This document shows positions 1 to 64,000 of a stretch of 64,000 bases of DNA, one piece after another. The notes under the pieces are model-generated. The model did no database searches. It was given only the letters and a program-made list of their open reading frames with translations, and was not told where the DNA came from. This DNA comes from Cliona cf. orientalis. Its lineage: Eukaryota > Porifera > Demospongiae > Clionaida > Clionaidae. Where the stretch lies: contig OZ005689.1 in assembly GCA_963930775.1 (NCBI GenBank), positions 27,012,798 to 27,076,797 on the forward strand. Direction: 5' to 3'. Each line of letters opens with the position of its first letter. Position 1 is the stretch's first letter. The position numbers and the translations under genes are program-made.

Positions 1-299
1 TTGCGCCGGTGCCGCATCGACGCCGGTTTGAGCGGAGTGAGAACGTCATCGTTGTACTCGCAAGCTGGGCCCACCAAAGTCTCCGACTTCTCGCATATCT
101 ATGCTTCTTGCAAAGCAAGACTGAAGAGGCGAGTTAACTGTTCGCTGTCATACCGGTACTATAGTATCCATGCTGGAGTGGAGCTAAGTCTCTTGGCTCA
201 TTAAATTCCACCTGCAGTGAGGGGTGTGGCCTACAGATCCGTTTGTCTGCGCATGCGCATACATTTAAGTGCCTCGTCTGTCTAGCCTTGTGCTAGGGA

Positions 300-473
300 G
301 TTTCTACCGCAGAACCTTTCCACTGTTCTCTTTTGAATGATATCCAAACCATTTTTCTCCCTGATTTGTGCGTAGCCAGTTCATTGTTTTTTATGTTATT
401 CTGTGTGTGTGTCTGTGGCTTGCCACTCCCTTTCAGGGGCCAAATCAATAATCAATCAATCAATCAATCAATA
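300..473 (+). repeat. Possible LINE/SINE 3' tail ending in (AATC)n
   Basis: The segment ends in a short hairpin word (CCCTTTCAGGGG) followed by about seven tandem AATC units at 441-472. A small 3' hairpin followed by a tetranucleotide tail is typical of the 3' ends of several non-LTR retrotransposons and their SINE partners. No reverse transcriptase is readable upstream within the window. The short open frame at 1-204 matches nothing I recognise, so the family stays open. Confidence 0.4.
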
Positions 474-1640
474 TGGAGTTTCAAGCTTTAACAACATTGA
501 GGAGCAACCCTGACTATCTGAGTTGAGATACTGACTTGAATGGGTTCATATATTAAAACATCATGACATAAAATTTTATCCATTTCTAATAATTATTGAA
601 TACTGTAACAGTCATGCTGATCCAAATAATTATAGTCAGCCCATACATAATAATGTCATTATTGTAGTGCATAGTTACATTGTTGTGACATTATACATAC
701 TTGTTTATAGCATAAATTAATATTATAATGATGACCTTTGCCAAAAATTAGAAACTGCTTCTGAAGTATGTCGATAAAATGAATTACAGGTACCGAATCG
801 TCAAAAGAACTGTGATAGTTAATGTTTAGTTGTATGCATTACAAGGCCACTGCATGGATTGCTATAAAATTATCAAAACCTCTAGCCTTCAACGAAGTGG
901 AAGCACGTCACCATCTTCTTGGCTACTTTACTATTAAACACTATTCTAGGTTGTGTTCAGCTGGTACAGACTGGCGCTTGGACTTTTTAGTGTACAGGGG
1001 AAGGGAGTAAAATAGTTAGCTCACAGACATGTATGTGATGATGTGTGCTATCATTTTCTTTTGTTCATAAATGTACATCACAGTAGCTGGGTCATCACCG
1101 AAGAACAGTGAGACGCAAAAGGCAATGTTTGGGTGGGGTTAATGGGATGGGGGTCTCCAAGGTCATACAGAAATCTGTCAGCATCTCAATTGCTAACAGC
1201 CACAGTCAGTGTCGCCTTTCTGAACTTGAACACTTGGACCTTTCACCTTTCTTTCCCCATAGAGGGCTATCATTTGTTTTTGAAGATCTACCTTTGGCTG
1301 CAGTGAGTCATATAAGTACAACACCATCTCTTAGATACGAGAGTGCCCAGTGTCCACTATAATTATGAAAGAAGATTGAGTTCTCTTTAGCCGGCTGAAG
1401 TTTATTCAGCTTTTGTGCTCGTATAGAGTCGTTTGTTGTGAAGGCATGTCTGGGAATTGCCAGCACCAGAGCACTTCCATCCATATGGTTGTCACTAAGT
1501 GGCTCTCCATTCATCAGCTTCATCTTGTCTTCCTTGCTTAGCTTTAGTTCGGGAACCCAGTACTCTAGTTAGTGCTTAATAAAAACTGTAACTTAGCTAC
1601 TGCTCTTCCTTACATTATCTTCTCTACACTAGTGTAGGGA
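474..1640. other. No gene recognised
   Basis: AT-rich DNA with short open frames on both strands that show no known domain, no convincing splice structure and no coding signature. Nothing supportable is seen here. Confidence 0.5.
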
Positions 1641-1654
1641 TCATTTAATATATG

Positions 1655-1935
1655 CATCACTATTTTTCTCCTACATTGTTATAGGTGAGATTTAGTGGCA
1701 GAAGGTACTGTACTACTCGTCTATTACATTAGGGAAGATTTAGTGCAGTTGGCATTAAATGTTTCCTATAATAAAATAGGCATAAATAGTGTAACTAGGC
1801 ACTAATTTCTCCCTATATTTTAGGGAAAATTTAGTGTATAGAATAGTTTGCAATGCCACAACTGTATTCAGGAGTGATTTAGTGGCTTCCTGCACTATAA
1901 TTTTCACTCCTGTATATTGTAGGATTTTAAGTCTC
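1655..1935. repeat. Two diverged copies of a 139-bp unit built of imperfect palindromes
   Basis: The heptamer TTTAGTG occurs at 1691, 1739, 1830 and 1878, spaced 48, 91 and 48 bases, so two 139-base units are offset tandemly. Each TTTAGTG closes an imperfect stem whose other arm reads CACTA(A)TTT; for example 1800-1836 is a palindrome around a CCCTA...TAGGG core. The arms have diverged but the spacing is kept. It could be a degenerate MITE made of nested hairpins. No coding potential is seen. Confidence 0.5.
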
Positions 1936-2399
1936 AGACTTCCAAGGAAATGTTGCCCACAGATTGCCAATTTCAGGTCAGGATAAGAAGTCACTAAAGA
2001 AATTTATAAAAACACTGGTACCATGATAAATATCAGTTAGCTCTATCTGTACCTTCTTACGTAAGAATGGATTCACTCATCGAAAACTATCAAGAGTTTC
2101 AGGGCAAAGATGTGACTTTTTGAGATCTCAATTCATGGAGGATCTGTCATAGACATGTTTATCTTCATCGATGAGAGTGGTAGTGATAATAGGGATGCAT
2201 TATGCAAGTATGGTTACAGTTTAAGAGGCCAGCCAGCTAAGCCTTGAGTTTATTCCCAAGAGGGAAACACCTCTCAGTAATTGCAGCCATGTGTTGTGAT
2301 GGTGTGCTTGGGTGCATACCAATTGTGCTTTCTTTTTTATAAACCCCAGCCTGTAATTCTCTTTGGTAGATCTGGTTTTTCTGCTACTAATTCCAAGAT

Positions 2400-3007
2400 C
2401 AACTAGAGTTCTGTAGAGCATATATTGCGCAATCTATAGATTTACTTTCGGTCCATGGCTATAATTTCAGAGAAATAAAGGAAATGCTGGTAACTTGTAC
2501 TGGGGGTTCCGGTGACACTTGAAAAAGCGCTCTCTGCACCCAGACATAGGCCAGACTAGAAATATATGAATTTCTATCTATATTATATTTGTTATAATAA
2601 TAGTAAGATAGCTATCTTACATTATGATTGGTAATTAATTCCATAGGGCAGTCACTATAGATGTCACGAGCATTATTTAATTTTAGAACATCGATGATCT
2701 TTACCAGTCACATGCTTGGCCACTTAGTTGTGCTCATGAGCAGAAAGCACAATTGGTATGCATATGCATTGATGGGCACTGTCGATAGGCGTGGCTACAG
2801 TGGCCAACAAAAAGGCACCATTTGTGACGCTTGTGGACCGTATCCCTCGATTTGACGCACACTGAAGCCAGTTTTTCGCCGAATTTGATTGATTCATTGT
2901 GATTACGAGTCGCTTAAACGCCTATATCTCGAGATATGGCGATTTTGTGCTAACGACAACGACGACACGACCGATTACTTTATCCCTTGCGCATGCGCGC
3001 GGGGTAA
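2400..3007 (+). repeat. Dispersed repeat, family G, copy 1
   Basis: Starts near CAACTAGAG(T)TCTGTAG and ends in a GC-rich palindrome (GCGCATGCGC) inside TTATCCC...GGGGTAA. The same ordered blocks recur at 27142-28122 (same strand) and, shortened, at 8890-9267 (minus). Shared blocks include the start, the phrase GGCTATAATTT, the stretch CCAACAAAAAGGCAC at about 2802, and the last 120 bases. This is a non-autonomous mobile repeat of unknown class. The terminal hairpin recalls Helitron ends, but the flanking hallmarks are not clear. Confidence 0.7.
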
Positions 3008-3029
3008 AATTCATTAGTAGGTGTTAGCC

Positions 3030-3190
3030 ACTTCAAGTGGTGATCACGACCCTGTGGATGTCTCTTCTTACCAACATCACCAGTTTCCTCATATCTTTTT
3101 ATCACTGCTGAGACATTCACATTCAGATTTTTAGCTATTTGTCTATAGGTTAATTTTAGCCCATAGCACTGGTACACCATTCTAGCTCAT
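3030..3190 (-). pseudogene. Relic of a Tc1/mariner-type transposase N-terminal HTH
   Basis: On the minus strand the frame from 3180 reads YGLKLTYRQIAKNLNV, then NVSAVIKRYEETGDV and KKRHPQGR. This is the first helix-turn-helix pattern of Tc1/mariner and related transposases: a (Y/L)RQIA helix, a turn, a recognition helix and a basic linker. Nothing recognisable as a DDE domain follows; the frame runs into the end of repeat copy 1. It is a short orphan fragment. The HTH resemblance is reasonable, but assignment to one superfamily is inference. Confidence 0.5.
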
Positions 3191-3473
3191 CAGAGTAGCT
3201 GAGCGGATGTCATCGTACAATGCGGTATATTATGGTATTGATGCTGCAAGTTGATAACAGAAGCCAGTGGCGCGCGAGTTTCACAGTTCAAATTCAAAGC
3301 ATGCTAGGGGGACTACCCTCCCATTGAGCTCAGCCAGTCTGTGACTTCGTGGTCGTGTTGGTAACCACAGTGCGCTTGCAGTGTAGAGCACCGTGTTGGT
3401 TTAGCAACATGATGTATTTTTCAAAGGCCAAGGTAGTCTGGCTGTTGCGTCAGAATTTGAATACATACTCCTC

Positions 3474-3512
3474 ATTGGTCAGCTTGAATTTATAAGCTTG
3501 CATATAAGTGTC
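3474..3512 (+). promoter_or_regulatory. Possible core promoter of the HEPN-like gene
   Basis: An inverted CCAAT box (ATTGG, about 3474) lies about 25 bases upstream of a TATA-like CATATAAG (about 3501). Both sit about 260-300 bases before the first ATG of the downstream gene. Position and order are sensible for a eukaryotic promoter. Both motifs are short and could be chance. Confidence 0.3.
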
Positions 3513-3770
3513 GCGTCATAGATATGACACACATGCACAACGGGTATATTTTGTCCCTTTGCCCTTCTCTGCGTTTGCTGTCACCGTTGTGTTCGCTGTA
3601 CGCGGTTCGTTTACCAGTCGTGTGGTCTGAGTTTATCCCGTCGCTCTTCTCTCCAGGCGTTCGCTGTACGTCGTTTATCTTACTTTGCTGTCCGAGTTCC
3701 TCTCGTTGCTGCCACGGTCGGAGTTTATCCCCTGTCAGTATTCGCCCATTCAAAAAATTTTATCGAATCA

Positions 3771-4863
3771 ATGGCCACACGTGGCGACTTGGAGCTTCAG
3801 AAGATTGGCCAGCCAGGATCCCTAAACATCTGCCAAGCGTACGAGTCCTTCAAGGGGGCTCTCAATGATGTTCGTGGTGCCTACCAGGACTTGAATCCGC
3901 ATGCATGGTGGCCGATTTCACCAAGCTGGAAAGGCGATGGCGATAGAACCGTCCACTTTTGAACAGTTCTTAAGAGGTGCAGTGATTTCGGTATTATCCA
4001 TATGGGAGCACTATGTGCTAAACCTGTTCAGCGAGGCATTCAACCACGTCGTCCACGTTGGTGATGGGACGAACACCCCAGAATATTCCAGCGACGACAA
4101 CAACGGTAGCCAGCATATCGGTACGTTCAAAGAGTTGAGGAAGATTAGGAAGGAATGGCCAGGCTGCCAAAAGATGATTCAGGATGCGATTAAGCGAAGG
4201 GGGGCTTCAAAGCGGCGACCATTAGAGGTAGTAGCGTTCAACCTACTAACATCTGCTTCTCCCCACTTAAGGCTGCTGGAGGAGCACAGGGATCATGTAC
4301 TCAGAGGTTGTACTCCCCTCCTCCTTGGGGATGGAGGGATAAACGAAACGTTCAACTCTCTATTTGCTATGAATGGCAATAAAAAGTCCAAAAACCATCG
4401 TTTGTCGCAGTCCATCAGACTATTGGGAATAAGCTACAGCTTCATTTCATCCTCTGGTGAAAACGGTCTAATGTCGTTTCAATCGGTAGAGACAATCAAT
4501 GATGTACTCCGCCTGTACTATGGAGCCAGATGCATTTTTTCACATGGACTACCATCTAGAACCTTGAACGAGGGGACTATGGAACTCGAGGATGGAGTGG
4601 GCTACCCACCTGCTGCCAGAGACTTGATCAAACTATACAATCAATTAAAGACAAGTGGGAGGAAGGGAGTGTTTACCTACTTGGACCGGTGCATGATGTA
4701 CCGCTTCTTCTTTCGGTTGGCGAACAGGTTAATGGTGGCGGTGGCAATGGAGTTGCGCGATGCATCTCCTAAAGCCCCACCTCTGTGGAACCTCGACAAT
4801 TACTTTGCAAGTGACATGGTGGTCACAGGACCCACTGATGTCTTGTCAGAGGAGTACAAGTGA
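3771..4863 (+). CDS. HEPN-like putative RNase domain protein, frame-shifted at its 5' end
   Basis: The main ORF (3901-4863, 320 codons) is long and intronless. Near its start it has SIWEHYVLNLF (residues 33-43), resembling the conserved W-E helix of RiboL-PSP/MAE-type HEPN domains. Later, LRLYYGARCIFSHG holds R210-x4-H215, the Rx4-6H signature of HEPN ribonucleases. A likely first helix (NICQAYESFKGALNDV) is encoded just upstream in another frame from ATG 3771 (to a stop at 3960). Joining the two needs a +1 shift near 3930-3960, where GGCGAT is directly repeated. It may be a sequence error, a decayed start, or two separate ORFs. HEPN proteins often cut RNA in defence or stress roles; that function is inference. 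No neighbouring nucleotidyltransferase or antitoxin-like gene is seen. Confidence 0.45.
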
Positions 4864-6400
4864 AACTATATTATATACCTCCATACTGTGATAATATAAT
4901 ATGGTTGATTGAGCTGAAGTGTTGTAATTATCTATGGATTTCACCATCTATGTATGCACTTGTGTATAATTGTGTACAATGTATAATTCCTGGCAGAGAA
5001 CCGCTACCAGTGGAAGGGTAACTGTTGGAGTGTAGATGTGTTGGATCATATGTTGTTTTAGCAAGGGCTTATATTTTGGTTTTAGGCAAATTCCACAGTT
5101 GGGTAATGGCCCTGCCAAGAAACCCGATTGTTAACTCTTGGTTGTTGTTGGCAACTGATGGCCAGTGAAGAGAACTTATCTGCATAGGCATACTGTACAC
5201 AGCGTAGCACACTCCAAACGCTGCCTCTTGTAGGTACTCCACAGTCTTCTGCTATTCATGCCAAAATTTAAGTATACCTGGCACCAAACAAATTGGTGCA
5301 TGCAGTACTTATAGCTTTACCCTGTGTGATCCCTCTCCTCTATAGTGTGTATTTCATACTCCAGTTTAGGATAAACAGCACACACATATCAAAATTTAAG
5401 TCTAAATAACACAATACAACTATTATCAGTTAGCTTGCTTCATTCTTGATGTCTGTGTTTATGTATGTGCCACCCTACACAAATAAGATAATAAATTAAT
5501 GATTTCCTCTTACTGACGTCACATGGGTGTACAGTCACTCACTACATGTATGGACACCCTTGTGCATACATTTTTGTACATTGTTGTTGTGCTTGTTAAA
5601 TGCTGTCTAAAATTTCAACATCAGAGCCTGCACATTGTACACAATGGAAGTGTTGATGACAAGGATAATAAACCGCGAGCACATGTGTAAGAAAAGACAC
5701 TGAGCGGCCACACTGTACACAGGCAAGAAAGATTTTTCAGTGCTGACACACCTAATATTGCAGTATTCAGTCTTTGAGGGAATTAGAATGCCACAAGATT
5801 TGTACTATGGAAGCCATACAGATCAAAGGCAGGGCCAGTTGTATAAATATGGATGAGGTGACTATAAGTAATTAGTGACCCCCCTATAAGTAGTGTGCTA
5901 TAACATGTTACTTATAGCACACATTCCTATGGATTTTACCTAGCAACAGCCACCACCTAAACAATCTGTACAATCAGAGAATGCAGATAACAGTCCAATT
6001 TCACAATGTAGCTAGCTACACTGATGTACGAAGCAAAAAATTTGAAGTGATTGTGATGAGTGAGAACACTAACCCAATTTTGAGAATGAAAGAAATAAAA
6101 AGCTCAAGATAGACGCTGATAGTTGATTGTCAGGTTATTTTTTCTATAGAACCTTGCGTAGCCTCCAGGTCAGGTCAGATGAGGCTTCAGTGCTTGACTT
6201 TACTGGACTGTGTCTATAGTAATAGACAGAAACTTGTGAGCCATGTATATCCATTCTGAGGAGTGATTTATGTAGAATGTTTAGTTCATAGATTTGTTTC
6301 AAATCCATGTCCATATGTATGTAATAGTATAATTATGTATTTGCCTATATGCAACCATCCTTTGTGACACCCCCTATATGTGCATCTGTTTTGTGAATAA
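4864..6400. other. No gene recognised
   Basis: About 1.5 kb of AT-rich sequence after the HEPN-like stop. No domain, splice-consistent ORF or clear inverted-repeat element was found. The 3' UTR of the preceding gene may lie here, but no convincing AATAAA close to the stop was noted. Confidence 0.5.
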
Positions 6401-6402
6401 GC

Positions 6403-6744
6403 ATGCTAGCGCTGAGGTTCCAAGTTGTACTTCTGTTTCTGATCCTGGATTTCTCCAAGGATCACGTGGGCGGGCAGTACATCAGCATCACAACCACCAA
6501 TACAAGCCAATCAGTGTTGCTTAGAATGCTAAATCTGTCATTAAAACATTTGCATGTTGTTTCACACATGCAGTATTCAAGCTGCCAAGGGCTTATACAT
6601 GTAGGCTCCAAAGGAGGAGATAGCATGCAAGTCCTATACATAATTATATACATAGCCAAATTCAAGTGTGGAAACAGTATGTTACAAACAAGCTACCTGG
6701 ATACTATTTGTGCATGCAGAGCTTTTTACTGCCTGTATTTTTAG
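6403..6744 (+). CDS. Possible secreted-protein first exon (uncertain)
   Basis: The frame begins MLALRFQVVLLFLILDF, a short basic N-region followed by a hydrophobic core, which would work as a signal peptide. GGQYISITTTNTSQ follows, as if secreted. After that the frame loses protein-like character, so if real this is a first exon ending within 6470-6530. No homolog is recognised and no partner exon was identified. Chance is a serious alternative. Confidence 0.2.
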   Translation: MLALRFQVVLLFLILDFSKDHVGGQYISITTTNTSQSVLLRMLNLSLKHLHVVSHMQYSSCQGLIHVGSKGGDSMQVLYIIIYIAKFKCGNSMLQTSYLDTICACRAFYCLYF

Positions 6745-6942
6745 CTTTTATTTGAAGTTTCCTGTGTGCTAATCAGGCTACATGCCCTTTTCTCCTTTTG
6801 AGTCTATAAGCCCTTGAAGAAGCACTCTCCTCGTGTTTGTTAGTTTACCGAGTATTGAAGTGCAAAATTTAATACTGTAATCTCATTGGTCAGAACTAGG
6901 GTTCTACATGGTCTTGTATCTCCTCATGGAACACTTGTAAAC

Positions 6943-7405
6943 AGGCCTTGCCCAATTATGCTAGCATAATTTTGAGACTAATATGTAACACAGAGCATTG
7001 AGAATAATGCCAAGACTAATAGGCACTATTTCCCCAAAAATTCGAGTAATTAGAACAGCTATGAACTTTGCACCGGAAAAAATTTGCTAAGTAGCTAAAA
7101 AATCAAAATTTCAATAGCTATGACCTTTAAGCTTTGCGCCTAAATACATGCATGGCAAAAAATTTGCTTAGTGGCTCAATTTAAAATTTGAATATTTAGA
7201 ACAGCTATGTTGAGGCAACCATTATGTTACAGTACAATAACAGGTTATAAAACTCCTAATTAAGTTTTGTCATTTTTCAAGAATTTCAAGATATATATTT
7301 ATCATTGAGACTTTTGGGTGTAAGTCTTGAGACTAATAGGTGAAAAATATGAGACTTGTAGACTTGACTAATGGGTAAATTTTGGAGCATAATTGGGCAA
7401 GGCCT
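6943..7405. mobile_element. 463-bp MITE with 20-bp TIRs and a 9-bp TSD
   Basis: The ends are a perfect inverted repeat, AGGCCTTGCCCAATTATGCT at the left and its complement at the right. The nonamer acttgtaaa flanks both sides (6933-6941 and 7406-7414). A 9-bp duplication fits Mutator-like (MULE) transposition, so this is a candidate MULE-derived MITE. Internally GAGACTAATAGG-like words repeat near both ends, and the segment around 7050-7200 is internally duplicated. It encodes nothing. Confidence 0.8.
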
Positions 7406-7520
7406 ACTTGTAAAATTCTTTGGGCCGTACCTACATAGCAACAATTGTTCAACTGTCATGGCAGGCTTGCTCTGGTAAAATAGAGAAGAGAAACTGAACT
7501 ATAGGCTTATACATGTAGAT

Positions 7521-7664
7521 CAGTGTTGTAGCCAGCTCGTATATTAAAGGGGGTGGTGGTTAAAAGATCAAAGCATTGTTCTGGTTTTAAAAACCACATC
7601 AAACAAAATTGAGGTCAGAGAGGAGGGTGGCCACCCTCCATTTTACCCTCTGGCTACAACCCTG
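7521..7664. mobile_element. 144-bp MITE with CAG(T/G)GTTGTAGCCAG termini
   Basis: The left end CAGTGTTGTAGCCAG and right end CTGGCTACAACCCTG are inverted repeats of 15 bases with one mismatch. Both are flanked by tagat (7516-7520 and 7665-7669). CAG...CTG ends suggest hAT-like termini, but the flanking duplication seen is 5 bp, not 8. No coding sequence. Confidence 0.65.
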
Positions 7665-8134
7665 TAGATACATGGACCATTCCGCTTTGGACTGGTCCTC
7701 GCAGCTAGCAGCTGACAACTAGTACATTCGATTCTGTCTAAAGCACACTCATTAGCAATATTCATAATGGAAGTGACTATCTGAGTTCTGAAGTTCAATA
7801 GCTGACCATGTGCCACTTGAGCGTGCACTAGCCCTCGAATATGTGGATGCTATTTGCTTGGTTTGTGGCTTACTGCTGGTATTGCAAAAGAAGTTTTTAG
7901 CCTGCTGGTAGGATCTACATGTACATGTAAGTATGTTAGGTCGTGATTACTATGTTTCCGTGTGATTTACACGCAGAAAGCCCTTAGGCACTCCACATCG
8001 CTCGGATTCTACACGAGTCCCTTCGATCTTCTAAATAATCTTAGTAAGTATGGTCCAATTATCATTTTATGAATACTGTACTAAATCCAAAATAGACCGC
8101 TAGGTAGCTATGCCTCATCTATTCAAGGGGTGAT

Positions 8135-8256
8135 TCACACTTGACACCATCATGCAGAACTTTGTTTGCTTACTCAGCACCTCACCCACCACCAGCTGGT
8201 GCACTCCTTATAATATTATGGAGATGCACAGGTGCTGAGTCAGCAAACAAGGTCCT
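8135..8256 (+). mobile_element. Short palindromic MITE, copy 1
   Basis: Inverted ends read ACTTTGTTTGCTTACTCAGC at the left and the complement of AGGACCTTGTTTGCTGACTC at the right, around a core CCACCAGCTGGTG. The same element lies in the opposite orientation at 29601-29696. Homology also covers the left flank (CACTTGACACCAT), so the mobile unit is larger than the hairpin. Confidence 0.65.
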
Positions 8257-8749
8257 GCCAAAAGATAAATCATTAACCATAATTATTGTGTCATAATATA
8301 CAATGATAATGCAGGTTCAGATGCTCACTGTGGGGGTGGAAATTGGGGGAGGTATTGAACAAGGACAGCAAGGCACAAAGTACATGTAAATATGCACTGT
8401 GCCCGCATAATAATGAATGTCTGAATGTGCATGTAAGTGTGTATGAGAGAGTATGAGTGTGTGTGTGCTGGCTCAAAGTGTCTGTGTGGCGCCCACAGCA
8501 TTCTTGGCTTTGGTGACCACCATCCTTACACCTTTTGTGTGTGTATTATGTGTTTGTGTGTATGTGTATGAAAAGAAAGGAAGAGTGGCATAGTTACGTG
8601 TGGCATATCCAAGCAGGCGATTGTTAACATTGTGCGCACAGAATGGAGGCCTCCGAGGTTGAGAGCTGCATTTGAGCCTAACACTCAGTGTGGCAGCTAA
8701 TTTTTGCCAGCCTACTTGCTGATCCATGACCTTTTTTTGCGGGTGGTAC

Positions 8750-8832
8750 TCATGATAGTTTCCTCTGGTTGTCGATCATTTTCTCATTCGCCACCTTCAT
8801 AGTGAGCATCTACTACTAGACCGAGTCCAGCT
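8750..8832 (+). repeat. Dispersed repeat shared with 25478-25567 (inverted)
   Basis: The stretch containing TGATAGTTTCCTCT, CATTTTCTCATTCGCCA and ACCGAGTC is closely matched, reverse-complemented, at 25478-25567. Another block at 8092-8140 (AAATAGACCGC, GCCTCATCTATTCAAGG) matches 25388-25430 inverted. Both loci thus share parts of one larger element. Confidence 0.55.
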
Positions 8833-8889
8833 ATCAAATGTTTGGTTATTTCAACCAAAATTGACAAATTTTCGGTATACTTGGCATAT

Positions 8890-9267
8890 TTACCCCATGC
8901 GCATGCGCAAGGGGGGTAAAATAATCAGTTCTATCCTTGTTATCCACAAAAAAATCACCTGATCTTGGCATCTTAGTGAGTGCCCAGTGCTATCAGGATG
9001 TCAAAACTGGCAAAAAAGTGGCAAAACTTGGCTTCAAAACGCTTCATAACAGCCACAAGCGCTACAAATCATGCTTTTGCTCGGCCATGCCTATTGACCA
9101 CACCTAGGTAGCCATGTTTATGCATGTACTGTTTCAACTGTGCATGCTTGTTGTAGGTAATGGCCACCATGTCATAAAACTTACAAGTACTGGATCTGTT
9201 CCAAGCAGTGAGAAAGTCGTGCAATTGCAATGCGTGCAGGGTATGTGCTCTACAGAGCTCTAGTTTG
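8890..9267 (-). repeat. Dispersed repeat, family G, copy 3 (shortened)
   Basis: Read on the minus strand it starts CAAACTAGAGCTCTGTAGAG at 9267 and ends in CGCATGCGCATGGGGTAA at 8890, the same termini as the copies at 2400-3007 and 27142-28122. The centre is much shorter, so it is an internally deleted copy. Confidence 0.65.
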
Positions 9268-9620
9268 AGTGTCTTGACAGCTTGCATGAAGTGATTGGTG
9301 TGCAGAGTACAGTGTGTGGGCTATAGATGCATTTGACGAGACCCCTTTTGGACATTCTTGCTTTTTGCATTTTCAGGGGGTTGGCTCACGAGACTAATGT
9401 TCCAGTTGCAATGTGCGTTTTCGTCACTGTTCATGTTTCACCTTTGACCAGCCGTACTACTGATACCCAATATTAATGCACATGTATAAGATATAACATG
9501 TGCATACATGTATCTCGATTCTGGTAGTTAATTGTTGTCAATATTGGCCATTAGCCCTTGTGTCTCTCCAGCTATTGGTGATGGTGTTGTCGCTGGCGAA
9601 TCAAAATCATGTATCTTCTT

Positions 9621-9794
9621 CCATGGAAGGATGAGGCCCCTGATTGTCACCTAGGCTGGCAGCTGGTTGAGTTATAGGTGCTGTAGGAGTTGGACTACAT
9701 GTACCAGCCACGGAAGGATGAGGCCTCTGACCGTCACCTACATTATTAGCTGGTTATTTTGTCGATGCTGTAGGATGAGTTGCATTGAGGAGAG
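9621..9794. repeat. 87-bp tandem duplication, possibly a decayed proline-rich exon
   Basis: CCATGGAAGGATGAGGCC at 9621 recurs as CCACGGAAGGATGAGGCC at 9708, and the similarity continues through CTGTAGGA. On the minus strand one frame reads VGDGQRPHPSVAGT and then LGDNQGPHPSMEEDT, which looks like a repeated protein segment, but the frame has a stop. Either a simple tandem duplication or part of a dead exon. Confidence 0.45.
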
Positions 9795-9799
9795 CAGCA

Positions 9800-11630
9800 G
9801 CCTGTCTGTTAATGATTTATAACAGCAATTAATATTGGTATGTACCAGACCCCTCACCATTTATTCAGTCCAGCTGATGAAGGTCCAAGGACTGAAACAT
9901 CCTAGTGTTGATGCTGTTTATCTGCTCAAATAAGAAACAGGAAACTCACATACATGTACATGTATCCATATAGCTACATGTTGTGTATTCACTTTGCTCC
10001 AAGTTTATGGGGCTATATTCCTCTGCTTTGAGATCCTGATAGTCAAACGTATCTACCGTGTTTTCTTGAAATCTCGCTGCCTGGAAATCCCATTGCCCTC
10101 GAAATCTTGCTGCATGGTAAAGGGTCAGCAGGTACATGTATGTGCACATGTGCATTATACTTGTTGCTACATCAAAGAGGGCCTTGAAGTAAAATCTCTC
10201 TGCGGTGATGTTTTGAGGAAGTACGGTAATTCAGCTGTGCAAACTTCTGTTGCTTACGTAATATATTGTGTTTATGATACTAATGGTGATGACTAAATTA
10301 TGCCGTTGTGTTGATGCTGATAGATAGAGGGTTATACTCGTGCATTCATAAGGCTGTCCAAGGATATTGTGTTTTATACCTTGCACAACTACACTGTACA
10401 AATAATGATTGTATAATACTGCAGTTCATGCGAATTTGTAAGTCGAGTGCCAGTCGTATCACATACTGAATTTTTATCATGCGATACATTGTAATGCAGG
10501 AATAAATCCATGTGCACGTGTGTGATGTCATTTATTGCTCAAATCCAGACACCTGAGAAAAAAAGTGAGAGCAATCTCCACCCTCCACTGATGAATTCTT
10601 ACTTTCATACAATTTTGAAAGTGTTAGACAGTGGGGGGACACATCCCATTGTACTTGCTCCCCCTAAGGTTTTTCCTTTTATGCTTAGGTGATACCCTAA
10701 TAATGTACTTAGAATCCATAGTTAGAGTGACTTAGGTTGACGACTATCAGGAAGTCACCAGACCATTGGCATGCAGTTTGCAGGGTTTATGTATACGTAT
10801 ATTATATGCGTTAGAATGGTAGACCCCAAACTTCCAAATAAATGAAATTATGTACATGCGTAATTATGTAAACATTGCCTACAATATATTCAATTAGTCA
10901 TTGCTTGTACTATAGTATGTGCACTGTACATTGCATTATGCCTATAAAAAGTGGTGCAATATGAGTACATGTACATACAGTACTGAGATTTGTACTGATC
11001 TTTTGCTGGCTATCAACTTGTGTTGGGTTTTTCTCCTGCTGGCTAGCTAACTGCACCTTGACTCTTGTGGCTTCTTGTATTTACTCTTGCTACCTCACTG
11101 ATCAATTTGACTTCTTGATTATGGAGTTACGCTCTCAATCTGAAGTGAGTACTAGTTTGTTATTGTAATGGCTCATTTATTCTTTCAAGTCCACCTGTCA
11201 GTTAACCAGATACTATATACATGTAGCAAGAAATTTTGTTATAATGTGTGTATAGGTACTTGCACTATGATGCCACCAAAGGCGTATGGGGGGCCCTTGA
11301 TGCCACAAACCAGACATTAGGGGGTCTGGGGTGTATGAGACTTCTAGAACACATGGGGTTTATATTATAGTCCACACTGCTAGTTAGTTGTTGCGCGGAT
11401 TTACAGAGGGTAGTATCCTTGCTCAACGCTAGCGCTATAATACCTATTAGTAACCACGCTCCTGAATGCATACGTTGAGTGTGATGGTATCGAGCTGCTC
11501 ATCTGTTCACAGGAACGGGCATAGTGCTGTTTAACTTTTGTAGTACAAAAAAGTAACGGAAATAGTACGCAAACAGGGATACTACGTAGCTAGTGGTAGT
11601 ATGGAACGTTAATACAAGCCGTAGCATAAC
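9800..11630. other. No gene recognised
   Basis: AT-rich DNA with TACATGTA-type words (for example around 9950 and 10965). The short ORFs show no domain. No terminal inverted repeats were found. Confidence 0.5.
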
Positions 11631-12234
11631 CTGCCAATTATCGACACATACTTATTATCGACACCTGCCGTACCAATTATCGACAAAGTAGTTTACGTTG
11701 ATGGATTATCGGGAAGCGTATTTGGACCTGAAGCTTAGTGACAGCCGTTTTGCACAAAAGGAAGTAAACAGGATGAAAAGGGTGATGTAGCTGGTCAGTA
11801 GGTGTGGCGAAGGTCTCTTCCAAACGAGATTGAAATTGGACGAAGTATATGGTATCTAGTGGGAGAAGCAGATCTGGCGAATATTTCACGGCCTAGTAAT
11901 ACCGTAAATTTTTGTCACTGCTGTAGGTATAAACTGGTACCTTAAAAGGTTTTGCCAGCGTTGTAGTTGATATCAGACAGCTCGAAGTGCTCAAGAATTT
12001 ATCATGGTATTGAGTGTCTGAGACATAAAATTCGATAGTTCAAAAATTGTGCAAACTAGATTTTTTACCACACCACTTCTGAGCGCAGAGCTCCTTGATT
12101 ATTGGGCTACCTCTCTGCATTTTACCGAATTACAGTCTAGTGGAAGGCCTATCAATCGGTGCAAGACCCAGCTTTCTATGCCATTCCAGGTGGGAATTAT
12201 AAATTGGGGAAACATACATGTCGATAATTGGCAG
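11631..12234. mobile_element. 604-bp MITE with CTGCCAATTATCGACA termini
   Basis: Left CTGCCAATTATCGACA and right TGTCGATAATTGGCAG are perfect inverted 16-mers. ATTATCGACA is repeated three times at the left end (11637, 11653, 11676), like a row of transposase-binding sites. Flanking bases give no clean TSD. The small ORFs inside have no recognised domain. Confidence 0.7.
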
Positions 12235-12239
12235 CTTAC

Positions 12240-14830
12240 GCTATAATATATCCCTATAGCTAATATGTATAATATGGCAAGGGTCATCAGCCACTAAAAT
12301 TAAACAGCCAGAGCGCAAAATATTTGCAATGAATGTGATGCAATTTATTTGGCAATATCATTTATAGGTTGTTTTTTTTTCAAGCAACACACACACTAAG
12401 CAGAAAGAAGTGTCCAGAAAGACCACATGTATGTGCATAGGGAGCGTAAATATTGCACTGTAATGATCGCCATGTTAATGTGTATGTGAACAGTGCCCAC
12501 TCGTGTTCTAGCATTTTCTACACCTCTAGCCATACCTTAACATATTTGATCCACTGAAAGGGTTTAGAACAATATCTGGCAAACAGTGCACTGCACTGCC
12601 TTTACAATCACATTTTGTATAGAACACAGAGCTTGTATCAAGGAAGGTTGGTACCAAATTTCAACTTCCAGTTGATAGTTTTGACTGTATATAAGCTAAG
12701 ATTCTGGAAAAAACCAGTTTTGCTTTCTTCCTTGGTTGCACTCTATATATGGCACACATGAGGCATTTCCAATTCTGGTTACATGGTATACAAATGATTT
12801 GTGTTGCATAGCAGCTATGTGCATTCAGAAGTATGAACAAATGAATTGTCTAGAAGGAATGCAGCCGTATACATGTTGCACGTTCATAAATATATTCCAG
12901 TGGTCTATTGTTTCTGTATAGTATAAAATAGGCAGAGAGAAGGAATGAAATGGAGAGGAAATTGAAACTTTGGGCTTTACTAGATGTTTCAGTGGTGGTG
13001 GCGCGGGCGGCCACCAAACATACATAGGTAGCCTGGATAAATCACGAAGCCATCAATGATTCTATATGCTAGGCAGTTTAATTGTTTCAGACACTTTGTT
13101 TAGGCAATTTAGAAGCATAGGAACATGTTGAAGATCATGGGAGGCAAAGATATGAAAATATGAACATTGAAAATAGGTGACCTTCCATGACAAAACCAAG
13201 CGTAATGCACTGACAGACAATTTTGAGTTAAGGCCACCATTACCAACTACAACCTTTGAACTGCTACTCCTGCAAATTTGAAGTCTCTAGCCCGTGTATA
13301 TACATGATTGTAGTCATGGAGATACGAGCCAAAATGTACCGTATGTTCACTGCCTATTAAGAATCCATGGCCCTGCCCAGTCAATGAGCTAGATGGCTGC
13401 CAAAACGTTCCAACAAGAACAGCACCTGCTGTTTCGATGGAAAAGAACGAGAAGACAAGCGTTTTTATTAAGGTTCGTTGGCACACAAAATTGAAGAAGA
13501 AAAGTGGCTGGTGAACTTTCTTTCTGCAGCTGCCATGGTTACCTACAGCAACAGGTCCATGTCATGAGCGTTCTATGTAGCTACACGGCTGACTTCTTCG
13601 AGCTATAACTAGGTAACCATAGTGTTCTAGAAACTACAAAGCAGATTTTTGTGTAGAGGAATGGTTGCTCTATTGATCTATGCCAAAAAGTGAAATATCA
13701 CACTAGACGACTAATTTGGCCTGTATCTCAGATTGATGTCATTATGCTTGATTTTCTTGTGGAGGGTCACATGGTCCACTGAAAATACTATACCATGCTC
13801 ACATTTCACTCGAACCATGCACATTTGCACAAACAAGGCTATTGTGACTTAGAGGCAACATAGTTAGGGACAGGGGTTAAGGTTACGGGATAGTGTTCCG
13901 CCCATGCACGTTAATTATTGTGCATGCTCCATGCATTGCAATACGGTTTATGCACGTGACTGACTGTGATATTTAATAACCAGGTTAGAGACAGCTCAAA
14001 ATAGGTGTTCAAGCCGTGTGTCAAATCTTAGAGCCAGTTGGCCAAAGGAAATTTTGCTATAAGTTCCTTATGGATAGTATTACTACTAGTGCAGTGCCCC
14101 ACGTAGCGTTTTTACTGTAAACTGAAGTTCTGCTTCGTGGTATAAGCTTATTTACCTGTTTGTTGCTGCTGTTTGGGCTGCTCGACAGCTGCCAAATGCT
14201 TGCTTGCCTTTTAGTGACTCCAAGGAACAAAAAACACTCCGTATGGCCCTGCAACGTCGTGAAAGCTATCGTATGTCGTACAATTCGATTCCTATCTGAC
14301 TACCAGCTTGATAAAAACTGACGTGCGCTTCTGTCAACTGGACCCACGTGTGGAGGTCGATGGCTGAAGAGTGACTTCTTGTTTCTACATTGTAGCGATG
14401 GGATTTCAGTCGCTCTACTTGGCTCAAGTTAGTTTGTTTGATACTTACACTGATGGGCTGACATACACAACTTTGTTTTGCTCATGAATAATTCACTTGA
14501 ACTCTGACCCGTAACCTTAATATCTAGATCTTTGCTGCAGAACAATCAGTAAGTCAAGTACTGTAGCTATTCATGCAATTTAAGGCCCCTGTCCCCCCTC
14601 TCTTCCTATGCAGGCTATGTAGGCAGTACTGTGCATCACCTGTTCTACAGTATCGTATAGCCTAAAATTTTCGAGGTTGAAAATTTCGTGGATGGTTTGG
14701 TTTGGCATGGTTTGGCACACGAATTTCTTGCAGATTTCCCATGAATATCCACAAACAGTGCAACAAATGCGCAAACCTTTCTACCCGGGATAGCTCTGTG
14801 AAACTGATTCTTCATTGCTTTCATATGTTT
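12240..14830. other. No gene recognised
   Basis: Contains a region near 14651-14780 (TATAGCCTAAAATTTTCG...) resembling the CGCCAAAATTTCC-type element at 23917-24118. The final bases, TATGTTTATAG before 14836, look like a splice acceptor for the next gene. Otherwise no supportable feature. Confidence 0.45.
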
Positions 14831-14835
14831 ATAGG

Positions 14836-17800
14836 AAACTCGACTCTTGGATATTAATGTCACTACTAATGAAGATCCCAATGATGAATCTTTTGCGATT
14901 GAATCTGATGATGATTCTAGTCATCCCCCTGCACCACCCCTATCATTTAGATGTAGTCGTACCATACAGGCTGTTAGTGTACCACAGAAGGTTTATTTTA
15001 TGGACTTGACCCAGCTGGATAAGTTCGTAAAGCAATTAAATGAGATATGAATATGTGCCACACAAGGGTGCAAGGGTGAACTAACCCCTGTTAAAGTGAG
15101 CACCTTTGGGCTTGGAGGAGCTGTTTCCGTAAAATACAACTGTAATGGTTGTGGTAAACATGAGGCACACTTTGAAACATCCTCCAAGAATGAGTTGTAC
15201 AATACCAGTGATATTAGCATGTCAGTACAGGTGGCATTCATTGTGGCTGGATGCACCCACACCACCTACTACAAGACACTAAAGCATGCACTGGGTATTG
15301 ATGCTGTTCAGTGGACCACCTTTCAGTCAACCATCAAACGAATGTTTCCCGTTGTACAAAACATGGTTGACAGAATGTGTGAAGAAGCTAAAACAGAGAT
15401 GAAAACTATGAACCAAGAGGAGCTTGGTTCATGGAGTCATGCTGTCACATCTGCTGATGGTGCGTGGATGACACGTGGTCATCACAGTAAGAATTTTACC
15501 TTCAGTATTCGTAATTATTACACTGGAGCTCTTCTTCATCGAAAGCATCTCTGCCAGAAAGGTAGAGATACTTTGATAAATGAGGAACTCTACCAGGGAA
15601 CATCCAAGGGAACAGAAGGATATGCTGCACGCCTCACTTTCAAAAAAGCAAAAGAGGAAGGCATAAACATTGCCATTCATTGGCAAGATGCCGACTCCTC
15701 TTCAAATGTAATGACAGAGCACTTTCCTGATGCAGAGGTGGTGGGCATGCTGGGAAAGCTCACAAAAAGCAACTGGAAGAACTTGCTAAAAGAAATCTTT
15801 CACTGATAAGTACAAAAAGAAGCATCGTGAAAGATTTCCACAGGTTGATTCAGTGGTGTGTCATTGTGAGAAACGACTCACACCTGGATGTGGTTGTTTG
15901 TCAGTTGCATTTATAGAGAAAGCACGGAATAATTTTTCATTTATTCTCTCAAACAGTGAGAGTTTGCTGAAGCTTTGAAAAGATTGCCTAGGCATGCACG
16001 TGATGAACACAAGTGGGATGGAGGGAAGTGCATGTTTCATGAACTAAAACTGTGTTCTTGTGGTGAGTGTGAAGATGATGCTAAACTCACTCAAGTGTGA
16101 TGGCAAGGATTATCACACAAGGCAGATACTCAAGTGTCCTATGCATTCCTTAGCCTATGAAATTGAGTGCCATCAAAGGGCTTCAATGTCTGAAAAACTA
16201 GTTCACCCCATTCTCAAACGAGGCCACTCAAACTGGCTTGAGGCATCACATAACCTCTTTATACGCTTTCGGCCAAAGCATATCCACCTGGAAAGGCTTC
16301 ATTATACTCTGTCCACAGAGCTTGCATTACTACAGTCTAACATGACATACATGTATCGAAAACGTGGACCACAGTATCATTGGGTTGTTGAACTGTTCAG
16401 ACGTTTGAAGTTACCAGTGTATGATGATGTTCACCGAGCACTTGAAAATTTCAATGATCTAAGAATGAAGCAACTGGAGTTTGCAAAGACTGAAAAGTCC
16501 AAAAAGAGGAGGATCCAACTAAAAGGAGAGAGGACAAAAGATGCACAGCACCGTAAAGTGTGGTCAAAACTGCATGGCCATGATACATATGGTGATGATG
16601 AAGACAGTGATACAGCTGAACTCAAGCCCAAGAAAGGCAAAAAGGGACAAACATCTGTTGAAGGGAAGTGTAAAGCATGTGGGTCCTCAACTCACTTGCG
16701 GTCCTCCAATAAGTTGTGCCCCTACAACAAAAAGCGAGTTGGTGATGCTCCCACTCTACCACACAAAGATGATGATGTATCTTTATTTCACAGTGATCTG
16801 TCAGAAAACCAGGATGACAATTTGTCACCATCAGGTGATTTTTTGTGTCAGACAGATGAAAGTGACACTACATCAGCTGATGATTGGTGCTATGAAGGTG
16901 ATATCATTAGTAGTGACATGTGTGTATGTGGAGCACTTGGTCGAGCACACAAACGAGATTGTCCCATGAGTTCAAGGTGCAGTCTTCCTACGGAAATGTA
17001 TCATACAGATTCTCGACTGAATCGGTCTGATTCTGTATGGGGGGCCGTTACCAAGGCTAAGCCAAAATTAAGCAAGTCTGACAAGAGGAAGCATCAGGAA
17101 GATGACAAGCTTCCTGTAACGACGAAACCTCGAACCATGACTCCCTCTCTTGAGGTTGGAGACTATGTCTGCCTGCACAGTAATAGATCGATTAATCAGC
17201 ATGTACCCTGTCGTATAGTGACAAAATCTAGGAAAGGCTACCAGCTTTACTGCAGGAAAGGCATTCTCAACCGAAGCTACTCCAGCAAGGAACTAACCAT
17301 TTCAGATGGTGACAGTTCTATTTCACTTGACACCTGGCGTCAAGCATCCAGAATCTCTTTCAAGAGCATAGCAGATGATCTAACTTGTGTGGAGTCATGC
17401 AATTGCAATATTAGCAGCAAATCAACAGAAAGAGTGACTGAGCTCACTGATGATTCTGATGTGATGAATACTGATAGCACAGTGTGGGTGTGCAATGCAC
17501 TGTACTCTCTAACTAATGATGACAAGGAAATAATATTGTCACCATCTGGTTGGCTCAATGATAGCATCATCTCAGCTTCACAGGTGCTCATCATGTTACA
17601 GCATTTCCCTCACATGTCTGGACTACAACCACCAACACTTCAGCAGGCTTGGGCATTTGATGTGCATAGAGGAGAATTTATTCAGATCCTTCACATTCAT
17701 AATAGCCACTGGTGTGTCGTTTCTAATATTGGATGTGAGGATGGAGTAATTAATTACTATGATAGCATGTATCCTTCTATTTCCTCAAAGACTATGCAAC

Positions 17801-18237
17801 TTATTGCGAGTCTTATGTTTAGCCAAGCACCAGAGCTTGAGGTTAGAAGTATGGATGTGGGACAGCAAACCAATGGCTCTGACTGTGGCGTCCTCACCAT
17901 AGCCTTTGCCTTTGATATTTGTTGTGGTGAAGATCCATGCAGTGTAAGATTCAATCATAAATCCATTAGGTACCACTTGGCCAAATGTTTAGAGGAGTGT
18001 AAGTTTATCCGCTTTCCAATATTGACTTGATGAGCGAAAATCCTCTGGCATAAAGCACATTCAAAGATTGACCTTCATTGCTCCTGCCGATTGCCTGAAA
18101 TAGTTGGTGTTGATCAAATGGCAGAGTGTGATGCTTGCAAAATGTGGTACCATCAATATTGCATGGATATTCCACGTGAAGTATTTGACAATCCCAATAC
18201 TCCCTGGAAGTGTAAAAGGTGTGAGTCTCTGTGAAAT
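14836..18237 (+). pseudogene. Transposon protein: DDE-like domain + Ulp1 (C48) protease + PHD finger, decayed
   Basis: Pieces read in order. First, 14836-15050 is an acidic N-terminus after a splice-like acceptor. Second, 15051-15806 has a zinc-like YNCNGC, SADGAWMTRG (D121 of the ORF at 15096) and HWQDADSSS (D198, D200), which look like DDE catalytic neighbourhoods of Kolobok/Mutator-like transposases. Third, it continues after frameshifts to ORF 16060-18030, with a C-x-C-rich middle and a C-terminal Ulp1 cysteine protease: H550 (HW), D568 (YDS), Q602/603 and C609 (GSDCG). Fourth, directly in frame after two stops comes a PHD finger (18070-18234; C4HC3 pattern with MWYH). Lesions: TGA at 15048, frameshifts near 15800 and 15965, TGA TGA at 18028-18033. 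Ulp1 peptidases cleave SUMO-type proteins and PHD fingers read histone tails; roles here are inference. The superfamily name is tentative. Confidence 0.75.
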
Positions 18238-18497
18238 TCTGTATCATCCTATTGCTCATATTCCTCCAGTGATATTACTGTAAACTAGCTTGTTGCTGTG
18301 TAGGAGTATGAGAGGGTGGTAGGGTGGGAGGGCAGCGATGCAGTGTCACCTCCTCGTGATGGTGCTGCCTGGGCCCTCAGAAATAGGCTTCTGAGGGGCT
18401 GAGAGCACTGCAAAGGTGTCCTTGCTCATGCTCAAATATTATAGCATATGTATAGAGTCATACACTGGATTTGAAACAAGTATAAAAAATAAGTGAT

Positions 18498-18802
18498 AAG
18501 GATGAAGTAGGGATGGCAATGCCAAAAAGTATACAAACTGTAGGATAAGTAGTCACAACCACTATAACATCCCTACACTTGCTTTTCTGGATTATTACAG
18601 ACCTATTGATGTTGACTTGTTCAAGATATGCTATCCTCGGAGTTTTCTTGACTTGCATGTGGAAGAAATTCATGTTCTCCCTGTCAGTCAATTTTTATTA
18701 CTCATGATCCCCATGCTACTCAAAAAGCAAGCGTAGGAATGTTATCATTATCTCTTATCCCTACAAATCTTGTTTTGGCATTGCCATCCCTACTTCATCC
18801 TT
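18498..18802. mobile_element. 305-bp fold-back MITE with long arms
   Basis: The left arm begins AAGGATGAAGTAGGGATGGC and the right arm ends with its complement; a 30-base perfect stretch extends to GCCAAAA. Weaker pairing continues for about 85-90 bases per arm (GGATAAG, CCTACAC/GTGTAGG, AAGCAAG words), leaving a loop of about 120 bases. It lies between the decayed Ulp1 element and the copia element. No TSD could be fixed. Confidence 0.7.
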
Positions 18803-18985
18803 CAATTTTATTCATGGTGACGACGCGTCCATGTCTGTTGAAAAACCAAATCATGCCTCCGGTCAAGCTGTGTCCAAAGTGTTAATTCATTCAATTGCAA
18901 ATTATCACTGTGTACCACTATTATTTTTGAAATTGTTAATATAATAATTATAGGATCATCTTTATAGCTACCTGCGTATTATAAT

Positions 18986-19377
18986 TGTTGAAAGGTCCAC
19001 TTTTGACGTAATATCAACTTAATTGGTTGTGCAATCATTCTTAATAATTATTGTTGAGTTGTGCAATACTTTAATATTATCTAGTGTTGAGTTGTGCAAT
19101 ACTCTAATTGTGTGAATGTGTAGTGTTATCTCTGTGAACCTGTCTGCTTTTGTGTGAACCTGTCTGTGCATGTTTTTGCAGATTTTCTTCTAGAATATTC
19201 TCTAAAAACCAGTTTGACCAGTTTTATTCTATATAAGTAAGTCAGTTGTGTTTCATTTTACTGCTGTTTAAGTTGTCAATTATAATAGTGTTTTATTGAG
19301 AAGTTGAAGCTTGTATTGTGGCGAGATCTAACGCTGCGCAGGCTAGATACAGATTCTAGTTGTAAGAATTTTCAACA
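18986..19377 (+). repeat. Copia 5' LTR
   Basis: 392 bp, TGTTGA...TCAACA. It holds a TATA box (CTATATAAG, 19229-19237) and two imperfect tandem copies of TTGAGTTGTGCAATACT about 47 bases apart, plus a doubled GTGAACCTGTCTG. These repeats may be enhancer-like; that is inference. Confidence 0.95.
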
Positions 19378-19391
19378 GGTTATGGGCCCAG
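19378..19391 (+). promoter_or_regulatory. Primer-binding site for a half initiator-tRNA-Met
   Basis: GGTTATGGGCCCAG abuts the LTR and is complementary to the anticodon stem-loop (CUGGGCCCAUAACC) of eukaryotic initiator tRNA-Met, not to a tRNA 3' CCA end. Drosophila copia is known to prime from such a cleaved 5' half-tRNA. The 14-base match is seen directly; the mechanism is transferred from that family. Confidence 0.8.
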
Positions 19392-19476
19392 GAACGCTGA
19401 GGTCTTAGAGTTAGCAGTACAAGTCACAGTTTAGTCTCTATTTTAGACTACTTAGTCTAGCTAACTAGTAGGTCGG

Positions 19477-22400
19477 ATGGCAGACGCAAAAACTGTTACG
19501 ATTGTTCCTTTGAAGGGATCGAATTATCCAACTTGGAAAATTCAATGTCGAATGGCCCTCATGAAGGAGGGTCTGTGGGGCATTGTTAATGAAACGGAAG
19601 CAGCTCCTAATGCTGAAACGCAAGCAGACCTGTACGCAAAGTTCATTGCAAGGAGAGATCGAGCATTAGCTGTGATTGTTTTGTCGATCGAACCGTCGTT
19701 GCTGTATTTGATTGGAGAACCAAAGAACCCAATCACTGTTTGGAAGAAGCTAGGAGATCATTTTCAGAAAAAGACGTGGGCCAACAAACTCGAGCTTCGA
19801 CACAAGTTGCATTCTCTACGATTGAAGGAGGGAGAGTCTGTTCAAGAGCATATCAAATCTTTAACGGAAGTATTTGAAGCTCTTTCTGTAGTCGGTGATC
19901 CTGTGTCGGAGGAGGATCGCGTTGTGCAGTTGCTGGCCAGTTTACCCGATTCTTTTAACCTGCTGGTTACTGCCCTGGAAGCGAACGCAGTTGTGCCAGA
20001 TATGGACGTTGTTACGGAACGAATATTACACGAGGAGCGAAAAATGAAAAATCGAGAGGACAGTGGGAACGGCGAAGTACAGACAAAAGCAATGGCAGCT
20101 TATCGCCCCAGGAATCGTGCATCCATCACTTGTTTTTATTGTGGAAAATTCGGTCATATCCAACGTTACTGTCGTATTCGAGCTGAAGATGAAAGCAAGG
20201 CTAAATCCGAAACGAGTGATACGAAGCAGAAGGCTAATAAAGCTGCACGCAAGCTGAAAAACGAAGATAGCAGTTCATGTAGCGAAGGTGATGCCCTAGT
20301 AGCAAGTCATGCTTTGTCAGCTAACGTAGCAAGTATTTGGATAGTGGACTCTGGAGCAACTTGTCACATGTGTAGTGATCCGAAAGTGTTTACGAAACTC
20401 AGAAGTCTGGAGCCACCGCAGAAAGTAACTCTTGGAGATGGGCACGAGTTGAAAGCAATTGGACAAGGAATAGTGAAACTGACGATCAGCTTATCGAATG
20501 GGAAAACGAAAGAATGCAAGTTGAATGATGTGCTTTTCGTGCCAAATCTGTCGTACAATCTACTGAGCGTATCTAAGGCTGCAGAAACAGGAAAAATCAC
20601 GGAATTTGACGAAACTCAGTGTCAGATATTGGGAACGAATAAAAGGATCATTGCTGTCACAAAAAGAACGGGAAGTCTCTACTATCTTGACACTAAGCCT
20701 AGTGAAACACATTTGGTAACTGCTGCTGAAACAAAATGTCAAGACTTGAAACAGAAAGCGAGCATCTGGCATCGACGTTTTGGACACCTTGGAATGCAGA
20801 ATCTTCAGAAACTTACCAGAAATGAGATGGTTGATAATTTTGATTACAGCCCTTCGAATGCACCAGAATTCTGTGAGGCATGTGTTGGCGGTAAGCATCA
20901 CAGAAGTCCTTTTCAAACGTGTACAGGCATACAATCCAAAGAACCACTGGATCTAGTCCATAGCGATGTGTGCGGCAAGCTGAACACAAAATCATTGGGT
21001 GGAGCAGAGTATTTCCTCACTTTTGTTGATGACAAAACACGCTATGTTTGGGTCTACCCTTTGAAGTACAAAGATGAAGTCTTCGATCGTTTCCTTGAAT
21101 GGAAAGCACTAATTGAAAAATCTAGCGGTCTCAAGTTGAAAGCTATTCGCACAGATAATGGCGGAGAATATACATCAAAGAAATTTGAAAGCTATTTGAA
21201 GTTTGAAGGGATACGACATGAACGCACTGTGCCAAAAACACCAGAACAGAATGGTGTAGCCGAGAGACTGAACAGAACACTTGTTGAAATGGTACGTTCA
21301 ATGCTGATTGATGCTAATTTGTCACACAAATTTTGGGCTGAAGCTCTATCTACAGCTGCATATTTGAAGAATCGAAGCCCAAGTAGAGGTCTTGAAGGAA
21401 TCACTCCAGTTGAAGCATTGACAAAAAGGAAACCAAAAGTTGATCACCTGCGTATCTTTGGATGTGATGCTTATGTCCACATTCCAAAGGATGAAAGAAA
21501 CAAGCTCGACTCAAAAGCAAAGAAGACCATTTTCATGGGATATGGAAATGAAACCAAAGGTTATCGACTATACGATCCACAACGAGGAAAGATTTTCTAC
21601 AGTCGGGATGTCAAGTTTAATGAGACAAAGAGAGAGTTTGAGCAAGCGTCAAGTGATATTGAGCAAGAGACGAATCATCAAGTGATACTAGACTTTGAAA
21701 GCAACGATGATGGAGAAATCGGTAGTGATCACCAGGAAGGACCCCCTACTACCCCTGAAGAACCAACTCTTAGGAGATCGAGCAGAGAGAAACGACCACC
21801 AGAGTATTATGGAATAAGAGTAAATGTTGTTGATGAAAAGCCAAAGGAGCCTTTAACTGTAGATGATGCATTTGCTAGTGCTGATCGAGAAAAATGGCAA
21901 GATGCGATGGAGAAAGAAATGAAATCCCTTAATGATAACGAAGTATGGGAGTTAGTTGAACTACCAGAGGGTAGGAAAGCTGTTGGAAGTAAATGGGTGT
22001 ACAAAGTGAAGACAGATGCTAATGGATCGATTGAACGATACAAAGCACGACTAGTAGCTCAAGGATTCTCGCAGAAGTATGGAACTGACTACGATGAAAC
22101 TTTTTGCCCAGTGGTCAGGCTTGAATCATTTCGCACTATAGTAGCACTAGCAGTGCAGTATGGTTTGAAAGTTCACCAAATTGATGTCACGACAGCATTC
22201 TTAAATGGCGAACTGAAGGAAGTAGTCTATATGAGACAGCCACAAGGTTTCATTGCTAAAGGTCAGGAGCACTTGGTCTGTAAATTAAAGAAAAGCATTT
22301 ATGGCCTAAAGCAATCCCCACGCTGCTGGAATACAGCACTGCACAATCAACTGACAATGATGGAATTTGTGCAGGCAGATAGTGACCCCTGCGTTTACAG

Positions 22401-23409
22401 AGCTTCAGGAGGAGAAGTATTCTTCATGGGAGTTTATGTAGATGACATCATTTTGGCTGGAGAGAGTGAGAAGAGAATGAAAGAAGTAAAGGATACTCTC
22501 ACTAACAAATTTGACATCAAGGATATGGGAGAATTGCACTACTTTCTTGGTATGAAGATTCAGCTAGACAAGACTGGTGACGTCTGGATAGGTCAGCCAG
22601 CTTATGCAGAAAGCCTCCTGCAAAAGTTTGGAATGAGCGAGGCAAAACCTGTGAGCACACCCGTTGATACTAGCATAAAATATATTCAAGCAACTGAAGA
22701 CGAGAAATGCATTGATCAACAAGTCTATCAGTCAGCAATTGGAAGTCTCCTATATTTGTCTGTAGCTACAAGGCCAGACATCATGTTTGCTGTAAGCAAC
22801 ATGGCAAGATTCTCCTCAAAGCCAACCACTCAGCACTGGATAGGTGTAAAACGCATCATGCGATATCTTCAAGGTACCATCAATCATGGTATACTCTACA
22901 CAAAGCTGAGTTCTAGAGAATGCATTGGATTCTCGGATGCAGACTGGGCCGGGGATCTAGATAACAGGAGATCAACGTCTGGATACCTATTCCAGATAAG
23001 TGGAGGTCCAGTGAGCTGGAGGAGCAAGAAACAGTCATCAGTAGCCTTATCTACTGCTGAGGCAGAATATGTGGCTTTAGCAAGTTCAGCTCAAGAAGCA
23101 GTATGGATGAGACAACTCACAACTGAACTGGGCAGTGCTCCAACTGACGCAACTACCATTTTTGAAGATAACCAGTCAGCTATTTCTATGGCAAGCAATC
23201 CTCAGTTTCATGGTCGTGCCAAACACATTTCAATTAAGTATCACTTCATCCGAGAGAAGGTCAGTGATGGAATGGTAAAACTGAGGTATTGCCCGACAAC
23301 TGAAATGATTGCAGACATGCTAACTAAAGGTTTATCTAAAGAACAGTTTGCAAAACTTCGTCATATAGCAGGAATAGTCACAATGCCTGAACATTTCGTC
23401 TGCAAGTGA
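19477..23409 (+). CDS. Copia Gag-Pol polyprotein, intact (1310 aa)
   Basis: One uninterrupted frame. Residues 1-200 are copia-type Gag. A CCHC knuckle CFYCGKFGHIQRYC lies at 219-232. Aspartic protease DSGA has its Asp at 291. The integrase HHCC region starts with IWHRRFGH (about 430), and the integrase core shows D497, D560 and E596, a DD35E spacing. Reverse transcriptase has YVDD at 987-990. RNase H has D1154 (FSDADW) and the terminal KHISIKYHF region. The ORF stops 4 bases before the 3' LTR, next to a short purine tract. All key residues are present, so the element is plausibly active. Start ATG 19477 is 99 bases after the LTR, and MADAKTVTIVPLKGSNYPTW is the usual copia Gag opening. Confidence 0.97.
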   Translation: MADAKTVTIVPLKGSNYPTWKIQCRMALMKEGLWGIVNETEAAPNAETQADLYAKFIARRDRALAVIVLSIEPSLLYLIGEPKNPITVWKKLGDHFQKKTWANKLELRHKLHSLRLKEGESVQEHIKSLTEVFEALSVVGDPVSEEDRVVQLLASLPDSFNLLVTALEANAVVPDMDVVTERILHEERKMKNREDSGNGEVQTKAMAAYRPRNRASITCFYCGKFGHIQRYCRIRAEDESKAKSETSDTKQKANKAARKLKNEDSSSCSEGDALVASHALSANVASIWIVDSGATCHMCSDPKVFTKLRSLEPPQKVTLGDGHELKAIGQGIVKLTISLSNGKTKECKLNDVLFVPNLSYNLLSVSKAAETGKITEFDETQCQILGTNKRIIAVTKRTGSLYYLDTKPSETHLVTAAETKCQDLKQKASIWHRRFGHLGMQNLQKLTRNEMVDNFDYSPSNAPEFCEACVGGKHHRSPFQTCTGIQSKEPLDLVHSDVCGKLNTKSLGGAEYFLTFVDDKTRYVWVYPLKYKDEVFDRFLEWKALIEKSSGLKLKAIRTDNGGEYTSKKFESYLKFEGIRHERTVPKTPEQNGVAERLNRTLVEMVRSMLIDANLSHKFWAEALSTAAYLKNRSPSRGLEGITPVEALTKRKPKVDHLRIFGCDAYVHIPKDERNKLDSKAKKTIFMGYGNETKGYRLYDPQRGKIFYSRDVKFNETKREFEQASSDIEQETNHQVILDFESNDDGEIGSDHQEGPPTTPEEPTLRRSSREKRPPEYYGIRVNVVDEKPKEPLTVDDAFASADREKWQDAMEKEMKSLNDNEVWELVELPEGRKAVGSKWVYKVKTDANGSIERYKARLVAQGFSQKYGTDYDETFCPVVRLESFRTIVALAVQYGLKVHQIDVTTAFLNGELKEVVYMRQPQGFIAKGQEHLVCKLKKSIYGLKQSPRCWNTALHNQLTMMEFVQADSDPCVYRASGGEVFFMGVYVDDIILAGESEKRMKEVKDTLTNKFDIKDMGELHYFLGMKIQLDKTGDVWIGQPAYAESLLQKFGMSEAKPVSTPVDTSIKYIQATEDEKCIDQQVYQSAIGSLLYLSVATRPDIMFAVSNMARFSSKPTTQHWIGVKRIMRYLQGTINHGILYTKLSSRECIGFSDADWAGDLDNRRSTSGYLFQISGGPVSWRSKKQSSVALSTAEAEYVALASSAQEAVWMRQLTTELGSAPTDATTIFEDNQSAISMASNPQFHGRAKHISIKYHFIREKVSDGMVKLRYCPTTEMIADMLTKGLSKEQFAKLRHIAGIVTMPEHFVCK

Positions 23410-23413
23410 GGAG

Positions 23414-23805
23414 TGTTGAAAGGTCCACTTTTGACGTAATATCAACTTAATTGGTTGTGCAATCATTCTTAATAATTATTGTTGAGTTGTGCAATACTTT
23501 AATATTATCTAGTGTTGAGTTGTGCAATACTCTAATTGTGTGAATGTGTAGTGTTATCTCTGTGAACCTGTCTGCTTTTGTGTGAACCTGTCTGTGCGTG
23601 TTTTTGCAGATTTTCTTCTAGAATATTCTCTAAAAACCAGTTTGACCAGTTTTATTCTATATAAGTAAGTCAGTTGTGTTTCATTTTACTGCTGTTTAAG
23701 TTGTCAATTATAATAGTGTTTTATTGAGAAGTTGAAGCTTGTATTGTGGCGAGATCTAACGCTGCGCAGGCTAGATACAGATTCTAGTTGTAAGAATTTT
23801 CAACA
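23414..23805 (+). repeat. Copia 3' LTR
   Basis: 392 bp, identical to the 5' LTR except G for A at 23598. Followed directly by the TSD ataat. Confidence 0.95.
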
Positions 23806-23916
23806 ATAATATCATTACTATACTGAATCTGACAGCGCCGAGGGTTTAGCACCAGTGGTGTTCATTATACATAGAAATAATTAGAGATTACTTAATCAAG
23901 GACTAATTTTGTGCAT

Positions 23917-24118
23917 ACCGTATAGCCGGAAAATTTAGCGGTTTGGCGGTCTATATTACAACCGCCAAATTAAAATCCGCCAAAATTTCCTACTCGCATA
24001 TATACGTATGGTGAGCCCGTACCGAACCGCCATATTTAAATCCACCAATATTCTTGCAATTGCGATTTTGGACTCAACCACCAAATTTAATTCCCGCCAA
24101 TATTTCCTGCTATACAGT
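23917..24118. mobile_element. About 200-bp MITE with TAC(C/T)GTATAGC ends
   Basis: The left end TACCGTATAGCCGGAAAATT and the right end (complement of TACTGTATAGCAGGAAATAT) are inverted repeats. The interior repeats CCGCCAAA(A)TT words several times. It sits about 110 bases beyond the copia 3' end. Confidence 0.6.
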
Positions 24119-25470
24119 ACTCATCAGGGTTGTTGGTATTACTGGTACTAGGTGTTTTTCACAGTTCGTCATGACATTATTATAAGATCTCTTTAATTAA
24201 TCTTTTAATTTCTTAGCTCTTAGGTGTGATTTATGCTTAGTATAAAATTACAATAGAATTGTAATTATAATGTAAGTCTTCGATGTTTATCATCTTTAAT
24301 AACACAACCTCCAAAACATAACTCTTCACAGAACTCTAATGTTACCAGCCTGTAACATTCTTGGTTTAGAGGAATGCAGATACTATAATGTTACCAAAGT
24401 GCAATGACATTCTGTATTTTTAAGAAAGTTTCCATACAGGGTGCTCTTCAGTAGCCCAGCTATTTTGTTCACCTCGCTTGCGCAGCAGGGGGTAAAATGA
24501 TTTAATTGTTGTGTCCATCTGTCACTATTGTTACCACAAATAAGCTACTAAGTTAGGCAATACTGGAAGGTGTAAGTAGCATCTACATGTTGAAAGCCAT
24601 TAAAATAAATTTGCTGCATGTGTGCTACCCATCATGGTTTTTTACCACCCACACTTACTGTACTACTTTTAGGAATATTAACGTATGAACTGTAGTAGTG
24701 CATGCCAGTAAAAAGATACATACAATTAGAGCTAGATTGTCAACCCTGTATTGGTGGTGATCGAGTGGAAGAAGGAAGTAGCATTCATTGCTTGTCTACA
24801 GTAAACTATAGTGTGCCACTACATGTATATTGAGGTGAGCATGCTTCTTTGGTGAGCTCTATGGATAGTGTGGAAAGAATCGCTCAGTGCAGCTGCTAGC
24901 TGTGTGTCTTTGTTGTAATATTTTGTGTGAGGTGGGAAGAAAATTGAAACGTATAGTGAGTACATGGCTACCCAGTGAGCCTAGCCAGTCTCATCTTGTT
25001 CCCAGACCCTGCCCTCAAGGAGGAGAAGGGTCTGGTACACATCGAGCGCTTTCTGGGGTGCACAGGATGCAGTACATCATGCAATTGTCATGATAACATA
25101 TCAACTGCTCTCATGTGCAGAGTAGTTGGCTATAGCACGATGTCACATGATAATCATAATAAGTCTGAAGCATCTCGGCCTTCTTGAAGGCTAGACTAGA
25201 CGGCTATAATGAAGACAAAGGTAAGGTGTACAAAGATACACATTATGAGCAAAATCTTTGGTGCAAGTGCACTGAGCAGATGGATGACTGAGCGCATCAA
25301 AAAGAAACCGCAGGAATGCGTGTGCATGTAACATTGCACGCAGCAGTTTCATGTCACGTGTGCCATACAGCATGCAAGTATGAGTCACCCCCTTGAATAG
25401 ATGAGGCATAGTGGTCTATTTTGGATTTCCATGTAGTACGTATACAGTATCCAAAACATGATCTGTATCC
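24119..25470. other. No gene recognised; repeat fragments
   Basis: Includes a GGGGGTAAAAT end resembling family G near 24490. A CCCAGACCCT...AGGGTCTGGTACAC word pair near 25000-25045 has relatives near 29080 and 32840. No coding signal was recognised. Confidence 0.45.
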
Positions 25471-25567
25471 TAGTCCTATTCAGACTCGGTAATAGTCTAT
25501 CCAGGAGTAAATGCTTATTATGAGGTTGGCGAATGAGAAAATGATCAAAGACTAGAGGAAACTATCA
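25388..25567 (-). repeat. Inverted partner of repeats at 8092-8140 and 8750-8832
   Basis: Reverse complement matches with a few differences. The order of blocks relative to 8.1-8.8 kb suggests one dispersed element of several hundred bases, internally deleted in one copy. Confidence 0.5.
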
Positions 25568-25844
25568 CCAGTATACACACAGAACGGCTACCGTAACCCT
25601 CCGGTACATGCGGCCGAGGGTTAAATACATCAATAGGCTATTGGATTGTAGTCACAACTGGCTTATAGTGGGCACATGCATTACACTTGCACTCACAATG
25701 GAATCTAAAGTAACAGAAACACATACATAAGCATAAAAATGCAAGCATTCTGTAAATGGTGCAAGTCAGTGGCACAGCAAAAACCAGTGTAAAAAGGTGG
25801 TGTAATATCTCCCTATTCCTAATGTGGTGCAATTTTTTGTGTAG

Positions 25845-26513
25845 CATATCAAGTATTGCGCATCGACAATGCAACATTGGGTGGTGAAACAAAAAAGTAG
25901 ACTAACTGATGCAACGAGACAATCACTGAGGTAAGTGAGGTGTGATTGTATATAGAGTCAATGAGGAGCAGTCAAAAGGAATAACATGGGAGATTTCATG
26001 AGTCGTAAGTTAAACTCCTTGAAGTGACACCTACATGTACTAGCCTTTGTTGCAGTGCAGGCATGGCTCTTTGTGAGATACAGCTTGCAGAAAGAGAGAG
26101 GGCATTGTTGGAGCTAGAGAGAAGGTGGAGAGGGGAGGGGGAAAAGTGGCCACAAATAAGTATGACTGCATGGCTTATTCCTTAACTACACTTGCTCACT
26201 TGACTGTGCAATACGCTATCCTAAGAAAAGAAGGAAGAGGAGGAGAAGGAAGCCATGGAGAGCTGGAGGCAGTTCCTCAGTACCATCCCTCACAATTCAG
26301 CCCAGGATGTAACAGGTGACAGTACTGCTGCAGCCCATCTCTCTCCTTCCACAGCCAGTGAGATAGTTAGTCTCTGCACCCCATCTCTCCACTCCCACTG
26401 ATATAAACCATGCTTCAGGGTCGTCCACTGTGAGTGGACCCGTAGATACTCCTGCTAACCTCATCGATTTAAATTCTCCACAATCATCACCTGGAGGAAA
26501 CATTAATGGATGA
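25845..26513 (+). CDS. 3' exons of a coiled-coil gene (unrecognised)
   Basis: Four exons join in phase with GT-AG borders: 25845-25930 (acceptor TTTTTTGTGTAG, donor GAG|GTAAGT), 26056-26159, 26226-26357 and 26419-26513 (TGA). Introns are 125, 66 and 61 bases. The joined frame has an alpha-helical charged stretch (AERERALLELERRWRGEGEK, then KKEEEEKEAMESWRQFL), a Ser/Thr-rich linker and an end containing ANLIDLNSPQSSPGG. The coiled coil is clear. LIDL resembles adaptor-type short motifs but proves nothing. Upstream exons probably exist before 25845 and were not found. No transposon domain is seen, so this may be a host gene. The exon chain rests on phase agreement, not on expression data. Confidence 0.5.
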
Positions 26514-26931
26514 TGGCTTCCTTAAATATATGAAATGTCTTTGTTGTCTTTTCTTGTCTTTCCATATAAAATTTTGTGACGCAAGAATTTCTAATCGTAC
26601 ACAATAGCATTTACATACATTCTTGTGTGTCCATGTCATACAAACATTTAGGTATGCATAAAGCTGCATTTACACACACATTCTACTATCAACCCTGAGT
26701 CTGAGAGTGCCTGCCACAGGCCTTGATCTTTGTACGTGTACAACTAATTAACCCTCGGCGCACGCGCCATAGGGTTTGCATGCGGTACTCATTCTGTCCT
26801 ACTAAGCTAGATAAAAAAGTGTACACCCTTTAATAGGTACAGCCACTTTTCAGGTTCCAGCTTTTCAATGGTGCAGGGGATTATTTAGGTTATCACAATG
26901 GGTCAGCTAGCAAATTACAGGGACTCACTTC

Positions 26932-27081
26932 TTATCCTTTTCCAGTAGTTGAGGTCAGTGTCCAATCCGCAGTGAGACAGGTATCTGCTGAGTTGTGGGT
27001 GCAAAGGTCAGGTAGAGGCACGTCGAAGAGAAGATGGGTCGAGTGGTGGCCATCAAGCGGAACACACATAGGGCACTGGAG
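26932..27081 (-). CDS. Possible terminal exon, convergent with the coiled-coil gene
   Basis: A strong acceptor (TTTTCTCTCTCTCTCCAG on the minus strand) precedes 150 bases open in two frames. One reads LQCPMCVPLDGHH... and ends at TAA 26932-26934. The other reads SSALCVFRLMATTRPIFSST... and stops earlier. Neither is recognised. Upstream exons were not found. Confidence 0.25.
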   Translation of the reverse strand, partial: LQCPMCVPLDGHHSTHLLFDVPLPDLCTHNSADTCLTADWTLTSTTGKG

Positions 27082-27141
27082 CTGGAGAGAGAGAAAACAT
27101 AAGGATGTTTGTTGGGTGAATTTTCACAGCAATATTAACAA

Positions 27142-28122
27142 CAACTAGAGCTCTGTAGAGCACATACCCCGCGCGCACATTGTGCAATCTATAGAATTGC
27201 TTTTGTGTGCATGGCTATAATTTTGTGAACTTCAGATAGTGATTCCAGACGATCGACCTCTGGCAATAAAAGCAGCCATAACTTGGTAATGGATTTAGCT
27301 ATGAACAGGAAACACAAACCATGAGTTAGCTGAGTGAATGGCCTTTCTTCTGAACCTTGAATTAAGCAAATCGGTTAACCACACGCTTTGCGATTTTGAT
27401 TTTTAGCTCTATGGAAATTTGCCAAATTTCCATAGAGCTAAAATCTGGCATGCAAAAATCTGTTTCAGTGCATAACTCGAACAAGCTTTGTTCTTTCAAC
27501 AGGAAACACCCAGCGCTGAATAGGCCTCGTCGAGAGGAAGCTATCGACACCTTAATCATTTGAATTGCTATCGCCGCCACTTAGCGATATCGAGCCGAAA
27601 AATCGGACGTCTGGAATCGCGACTTCAGAAAGTTAGTGGAAATGCTACCTAATTGTATGTGGCTACCAGAGGTCCCGGTGACAAAAAGCATTCTCTCTGC
27701 ACCAGATCTAGACTATTAGGAGACATGAACTGATACTTCCAATATTTGTTGTAATAGCCATAGGGCTGCAGATTTCAGCTCCGTCACGAGCATTATTAGT
27801 TTCGACTATATATCATATTCTTGGCTACTTAGTTACGCGCATGAGCAGAAAACACAATGGGCATGCATTATGCATCGAGTAGGCACTGTCGATAGGCGTG
27901 GCTACGCTTGCCAACAAAAAGGCACTATTTGTGGCGCCCGTGGACCGTGTCCATCGATTTGACATACACTGAAGCTACTTTTTCGCCGAATTCGATTGAT
28001 TCGTTGTGCTTACGAGTCGCTTAGATGCCTGTATCTCGAAATATGGCGATTTTTGTGCTCACAACGACAACGATAACGACACGACCGATTACTTTACCCC
28101 CTTGCGCATGCGCGCGGGGTAA
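27142..28122 (+). repeat. Dispersed repeat, family G, copy 2 (longest)
   Basis: Starts CAACTAGAGCTCTGTAGAGC and ends TTGCGCATGCGCGCGGGGTA. It matches copy 1 (2400-3007) at both ends and in blocks such as CTCTGCACC, CCAACAAAAAGGCAC and CGTTTTTCGCC-like text. It has an additional 300-400 bases in the first half, containing the palindrome at 27401-27443. No protein is recognised. Confidence 0.7.
27401..27443. repeat. 43-base perfect palindrome (21-bp arms, 1-base centre)
   Basis: Left arm TTTTAGCTCTATGGAAATTTG, one central C at 27422, and the exact complement at 27423-27443. It lies inside family G copy 2 and would form a hairpin with almost no loop. Confidence 0.9.
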
Positions 28123-29600
28123 CAATGTATGGCTAAGGTATTATAATTATCAGTCCCACTATAGGCTAGCTGTACACAAATTTTGATTAGTGAAAATATC
28201 TTTATAGCTATACACCAAAATGATGATGTATGGCTATTATAAGGTATTGGTGACAATTAACATCCATCACAATACTGTATGGCGGGTAATTTTTGTGGAA
28301 AGTCCGAAAAGGCCCTCAAATTAATTTTCGTGGTTTTAAATTTTGTGACAGCAACCAGTACAGGGGCGTGGCACTGCACAAGTGTAATAGATAGCTACAT
28401 GCGCACAATCTCGCTCGCGATCTTCTTTGTTACTAAGCCATGCATACCTACAGAGACTTGCACAAATAACACATGAGAAAGAAGAATATTAATAGTACTG
28501 TTGAAGATGATATCAGCCGGATGACAGTGGCTACTGTTGCTTGGAAAGTGTTGGCTGCACTGCCCGCGCTGCCACGATGCTTGTGGCCACACCCATCATC
28601 ATGGACTCGCATAACCTAGGCATAAGAGTTTTCGTGGATTATCTCCTGACCTTTGTACTAACGCTCGTGCTAAACGAGTGCCTACGCTGTTCAGAGGCCT
28701 TCGTCAGTCGATACGGCAACATCGCTCGACCTATCTCAAAATATCGTTTGAAGCTCAAATTGTCCAAGCTAGCCTGCCTTTTCTAGGAAACTTGAGTGCG
28801 AGGAGTTATGGTCAAAGGCAAGTACACTACTACAAAGTATCCGTTCGTAATCGGATTATTCAAGATCTGAATAATATAACGGCGCATGCACATGCAGTGT
28901 ACATGTATACCAGACCTTCCCCTCCCCTCCCCTCCAAAGAAGGCGAGGTTAACGTGGCTAGTGTGTAGGAAACCCCTGTTATAAGAAGGGGGATGGAAAA
29001 ACATTTCTTTGGGACAAGTGGAATTCGGAATCCAAGCCTCTAAATCAAGACGGTCCTGATCTACTCTTGCAGGGTAGCCCCTCGTAACCCTAAGAGGGAG
29101 AAAGGGTCTGATCAACGGAGTTCTCTGGGTAGATGAAATTGCAGTCTCAAGTCACATGATCACCTAGCATGCACTGAATACGGTGGTAGTGAATTTCGTG
29201 GACAGCTTATCGATACTGAAAATAAGAACTCCTTCCTTTTGCTGCCTGGTATTGTGATCAAGTACAACCGAAGAAATATCGACAAGCATGCTATAATATT
29301 ACAATAATATGCTCCACGAATTGCTACAAAACGTACATACCACCTATATAGCTGTGGTCAATGATATCGTATTCAATGATGTCATTTGCATTCCATTAAA
29401 ACTAGCAGAAGCAACTACATTGATCAGAGAATCTGTGTCACGATCCAAGACACTGACCCGACCCTTTGGGTTAGGAGCCGAGGGGCTGACCCGCAAGACT
29501 AGTCCTGATCAAATCTGGATGGTCTGACTGACTGCAATAGAGTAGCCAATATTCATATCCTCCCACTGCACTGCACAACTAACTGGAAGTACCTTTTAGA
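28123..29600. other. No gene recognised
   Basis: Several overlapping short ORFs around 28540-29115 are shadows without domains. A GGGTAGCCCC...AGAAAGGGTCTG stretch near 29070-29115 resembles repeats at 25000 and 32840. Confidence 0.45.
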
Positions 29601-29696
29601 AGGACTTTGTTTGCTGACTCGGCACCTGTGCATCTCCATAATAAGGAGTGCACCAGCTGGTGGTGGGTGAGGTGCTGAGTAAGCAAACAAAGTCCT
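29601..29696 (-). mobile_element. Short palindromic MITE, copy 2
   Basis: AGGACTTTGTTTGCT at the left and its exact complement at the right, 96 bases. This is the reverse complement of the element at 8135-8256, including the CCAGCTGGTG core. Confidence 0.75.
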
Positions 29697-31145
29697 CAAT
29701 GGTGTCAAGTGAGAATCGTCCCTTAATTAGAACATGCACGCAGTTGTAACAAATATATACTGCAATCTGATTGGTACCTTAGAGACCAACAAGTCCTCTA
29801 AGTACTCAGGGCTATATGGCGAGCTTGTCACATGCGCCCCCTACTTCGTTTACAGAATGTGCAAGTACGAGTGTTGCTTGAAAACCACACCCATCCAGTA
29901 GGTCCCGACACGATCACGCTTGGCACCTATGGCCACTGACTTGTTGACGATGTGGCAACAGCTAGCTAGCTCCACTCATGCCAAACATGCACCTCAACAG
30001 AAACAATTGTCACAGGAGCGCAGTTGAAGTTATTCAAGGTTAGAGTGATGGCTCACTTGATAGTTCAGGCTTAGCTGAACATATTAAATTAATGACTGCC
30101 TTCACATTAATTCAATTTGTCATTTTCGATCAGTGTGGCCCGCCGAGTCACTGAGCGCTAGCGGTGGGCAACGCTTGCTTGTTAGATGACATAACTAGCT
30201 ATATTCTAAATAGTTAGAGGCCTCATCCAATGGTCTCTACGCGATCTCGATACTCTCAGGTGCCCTCACTGCGCTTGGGATACTACAATCTTGGGCCTTC
30301 GGGTATCTAAATCATGCAGAGACCTTGGACTTGGCCTCTACCAGCCACATAACAGTGAGGTGTATCACCAATAAAATTAATAATTTGAAATGATTGTCAG
30401 TGTCCATAAACTATTTTCTAATCTCGGGCATGGTGTATATTGTATAACTCGGCAACAAGGAGTAGGCATGCATTATTATAATTTATGGAGTGGGCCACTA
30501 TAAATCGGGCCCCACTAGCTGCGTACCAACGTGCCCCCACTCGCCCAAGCGACTATAAGTATATTTCAACGTCAAAAACACCAAATATCTGACACAATTT
30601 ACATTGTCATAGTGTCACATGACCCCCCCCCCCCTCGAAGTTGTCCTCCCGGACACAATACCCTACTAGAGTATGTCCCCGGGGATATGCTCCACTAGAG
30701 TACAGTATCTCCTTAGGACATTTGACACTAGATTTACGTGTCCTCTCTAGGGCCATATGTCCCCATACAGTATCAGTAAGACTTCATCATTGTATAGTAA
30801 AAAACACCAGGCTTGTTGGTCTCGAGAGCCAGGAAGGAAATAGAAAGCCCGGACTTGTATTTAAGCATAATATACAGCACACAATAATATTGTGACCCCA
30901 AAGCCCTCTCTCATTATCAAGCCTACTGTACGCTCTGCCATGTTTATGCTAATAAAATGCATGATCCAATTAGTGCAAGAAAATTTGCGTTCTAGGATAT
31001 TTCTTAGTGTATCTTAATGGAGCATGTGACGACCTTTACCAGAAAACCACGTAAAATTTAAAACCATCATTATTTTTTTAGCTTGCGTTCTATTAGCATA
31101 AACATGGTGTATCCCATATACGATGATTATAAACAAACACATGCA
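29697..31145. other. No gene; small fold-back and C-run
   Basis: Contains the fold-back at 30216-30339 and a run of 12 C at 30623-30634. It is followed by a region with repeated ACTAGAGTA and TGTCCCC words (30660-30760). No coding signal. Confidence 0.45.
30216..30339. repeat. 124-bp imperfect fold-back
   Basis: AGAGGCC...GGTCTCT at the left is answered by AGAGACC...GGCCTCT at the right, giving two nested complementary arm pairs around a loop. A MITE relic is likely. Confidence 0.45.
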
Positions 31146-31316
31146 TTTGTTGGTAGTTGCCTAGCAACCAAAGTTTTATAGGCAATTTGTCGGCTATGGG
31201 AAGGGGTTGGGTCATCATAAAGTAGGCCAATGATGAACAGAGGTCAACTACCAACAAAATAGTTATCTGACATTAATGGGATGCATGAGATGCATCCCAA
31301 TTACTGTCAGATAAAC
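31146..31316 (-). repeat. Dispersed repeat, family R, copy A
   Basis: On the minus strand it holds GGGATGCATCTCATGCATCC, AACTATTTTGTTGGTAGTTG, a CCCAACCCCTTCCCATAGCC block and GGTTGCTAGGCAACTACCAA. Copies B (49194-49364) and C (49440-49967, interrupted) lie on the plus strand inside the CACTA element. All are next to CA/TG-rich DNA. Confidence 0.7.
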
Positions 31317-31711
31317 TATTATGCACACATGCTCACACACGCACACGTATATACACACAATCATATTTTATACTGCGCTGACAACAGTTGGAAGCTGGCT
31401 GGAACGAGTCGCCAAAATGGATGAGACACATCCCTTCAGCCTGATATCCTGTATTTGACTAAAAGAAGGGGACTAGTTGATAAGGCTTCTCCCCAACCCT
31501 GAAAGCTGGGTACCAGAAACAGTCTATAGAGGATGCCCTGCAAAATTATGAAAATAAGGGGGCTCAGGCTTCGAAGACAATAGCCAATAGCCATCTATCT
31601 AGGGGGGTTGGGGCATGCTTCCCCAGGAAAATTTGAAATATTTTTACTCAATCTCTCAGGCAAACAAAAGGAATACCTATTAAAACAATGGAGGTGTCAA
31701 ATGAGATAGCC

Positions 31712-31769
31712 TGGTCTAGCGGGCCAGCCCATCCCATGCGATTGCGCGATGGGCTGGCCCACTAGACTA
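31712..31769. repeat. Short hairpin with 22-bp arms
   Basis: TGGTCTAGCGGGCCAGCCCATC (31712-31733) pairs with 31748-31769 with two mismatches, leaving a 14-base loop. Possibly a solo fold-back element. Confidence 0.55.
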
Positions 31770-31912
31770 TCATCTTAGTACCTTGGCACATAGTCTCACA
31801 TTCTGAAATTACTGCCAGCTCTAGCTCCAACCTTATGCTCCAGCAGCTTCCAGATTGTATAATCTACGTACAGTACGTACTTTGACCCAGGCCATGCACA
31901 TGCGCTATGCAT

Positions 31913-32020
31913 AACTAGCTAGCTAGCTAGCTACATCACGAAATATTAAATATGCACGTATGTACATGCGCGTGCACGTGCAAGATCGAAGGCGCTGCGC
32001 GCTGCGGCGCGCGCACAGTG
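31913..32020. repeat. (CTAG)n tract and GC-rich palindromic stretch
   Basis: Five or so CTAG units at 31913-31932, then a CpG-rich patch at about 31970-32020 (GCGCTGCGCGCTGCGGCGCG). This is unusual in otherwise AT-rich surroundings. No gene start was identified next to it. Confidence 0.5.
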
Positions 32021-32324
32021 CGGCTGTGATACTTTTAAATGTGACGACCCTAACCTTCGAAAATCTCTTCTATTTGACTTGCAGGAGATGGGAATGTAGT
32101 TTAGTTCACAAGCTAATTGAGACGATTTAAAAGGTGTATTTTCCGCTAAATTTGGAGAATATCCACCCACGCACTTCTATTTAATCAACTAAGAACCTTA
32201 GTAATAAACATAAAAAGTTCAATGGCCAGCGAATAGGCAGAGTCCTACAGTATGAGTAGTTGTCTCACCTTTGTTGTTGGAAAGCGTCACTATACATCCA
32301 ACGTTGCCCCATTTTAGCTTAGGA

Positions 32325-32610
32325 ATGGAAGAGTGGACTGACTCCTATCTAAATTCGCTGGAAGATAAACTTTCAGTGCAAAATACTGACTTTTCTCGAC
32401 CAGAGAACCTCAAGCCTCAAACTCGGTGATGCCACATGGAATTAGCTCCACCTACCTACTTCCGAATATGCCCCCAAACAAGTGCTTATTCAGTCCCACC
32501 CTCAAGACATCGAGGTTCCATCCACAAAGAAACGCTTCCAAACGCTAAGCAGCAATGAACTGGACAAGCTGTCAAAACCATGTACTCCAAAAAGAAACAC
32601 GAAGATATGC
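32325..32610 (+). pseudogene. Possible N-terminal relic of a Crypton-like recombinase
   Basis: ATG 32325 opens MEEWTDSYLNSLEDKLSVQN and stops after 35 residues. A second frame (about 32470-32610) reads PSTKKRFQTLSSNELDKLSK then CTPKRNTK. The basic RF.-LSS.EL.K pattern followed by P..T matches the same position in the Crypton at 62839-63573 (RFSKPLSSEELKKA). It appears to be a truncated, frame-broken N-terminus. The recombinase domain is absent. Confidence 0.4.
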
Positions 32611-32619
32611 TGTTTCTGG

Positions 32620-33900
32620 GGATATTATAATATTGCACAGTAAATTTACCTGAGGCTACTCATATTGCACAGTTACCAGTGCAATATGGCTAATATAGCA
32701 CACAAGGAGCCACAAAGCTATTTAAAGGGATCGATGCAGGAGGGTTTAAGCTATAGCACAAATTCGATAAATATTGAGTGTAAATACGAGAGTTGTTATG
32801 ACCTTTACTAGCCTCGAGCTCATACCCGGCCCGGGCCTTTTTAGGAGAAAGGGCTTGGTACACACTGTGTATGCATATGTTATATTTTCCCAGTGACACC
32901 TTATGGTCAGCTAACTAATAATTATTTTCAGTGGCATGTTCTAATTAAGAAATTTGGACAAACACTGTCTAAAATTACTCCAATTATGATGTCAGGAAAT
33001 TAAGTGCACCTGCTGAGTGTAACTATTTTTGAGGCACTTAAACCTTAGCATTAACAATAATTGTTGATACTGCTCTCCTGTGTGGTTATTATATATTACC
33101 GCTATTGGGCATGTATGTTCTATCCACCAAGAGAAGCAAAGGCAGCAGTGATCACTAATGTCGCCGGAACATTTGAGCAAAGTATTTTCAATGAAATATA
33201 CACAATGGAAAATGCCATATAACAGCACCTTGTTTTGTGTGGTGAGTTAGTGTGAACGGAGAAGCTAAGGCCTCTGGATGTCACTCATGTAAGTCATTAA
33301 TACTCAACCTTCACTCAATATTAGTTAGAGACTATTTATGAGGATTTTTTTAAGACTTGATATAGAATCGCAAGCATAAGTCAATTCAGGGTTCTATAAG
33401 GGCCCTAAGGTCTTTCAAATCACATGAACCGACTAAACAGTGTCTAACATGTCCAGTTGGTATAGTTTTGCATTGCTAGAGCCAGAGGGCACACTTGTAC
33501 ATGTAGGTGACTATCATATAAGACCCAATGAGTACACCCACCTGGTTGGATAGGCAAACAGTGGTTAATCAACAGGTCAAGGGAAAAAATTCGCCGTGGT
33601 CAAGCGGTCAAGGCCATGTGTAGACCGTCAAAAGATCTTGACCCCGGTCGCAGCTCTGCATGGACACAGCACCTATGGGAGTGACCCCCTCCCCTTGATT
33701 TAGCATTCACCAAACGTTTGTGCGAAATTCCCACTTCATATTGATCCACAGTCTACACTAAGACCACCCGTTTAATGGCAAACCGGAAATGATGTTTTAC
33801 TGCGTATGATTACGCACGCGCGCGTACGTATTACGCGGGTACACGCAATAATCTCGTATACGTCCGCATATCTATCCGTGTACCGCGCCCTACCCAGGAC
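32620..33900. other. No gene recognised
   Basis: AT-rich sequence with short ORFs only. A GGGCCTTTTTAGGAGAAAGG...TGGTACAC fragment near 32835 belongs to the dispersed family also seen at 25020. The last part (33790-33900) is CpG-rich and may be promoter-like. Confidence 0.4.
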
Positions 33901-33903
33901 AGA

Positions 33904-34152
33904 ATGAATTTTTCTCGTTTTCAAAGGCTCGTTTCTCGAAGCGCCTCGAACGGTTCTGTTCCACGCTACTGCTATACACTGCCACTATGGTATAGACATC
34001 GAGGATGCCTCGTTTTTGGTTCTGGAACGAGAGTTACTGATTTGCCCCCAATTCAAAGTTCCATTCAGCCAGAAAAGATCGAAAAATGGACGAGCAAGTT
34101 GAAGTATCACGAAGAAAGTACTCAAGACGAAGAGTTGGTAGCTATAACCTAG
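33904..34152 (+). CDS. Unrecognised 82-codon ORF (uncertain)
   Basis: Opens MNFSRFQRLVSRSASNGS after a CpG-rich stretch and runs to TAG 34150. The phrase VTDLPPIQ is encoded here and again, from near-identical DNA (GTTACTGATTTGCCCCCAAT), at about 34365. Part of the ORF is therefore duplicated 330 bases downstream. It could be a first exon. No homology is recognised. Confidence 0.25.
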   Translation: MNFSRFQRLVSRSASNGSVPRYCYTLPLWYRHRGCLVFGSGTRVTDLPPIQSSIQPEKIEKWTSKLKYHEESTQDEELVAIT

Positions 34153-34740
34153 CTAGTTTAGTAGCTAAAGTTTAGTATTTTCTTTGGTTGACAGTCTAGT
34201 TAACTACTACTAAGAAAATAGAACAGACTAAAGTGATAAATTATTTTCAATCTTCAAAGAGCGCTCATGGTGGCAGAGTGGTCCTGGAAGACTCGGGATT
34301 CAGCGGAATAACTGCTCTGGTACTTACCTACTTGTGGACCAAGTCCCCTAGCGCTGGTTTGATAGTTACTGATTTGCCCCCAATTCAAAGAATACGCAGC
34401 CGAAATCTTTGTCATCTCTACATCGGTCATCTCGGCACGCTTACTCTTGTTCTTGGTATCAAAGTGAAGCTCAGCTCTTCCTCTTTTCAATGGTACTTGA
34501 GATAGAACGATAGCTACCTCACACTAGAAGATACGGTTGTACATAGACATGCACTATTTTTGACCCCACATGCATGGCATGCATATCATTAACCCCCATA
34601 GGCGCCATGCAAACCGCGCGTTGACATTAAAATGTATTGTACGTATATGGACTTCCGGTGGTCTTAGTGTAGACTGTCCACTACAAAAGTTTTCAAGTCT
34701 CTCAGAATGTTTTCTGCTATACACTATATACCCCTTCAAC

Positions 34741-35152
34741 TACCGTATTTGCTCGATCAGACGCCGCTCTCGATTAGTCGCCGCTCTCAAATAGTCGCCG
34801 CACCTCCGGAAGTGTTGAACGAAATAGTGGCCGCTCTCGAATAGTAGCCGCGCCACGCCTACTATTCGAGAATACCAGCACGTAGACATGCCTCGCGACT
34901 CGTTTTTGATGGTAGGTACACGATAAACAGTCTAGAACAAGTTCTAACCTTCTCAGTTCTACATCAGCAAAGGGGCCAGAATCTCCTAGATCAGCGATAT
35001 CAATCGACCGTTTCTCTAAGGATTGCCTCTCTGGCAGCTAAAGGTATTAATAAACGCCGCTCTCGAATAGTCGCCGCTCTCGAATAAACGCCGCACAAAC
35101 TCGGGCGGTGAAATAAATAGTAGCCGCGGCGTTTGATCGAGCGAATACGGTA
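34741..35152. mobile_element. 412-bp MITE with TACCGTATT(T/C)GCTCGATC termini
   Basis: The left TACCGTATTTGCTCGATCAG and right complement TACCGTATTCGCTCGATCAA form TIRs of about 25 bases. Subterminal CGCCGCTCTCGAATAGTCGC-type words are repeated inward from both ends. A diverged relative lies at 61932-62267. Confidence 0.75.
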
Positions 35153-35447
35153 TATCACTGAACCTACTGCTTGTTGTTCTATCAACATCTGACCCATATT
35201 AAACATATCACCATCCTCTGTCACGTGAAATTGGGCCGGCATACATTTTTGCAGCTAGTCTAATTATTGTTATTCTAATTGATGCACATCACTTACATAT
35301 TAAACTGATTATTTCTGCCATAGATTGAAGTAGCCTGCAGAGCTGCTGAAGCTATAGCATGAATTAATATTTCACTGCATGAACTCTTATTAGTGCACAC
35401 TGACTAAAGGTTAAAGGTCATCATTGCTATAAATTATATTATTCCAG

Positions 35448-36038
35448 GGCAAAAGTACTGGAGAAGTACACGCAAAGTTAAAGCATTGAGATTGGACGAC
35501 TATTTCGAGTTACTTGGAAAAAAGAAACGCAGAATATTGGCGGATCCAGTGTCTGATTCCGATTCAGATTTTGAGCCATTAGTAAGGATACCGAGATCAG
35601 ATACTTCTCCAATAAATACTACCAAAATGGCAGTGTATTGATCTTACCATAGCTCAAAGTGATGATAACAGTGCTACTAGTGCCATAAAAGACCTGAAGG
35701 AGGTGACCTCGAGGATTGAGATACTTGAGGAAGATATAAGTAGGGCACTGGATAAACATGAGGAAGTAGAGAGAGGCAGGAGGATTTTATCATGTGTTGA
35801 AGAAAAGAATCGATCGCTGGAGAGGTCACTAGAGAATGTCAAAGTCCACTTGAGTTGCATTATTTGTAAATGTGTGGCTAAGTTTCCGTGGCTGGTCACT
35901 AACTGCTGTGCTGTGCTCATGTGTAAGGATTGAGCAGATAGGTGGCTGGAGCTAGATTCTACTTGTCCTCATTGCAGAGCAGTTGTTGATGTGGACGGCT
36001 GCTCACAGATAAGTGAAAAAATAATGGTCAATTGGTGA
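35448..36038 (+). pseudogene. Coiled-coil + RING-like zinc finger protein, decayed
   Basis: A splice-like acceptor (ATTATTCCAG) precedes a frame reading SDSDSDFEPLVRIPRSD. A one-base shift near 35637 leads into IDLTIAQSDDNSA, then a coiled coil (about 35690-35840) and a RING-type C-terminus: CIICKC...CCAVLMC...CPHC. One zinc-ligand position is occupied by an in-frame TGA (35931-35933), where CKDC would be expected. The frame stays open after it to TGA 36036. IDLT with acidic neighbours looks like a SUMO-interacting motif. The RING resemblance is by cysteine spacing only. Either a pseudogene or, less likely, a recoded TGA. Confidence 0.5.
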
Positions 36039-36294
36039 GCTAATAGCCACATGGGTGTGGTACCTGACAACTACATTGTGTTACTGGATCGGACTGATTC
36101 TAATAATTACGCTGCTCAAAATGTTGATACTTCCGAACATTCATCATTTTTAATCTGTACTTCTATTCAAGTTATCGCTCAATGTATTACTTCTTGGGAT
36201 TTGTAATTGTCCAACAAATTCTACTATTACACCAATCAGGTGTAACTTTTTACTCTGATAATTCTTGATCCTGACAAATCCTTGCTTTATAATT

Positions 36295-36868
36295 GGGGCG
36301 AGCCTGAGTGAGCCCCACACTAATCAGTACTACGAGAAAATCGCTGTACTTATGTATGTTTGTATGTATGTAGCGATGTCAAACGTGCTCGCTAGCTCAT
36401 AGCGCATGCGCGTAATCATTGCAGTAAAGTTGGCCGCGCTAACTCTAAATGCAGCTCAGTCACCAAAAGATGCAGCTTGCAACCATTCTAGTATATAGAC
36501 GGCTAGAAAACAAGTAAAGGTAAGGCATCAGTACAAGTATCTACAGCAAAATTGAAGGCTAGGCCTATAGTCTGGGTATAAGGACTACTAATTTCAGTAG
36601 CTAGCTAGCTAGCTGTACAATTCTGTAGCTACAAACATGTCCATGAGTAGCTAGTCAGAGTAGCCCGGCTACCTCAGTGGCAAAACTCCCAACATACTGG
36701 GGATGAATCATGCATGCTCCTCATCCCTTGGTCTTCATAGTGACAAGATAGACTGACTCACTGAGTCAGTCTATCTTGTCAGCTGAGCAACAGATAGCTG
36801 CTTGTACTAGAGGGGCATCCCAATCCCCCCTCTACTATTAAAAAAATTATGAGCGAAGGCTCGCCCCC
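36295..36868. mobile_element. Probable MITE bounded by GGGGCGAGCCT inverted ends
   Basis: GGGGCGAGCCT at 36295 and its complement ending at about 36868. The left end is itself followed by an inverted GAGCCCC. Inside are a GCGCATGCGC word (36401), a (CTAG)n tract (36598-36613) and the palindrome at 36742-36780. TIRs are short and no TSD was seen, so limits are approximate. Confidence 0.45.
36742..36780. repeat. 39-base perfect palindrome (19-bp arms)
   Basis: GACAAGATAGACTGACTCA, one central base (C at 36761), then its exact complement. It has the same architecture as the palindrome at 27401-27443 but an unrelated sequence. Confidence 0.9.
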
Positions 36869-37229
36869 TCGATGATTTACATCACCCTAGTAATAAATAT
36901 ACACTGATGATTGCAAGTGACTTGTCGGTGCATGTTCTGGTGCTAGCCTGGCAATTGTCATTGTAGTCGCTGCACAAAAGATAAAAGCACACTAAATTAT
37001 TAGAAATGATGGCTGTTAAATATTTTCCCTAGGGTCATACTTGCTCTCAGTCAGAGACAACGAATCGTTCTTCACCGTGAAAAGACATGTTGATTGAAAA
37101 CGAGTGATAGATCACGCACACCAATGTAGGTGCATGCGCAGATGTTTGTCTCACATGGGCTATTAAATTGATGAAACTTTACATTTGACTTTGATTTAAT
37201 GTCATGTTCACAGACGTTGCTCAAGACTG

Positions 37230-39235
37230 TTAGTAACAAATAAAGTTTAGCATGCAATCCTGTAACAAATTTCCATTGCCACTAACGACATTGGTAAATG
37301 ATGGATTCTGCTTTTTAATGAGTGCATCCCGTCTGATGACAAGATCAGCCCTGTTCTGTAGGGGATCAACACCAAAGGTTCCAAACTGTGTTATGGATCC
37401 TCCTTGATGTATGTATTGTTGCCTGGCAACATCACCATGTGGCAGTACTCCTACAGGGATTGGTGTGACTCCCATTCTTGTAGTGCCTTATCATTTAGAT
37501 TTCCACCGCCTGCATGTACATTGACATAATAATCACTAAGTTTGGGCATACATTGAGTCCCAGTTGATCAGCCACGAGAATTTAATCACTCCCGACTTTA
37601 TCAACAGTACTGTAATTACCTACAATAGGGTGACAATTCCATGCTTGAACGAATGCCTGAATACCAACTGTTGCAACGTTAATACGAATAAATGACACAC
37701 AGAATTTAGTGGTAGGTACATCCATATCTATTATGCCATTTTCTTCCATCTCAATAATTCTTCTCTTAATGGGGTAATTTACACGCTGGTTTACTTCTGG
37801 CCATATGCGTTCAATGGTTAACTTAAATTCTGTGATAAATATTTAGCCATTATAATGGTTGCAAAATTAATCATCATACTCAATAAGTCATGATCAATCA
37901 CCTCAGTAGATTTAGATTGGACATATGGTAGAACACCTGAAGATCCAAACCTACTTCTGATGTATATAGAGCATCGAATAAAATTCACGGCCATGGTCCA
38001 CGATTATTAATTTTGATCCCAGACACCATACTATTCCACAGCTGACCTAAATATTATGACATTGTGAATGTACTGAAGATCGATATTTCACGTCATCATA
38101 CCTAAAAACCTGATCATATATCGCCACATTATTCTTTACTGGCTAGGTTAGATAGCTTACTATCTTACCGGAGTACCCATCACGAGCAAGAACACGAGTT
38201 ACACCATACGTAGCAAGTTTTTCATTCTGATCTACATGCAATTTATGGCCATAATAATTTGCAGAGTATCTGATAGGATTAGTGCGATTGATAGTGTTGG
38301 TCCTTGACTGGTATCCATCTGGGCATACTCTGTAAAAAAAGAACTTATTCGTGCCTCGGAGATATTTTGACAAAAGGTGACCTTTCATCATATGATGAGC
38401 CAACCTATGGTATCATAATAATTAAATACATATCATGGCAGACTGTGTACTAAGTCTTTAAAGCATAGGCTCCAACTGTCCCTGAATCTCCGGGACAGTC
38501 CCGGATTTTTAGCAACTATCCCGCGTCCCGGAAGTCTCTACTACAATTGTATTATTGGTCCCGGAAGAGGTCCAGACACTGGCATAAACACTGTAGTAGT
38601 AGTACAACTAGTCACTTACTTGTGGTAAAATGAACAAGCTGCTTGTGGTAGTGCCTTACAAACTTTGGTTTTTGCAGTAGCAGCACTACAAGAGGTCTAC
38701 TAGTAAGGCTTGCAAATTCATGCTCTAGAAAGTATATTCTGGCCATTGTTGTCAATAAATTCAATCATATTGGGTGTGGTATGGGTGGAGTTTTAATTAA
38801 TGATGGGCGTATCTAGTGGGTGTGGTCTATGTCCCTGGAGCTGTTCAGGAAAAGTTGGAGCCTATGTTAAAGCTTTGACTGATTTTTACACCACTGCTGG
38901 GACTCGAGACGTAGGTACTATGAAAATTATTCTGTGACAAAGGTGAACTATGGCATAGCCTCCAATTGGGTACCAGGGCAGCCGGCGCATAAATTAAATC
39001 AAGTTTGTCATGCCATGTAGCTATGATTCATCATGGAGGCTTACTAGATATACATCTCAATGAAAAGAAAACATAAAAGTATACCTCTGACACACTTTGG
39101 GCTACAATCAAGTCTAATTGAGGTCCTTTTTTCTTCAAGATCTTATTAGATGAGCAGAATCTACGCACGCTTGGTGCAGTTAAACCACGACCGATGGAAG
39201 GATATTTCTGTTTGAGTAGCGTACAGTAAGTGCCC
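37230..39235 (-). pseudogene. Integrase-like transposon protein, decayed
   Basis: Minus-strand pieces, in order: 39235-39090 (QKYPSIGRGLTAPSVRRFC, an N-terminal HTH-like region); 38403-38143 (ANYYGHKLHVDQNEKL, YGVTRVLARDGYSGKI, matching the first catalytic region of a cnidarian/sponge integrase-core family); about 38020-37980 (VDHGREFY); 37850-37650 (IERIWPEVNQRVNYPIKRRI, FCVSFIRINVA, VQAWNCHPI); and 37475-37230 (C-terminal FGVDPLQ region). Order and phrases are those of one protein. In-frame stops (for example just after GYSGKIVSYLT) and frame changes show it is dead. A MITE (38464-38866) splits it between the first two pieces. Confidence 0.65.
38464..38866. mobile_element. 403-bp MITE, CATAGGCTCCAACT termini, 6-bp TSD
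   Basis: CATAGGCTCCAACT at the left and AGTTGGAGCCTATG at the right are exact inverted repeats. CCTGAA/TTCAGG extends them. ttaaag flanks both sides (38458-38463 and 38867-38872). It interrupts the integrase-like pseudogene. Confidence 0.8.
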
Positions 39236-40506
39236 ATTCTAAAGCACCTGTAATACAAAGTATACCCATAGTTTACCCACAGGTAGCACACAGTACTGCC
39301 CATTCTAAACTACCTATTATATAGTACTAGTACAGTGCTACAGAGCAAGTGAGTAAAATTTTTTACTACTGTGTGGTTTTTGCAGTGTTTTGTGGTTAAT
39401 TTTGCATGTATCTTTATTTAATTGATCCCCAGTTAGGTCAATGGATGGACTATCTACATGTGCAGTGGAAAGCTGATATCACCTTCTATATGGCTTTAGC
39501 ATGCAAGAATAACCAAGATTTCCAATTCTTATGTTAGGCACAGTTTCATGGGATTGGATTATAGTTAATAATCATGATTTGAATTGAAGATAGGCACCAA
39601 CTAGATACATCGTGCCAGATAAGAAGTTTTAACCACAAAGAATCACGGAGATATTCACCAAAATCAGTGGCGTATGAAGCGCGGCGGCCGGGGTGTCCAT
39701 GGCCGTCCCACTTTTTACCTTTGAGTTCACACTTACTTCAGTGATAATTATACTGGTAAACTAGACTGCAGGTTCCATTATTATTCTAGGTATGATCTCG
39801 ATTGAGCGAATTGCGAGCATTTGGTTGGTAAACCACGCCCATTCATGATCGACAGCCGCGCATGCGTAACCACACCCATAACTCTGCACAATGTGTTCCT
39901 GTGCAACTTGCAGCTGTCGCATGAATGAGACATGAGTACCGGTGGTCATAGCTCTACTAAAAGCTCCTTTGCCAATCTACCAGAGCATCCTCATCGGCCA
40001 ACAACATATCACTTTCCCAAAAGAGAATTTGGCAAGTAAACAGTGGTGAAAAGCTTTCAACCATCCTGGTCCACAAAATGGTCTTGGTTACATTATATGG
40101 AAGATCGAGATGCAGTATTATGTTTTGTATGTGCAAATCCATTGGTCGTCAAATGCTGATTCGGCTTTTATCTCAACTGGATTCTCCAATTGGAAAGACC
40201 CTACCGTGAAATTTTCCAATCATGCATCAAGCCAGTGTCACGAAGAAGCTGTCCTTAAAACAATCACACTTCCCTCTCAATTTAAAAGATGTAGCTGAGT
40301 CACTGTCAGCTCAGGCAGCCAAGGACAGGTTGGGTCGACAATGTTTCCTGAAAATTCTGTCAAACATCAAGTTCTTAGCATGACAAGATCTGCCTTTGAG
40401 AGACCATGGTCTTGACGAAGCAGACTCCAATTTCATGCAGCTGATGAAGCTAAGAGGAGAGGATGCAAGAATTTCAAGTTGGTTGCAACAAAAAACAGAT
40501 AGGTAC

Positions 40507-40872
40507 CATAGGCGTAAGAAACATTATGAGGGTGGTGGTGCTAATTATGCGCGCGAAATTTTTAGCCCCGCCCCAAATTAAATCCGAGCAGAGTTCGTGA
40601 ACTCCACAGGTTAAACTTGCTAGAATGGTAAGAAATTGGCTGTGTTCTAAGAGAAATCTTGCAGACATAATAAAGTGAGTATATGATCGTTGGTATAATG
40701 GTGTATATAGATTGGGAAGCATGAACTAACTTAGTTTTCAGCAATGGAGATAAACCTCAGCCTTGCCCAGCCCTCAGGCTACCTGGCTACCTCCAGAAAA
40801 AGTGAGGGTGCTATAGCACCCCTAGCCCCCAGCCCCCCCCCCCCCCCCCCCCCCCCGGTTCCTACGCCTATG
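40507..40872. mobile_element. 366-bp MITE, CATAGGCGTAGGAAC family, copy 1
   Basis: Left CATAGGCGTAAGAAAC and right GTTCCTACGCCTATG are inverted repeats. ggtac is duplicated at 40502-40506 and 40873-40877. The right subterminal part is a run of 24 C (40833-40856). It splits the hAT coding frame between KTDRY and the next block. Copy 2 is at 49459-49799. Confidence 0.85.
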
Positions 40873-42200
40873 GGTACACAGCACCTGACATGCAAAACGA
40901 GATGCTTAAAACCATGGCCTTGCTGATTCTGTGACAGGTAGTAGAAGTGATTTTTGCGTCTCCCTTTTTGACCATAAAGATTGATGAGACGACTGATGTA
41001 TCCAATAAGGAGCAAGTAGTGATATGCTTTTGGTGGGTAGATCAATCGTTGGAAGCTCATGAAGAGTTCATAGGTTTATATTCGGTAGAATCTACCGAGT
41101 CAGGAATGCTAATTGCTGTTATCCATGATGTTCTACAGAGGCTCAGTATATCTGTATCAAAGCTTAGAGGACAATGTTATGGTCAAGCTTCAGTGATGTC
41201 CAGTTCACAAGGAGTGGCTACTAAACTTCAACAGGAAGAGCCTAGGGCTGTGCATACACACTGCTATGGCCATGCTCTGAATTTAGCTTGTGGTGATACA
41301 ATAAAGAAATAAAAAATTATGAGAGATGCTCTGGACACAGCATACGAGATTGTCAAACTCGTGAAAAGTCTCCACGTCATGTTGCCACACTGCAAAAGAT
41401 AAAGCAAGAAATGCCCAAAAGTTCCCCTCGTATCAGAGTGCTCTGCCCAAAAAGATGGACTGTTAAAGCTGATGCTTTGCGAAGCATTATTTCTAACTAC
41501 GAAGTCCTGCAAAGGCTGTGGCTAGAGTCACTAGACTTCTTTAAGGAGACAGAGATGAAATGTCGTATTCAGGGTGTTGCATCATGTAAAGGTAGCAGCA
41601 ATGACAGTAGCTACACTACAATCAATATTATTTGTTCAGATGATAATTTTGATCTGTTTCGGAAAAGAATCACTGAAATGACTGGTGAAATGGAGATTGA
41701 TAAACCTGTTCTACTACCTCGAAGGAGAAAGCTCCCCAGACGATACGATGATGGATCTCATGAGGGGGATTTTCCAGACACTGTAGAAAACCACTACAAG
41801 ACTCTATTTCGAAGCACTTGATCTACTCATATGTGGAATTAAGGACCGTTTCAATCAGCCTGGATATAAGTTCTACTCACAACTTGAGCAAATTGTAAAG
41901 GGGGCCAAAGGAGAGCAGTACGAAGAGGAGCTCTAGTTTCTAACCGATTTCTACAAGGAAGACCGATACATCACACCTAGAACTACAATTGAGGGTTATG
42001 TCCTCCAAGATCACCTCTGAATCATCCAAGGATCCTATGTCAATCATTGGCTATCCCCGTGATCTTTCACTTCCACAGAGAGCACTAATACCAGCTGTGT
42101 GTACACTAGCTTCTCTCATTCTAGTCATGCCTGCAACTAACGCTGTAAGTGAACGGTCCTTTAGCACATAGCGTCGGGTAAAGTCATATCTGAGGAGTAC

Positions 42201-42961
42201 TAAGGACTGGGTCACGCGGGTTCATGCAATGATCGATGGGCGTGGTCAGATCAATTATAGCATAGTGCCAAATAGCTGTCTAAGACTTATTTTCACGTAT
42301 AAAACAGCATTTATGTAAAATACCGCTCACCTGGAGTTGAAATAGCCTAAAAAATCCGTTGAATAAAGCTGTTTCAGCACTCTTCACGATCATGCAGCTG
42401 CGGTGTCACGACGGGTACCACACCCACCCCTGTACAACGTATAGAGACGTGTAGAGCTAGGGCAAGCGGTCCGTGAAATCGCCTGGATATGACCCTCTAG
42501 CCGTAATTTCATAGAGTTTGGATGAAAATAAGAGATTATGCCGAAGGAAAGTGTGTAAAATAGCTGTGGCACGGAACGGTAGCGTTCATTTGATCGTAAA
42601 GAGTGGTGGTCAGCTACAAATGATGCTCTAAGAGTCAAACAAAACTTTCCAAGTAAGTTTTCTCTCGGTAGATATTTAGATAATACGTATAAATCTATAA
42701 ACAGGGAGAAGCTCCCAACAAATAAAATTTTTCGGACCGGATTTGCTATTTTGTGTTGTGGGAGTGATGTTAGTAAACATTGCGGTTTGGACCACCGGAA
42801 GAAGGCGTGGCCAGTTTGTTTACATGCATGCCTAGCAGAAGAGTAGTACTAACTGTTAGTTGTTTTCTGGTATTGTACATTTATATTCTTCAAGAGATAT
42901 TGTTCCTTGAATACCAGCCATTTTACTTAAAAATTATGATGACCCGGTCCTTAACTGGCCT
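42201..42961. mobile_element. 761-bp insertion in the hAT C-terminus with a 6-bp TSD
   Basis: gagtac occurs at 42195-42200 and 42962-42967. The left end is TAAGGACTGGGTCA, and TGACCCGGTCCTTA lies 8 bases before the right end. Removing the insertion and one TSD restores the hAT frame exactly (YLRST to ISQARLNH). No protein is recognised inside. Confidence 0.75.
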
Positions 42962-43089
42962 GAGTACCATATCCCAAGCCAGACTTAATCATGCAATGCT
43001 GCTGCACATCCACAAAAACCACTCAGATCAGTTAAGGACTCGGACCAGCTAAATTTCACTATTTTTACCATGTCTTGTAAGCATAGTTA

Positions 43090-45290
43090 CAGCAAAATGA
43101 AAAGTAATGAAGTAATGTGACAGTTATCCCAGGTTCTTCAGCCTTTGATGTGGCTCATGTCACCTTTTTAGTCCCGCCCATCAAACCGCAACGGACACAC
43201 CTCCATTTTCGTGGAAGCACTTCAGTCAACATGGATCAACTAGGCGGTGAACTTCTCAGCCATGGATGAGCTAGATAGCCATAGTAGTAGTTCTTACTTT
43301 AATTTATAACATTTTTGTCGTTTGCAATTTTTAAAATGACCGTTCATTTGGCAGAGAGAGGTGAAAATCAACAAAAGTGCCACTCCCACTTTCTATTTAA
43401 AGCCTTCTTTTGTGAAACTGGAGGGGTAAGTTAAAAAATGCAAACAACAGTTCTTTAGATATTACTTACATAAGTACTATGAGCGACAGAACTCGTCGAA
43501 CCATCTTGTTCCAACACCCCGCCTAGCACAGTCTACCTATTCCTATACTTCACTACTAGCGGGTGTGGCTTAGGTCACATGACCTGTCAGCTAGCTGCTC
43601 CACAATCGCGATTCAGAAGGTCTCCTACTGGCTATACATGGATGAATCATTGATAGTCAAAGGATTATCACGTATGTACTGGATTTCCGGTGTAAAATTC
43701 GTCGATCTGGGAGATAGCTGTGCGGTGGGCGGAGACCCTGCTATGAATATCATTATCGCGCGGGTCCCAGTCCTTAATGCGCCTGAGCATACTGATCATT
43801 TGGATTTGATTGACATCAGCAACGAAGTTGTTAAAGAATCACCACATAGACAATCTGTTTGGAACTTTCCTACAGATTTATAGTTGAATTATTTTTGTGA
43901 TATGAGATAAATTAATAAAATTTATAGTTGCTCCACCCACTTGACACACCCATGGCCTACCCACATCCAAATTGCTTCCTACACCTCTGAAAGTAGCCTA
44001 TAATTAGTGTACACTACAACTGCAATTTTATCTGAAAAGCGGAAGAGGATGCATAGTAGTGGTTTACAGTACACCTAGCATCGTGAATATCATCTAGTGG
44101 GGTCATGATTGTGTGGTTGACCAATACTCTGTGTTTGCGCCCACAAAGTCAGTAATCTATCAACACTAGGACCATGCTACTGATAGCAACTAGCTAGGCT
44201 TCATTTTTTGAGATTTTAGGGCCTTGGTTCTCCATACTTATAGTAGGTACTGGTTCCATTCAAAGGCTTCCAAAGGAGCTATATGGAAGGATTGTAAATC
44301 TCGAGTTTGAGAGTCTGGGGATGTCTGTTACTGAAATGTACCACTTTTGAAGTTGACCTCAGACACAAGCGATCGAGATAGTGGCTGTACTGCAAAGGCC
44401 ACAGAAGTTTTGTTACTAGAGCGAGTCTTTCGAGTTGGGTAGTAGCTAGCGCTATGGTAGAGCTATTAATTTTGTCGTTTACTAGACAAAATTGCAACAT
44501 TCTGGACAAAAGTTGCGCGAGGTTGAATCATGCGTATTATCTTCGACATTGATGTCTCTGTAACTGAAGATACTTGAGCAAAATCATTCTCGAGTGTTGT
44601 ACAAATAGTTCAAGCGTTCTATGCCAGATTAAAGCCAGTAAGCCTAAGCTTTACTGTTACTAAAATGTACCACTTAAAACCATACCCATGTACAGTGAGA
44701 GGTGGTATGCCTCAGGCGCTGTTAACTCGCTTGTTTGCCAGCTGATGGCCTTGAAATGTATACCATCGTTTAGTACTACCTTCGAGCTACATTTTGAGCT
44801 CAAGAACAGCCTTCTTGGATGAACAGAAAAGTTGGTAGAGTTACATGAAAGTTGACACTAATTTAGTATGCAGGCGCGGTTTGTGCAGTAGTACCCAACG
44901 CACGTGACATTTTCATTGACTACGCCCACTGGCGATCTAAGAACAAGAGGCAGAGAGAATCGACTTCTTAGCATTCAACGTGTGGAGCGCTTCGTGTTGA
45001 AGGGATGTTAGATAGTAACGATAAGCAGCCTAAAACCCTTTTTAATGGTCTGTAGTATTTTTGTGGGATTGACAGCTACCGCTTCACTAGGCGGTCTGAC
45101 AGTCGCTCGTTTCGGCCACATATGGTATTACTGTGTAGAAGCAGACATCAGAGCGATTCTTTACCTTAAGAAACTTACCTCAACTCGTCCTTAGCCTTCG
45201 ATCTACCTACTTTTTTGATTGTTTGTATTGCTATGTATAGTGCACGTGATACCAGACGTCATTGTTCATCATACCTTCTGTTACAGAGCG
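43090..45290. other. No gene recognised
   Basis: Holds one 106-codon ORF (43563-43883, GVKFVDLGDSCAVGGDPAMN) with no recognised domain, followed 30 bases later by AATAAA-like words. It could be a small exon but is unsupported. CTGTTACT(G/A)AAATGTACCACTT is repeated at 44327 and 44656. Confidence 0.4.
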
Positions 45291-45299
45291 ATGTTTGTC

Positions 45300-45890
45300 T
45301 TGGTCTGTAGCACTGTATAGTTTACCCATAGGCAGTGCATGGTACAGTAAGTGCCGATTCTGAAGTACCACAGTATAATATGTAGTGTACCACAGTATAA
45401 TATGTAGTATACCCATACTTCACCCATAGGCAGCACACAGTACCTGCCCTAGCTTACATGTAAGTATACCCATAGTTCACCAATAGGTGGCACACAATAT
45501 GCTTACATGACATTGTACATGTACATGTACCTATAGTACCAGAGTATACGTAATATACCCATAGTTCACCCATAAGCAGCAGCACACAGTACTGCCCATT
45601 ACAAAAGTAAGAGTATACGTAGTACTAGTTTAGTTTACCTATAGGCATTGCACAGTACAGTAAGTATACCCATTCTCAAGTGCCTATAGTACCAGAGTAT
45701 ACGTAGTGTACCCATAGTTCACCCATAGGCAGCACATAAGTACATGCCCTAGCTTACATGCACATGTAAGTACCTGTAGTATACCTGTAGTTCACCAGTT
45801 GGTGGTACACAGTATGCTTACATGTACATGTGCATATAAACGCAAGTACCTATAATACCAGAGTATAGGTGGCACTCAGTATGATGGGTA
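45300..45890. repeat. Higher-order repeat, about 299-bp period, of CCCATAG-TTCACC units
   Basis: TACCCATA(C/G)TTCACCCATAGG starts at 45410 and again at 45709. Between them shorter related units recur (AGTATACGTAGT, GGCAGCACACAGTA, CCTATAGTACCAGAG). A single related fragment lies at about 39205-39330 (TACCCATAGTTTACCCACAGG). No coding sequence. Confidence 0.7.
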
Positions 45891-46226
45891 CACCATAGGA
45901 AAAATATGTACCAAATAACTATTGGTACTGTAAGTTAGTTCATTTATTCTACTATACCTTGGTGTAGAGTCCTTTTGGCGTGATTGTTCTCTTTCTCCTG
46001 TAGCCTTCTTTTCCCGAGAGACATACACGCGTACGTGTTGTACCAAGTCTTTCATAACTTGGTACTGGAACGGTATTAGAGGATGGGATTTTCCCCAATA
46101 GAAGCGCCTGGAACTGAACTATTTGGCTGTCTTGGTCCCAGTTCAACCACGTGTTCAGAAACCATACCATACCACACCACACATTCCAGTCTCATGTTAA
46201 TTGCGACCGCTAGCGCTAGCGCGTTG

Positions 46227-46586
46227 CTATGCGGATGTAATCAAAAGTGGGTGTTCCCCTAATGTCCGCATTGTAATGTACATGAAACAGCAGTGATCTA
46301 CTATGGAATGATGGGCGCGGCGATAGCACAGCAATAATGGCGCTAGCGCCTTAAGGCGTCTCTCGCGCTTAATGATATGCACGCGCATGCGCCTTAAGGC
46401 GCTTCTCGCGTATAATCGGTTAAAGGTAAACTCGAGAAGAAATCGATCAAGAACCTCCTTTTTTAAACCGCTATTACTAGTGGGAGTTGAGGCCAAAACT
46501 ACCATTCATTCTTCGCTCATAAGCAAAGCACCAAAAGCATGTGGTGGTCCATAGTCCAGTATTACTTCTAACATATGCAAAACCAT
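46227..46586 (-). pseudogene. Old Tnp2-like (CACTA) transposase relic, downstream part
   Basis: On the minus strand, directly beside the younger CACTA element, the sequence reads LHMLEVILDYGPPHAF. With one frame change it continues as WCFAYERRMNG, then STPTSNSGLKKEVLDRFLLE. This parallels the younger transposase (HMASFIKDYGPIHAFWLFSF, then KQPNNNRAIEIQLMRRFLRD at about 52640-52780). The preceding part of the relic continues on the far side of the younger element at 54022-53957 (VEFYEKCRVTVNYRM). Confidence 0.6.
46340..46415. repeat. Two copies of a CGCCTTAAGGCG palindromic unit
   Basis: GCGCCTTAAGGCG(T/C) followed by TCTCGCG occurs at about 46347 and 46389 in tandem, 42 bases apart. GCTAGCGCTAGCGCG lies nearby (46210). 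CpG-rich palindromes in AT-rich DNA; function unknown. Confidence 0.5.
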
Positions 46587-46769
46587 CACTGGAAAAAATA
46601 TGTCATTTCCTAACACTGGAATGGGTACTAAATCTCTCTGAAATGTGAGTATTCCTGATTGATTTCTGTATAGTTCATCACCCCAGGAATGGTCACATTT
46701 TCTATTGAAATTAAATGTACAGGAATGTGCACAATTCAGGTGCAGGAAAAATATCAGGCAATTTGAAGT

Positions 46770-47095
46770 TTCGTGATGGAAATTACCCATGAAATTTAAA
46801 ATTTCCTATCATATTCATTCACATGATACTTGTCAAAACTTGAAATTTCATTATTAATTCCTTGATCATGATATTTATCAAAATTTGACGTTTCACAATG
46901 GGAAATTTTACATGAAATTCAAAAGTTCCTAGCATGATTATTAACAGGAAACTGATCAAAAGTTGAAATTTCACCATAATTCCTTAACATGATACTGATG
47001 AAGACTTGAAATTTTACCATATTTCCTTCATAATAATAATATGATACTGCCCGAATTTCAAAATTTCCTGATTCATGATAACATAAAGAATCTTG
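46770..47095. repeat. CACTA left subterminal repeats
   Basis: Degenerate tandem units of about 70-80 bases built on (TT)GAAATTTCA...AATTCCTTAACATGATACT. Their counterpart is at the right end. Such arrays usually bind the transposase; here that is inference. Confidence 0.6.
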
Positions 47096-47143
47096 AATAG
47101 TTAACCAGATTGGTCAGCAAAATTCAATTCATGTCTTTGGAAA

Positions 47144-48977
47144 TTATTTCTCAAATCCCCAAAATGTGCTAGAAAACTCAGCAGGTTTTGACCTGGTTGA
47201 TGTCTCACCCTGTACCCGAGGCAAAGTCTGCTGTGTGGCTCGCTTCGATTTTCCCCTCTCGTTTATTGTCGTAAGCTGGCCAAGGAATTTATTCACTTTA
47301 GGGTGACGCCAGGGAAGGGGCTTGACAAACATCACTTGTGTGGAAGTTCCATATGGGAGTTCCTCACTTCCACTTTCCTCACTGGACATGAAGGATTTGA
47401 CTAAGATCTCCATCCATTTCGTCCTCCTATCCTCAGGTATATCTACCTTCGCCAGTGTTGCCTTTCTGGCCGCCAATTTCTGCAATAAATAATTTCCAGG
47501 TGAATACATGTGTAGCAGCAAAAAATGATGCACAACTTACACTAGCAATTCTATTCCTCCTCCTCTGTACCTGGACTTTGTGCTCATATGTTTCCTTCTC
47601 CTCCTGAGCAGATTTTTCTGATATTGACTGATAAAAGCGTCTGGCAGCAGCTATGGTAATGGTAAACATGGTATATACAACAGTGACGGGGGAGGAAGAG
47701 ACTATGTAAAAATGTAAGTGCACAGCCAAGCTCAAATAACACGAAAATTTAATTTTTTTTGCCAGTGTGGTAAAAGTCATCACTCTATTAAATCACTAAT
47801 AGGGCAAATACTTGTGGGACATACCTTGAATTTGACTGACTGTCACTGATCCATCCATCGCTTTAGTTTCAGTTTTAACTTTCTTGACTACTGCTTGATT
47901 GGATGCATCAGAATAGCGCTTTCTATAACAATATCATAACAAAATCAACATGTACACAATTAGAGACATTGACCTTACTTTAAGTCAAATCCGTCAAATT
48001 CCTGCTCTGGATCATCCAATAGGCATTTGTAAACATCACGAACTAAATGCTAAAAACAAAAAAAATTGCAATGATAGCTATCTATCAGGATTAATACTGC
48101 TAGCGGGAAGCATCTCCAACACTCCCTCTCCCAACTGGTATTCACATCCAGTGTCACTCTTGAAGTACTGTACGTACGTACACATTAAGCACTCCTAATT
48201 ATTCAGCACCCTTTACCAAATTAATGATCTAACTCTTCGGTAAAGGTTGTCACGTGTAAATGCTATTAATAGCACATTACTGCATGCTAACATTTTGTCT
48301 CCACAAAAGCATCATGCATTAATCCCTGTATAAGCTATTTGACTTACACTGACACTCGTAGGCACTGAAATTTTAGGAGTATCACCTCCAGAAGTAGTCA
48401 CAGAAGAAGAGTGGGCCTTTTCTTCAAGCTGTTGCAGTCTTTTCTCTACATCACCGAGACGATCATTGGTCTTCTTCACCTGAGACAAAATTTCAAGGAT
48501 AGGCCCATTTAACGACTGCGTTTCAGATTTCCCCTCATCATCTCGATTTGTTGGTGTCAACCTGTTGTCAGCATTACTGAATCCATGCTTCATCGCACTG
48601 AGTGTTGCCGATGGAGTAGATGAAGTGCTCTTCTTCAGACTGCTACCTGGTACTGTAGGAGTGGTTCTGGCACCACCACTGCTTGAATAGTTCAAACGCT
48701 TAGGTACTACACTGTTAGATTTGGTACGTGCACGGCTATGACTTGATGTATCACTGACTCTTTTTTTCCCAGCAGCATCACCAGGATCATGCCGTTTAAG
48801 TGGGGGTTCAGGATTGGACGTATCACTACTTTGGCTATCTTCATCCTCAAGCTTTTCTGGTGAAATATCGTTTTCAGTATCAAATTCACCTCTTTCCTTC
48901 TGAGCCAGATATTCATAGTAAGACTGTGAACATTGAGCTTGTGTAAAATCTTCCAAACTCATCTGCATGTAATGCAT
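47144..48977 (-). CDS. CACTA accessory protein, five exons, 414 aa
   Basis: Exons on the minus strand: 48977-48348, 48049-47979, 47922-47825, 47650-47541, 47479-47144 (TAA). Every border is GT-AG, with good donors (GTAAGT, GTAAGG, GTATGT, GTAAGT), and phases agree throughout. The total is 1245 bases with no internal stop. The N-terminal 150 residues are acidic, then Ser/Thr-rich with basic KKR clusters. A coiled coil (LEILSQVKKTNDRLGDVEKR) is near residue 170, and a basic helix follows (YEHKVQVQRRRNRIAS). The C-terminus has MSSEESGSEELP and VKPLPWRHPKVNKFL, a signature of proteins that accompany metazoan transposons. It probably helps the transposase bind DNA; this is inference. An exon upstream of 48977 cannot be excluded. 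Confidence 0.75.
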
Positions 48978-49193
48978 ATACAGTCACCGAACAATTACAT
49001 GTAAACAAACATACAAAAGCAGTGTGCACACACACACACCCATAGCCTATATGTATGTTCACAAAGGTATCGATATTTACTCTAGTCCATGCATGCATGC
49101 ACACAGACACACACAGACACACACACAACACATACATACGTGCACACACACACACATGTACACAAAACACATATATATGCACACACACACATC

Positions 49194-49364
49194 ATAGTTG
49201 TCTGATAGTAATCGGGGTGCATGAGATGCATTTACTGTCAGATAACTATTTTGTTGGTGATTGACCTCTGTTCATCGTCGGCCTATGTAATGATGACCCA
49301 CCCCCTTCCCATAGCCAGCAAATTGCCTATAAAAACTTTGGTTGCTAGGCAACTACCAACAAAC
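49194..49364 (+). repeat. Family R repeat, copy B
   Basis: Same blocks as 31146-31316 in the opposite orientation (GGGTGCATGAGATGCAT, CCCACCCCCTTCCCATAGCC, GGTTGCTAGGCAACTACCAA), followed directly by a CA tract. Confidence 0.75.
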
Positions 49365-49439
49365 GCGCACACACACACACACACACACGTACATACAAAA
49401 CACATACACACACACAAACCACAGACATACACATAATAG

Positions 49440-49967
49440 GTATCTGCCAGTAATTGGGCATAGGCGTAGGAACCGGGGGGGCCATGGGGGCCATGGCCCC
49501 CCCAACCATCTGGCCAGAGAGCCCAAGATATGGCCTATCATTGTATCAACAGATACTTCAGCAAAGGCACAGTCCTATTAAACTGAGTCAACATATGAAA
49601 TTTCATAAATAAACAGCTAAAGAGTGTGCTCTGCTTGACTTACTGTTCGTTCTACAGCCAGAAAACCTCTTGCCTCGCTGTCACACAGCCTCGTCGATGT
49701 AAAGTGGGCGTGGTTTGAACAAAGTGTGGGCGTGGTCAAAAGGTTCGCGCGCAGGTATTGTTTGGCCCCCCTAACCTCAAATATGTTCCTACGCCTATGT
49801 TGGGGTGCATGAGATGCATGGTTGAATGCACCCCAATTACTGGCAGATAACTATTTTGTTGGTAGTTGACCTCTGTTCATCATTGGCCTACTTTATGATG
49901 ACCCAACCCCTTCCCATAGCCAGCAAATTGCCTATAAAAACTGGTTGCTAAGCAACTACCAACAAAC
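49440..49967 (+). repeat. Family R repeat, copy C, split by a MITE
   Basis: TATCTGCCAGTAATTGGG at 49441-49458 continues after 49799 as TTGGGGTGCATGAGATGC. It runs to CCAACAAAC and then a CA tract (about 49971-50034). Removing 49459-49799 and one ttggg joins the copy. Confidence 0.75.
49459..49799. mobile_element. 341-bp MITE, CATAGGCGTAGGAAC family, copy 2
   Basis: CATAGGCGTAGGAAC and its exact complement form the ends. ttggg is duplicated (49454-49458 and 49800-49804). The left subterminal sequence is GGGGGGGCCATGGGGGCC, matching the C-rich right end of copy 1. It sits inside repeat R copy C, inside the CACTA element. Confidence 0.88.
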
Positions 49968-49970
49968 ATA

Positions 49971-49992
49971 CACACACACACACCAAACACAG

Positions 49993-50034
<42 letters not shown>
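49971..50034. repeat. (CA)n microsatellite
   Basis: Long CA run beside family R copy C. Similar shorter CA runs lie at about 49028-49042, 49080-49190, 49366-49390 and 50136-50155, all between the two divergent CACTA genes. Confidence 0.9.
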
Positions 50035-50037
<3 letters not shown>

Positions 50038-50485
50038 TCCCTGTCATGCATGTTGCATTCAAATACAGCCACGTTTTCCCTATACATCCGAGGCTAGGAA
50101 AAAAAAAAAGCTTTAGCTGGGTCTGGTCTGCATGTACACACACACACACACACAGAAACTGGGTCATACCTCCGATTGGTGCCTTCAAGGGTGACACAGA
50201 TCAGTCAAAATAGTCAATGATATGGACCACACGCGCAGAAGACACAAACTGACTTGTAGCAGGGCACGAAATTACAGGGTACTTGCAGAGCGCTCGAGCA
50301 CCAAAGAAGTCTACGTGATTCTTGCCCGCCAAAATACATATCCCGCCGGCGCCAAGGTCAATAAGCCCGCGCGCGCCTAGGCCCTGGCAGTGCACATGCG
50401 CAATGTTTTAATAAGAGCAAATCCCGAATAATTAACTTGACGTGATATGTTTTGGTGTGCATCATATAGAATAATCGTTGTCAAT

Positions 50486-53407
50486 ATGAGTGCAAGGAAG
50501 AAGCTACGAGTTTCTGCTGCCACCCACCGAATTTGTCCTCACTGTGACAAAGAATTGACCATTAAAACATATCGAGCTCATCGAAGGCTATACTTTGATT
50601 CTCAGTCTAAATCTTGGCTAATAGCTGGCAAGTATGCTCAAGAACCCAAAGCCACCAGCTTACCATCCGCACAGGACGAAATTATTGATCCACCTGGTGA
50701 CGCTACTGACGATGAAACCAACCCAGAAACTGACTATATGGATGTCGATGTACTTTTAGAGTGTGATCATCAATCTGAGCTTGACTCAGACCATGCACAA
50801 TGTATGTTTGCCAAATAATCTGCTACCAAACGTACAGCCACATGGCCATATCACTAATCCATCTGGTAACGAAGCAGACATTGAACCTCAACCAGGTAGG
50901 ACCATATTGTATGCATATAAACTTGAAAATTTAGCCATAATTGTTTTGTATTTATATATGATTTAGAGTATTGGTTGGAGTCTGATAAAGATGTTATGGC
51001 AGACATTGAACCTCCCCAAACGTTGGATGCTGTGATTGCAGCCACGAACAGTGAGCAAGACAAGTCTAGTCGAAGTATTATCTGGTGGATAGTTCTATTC
51101 GTCAATGTATTTCAAACCCTCCACGACATATCAGACCAGGCAATACCTTGGCTACTGAAATTTTTATGGGCACTATTGACGTTTCTGGGTACGTACTCAC
51201 CGGTCATAGCCAAAGCCTCTAAATTTTTTCCATCATCACTGTATTTGCGGGATAAGTTAAACGCATGGAAGGACAATTTTCTGCGTTACGTAGTTTGTCG
51301 AAAGTATCACACATTATATAAATATCAAGAGTGCATTGAAGTAATAGGAACAAGACGCAGGGGGAGATTGTGCTCTCACTGTTCATTTTCGAATGTTTGT
51401 GGTGGACTGCTGCTCAAAGAAGTTATAACTCCTGGTACCATCACGTTTTATCCTCATAGTGTCTTTTGTTATAAGAGTGTCATTGATGCTATGCAAAGAA
51501 TTTATCAGTAGACCAGGATTTGCTGATACTTGTGAAAGTACTCGAGATTTGCATACTAGACCCGGTATTTGTAATGTTTATCAAGGTCAAATCTGGAAGG
51601 ATTTCTTGAAAATAAATGGAAGGAATTTTCTCTTAGCACCATATGTATATGGTTTTATGTTAAATGTTGACTGGTTCAAGCCCTTTAAACATCAAGAATA
51701 TAAAGTTGGAGTGATCTATTTGGCGGTACTTAACTTACCGAGAGAAATACAGTACAAATGAGAGAATATTATTGTTGTTGGAATTATACCTGGGCCGTCT
51801 GAACCTCCTACTACCATAAATAACTATTTGTACCCTCTCATGACTGAACTACTCAAACTATGGAATGGTGTACAGTTGACTATTCATAGGAGGGGTCGTC
51901 ATATTGTCCGTGCTGCTCTATTGAGTATTGGTTGTGATCTCCCTGCTGCTAGAAAAACCTGCGGCTTTCTAAGTTATGTTGCCAATTTAGGATGCTCTCG
52001 CTGTTATGTCAATTTTTCAGGGGGATTTGGTCGAAGAAACTATTCAAATTTCAGGAGGGAGTCATGGAAGCCTCGAACGAATGCCCAATACCGAGCTGAT
52101 GTTGAGAAAATTAAGAAATGTAAAACACTAACTGATTGGTTGAAAATGGAGTCCGAACTAGGATGTCGGTATTCAGTATTGTTGCAGCTACCATACTTTG
52201 ATCCAGTGCGAATGCTGCAATTGGATCCAATGCACAATCTTTACCTTGGTACATCTAAAATGGTGATTCGTAAGGTTTGGATTGAGCGTAATATTCTGCC
52301 TCCAGCTAAAGTAGCGATAATCAATAGACGTCTAAAGCGAATACATGTACCAATCGAAATTGGCCGTGTTCCTGTGAATATACAGTCTGGTGACACATTC
52401 ACCGCAGAACAATGGATGAACTGGACCATGTATTTTTCAGTGTATTGTTTATTTGAGCTGCTAACTCCAAATGAAATTGAATGTTGGAGGCATTTTGTGC
52501 TTGCGTGCAGGCTTTTATACAAGAGAAAATAACTGCAGAGGATGTAACTGTATCTGATGCACTTCTAATAAAATTTTGTTCCAGAATGTGCCGACTGTAT
52601 GGTTGCCGAGTTGCCACCCCAAATATGCACATGCATGGACACATGGCTTCCTTTATCAAAGATTATGGTCCAATCCATGCATTTTGGCTGTTTTCCTTTG
52701 AACGCTACAATGGTCTGCTGGGTAAGCAGCCAAATAACAACAGGGCAATTGAAATACAGCTTATGAGACGGTTTTTAAGGGATAATGTACACTTAAATCT
52801 ACTCCACGAAGGACGGACACAAGAATTTCATCAAGAATTTTATGATGTTGTTGTAAGACATGCACAATCGTTTGACTCTATGAGCTCGAGGGTAGCTACC
52901 ACTGATACTGATACTTTGTACTCAAAGCCTTCCAAGTTTAATATGATTACATTAGGACAAGAAGAACTACAAGTCCTACTCTCCATGTATTGTGAGCTGT
53001 ATCCACAACACAAAGATAAACTACTCCTGGATGGATTGCCAAAGTGTGCTAAGAAATATAGTCATACAATAGCAAGCTTTCATCAAAGGATTATGTACTT
53101 GCTGAACCAGTATTCATGTTCCCTGGTGACAGTGAAGTAAAGATTCAACCAGCAAAAATCGTCCACTTTATTATGCACTCTGTTTATTGATGATGAAAGG
53201 AAATGTACTTTGTTTGCAGTTGTTCAATGGCCTTTGAACCATCCACGTCAGAATGCAATGGGCAAGCCAGTTGAAATCTGGTGCAAACATTTAAATGAGC
53301 CCTACATCAAGAATCTTTTTGTTCCAGTTGAAAGAATAGCTAAAAGAGTGATGTATGCGTATGAACCTATTGATGGAGAAGTACTTGTTGTTATTCCCAT
53401 TGTTTAG
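50486..53407 (+). pseudogene. CACTA Tnp2-like transposase, broken
   Basis: Start MSARKKLRVSA at 50486, then a zinc-finger-like CPHCDKELTIKTYRAHRRL. Predicted exons run 50486 to about 50801, about 50838-50895 (PHGHITNPSGNEADIEPQP) and from 50967. Conserved transposase text follows: LNVDWFKPFKHQEYKVG (about 51665-51710), IIPGPSEPPTTINNYLYP, LPYFDPVRMLQLDPMHNLYL (about 52185), NMHMHGHMASFIKDYGPIHA (about 52625) and VEIWCKHLN (53270). Lesions: a phase clash at the first intron, frameshifts near 51505, 52528, 53115 and 53190, and an in-frame TGA at 51759-51761. The enzyme would cut and paste CACTA elements; this copy cannot make it whole. Confidence 0.85.
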
Positions 53408-53479
53408 TTCATAGTTATGCATTATTAAAAAATTGATGTATAATAAAAATTCGAAATTCAACTTATAGTGTGTATACAA

Positions 53480-53945
53480 TGTCAAGAAATGCATGGAAAT
53501 GTCAACTTTCCTATGAAAATTGTCAACAGGAATTCTGAACCAGGAAACTTAACTCATGCTGACTTAATTTCCATGTTTTCATGAGAATTATGTTAGGAAA
53601 CTTTTGTTAGGAAATTTCAAGAAATGTCACTTAAACTCTATATTTCTGGATGAAGATATGTAAAGGATATCTTTATTACTAAACATCATGAATGCTGATT
53701 AAACTTGATATTAATTTTCATGAATACCATAAATGCAAGGGAAATCTTGACAATGATAGGAAATGTCATGAAATATCCAAAAAATTCGGTGTTTCATGAA
53801 TGGCAATAGTTTAAAGGAAATGCTCATCAGGAATTCTCATTAAATTTGCTGAAATGCCAATTTTCCTATGCTATTTCCTAACAGTAAACTTGATGATAAA
53901 TTTCCTGTTTGTTTTCTGATAAGAAAAGTTGGTGGAAATCTGCTT
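53480..53945. repeat. CACTA right subterminal repeats
   Basis: Degenerate units with AGGAAAT(T/G)TC, CATGAAAT and CCTATG words, mirroring 46770-47095. The element ends 11 bases further on. Confidence 0.6.
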
Positions 53946-53956
53946 TTTTTCCAGTG

Positions 53957-54022
53957 CATGCGGTAGTTCACTGTAACTCTACATTTTTCATAGAACTCGA
54001 CAGTAGGCAATACGGTGATCAT
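53957..54022 (-). pseudogene. Old Tnp2-like relic, upstream part
   Basis: The minus-strand frame reads TVEFYEKCRVTVNYRM up to the TSD. It is continuous in sense with LHMLEVILDYGP on the other side of the CACTA insertion (46586). Equivalent text in the younger copy is IKFCSRMCRLYG to NMHMHGHM. Confidence 0.5.
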
Positions 54023-54091
54023 GTATTAATCGATACAAACGAGTTAGATTGTCCTCAGTGAGTATAGGCTGGCAAATTATGGTCACCATAA

Positions 54092-54752
54092 TATGTGACC
54101 GGATTTGGGAAAACACTCCGTATGGGATCCGTGCGCGATTTGCGCAATGTGCGTTTTTAGTAGCCCAGGTCGAAATTTGTCAAAGTCCAGATTTTGTCAT
54201 AATATTATACATGTCGAACAACCCTTCTAACTGTTGCTGTCGTCTACGGAGGCTAGTCGATCTATACAAAATAAACCTTCATTTTGACCCACCTAGTCGG
54301 CCCAGCTGCCGTACCTGGAGCCTGTTGCTACGGGCGCTAATTAGAATTCTCTACCTAGATACAGCTAGATTCATCGAACCATTGTACGTTCGCTTACCTT
54401 TTTAGCTTCTTGGGCATCTAAGAACAATCGGCTGTCGTCAACAATGAAATTCAACTCTTGCTCGATCTTTATGTTCATTTCAAACGGCTCCACCCACTTA
54501 ATTGATTTCCGGGTCACGCGTAGTATGCAAAAATGCCATACGCATGCATAGCAACGCCTTTAGACCGTAGTTTCTCGATTATTGGGGGTGTGGCATGATC
54601 ACAAACAAAGCGCTGTATCTCCACAACAAAGCGCGCGATTGGCCTAAGACTTAAACGTGGGTTAGCTCTATGGTAGAGCTTATCAACCATGCATCAAACT
54701 TAAGTTTCAAAAAAAATCCCATACGGAGGATTTTCCCAAATCCGGTCACATA
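54092..54752. mobile_element. 661-bp TIR element, family V, full copy
   Basis: TATGTGACCGGATTTGGGAA at the left and its complement at the right; TIRs reach about 35 bases (CTCCGTATGGGAT). On the minus strand at about 54400-54480 lies a short exon-like frame MNIKIEQELNFIVDDSRLFL ending at AAAAAG|GTAAGC, a good splice donor. On the plus strand a second conserved frame reads NCCCRLRRLVDLYK. Other copies: 54905-55296, 56087-56406, 56790-56955 and 62271-62480. TSD not certain. Confidence 0.75.
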
Positions 54753-54904
54753 TTACACAGTAAGCATAAGAACCTATAGGAAATATCTGGAATGAGACCC
54801 TTGAAGCAAGCTCTTGCATACACAATGGCAAAGTTGTTTCATTCTTCTACTGCCAGTCCTGATGATAAATTCAATTCCTCCATATTGCTAGGTAGCCTTC
54901 CCAT

Positions 54905-55296
54905 ATGTGACCGTCTCTGAGAAAGCCCAGCATATGGGATTTTTTGTAAAAGTTGAGCTCTATGTATGGTTGAAAAGGTCTACCATAGAGCTGACACATG
55001 TTCAAGTTTCAGACCGACTGTGCGCTTGGTTATGGCGGGCGATACAGTGCTTTGTTTGCCATCGCACCACACCCCCAATAATCGAGAAATTACGGTCCAA
55101 AGGCATTGCTATGCACGCGTATGGTGTTTCCGCATATTACGCGTGACCCGGAAATGAATTTAATGGACCTGGGAAGAGCCGTTCAAAATGAACGTAAAGA
55201 TCGAACAAGAGTTGAATTTTGTTGTTGACAACAGCCGATTGTTCTTCAATGCCCAAGAAGCTAAAAAGTTGAGCGAATGTACAGTAGTTCGATGAA
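54905..55296 (-). repeat. Family V, partial copy
   Basis: Reads as the reverse complement of the right half of 54092-54752: a TATGTGACCG start, TACCATAGAGCT, ATCGAGAAATTACGG, and the exon-like MNVKIEQELNFVVDNSRLF ending near AAAAAG|TTGAGC. The donor GT is lost here. Confidence 0.65.
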
Positions 55297-56086
55297 TCGT
55301 TGCCAGAAATGCCCTATGGAGTAGCGGACATCCATGTTTGCATTATACAAGCCCTTGTAATTACTAATTACAAGCGTACAAGAAGTCATGAATATCATTA
55401 TAAATTTCACGATAGACAAAAATCAACTTATTTATCATTATAATCAGGCCTTTGTAGGCTCCTACAATGTAATTTAATTTAAAATAGCTAGATAGTACCT
55501 TCAGTTGCCGTTTGTGATAAAATAATGTAGTCCACAGCAGATCAGTGCAGTTCAACAATGATACTTGACATTTGACGGCTAAATCTACCTACTGATGGAT
55601 GATAACTACACTAAAGTAGCCTAATCTCAACTATTTTCAATCTAAATAGTCAACACAGACTTGATCTTGACACTCGCAGCAGTCCTGTCCACGATTCAGG
55701 GCCTCAGCTGTAGACCAGTTCAAAGGTCATGACGTCACTAACTGCTGAGTCAGCAAAAATTCTGCAATATTGCTGAACTTTGCCCTTGCAAAGTAAAACT
55801 TTTAAAATGGCGATGAAGTGAGATTTAGGCTAGATCTATGAGGTTTCATAGCTAAATAAGTAGTCTAGATGATCAGGAGTCGGAATTTTAGGCTACTAGT
55901 GATGCAAAATCGTGCAAGTTTAAAGGCACTTCAGCAAAAATGTATTGCTGTCTATGGACAAGTTGATCAAGTACGTTTGCTAAAATAGTAAATTCTGTGC
56001 ATGCAGTATGGATAGTCGTAAATCATCAGGAGCTTCCTTTTATTGTATCAAAGAAGTCTAGATGATCGGAAGTTGGGTACCGGTAA
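55297..56086. other. No gene recognised
   Basis: AT-rich spacer between family V fragments. CGTTGCCAGAAAT at about 55304 is repeated inverted at about 56770, so the whole 55.3-56.8 kb segment may be bracketed by arms of one element. Confidence 0.4.
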
Positions 56087-56406
56087 GTGTCGAACAACCC
56101 TTGTAACTGTTGCTGTCATCTACGGAGGCTAGTCGATCTATACAAAGGCGAAATAAGCCTTCATTGTGACCCACCTAGTCGGCCCAGCTGCCGTACCCGG
56201 AGCCCATTGCTATGGGCGGTAATTAGAATTCTCTACCTAGATACAGCTAGATTCATCGAACTACTGTACGTTCGCTCACCTTTTTAGCTTCTTGGGCATC
56301 TAAGAACAATCGGCTGTCGTTGTCAACAACGAAATTCAACTCTTGCTCGATCTTTACGTTCATTTCGAACAGCTCCGCCCAGGTCCATTTAATTGATTTC
56401 CGGGTC
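56087..56406 (+). repeat. Family V, partial copy
   Basis: TCGAACAACCCTTGTAACTG to TTGATTTCCGGGTCAC. It includes the minus-strand exon-like MNVKIEQELNFVVDNDSRLF with donor AAAAAG|GTGAGC. It is joined at 56407 to a retroelement relic. Confidence 0.7.
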
Positions 56407-56500
56407 ACACTCGTAACCGTGAAATTGAACAGTGTCGATACGGAAATGGAAGTTGATACTGGAGCGGCAGTCTCCATAATGAGCGAGGTGCTTAGGCTCA
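56407..56500 (+). pseudogene. Ty3/gypsy-type retropepsin relic
   Basis: The frame reads VTVKLNSVDTEMEVDTGAAV followed by SIMSE, the active-site loop and flank of a retroviral-type aspartic protease (DTGA with VSIMS). The frame loses similarity after about 56500. It is an isolated domain fragment fused to family V at its left. Confidence 0.6.
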
Positions 56501-56789
56501 TTTGTTATTTGTGCATTCTCTTATGGACTTACCTATATTTGCGTATGTATGTTTGGTTGTGGTCGTCACTCGCACTTACTCATGTAAATTTGATTGTACG
56601 TTAATTTAGAAAAAAAAGTTTGTTGAGTTTATGCAGTGTGTGTAGTGTGTACGTGTGGAGAGTTTAGTTAGTATCTAGTTTGTTGTTTTGGTTTATCCCC
56701 ATAGAGAATGTACACATCCAATTAAACGAATTATGAAACATTTTCGCTATTCCAACTATGGGATGGCCGCGTATTTCTGGCAACGCTAG

Positions 56790-56955
56790 AATTCTAATTA
56801 GCACCCATAGCAATGGGCTCCGTGTACTGGAGCTGTACAGACTACCTTAGGTAGGTGGCTTATTTCGCCTTTGTAACTTATGATTAGCCTCCATAGACGA
56901 CAGCAAAGGTTAATAGAAAGGTTCTTTGCATGAATATGACAAAAACTCAACTTTG
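56790..56955 (-). repeat. Family V, partial copy beside piggyBac
   Basis: Minus-strand text GTCAAAGTTGAGTTTTTGTC, GCTGTCGTCTATGGAGGCTA and GCCCATTGCTATGGG matches the left half of family V. It directly follows the truncated piggyBac coding region. Confidence 0.6.
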
Positions 56956-56974
56956 ACATTCTTTGACTTGAGGT

Positions 56975-58108
56975 ACTAGAAACGCGCAGATCACATAAGC
57001 CGCTTAGGATAACATTTTCTGGTATGGTACGGTTGTAGGTCCCACAAGCGTAAATCTTACCCTTGAGAAGATCCTTGAACGAAGGTACACTGGTAAAAAA
57101 GTTATCACAGTAAACTGTGTGATTACGTCCTGTGATACTGCGTGTCAACCTCTTTACCACATTACCACCCAATCCAAACTCTCTCCCGCAACCTTACCAG
57201 TGTACACATCGAACTCACCGACGTAGCCAGATACTGCATTGGCTCTTACCCACACTTTGAAGCCTCTCTTGACAGGTTTCTTTGGTAAATACTGTGTCAT
57301 AGTAGACCTTCCCTTGAATGCAATCATAGCCTCGTCAATGGAGGCTTCACAGTGTGGGTTATACGCTGTTAGAAATTGGCGAGAGATGTGGTCAATCACT
57401 GGTCTGATCTTTCCTAGCTTGTCATAGCCTGGGTCTGTCCTGAGGGGGAGGGTGGAATTATCTACAAAGTGGAAGTAGCGGGTGATTTCGACAAACCGAT
57501 CCTTTGTGATCTTGTCTGCTATGGGCCTATATCTGTATGTTGGGTCAAGCTTCCAGTAATCAGCTATTGCAGGTAAATGGTTTATGCCCATGAGTATCAT
57601 GAACCCAAAATATGCCCAAATTTCTTTAGGTGTGACCTTTGTCCACTTCTCGTAGTGTGCAGTATCCATTACCTGGCTAGCGTACAGGTTAGTTTGGTCA
57701 ACTATCAGGTCAATTAGAGTGGTGGTAAAGAAGAGCCTAAAAATGTCAACGATACGTGCAGAAATTGAGACTGCAGGACCTACGCTTTCTGTAAATGACA
57801 GTGCTTGTTGTTTCACTCCATTGCAGATCATCTCCTGTACCACTACTGGTACCTCCACCACTGCTGCTATGACCACTAGTGGCTCCACCCCTACTTCTCC
57901 CTTGCCACCTACCCCGACCTCTTCCTCGACCTCTTCTCCGACCTCTTCCCCTTCCTCGATGTCCACGGCTACTCACTCCTCGTCCTCGTGTACTTTGTTG
58001 CCCCCTCATAAGGTGATCTTGATTGCTCAAATCACTAGAACTATTGTGCATGTAGATTAAGTAATCTATCGGTATCATGGGGTGTGCACTGCACTTTTTA
58101 CCTTTCAT
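56975..58108 (-). pseudogene. piggyBac transposase (DDE_Tnp_1_7 type), frame-shifted
   Basis: The RG-rich N-terminal part (GRGRGRRRGRGRGRGRWQGR, about 58030-57880) is in one frame. A shift near 57825 leads to ORF 57966-57154 with FTESVGP, LIDLIVDQTNLYA, WAYFGFMILMGI, RYFHF and the catalytic region ASIDEAMIAFKGR. A one-base loss near 57160 (GAGAGTTTGGATTGGG) shifts to 57172-56798 with GGNVVKRL and VYCDNFFTS, the second catalytic Asp. It is truncated soon after NRTIPENVIL, before the C-terminal zinc finger. piggyBac inserts at TTAA and excises cleanly; this copy is inactive. Confidence 0.85.
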
Positions 58109-58489
58109 CTTCAGTTGAGTCCTCTCGTAGATTCCCTATAGACCTTTTCAGCCGCGCGTATTGAGGAATGTTAATTGCACGTAAACGGCGGAACCGGAAG
58201 TCTCCTCCCCCTGGTGGGCAACTTGGACTAGCCATGGAGTACGTACGCTCTTGTTACCAGAGAACGCTACGTAGCCAAGCTGGCCATGCATATGATGGAC
58301 TTAGCTGACCCTTACTCTAGATTCATTGATGATATGATCTCGTAGCCTCCTGTTGAATATCCGCCGCCATATCTATATGGCTATTTTATTCAGATACACA
58401 CATCAGCGGCTACTACAAATTCCATTATGAAAGCTAATAATTATTTTTTAAGAGTGGATATGCGCGTGGAGTGAGAGTATGGGTTGTCA

Positions 58490-58700
58490 GTAAGGCGTTT
58501 TCTGTCTAGAGTCAACCCCCAGCCATAATTCCCCTATTAAAGCACACCAAGCTTGGACTTGTGTTCAACACGATGGACGTGTCATTGCTGCTCATTGTAC
58601 CTGTATGGTAGGGTAAGTTGTTCATTTTCTGTGTCAAGAACATACTTGATGATCCTCCACTTGCTCTCCACAGATTAGGAGAGGGACTACCAAGTCCAGG
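58490..58700 (+). pseudogene. SWIM-type zinc finger exon pair (YqaJ-associated type)
   Basis: The frame reads AWTCVQHDGRVIAAHCTCMV, then a 61-base GT-AG intron (58613-58673, GTAAGT...CTCCACAG), then G-LGE in phase. C-x-C with MVGLGE is the first half of the SWIM signature (AHCTCMAGLGE..CSH). The expected C-S-H half is missing after GLGE, and TAA lies upstream, so the gene is dead. Confidence 0.55.
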
Positions 58701-59229
58701 GGCAAAAGTAACGCAACTTACATGTACGCTAAAGGGTATGCAGATTGAAAGAATAAGGAGGGATGATATTCTTGCCAAATGATGTGAGAGAAACTCAACT
58801 TGTGTGAAACATACCCAATCCACATTCTCACTGGTGAAACTGCCCCCGTACTACTACATCATATCATATGATCGATGCGTGCAGTAGTGATGGATCTCCA
58901 TAACCACATGCATGAGACAACCTCTACTGTATATTGAAGTACATGTAGGCCTACATGTAGACACAATTGATGGACATCAATAAGAAGATGGTTATGTCAC
59001 AGTGCGTACATAACAATTAGACACATTACTATTGCATAAATAACATATATAATTTTGTCAATGCACCACAAATAGTATGAATTTCATCTATGTTAACAAT
59101 GTCACTAGCTGATCTGGGGTAAGGCCCCCTTTGAGTATTTTGTCCTTTATTCTTTATTAAGCCAATCACTAACTCAACATGGATACGCACCCTGGATAGC
59201 TGTTGGGACGTTCCAACTTGAATTGTGAA

Positions 59230-59310
59230 ACCTTGGTCTGTGAGGATTGCATCTCCAGGTTCTGAGAGAGAGACCGAAACCTTGGTCTGTGAGGATTGCA
59301 TCTCCAGGTT

Positions 59311-59364
<54 letters not shown>

Positions 59365-59397
59365 AACCTTGGTCTGTGAGGATTGCATCTCCAGGTT

Positions 59398-59484
<87 letters not shown>
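59230..59484. repeat. Minisatellite of 35-base unit plus expanding (GA)n
   Basis: ACCTTGGTCTGTGAGGATTG...CCAGGTTCTGA occurs at 59231, 59279 and 59365. Each copy is followed by GA dinucleotides that grow from about 4 to about 18 and then about 40 units. Inside the ISL2EU-like element. Confidence 0.9.
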
Positions 59485-59486
<2 letters not shown>

Positions 59487-60433
59487 CGATCTCTTGTGTT
59501 GGTATCTTATCTGACACCCTCCCTCCCCAACACCTTCAAAGGCACATATCCCTGATGTAAAGCATGCAAACACACGGATAATAGTCATGGGGAGCATCTT
59601 CAAACATGCAGATGTTGAATTCAGACCCCCCTCCCCCATCACTCACTGCAACACAAATAGAGTTTAACATTAAACATGATTTGCTCCCCTTTCCTTTTCT
59701 TACAAAACATGGAAGGTAGCTATGATTGGCTGAGATATGGAAGAATACCCCTTCCCATGACTTTACCACTCATTTTTGATCTCGCAGCACACTCAGACGT
59801 TCTTACCAGTAGTAAAGTCTATGTTACATACACGAGTATGCTCGTTTGGCGCCCAGTTTTTCCTCTCAAGGCTGCTGTCCACTTTTCACACCGCTCTTTT
59901 TGTTTAGTGGGAGGTGAAAGAAACGCAGGCCAGCTTCCTTGCCCACCCTGCTGTTGCATCCAACATCACAGCAAGCGTTGCATCACAGTTCATGAAAACC
60001 CACACGGACCAGCTGAGCAAGAAAAGGGCTCAATCCTTGCCCACCAGTAGGCGGGCACTTCCGCATGGTTCGTTTACGCGTTGTATATGTCTAGTATACT
60101 TTAATTAACATTCCTCCGCGCGCGCGCGCTGAAAAGGTCTATAATATTTTTGTGTTGGTTAGCTTTATTGCATTTTTGGCAATTATTTTACATATACAGA
60201 CCTGAGACATCCATGTCGTCATCCGAACCAGCAGAAGCACCACCATCGTTGGGATCAACATCCATCCTATCAGTTTTATTGCTTTTTTTACTTGCATACA
60301 TGTACACTACCATGCACATGCCACATGCACTCACACACACACGCACACACACATCCATGCATGCATGCAACGATAAAGAACCAATTGAAGTATCAATAGT
60401 AATTTCAATTTTTTGATTCTGGTTCTTTATCCA

Positions 60434-60455
60434 CCCCCCCCCCCCCCCCCCCCCC
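60434..60455. repeat. Homopolymer C run (22)
   Basis: 22 C in a row, between the second acidic piggyBac piece and the N-terminal piece. Length may be unreliable. Confidence 0.8.
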
Positions 60456-61000
60456 AATGTTCTGTATTGTTACTGTTTATAATAAAATTTATTGTATATG
60501 AAGTAGCAGTGATGCATGGATTTTTATACTAATACCTATCGCTATCTGGACTTGGAGACTCATCACCACTCAGGAATTGGAAATTCATCATCACTGCCAG
60601 GACAAACAGGCTCTCCAATCTCATCCTCACTCTCAGCATCAGTCTCCACATCACTCAGCATGTCTAGCACACCATCAGCATCTAATCTCCTGGAAGCCAT
60701 TTGGAGCCTACTCGTGGATTGTTTACTACCACTCTTGCCACAGACACTTATGAAACAGCTGCACTATCCCCGCCTAGATCGCCCACAGGAGTGATAATTG
60801 GTGCGTGATCGCTATCAGTTGCAGCTGTACGTTAGTACTACGGTGTAAGCGAGTGTTAGCTATCATCCAAGCGGTAAGTGCGCAACGTTATGTAACGTTA
60901 TTATCTATCTTAGCGATGATGTCATAATAATGTGACATTCGGTATAGGTGGTACGCAGAAGTTTGTCATATATATGTGACATTCGGGATTAAAGGGTTAA

Positions 61001-61400
61001 ATGGCTTGAACCAATCCACATCAATCAGTAATCCTTGTTGCTAAGAAATGGTTTGGTGTGATCAGCTGGGTCATATTTAAATTCATTCAAAATCTTACCA
61101 TCCCAAACATCCTCAAGAACACCATCCCGAGCATGCTGTTCAAGATGATTATGTAACAAATCTAGAAAAGGTTTATTCTGAAACATTTTTTTAATGAAGC
61201 TGAAGGTGGAATAAAAAGGGAGCCCATTTTGCTACCGAATGCCAAATCTGATAGCACAGTTCACGTCCACAGATCTTTCCAAACATTTTGGAAGTACATT
61301 TCATTGCAGTACCACCTCTGGAAACATAATACATAAAGGGAATTGCAAGCATCATTAGGGCAGGCAATAAAGATTTGTTTTTCTGCAAAATTGTCTAATG
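61001..61400 (-). pseudogene. Tnp2-like (CACTA) transposase relic, N-terminal half, cut by piggyBac
   Basis: Minus-strand text in order: SRGGTAMKCTSKMFGKICG then ELCYQIWHSVAKWAPF (61388-61191), then FQNKPFLDLLHNHLEQHARD, GVLEDVWDGKILNEFK, PFLSN and LLIDVDWFKPF. The last phrase matches LNVDWFKPFKH of the CACTA transposase at about 51670. It is cut at TTTAA (60997-61000) by the piggyBac insertion. Orientation and order fit the relic continued at 54022-53957 and 46586-46227, so these may be one ancient gene. Confidence 0.6.
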
Positions 61401-61425
61401 ATGCAATACATTTTAATCTTCAATG

Positions 61426-61560
61426 GGTCTGCATTCCGTTTGAGACTACAGCTTCGTTTCGGCCTTACTAATGCTCCAGCAACAGCAATACTAGCTTACA
61501 TTATGTATCTCTTGCTCGGTCTTATCACTCACCCGTTACATTCTATGTTCCCAAGAAATT
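61426..61560 (+). pseudogene. Reverse-transcriptase fragment (Ty3/gypsy-like)
   Basis: The frame reads FRLRLQLRFGLTNAPATAIL then AYIMYLLLGL. PFGL-NAPATF..M...L.GL is a signature of gypsy-type RT. About 30 residues only, soon followed by a stop. An orphan scrap of a retroelement. Confidence 0.45.
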
Positions 61561-61569
61561 TTCCAGGTG

Positions 61570-61761
61570 TTAAATGAGTATCAATAGTATTGTCACCATC
61601 CACCTGTCCACTATCGCCCTCACCACCATCAACCTCTCCCGCCATTCCATCCCTCCACTGTGGGCCTCTCTACCATCCACCTCTGCACCATCTCCTTCAC
61701 CATTCCCTTCTTCATTATCATCTTCGTCAAGAGTTAAATCAATTATAGGTGGATGGGACAC
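61570..61761 (-). CDS. Small acidic ORF with a SUMO-interacting-like motif (uncertain)
   Basis: MSHPPIIDLTLDEDDNEEGN: hydrophobic IIDLTL followed by acidic residues is the form of a SUMO-interacting motif. The rest is Gly/Glu-rich without a domain. It may be an exon of a transposon protein, as IDLT followed by DD is also seen at 35645. The 63-codon length makes chance possible. Confidence 0.3.
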   Translation of the reverse strand: MSHPPIIDLTLDEDDNEEGNGEGDGAEVDGREAHSGGMEWRERLMVVRAIVDRWMVTILLILI

Positions 61762-61931
61762 TTGATAACCTCAAATGAGGGAGTGTGATAGTTAGTTATC
61801 ATTTTCGTGTTCTCTACAGGAATTTATACATAATAGGATATCATCTATGTAGACACATGACATTGTATCAATGCACAAAACCATAACTATGTACAAGCAC
61901 AAGTTTAATAATTATGAAGGAACCTGAGTCA

Positions 61932-62267
61932 TACCTTATATGTTCGAATAGAAGCCGCACCCCGATTAGTAGCCACCCTCAAATAGTAGCCGCACGCATG
62001 TGCGAACACAATTAAGTGAGTGTGGTCACTATCGTACGCCATAAACCATTGTTAGTTCGAGGCAAAACATGGCAGAAAACGTCCTTGGCTTGGTTCTACT
62101 GCTTATCTATCAATCATTTATCTCAAATATTCGAAAGTTAGTCCTGAAAATCGAGTCTGTTGTGTCAATATCACTAAGAGGTGTCAATAGAAGCTGCCCT
62201 CGATTAGTATATATAGCTGCACTCCAGCAAGGCTGAAATAATAGTAGCCGCGGCTAGTATTTGAATA
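61932..62267. mobile_element. Diverged relative of the 34741-35152 MITE
   Basis: Left TACCTTATATGTTCGAATAG...GCCGCACCCCGATTAGTAGCC; right complement ATTTATTCAAATACTAGCCG. The repeated AGTAGCCGC words are shared with 34741-35152. It ends directly against family V (62271). Confidence 0.5.
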
Positions 62268-62270
62268 AAT

Positions 62271-62480
62271 GTGACCGGATTAGGGAAAACCCTCCGTATG
62301 GGATCCACGCGCGATTCACGCAATGCGTTTTTTTAGTAGCTCAGGTTGAAATTTGTCAAAGTCCAGATTTTGTCATATACATGTCGAACAACCCTTCTTC
62401 TAACTGTTGCCGTCTTCTACGGAGGCTAGTCGTGCTATACGAAGGCGAAATAAGCCTTCATTTCGACCCACCTAATCGGC
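62271..62480 (+). repeat. Family V, partial copy cutting the Crypton gene
   Basis: GTGACCGGATTAGGGAAAAC to CGACCCACCTAATCGG, the left third of family V. It adjoins the Crypton frame just after NHSLRA. Confidence 0.7.
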
Positions 62481-63573
62481 TCTCAGACTATGGTTCGTGT
62501 ATTTCACCGACAGCCCAGCAAGCTCAGATACTTTAGTCATCATATTCTTAAGTGGATTAACACCAACAGGTGTGTTTTTGAACCAAGCCTGGTAGGGATC
62601 AGCAGGCATCTTCTGGACTGTCTGCATATAGAATGCAGTAGATCCGGGAGGTAGTTTCTTCAAGTAGAGATCCAGAACACGCACAGGACACTTGGCGTAA
62701 GCACGCCCGATCTTATTAGCCTGACCTGTTTCACTAAATCGTCCTTGATAGTTCTTCGAGCCATTTTCTATGTACTGATAGTAGGTCAAAGCATCATAAC
62801 CATCAGCAGGAATACGTGTAAATTGAGATCTTTTTAAGTCACGGTGCTCCTGGCCTCCTCTTCTGCCACATCAATTCTTCATGCTCCAATGAGATAACAG
62901 CATGTTTGACAGAAGCACCTATCCCTTCCTTGCGAAGTGATACACACACAGTATCGAGTGTCATATGCATGTCACGGAACTGCATGTCACTTTTATCGAA
63001 GATATTGAAGGGTACCTTATTAGCGTGCATTATCCTCTGCAAGGCGGCCAACAGAGAGCGTAGAGTAGAAGCTGGGTAAGCCAGGCCATTCTCCTTTTTA
63101 GTTTCCTGGACATAGCAGCATAGCCACTTATATAACGTAGCAGCATCAGAACAAGACAGTAGGTTGGGAGGAACTGGATCGTCGGGGGCAGTTGTATTTC
63201 TATGCTCCATCCAAGCACGGATATTTTGCAAAGCCCAGTCATTACTGGACTGGGTATTAACAGGGGTAACCCCCTGGGCAGCCTTCTTCAGCTCCTCGGA
63301 AGAAAGGGGCTTAGAAAACCTGTCGTTCGTTTTCTTCTTTAACGAGAGACTCAGCTTGGGCTTCTGACGAACAGGTTCCTCATTTTCTTGACCATCCTGT
63401 AGTCCTCGTTTTGTAGTAGTTGTTGCAGGCACAGTTGAATCAGCACTGCAGGGAAGCCTCCATTCGGGAGGCACCAGTTCAAAATCAGGATTGGGAAGCC
63501 GTGGCTTGTTTGGGTCAGTCGATTTCAAGAGAGATTCAGACACAACAGACCTATCTATTAGACTTCTCTCCAT
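62478..63573 (-). pseudogene. Crypton-type tyrosine recombinase, truncated
   Basis: ORF 63573-62839 starts MERSLIDRSVVSESLL and has basic KKKTNDRFSKPLSSEELKKA, then WALQNIRAWMEHRN, WLCCYVQETKKENGLAYP and GIGASVKHAVIS, the N-terminal DNA-binding part of Crypton recombinases. A gap with a frame change near 62850 (WQKR to GGQEHRDLKRSQF) leads to ORF 62789-62472 with YYQYIENGSKNYQG, WFKNTPVGVN and AGLSVKYTNHSLRA. The HSLR box carries a catalytic His and Arg. The following Tyr region is missing because family V begins. Such enzymes integrate circular DNA by site-specific recombination; this one cannot. Confidence 0.75.
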
Positions 63574-63644
63574 CAGAGCCTATTCACAATACTTTAGACT
63601 GTAGAATTTAAAAACAGCTGGTGGCGAAACACTGAATAGCTGAT

Positions 63645-63662
63645 CGCTAGCTAGCTAGCTAG
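63645..63662. repeat. (CTAG)n tract
   Basis: GCTAGCTAGCTAGCTAG, the same simple repeat as at 31913-31932 and 36598-36613. Confidence 0.8.
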
Positions 63663-63688
63663 ATATGCAGTGTTCAAATCACAAAACT

Positions 63689-63850
63689 GGCCAATGAGAG
63701 CGCAGGTTTAAAAATGCTGCATAGCATCAGCACAGCTAATTAACGAACTGACCAATGAGAGCGCAGCTTTGAAAATGCTGCATTGGTAACACATAGCAAC
63801 GATCTAAATATAGAATGTTGCATAGTTACATTATCAATAGAATGACCAAT
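63689..63850 (-). promoter_or_regulatory. Triple CCAAT-box region upstream of Crypton
   Basis: CCAATGAGAGCGCAG occurs at 63691 and 63752 within a 61-base direct repeat, and CCAATGAGATCAG at 63846. All lie 120-280 bases upstream of the Crypton ATG on the minus strand. Repeated CCAAT boxes suggest the element's own promoter. Confidence 0.45.
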
Positions 63851-63899
63851 GAGATCAGCTGATAGATGGTGCATAGCAACCAAAACCACACTGTGCTGT

Positions 63900-64000
63900 C
63901 ACAATAAGCCAGTTAATGCGTGCCTGCGGTCGTGCAGTACACGATTTACAGCACTCGAGGAGTGGTCTCGTGTCTGATAAAGCACTCAGCTTCGCCTCGT
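63900..64000. other. Start of an unidentified repeat at the window edge
   Basis: CpG-containing sequence ending GATAAAGCACTCAGCTTCGC; cut by the window end. Cannot be classified. Confidence 0.3.

Follow-up and report, generated by a model that had tools for sequence, protein, structure and literature searches.

Published CACTA elements carry a transposase open reading frame (ORF) together with a second one, ORF2; where families have been studied, the latter supports excision and transposition, according to the relevant passages of one report (PMC4158355). The corresponding passages of another state that TNPA binds the subterminal repeats, that both proteins are required, and that TNPA-like proteins share little sequence (PMC2613891). 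For the Schistosoma element SmTRC1, part of its description proposes a TnpA-like function for a small protein that is not conserved (PMC1636069).

We analyzed a 64,000-nucleotide stretch of the Cliona cf. orientalis genome (the window), which lies on contig C1 of a 217-Mb assembly (216.8 Mb, 149 contigs). An initial annotation had found there an element with a dead transposase gene and an intact accessory gene, and had suggested that the latter may be kept for another use. We favor a simpler reading, to which we give a probability of roughly 0.8: the minus-strand gene is the regular ORF2 of a recently broken EnSpm/CACTA-type element, and the shorter gene has so far taken no fatal hit. A puzzling gene is thereby placed as the divergent five-exon partner of Transposase_21 genes, without a Pfam name.

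Two divergent genes between inverted ends

The element has its termini at exactly 46587 and 53956, with CACTGGAAAAAA inverted at both and the 3-bp repeat CAT/CAT outside. The accessory gene (minus strand) and the transposase gene (plus strand) are divergent, and the roughly 550 bp between each gene and the nearer terminus are rich in AGGAAA/TTTCCT. Its features, in window coordinates, are as follows.

46587-53956, no strand: EnSpm/CACTA-type element, recognized by its inverted ends and by a second copy on contig C10 with its own flanks
46584-46586, no strand: target duplication CAT, left
53957-53959, no strand: target duplication CAT, right
46587-46598, plus: left inverted terminal repeat, 12 bp
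53945-53956, minus: right inverted terminal repeat, 12 bp
46587-47143, no strand: left subterminal region, 6 AGGAAA/TTTCCT sites
53408-53956, no strand: right subterminal region, 9 AGGAAA/TTTCCT sites
48348-48962, minus: accessory exon 1, acidic/serine-rich, coiled coil
47979-48049, minus: accessory exon 2
47825-47922, minus: accessory exon 3
47541-47650, minus: accessory exon 4
47144-47479, minus: accessory exon 5, conserved MSSEES...PLPWR domain, stop
49459-49799, no strand: nested 341-bp insertion between the accessory gene and the transposase gene, TTGGG flanks, absent from C10
50486-50895, plus: transposase exon 1 (exon end read directly), CxxC...HxxxH-like N-terminus, one frameshift
50967-53407, plus: transposase exon 2, Transposase_21 domain, four frameshifting length changes and a stop

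The 1,106 terminal bp hold 15 AGGAAA/TTTCCT sites, compared with a mean of 1.1 and a maximum of 5 in 500 shuffles, and the 6,264 bp between the terminal regions hold 6. The ends of the C10 copy have 14. The Transposase_21 domain (PF02992) scores 30.7 bits in the window piece and 46.1 bits in the C10 frame, above the cut-off of 28.6, and the target duplications are short, as in EnSpm/CACTA elements, at 3 bp in both copies (CAT in the window, TAC in C10). Both copies have ends that start with CACTG, not CACTA; we therefore assigned the element by its transposase and duplication only, and do not call it CACTA in the strict, plant-type sense. A pattern search for plant-type CACTA ends was uninformative, giving 4 matches versus 3 for the pattern in reverse.

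With the accessory region and the right end as queries, DNA searches turned up a single further member of this family, on C10, which is flanked by TAC/TAC and has the same CACTG termini. In this copy the main transposase frame stays open for 829 residues, but exon 1 of the gene is broken up by a 493-bp insertion (L065 4140-4632) that has long inverted ends and repeats nine bases in its flanks; the insertion also contains a stretch that we take to resemble a tRNA-type B box. In both family copies, then, the accessory gene is uninterrupted and the transposase gene is interrupted. The 341-bp insertion in the window copy has perfect 15-bp inverted ends, CATAGGCGTAGGAAC, between its TTGGG repeats, and C10 provides the empty site. 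It is probably a small non-autonomous transposon.

The accessory gene has five exons, four GT-AG introns, matched phases and no internal stop. Re-reading the sequence agreed on all of this with the initial annotation, whose 414 codons become 409 residues plus a stop in our count. When the protein was aligned blind to the window with splicing allowed, the identical five exons were recovered, the last without its stop codon. Between the window and C10 there are no length changes in the five exons (1,230 nt) and nine in the four introns (582 aligned nt). Intron 1 includes an 80-bp piece (window 48189-48269) with matches of 73 to 83% identity at 38 or more further genomic sites, and C10 carries it too; to judge from these matches, it is an old dispersed repeat. 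It accounts for 38 of the 40 DNA matches to the accessory region, which are short and are not gene copies.

The damage to the transposase gene was also confirmed. Where at least four frameshifts and a stop had been reported, comparison with C10 showed five frameshifting length differences (4, 1, 1, 10, and 2 bp) and an in-frame stop near 51759, in addition to two differences of 3 bp and, at the gene's extreme end, a gap of 4 bp. On direct inspection of the alignment, 50896-50966 looks like a GT-AG intron of the transposase rather than damage.

Accessory genes and Transposase_21 genes across the genome

In two genome-wide protein searches we identified 21 accessory loci that do not belong to the family of the window element. 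Fourteen of them have a divergent Transposase_21 gene 3.1 to 6.1 kb away, the arrangement expected if the gene is a second element-encoded gene (ORF2) of EnSpm/CACTA elements; this count used 39 Transposase_21 places, not every match row of the protein searches. Among the other seven, one, a weak match at C2:11500372 (E = 1.5e-4), has its neighbor on the same strand and was counted as not divergent. The remaining six (C3:9327798, C1:23533133, C1:26766372, C1:25970843, C1:28326793, and C1:22011088) have no Transposase_21 match within 12 kb, as checked by eye against all Transposase_21 rows; at C3:9327798, the orphan locus O1, only exons 4 and 5 were found in the 4 kb examined.

Where the accessory protein could be aligned best, the sizes of exons 2 to 4 recur: 71/98/110 nt in the window and F1, 65/98/110 in F2, and 74/98/110 in F7 and F6. 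The match is weaker in F10 (65/98/104) and F5 (85/84/110), and spliced alignments were partial in F3 and in orphan locus O1, the latter covering exons 4 and 5 only. Given the divergent pairing and these common internal exon sizes, we regard the accessory gene as the elements' own second gene. When six accessory proteins are aligned, 34 columns are invariant; exon 5 contributes 18 of them, exons 2 to 4 contribute 11, and exon 1 contributes 5. Homologues of exon 1 among public proteins include P0006 and P0007, at 77 to 80% identity, and P0001, at 37%.

Over the ten or so elements considered, damage is mostly concordant between the two genes. The initial annotation had named stops in the accessory gene of other copies as telling against its proposal, and such damage is present: F2, F8, F9, and F10 have a stop or frameshift in this gene. 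In the first three of these, the tested 650-residue transposase piece carries two or three disablements as well, and for F10 only a transposase fragment was found. Neither gene is damaged in the parts examined of F1, F4, F5, and F7 (exon 5 only for the F4 accessory gene). In F3 the transposase piece is undamaged and the accessory gene has a single doubtful frameshift, in a poorly aligned stretch; in F6 the accessory gene is clean and the transposase has one frameshift. The window element is among the few discordant cases.

Contig C1, at 37.5 of 216.8 Mb, holds 49 of 69 Transposase_21-type protein matches in a hand count whose rows are not always separate elements. In the same count, 15 of 49 rows on C1 carry stops, versus 1 of 20 elsewhere. 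C1 may be a chromosome that is rich in repeats or recombines poorly.

Divergence and decay of the two genes

Between the window and C10, the accessory gene shows 10 synonymous and 11 nonsynonymous changes, an omega of 0.32, which supports divergence of the two copies under purifying selection. Transposase exon 2 shows 12 synonymous and 23 nonsynonymous changes, one gene-end artefact included, with an omega of 0.57; the codon comparison started the transposase intron one base late. The two genes do not differ significantly in this split when exon 1 is added (Fisher P = 0.41, with the transposase entered as 26:14, which includes the artefact and five exon 1 changes read by eye, three of them nonsynonymous and two synonymous). 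A control pair from another family, F5 and F6, gave an omega of 0.40 for the accessory gene at a dS of 0.041; the F5 transposase piece is undamaged. The dN/dS proposed earlier as a check is not near 1, but the value of 0.32 spans the active phase of the lineage as well as the time after transposase loss.

Changes can also be assigned to branches by homologue majority. Of the accessory amino acid changes, six fall on the window branch, three on C10, and two are without assignment, several of these assignments being based on one or two homologues. For the transposase, nine changes fall on the window branch (eight missense and the stop), six on C10, and seven are without assignment; the last codon row of that comparison is the gene-end artefact, and nine window-assigned changes rather than 10 were used. 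Per nonsynonymous site, this amounts to 6/~950 in the accessory gene (0.63%) versus 9/~2,090 in the transposase (0.43%; P = 0.58). One of the window-assigned accessory changes hits a glycine kept by the other five aligned proteins.

The transposase coding sequence (2,871 nt) has six disabling events and the accessory coding sequence (1,227 nt) has none, a distribution with a P of 0.12; if in-frame changes are included, for eight or nine events, the probability of none in the accessory gene is 0.058 or 0.041, and all of these are P values for a picked case, since the window element was chosen because of its intact/dead contrast. The contrast in damage is not clearly beyond chance, and the data give a weak hint that the accessory gene is better retained than the transposase. 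The suggestion that the intact gene is kept for another use is not supported: window-assigned changes are equally dense in the two genes, the P for disabling events is 0.12, and the gene is the usual divergent partner of Transposase_21 genes.

These data fit a regular ORF2 in a recently broken element. Selection would have maintained the accessory gene during the active time of the lineage; the window copy would then have lost its transposase, and since then its accessory gene would have gained missense changes and no frameshift or stop. Some observations sit less well with this reading: the 1,230 accessory coding nt contain no length change and the transposase contains eight, which on the widest counts has a P of 0.04 to 0.06; C10, too, has an uninterrupted accessory gene next to a split transposase exon 1; six accessory loci lack a nearby Transposase_21 match; and several of the branch assignments depend on one or two homologues.

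We also weighed the possibility that the accessory gene has been retained after transposase death, with its product helping related elements in trans or repressing them by blocking their ends. Both family copies have accessory genes without a frameshift or stop although both transposase genes are interrupted, the widest disablement counts give P values of 0.04 to 0.06, and six accessory loci have no Transposase_21 match nearby. However, the window-assigned changes are as dense in the accessory gene as in the transposase, with one at the conserved glycine, and a count restricted to disabling events gives a P of 0.12. Furthermore, the single orphan locus read, O1, has exons 4 and 5 only, and the family copies found for the product to act on number two. 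We consider such retention unlikely. Its broader form, in which accessory proteins outlive transposases in this genome as trans-acting EnSpm/CACTA regulators, has the same basis, intactness in both family copies and six loci without a recognizable transposase nearby, and seems to us equally improbable.

Early domestication, which would make the window copy a host gene by now, is very improbable. Splicing and frame are intact and omega is low, but the gene is still bounded by intact element ends and a 3-bp duplication that looks fresh, its omega resembles that of the F5/F6 control, and nothing indicates that it has changed more slowly than the transposase. That the five-exon reading is a chance pattern and no gene at all, as the lack of a Pfam match might suggest, is extremely improbable given length changes placed in introns and not in exons and homologous genes elsewhere with matching exon sizes, and we take the gene model to be beyond chance. 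Finding an accessory gene intact next to a transposase that is dead does not necessarily signal domestication.

A putative TnpA-like role and relation to known systems

Pfam scans of the accessory protein, of six family members, and of exon pieces found no credible family and detected no sequence similarity to the plant TnpA/TNP1 families; for this reason we say that the protein works like TnpA, not that it is a TnpA. A BEN-like or bZIP-like region, which we had considered, was unsupported by the same scans. Searching solved structures with the family profile gave nothing (best E = 0.35). A single-sequence structure model of exon 5 has two helices at a mean pLDDT of 59.6. In the open-licence literature of one library, we recognized no publication describing this gene family. 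A divergent, unnamed ORF2 family in this genome is mildly new.

The protein combines a coiled coil with a basic stretch, and its C-terminal part is conserved. By analogy to published ORF2, TNPA, and SmTRC1, we infer that it binds the AGGAAA-rich ends. A TnpA-like action, in which the protein would self-associate through its coiled coil and bind these ends for the transposase, is somewhat favored; bound ends would let the transposase pair and cut them. The DNA-binding help proposed in the initial annotation is a reasonable guess at the native role of the protein, but is not supported as the cause of its intactness. The protein and its end repeats are a pair suited to probing a TnpA-like role outside plants.

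The window element resembles plant En/Spm (TnpD plus TnpA/ORF2), as outlined in the relevant passages of two reports, in having Transposase_21, a second encoded protein, subterminal repeats, and a 3-bp duplication (PMC4158355, PMC2613891). It differs in its ends, which are CACTG and not CACTA, and in its accessory protein, which has no detectable Pfam relation to the TnpA family; its second gene is separate and divergent, whereas that of Spm is spliced from one unit with the transposase. With SmTRC1 and the animal/fungal TRC elements, as far as the sections of their description that bear on this go, it shares a Transposase_21 element of animal type and a second protein poorly conserved between species (PMC1636069). 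According to the same sections, TRC elements have 2-bp duplications, unlike the 3 bp here, and their small protein comes from alternative splicing (PMC1636069). Like domesticated transposon genes, the window element keeps a readable gene after transposase loss; unlike them, its ends and duplication are intact, and its accessory gene gives no sign of being more conserved than those of other elements.
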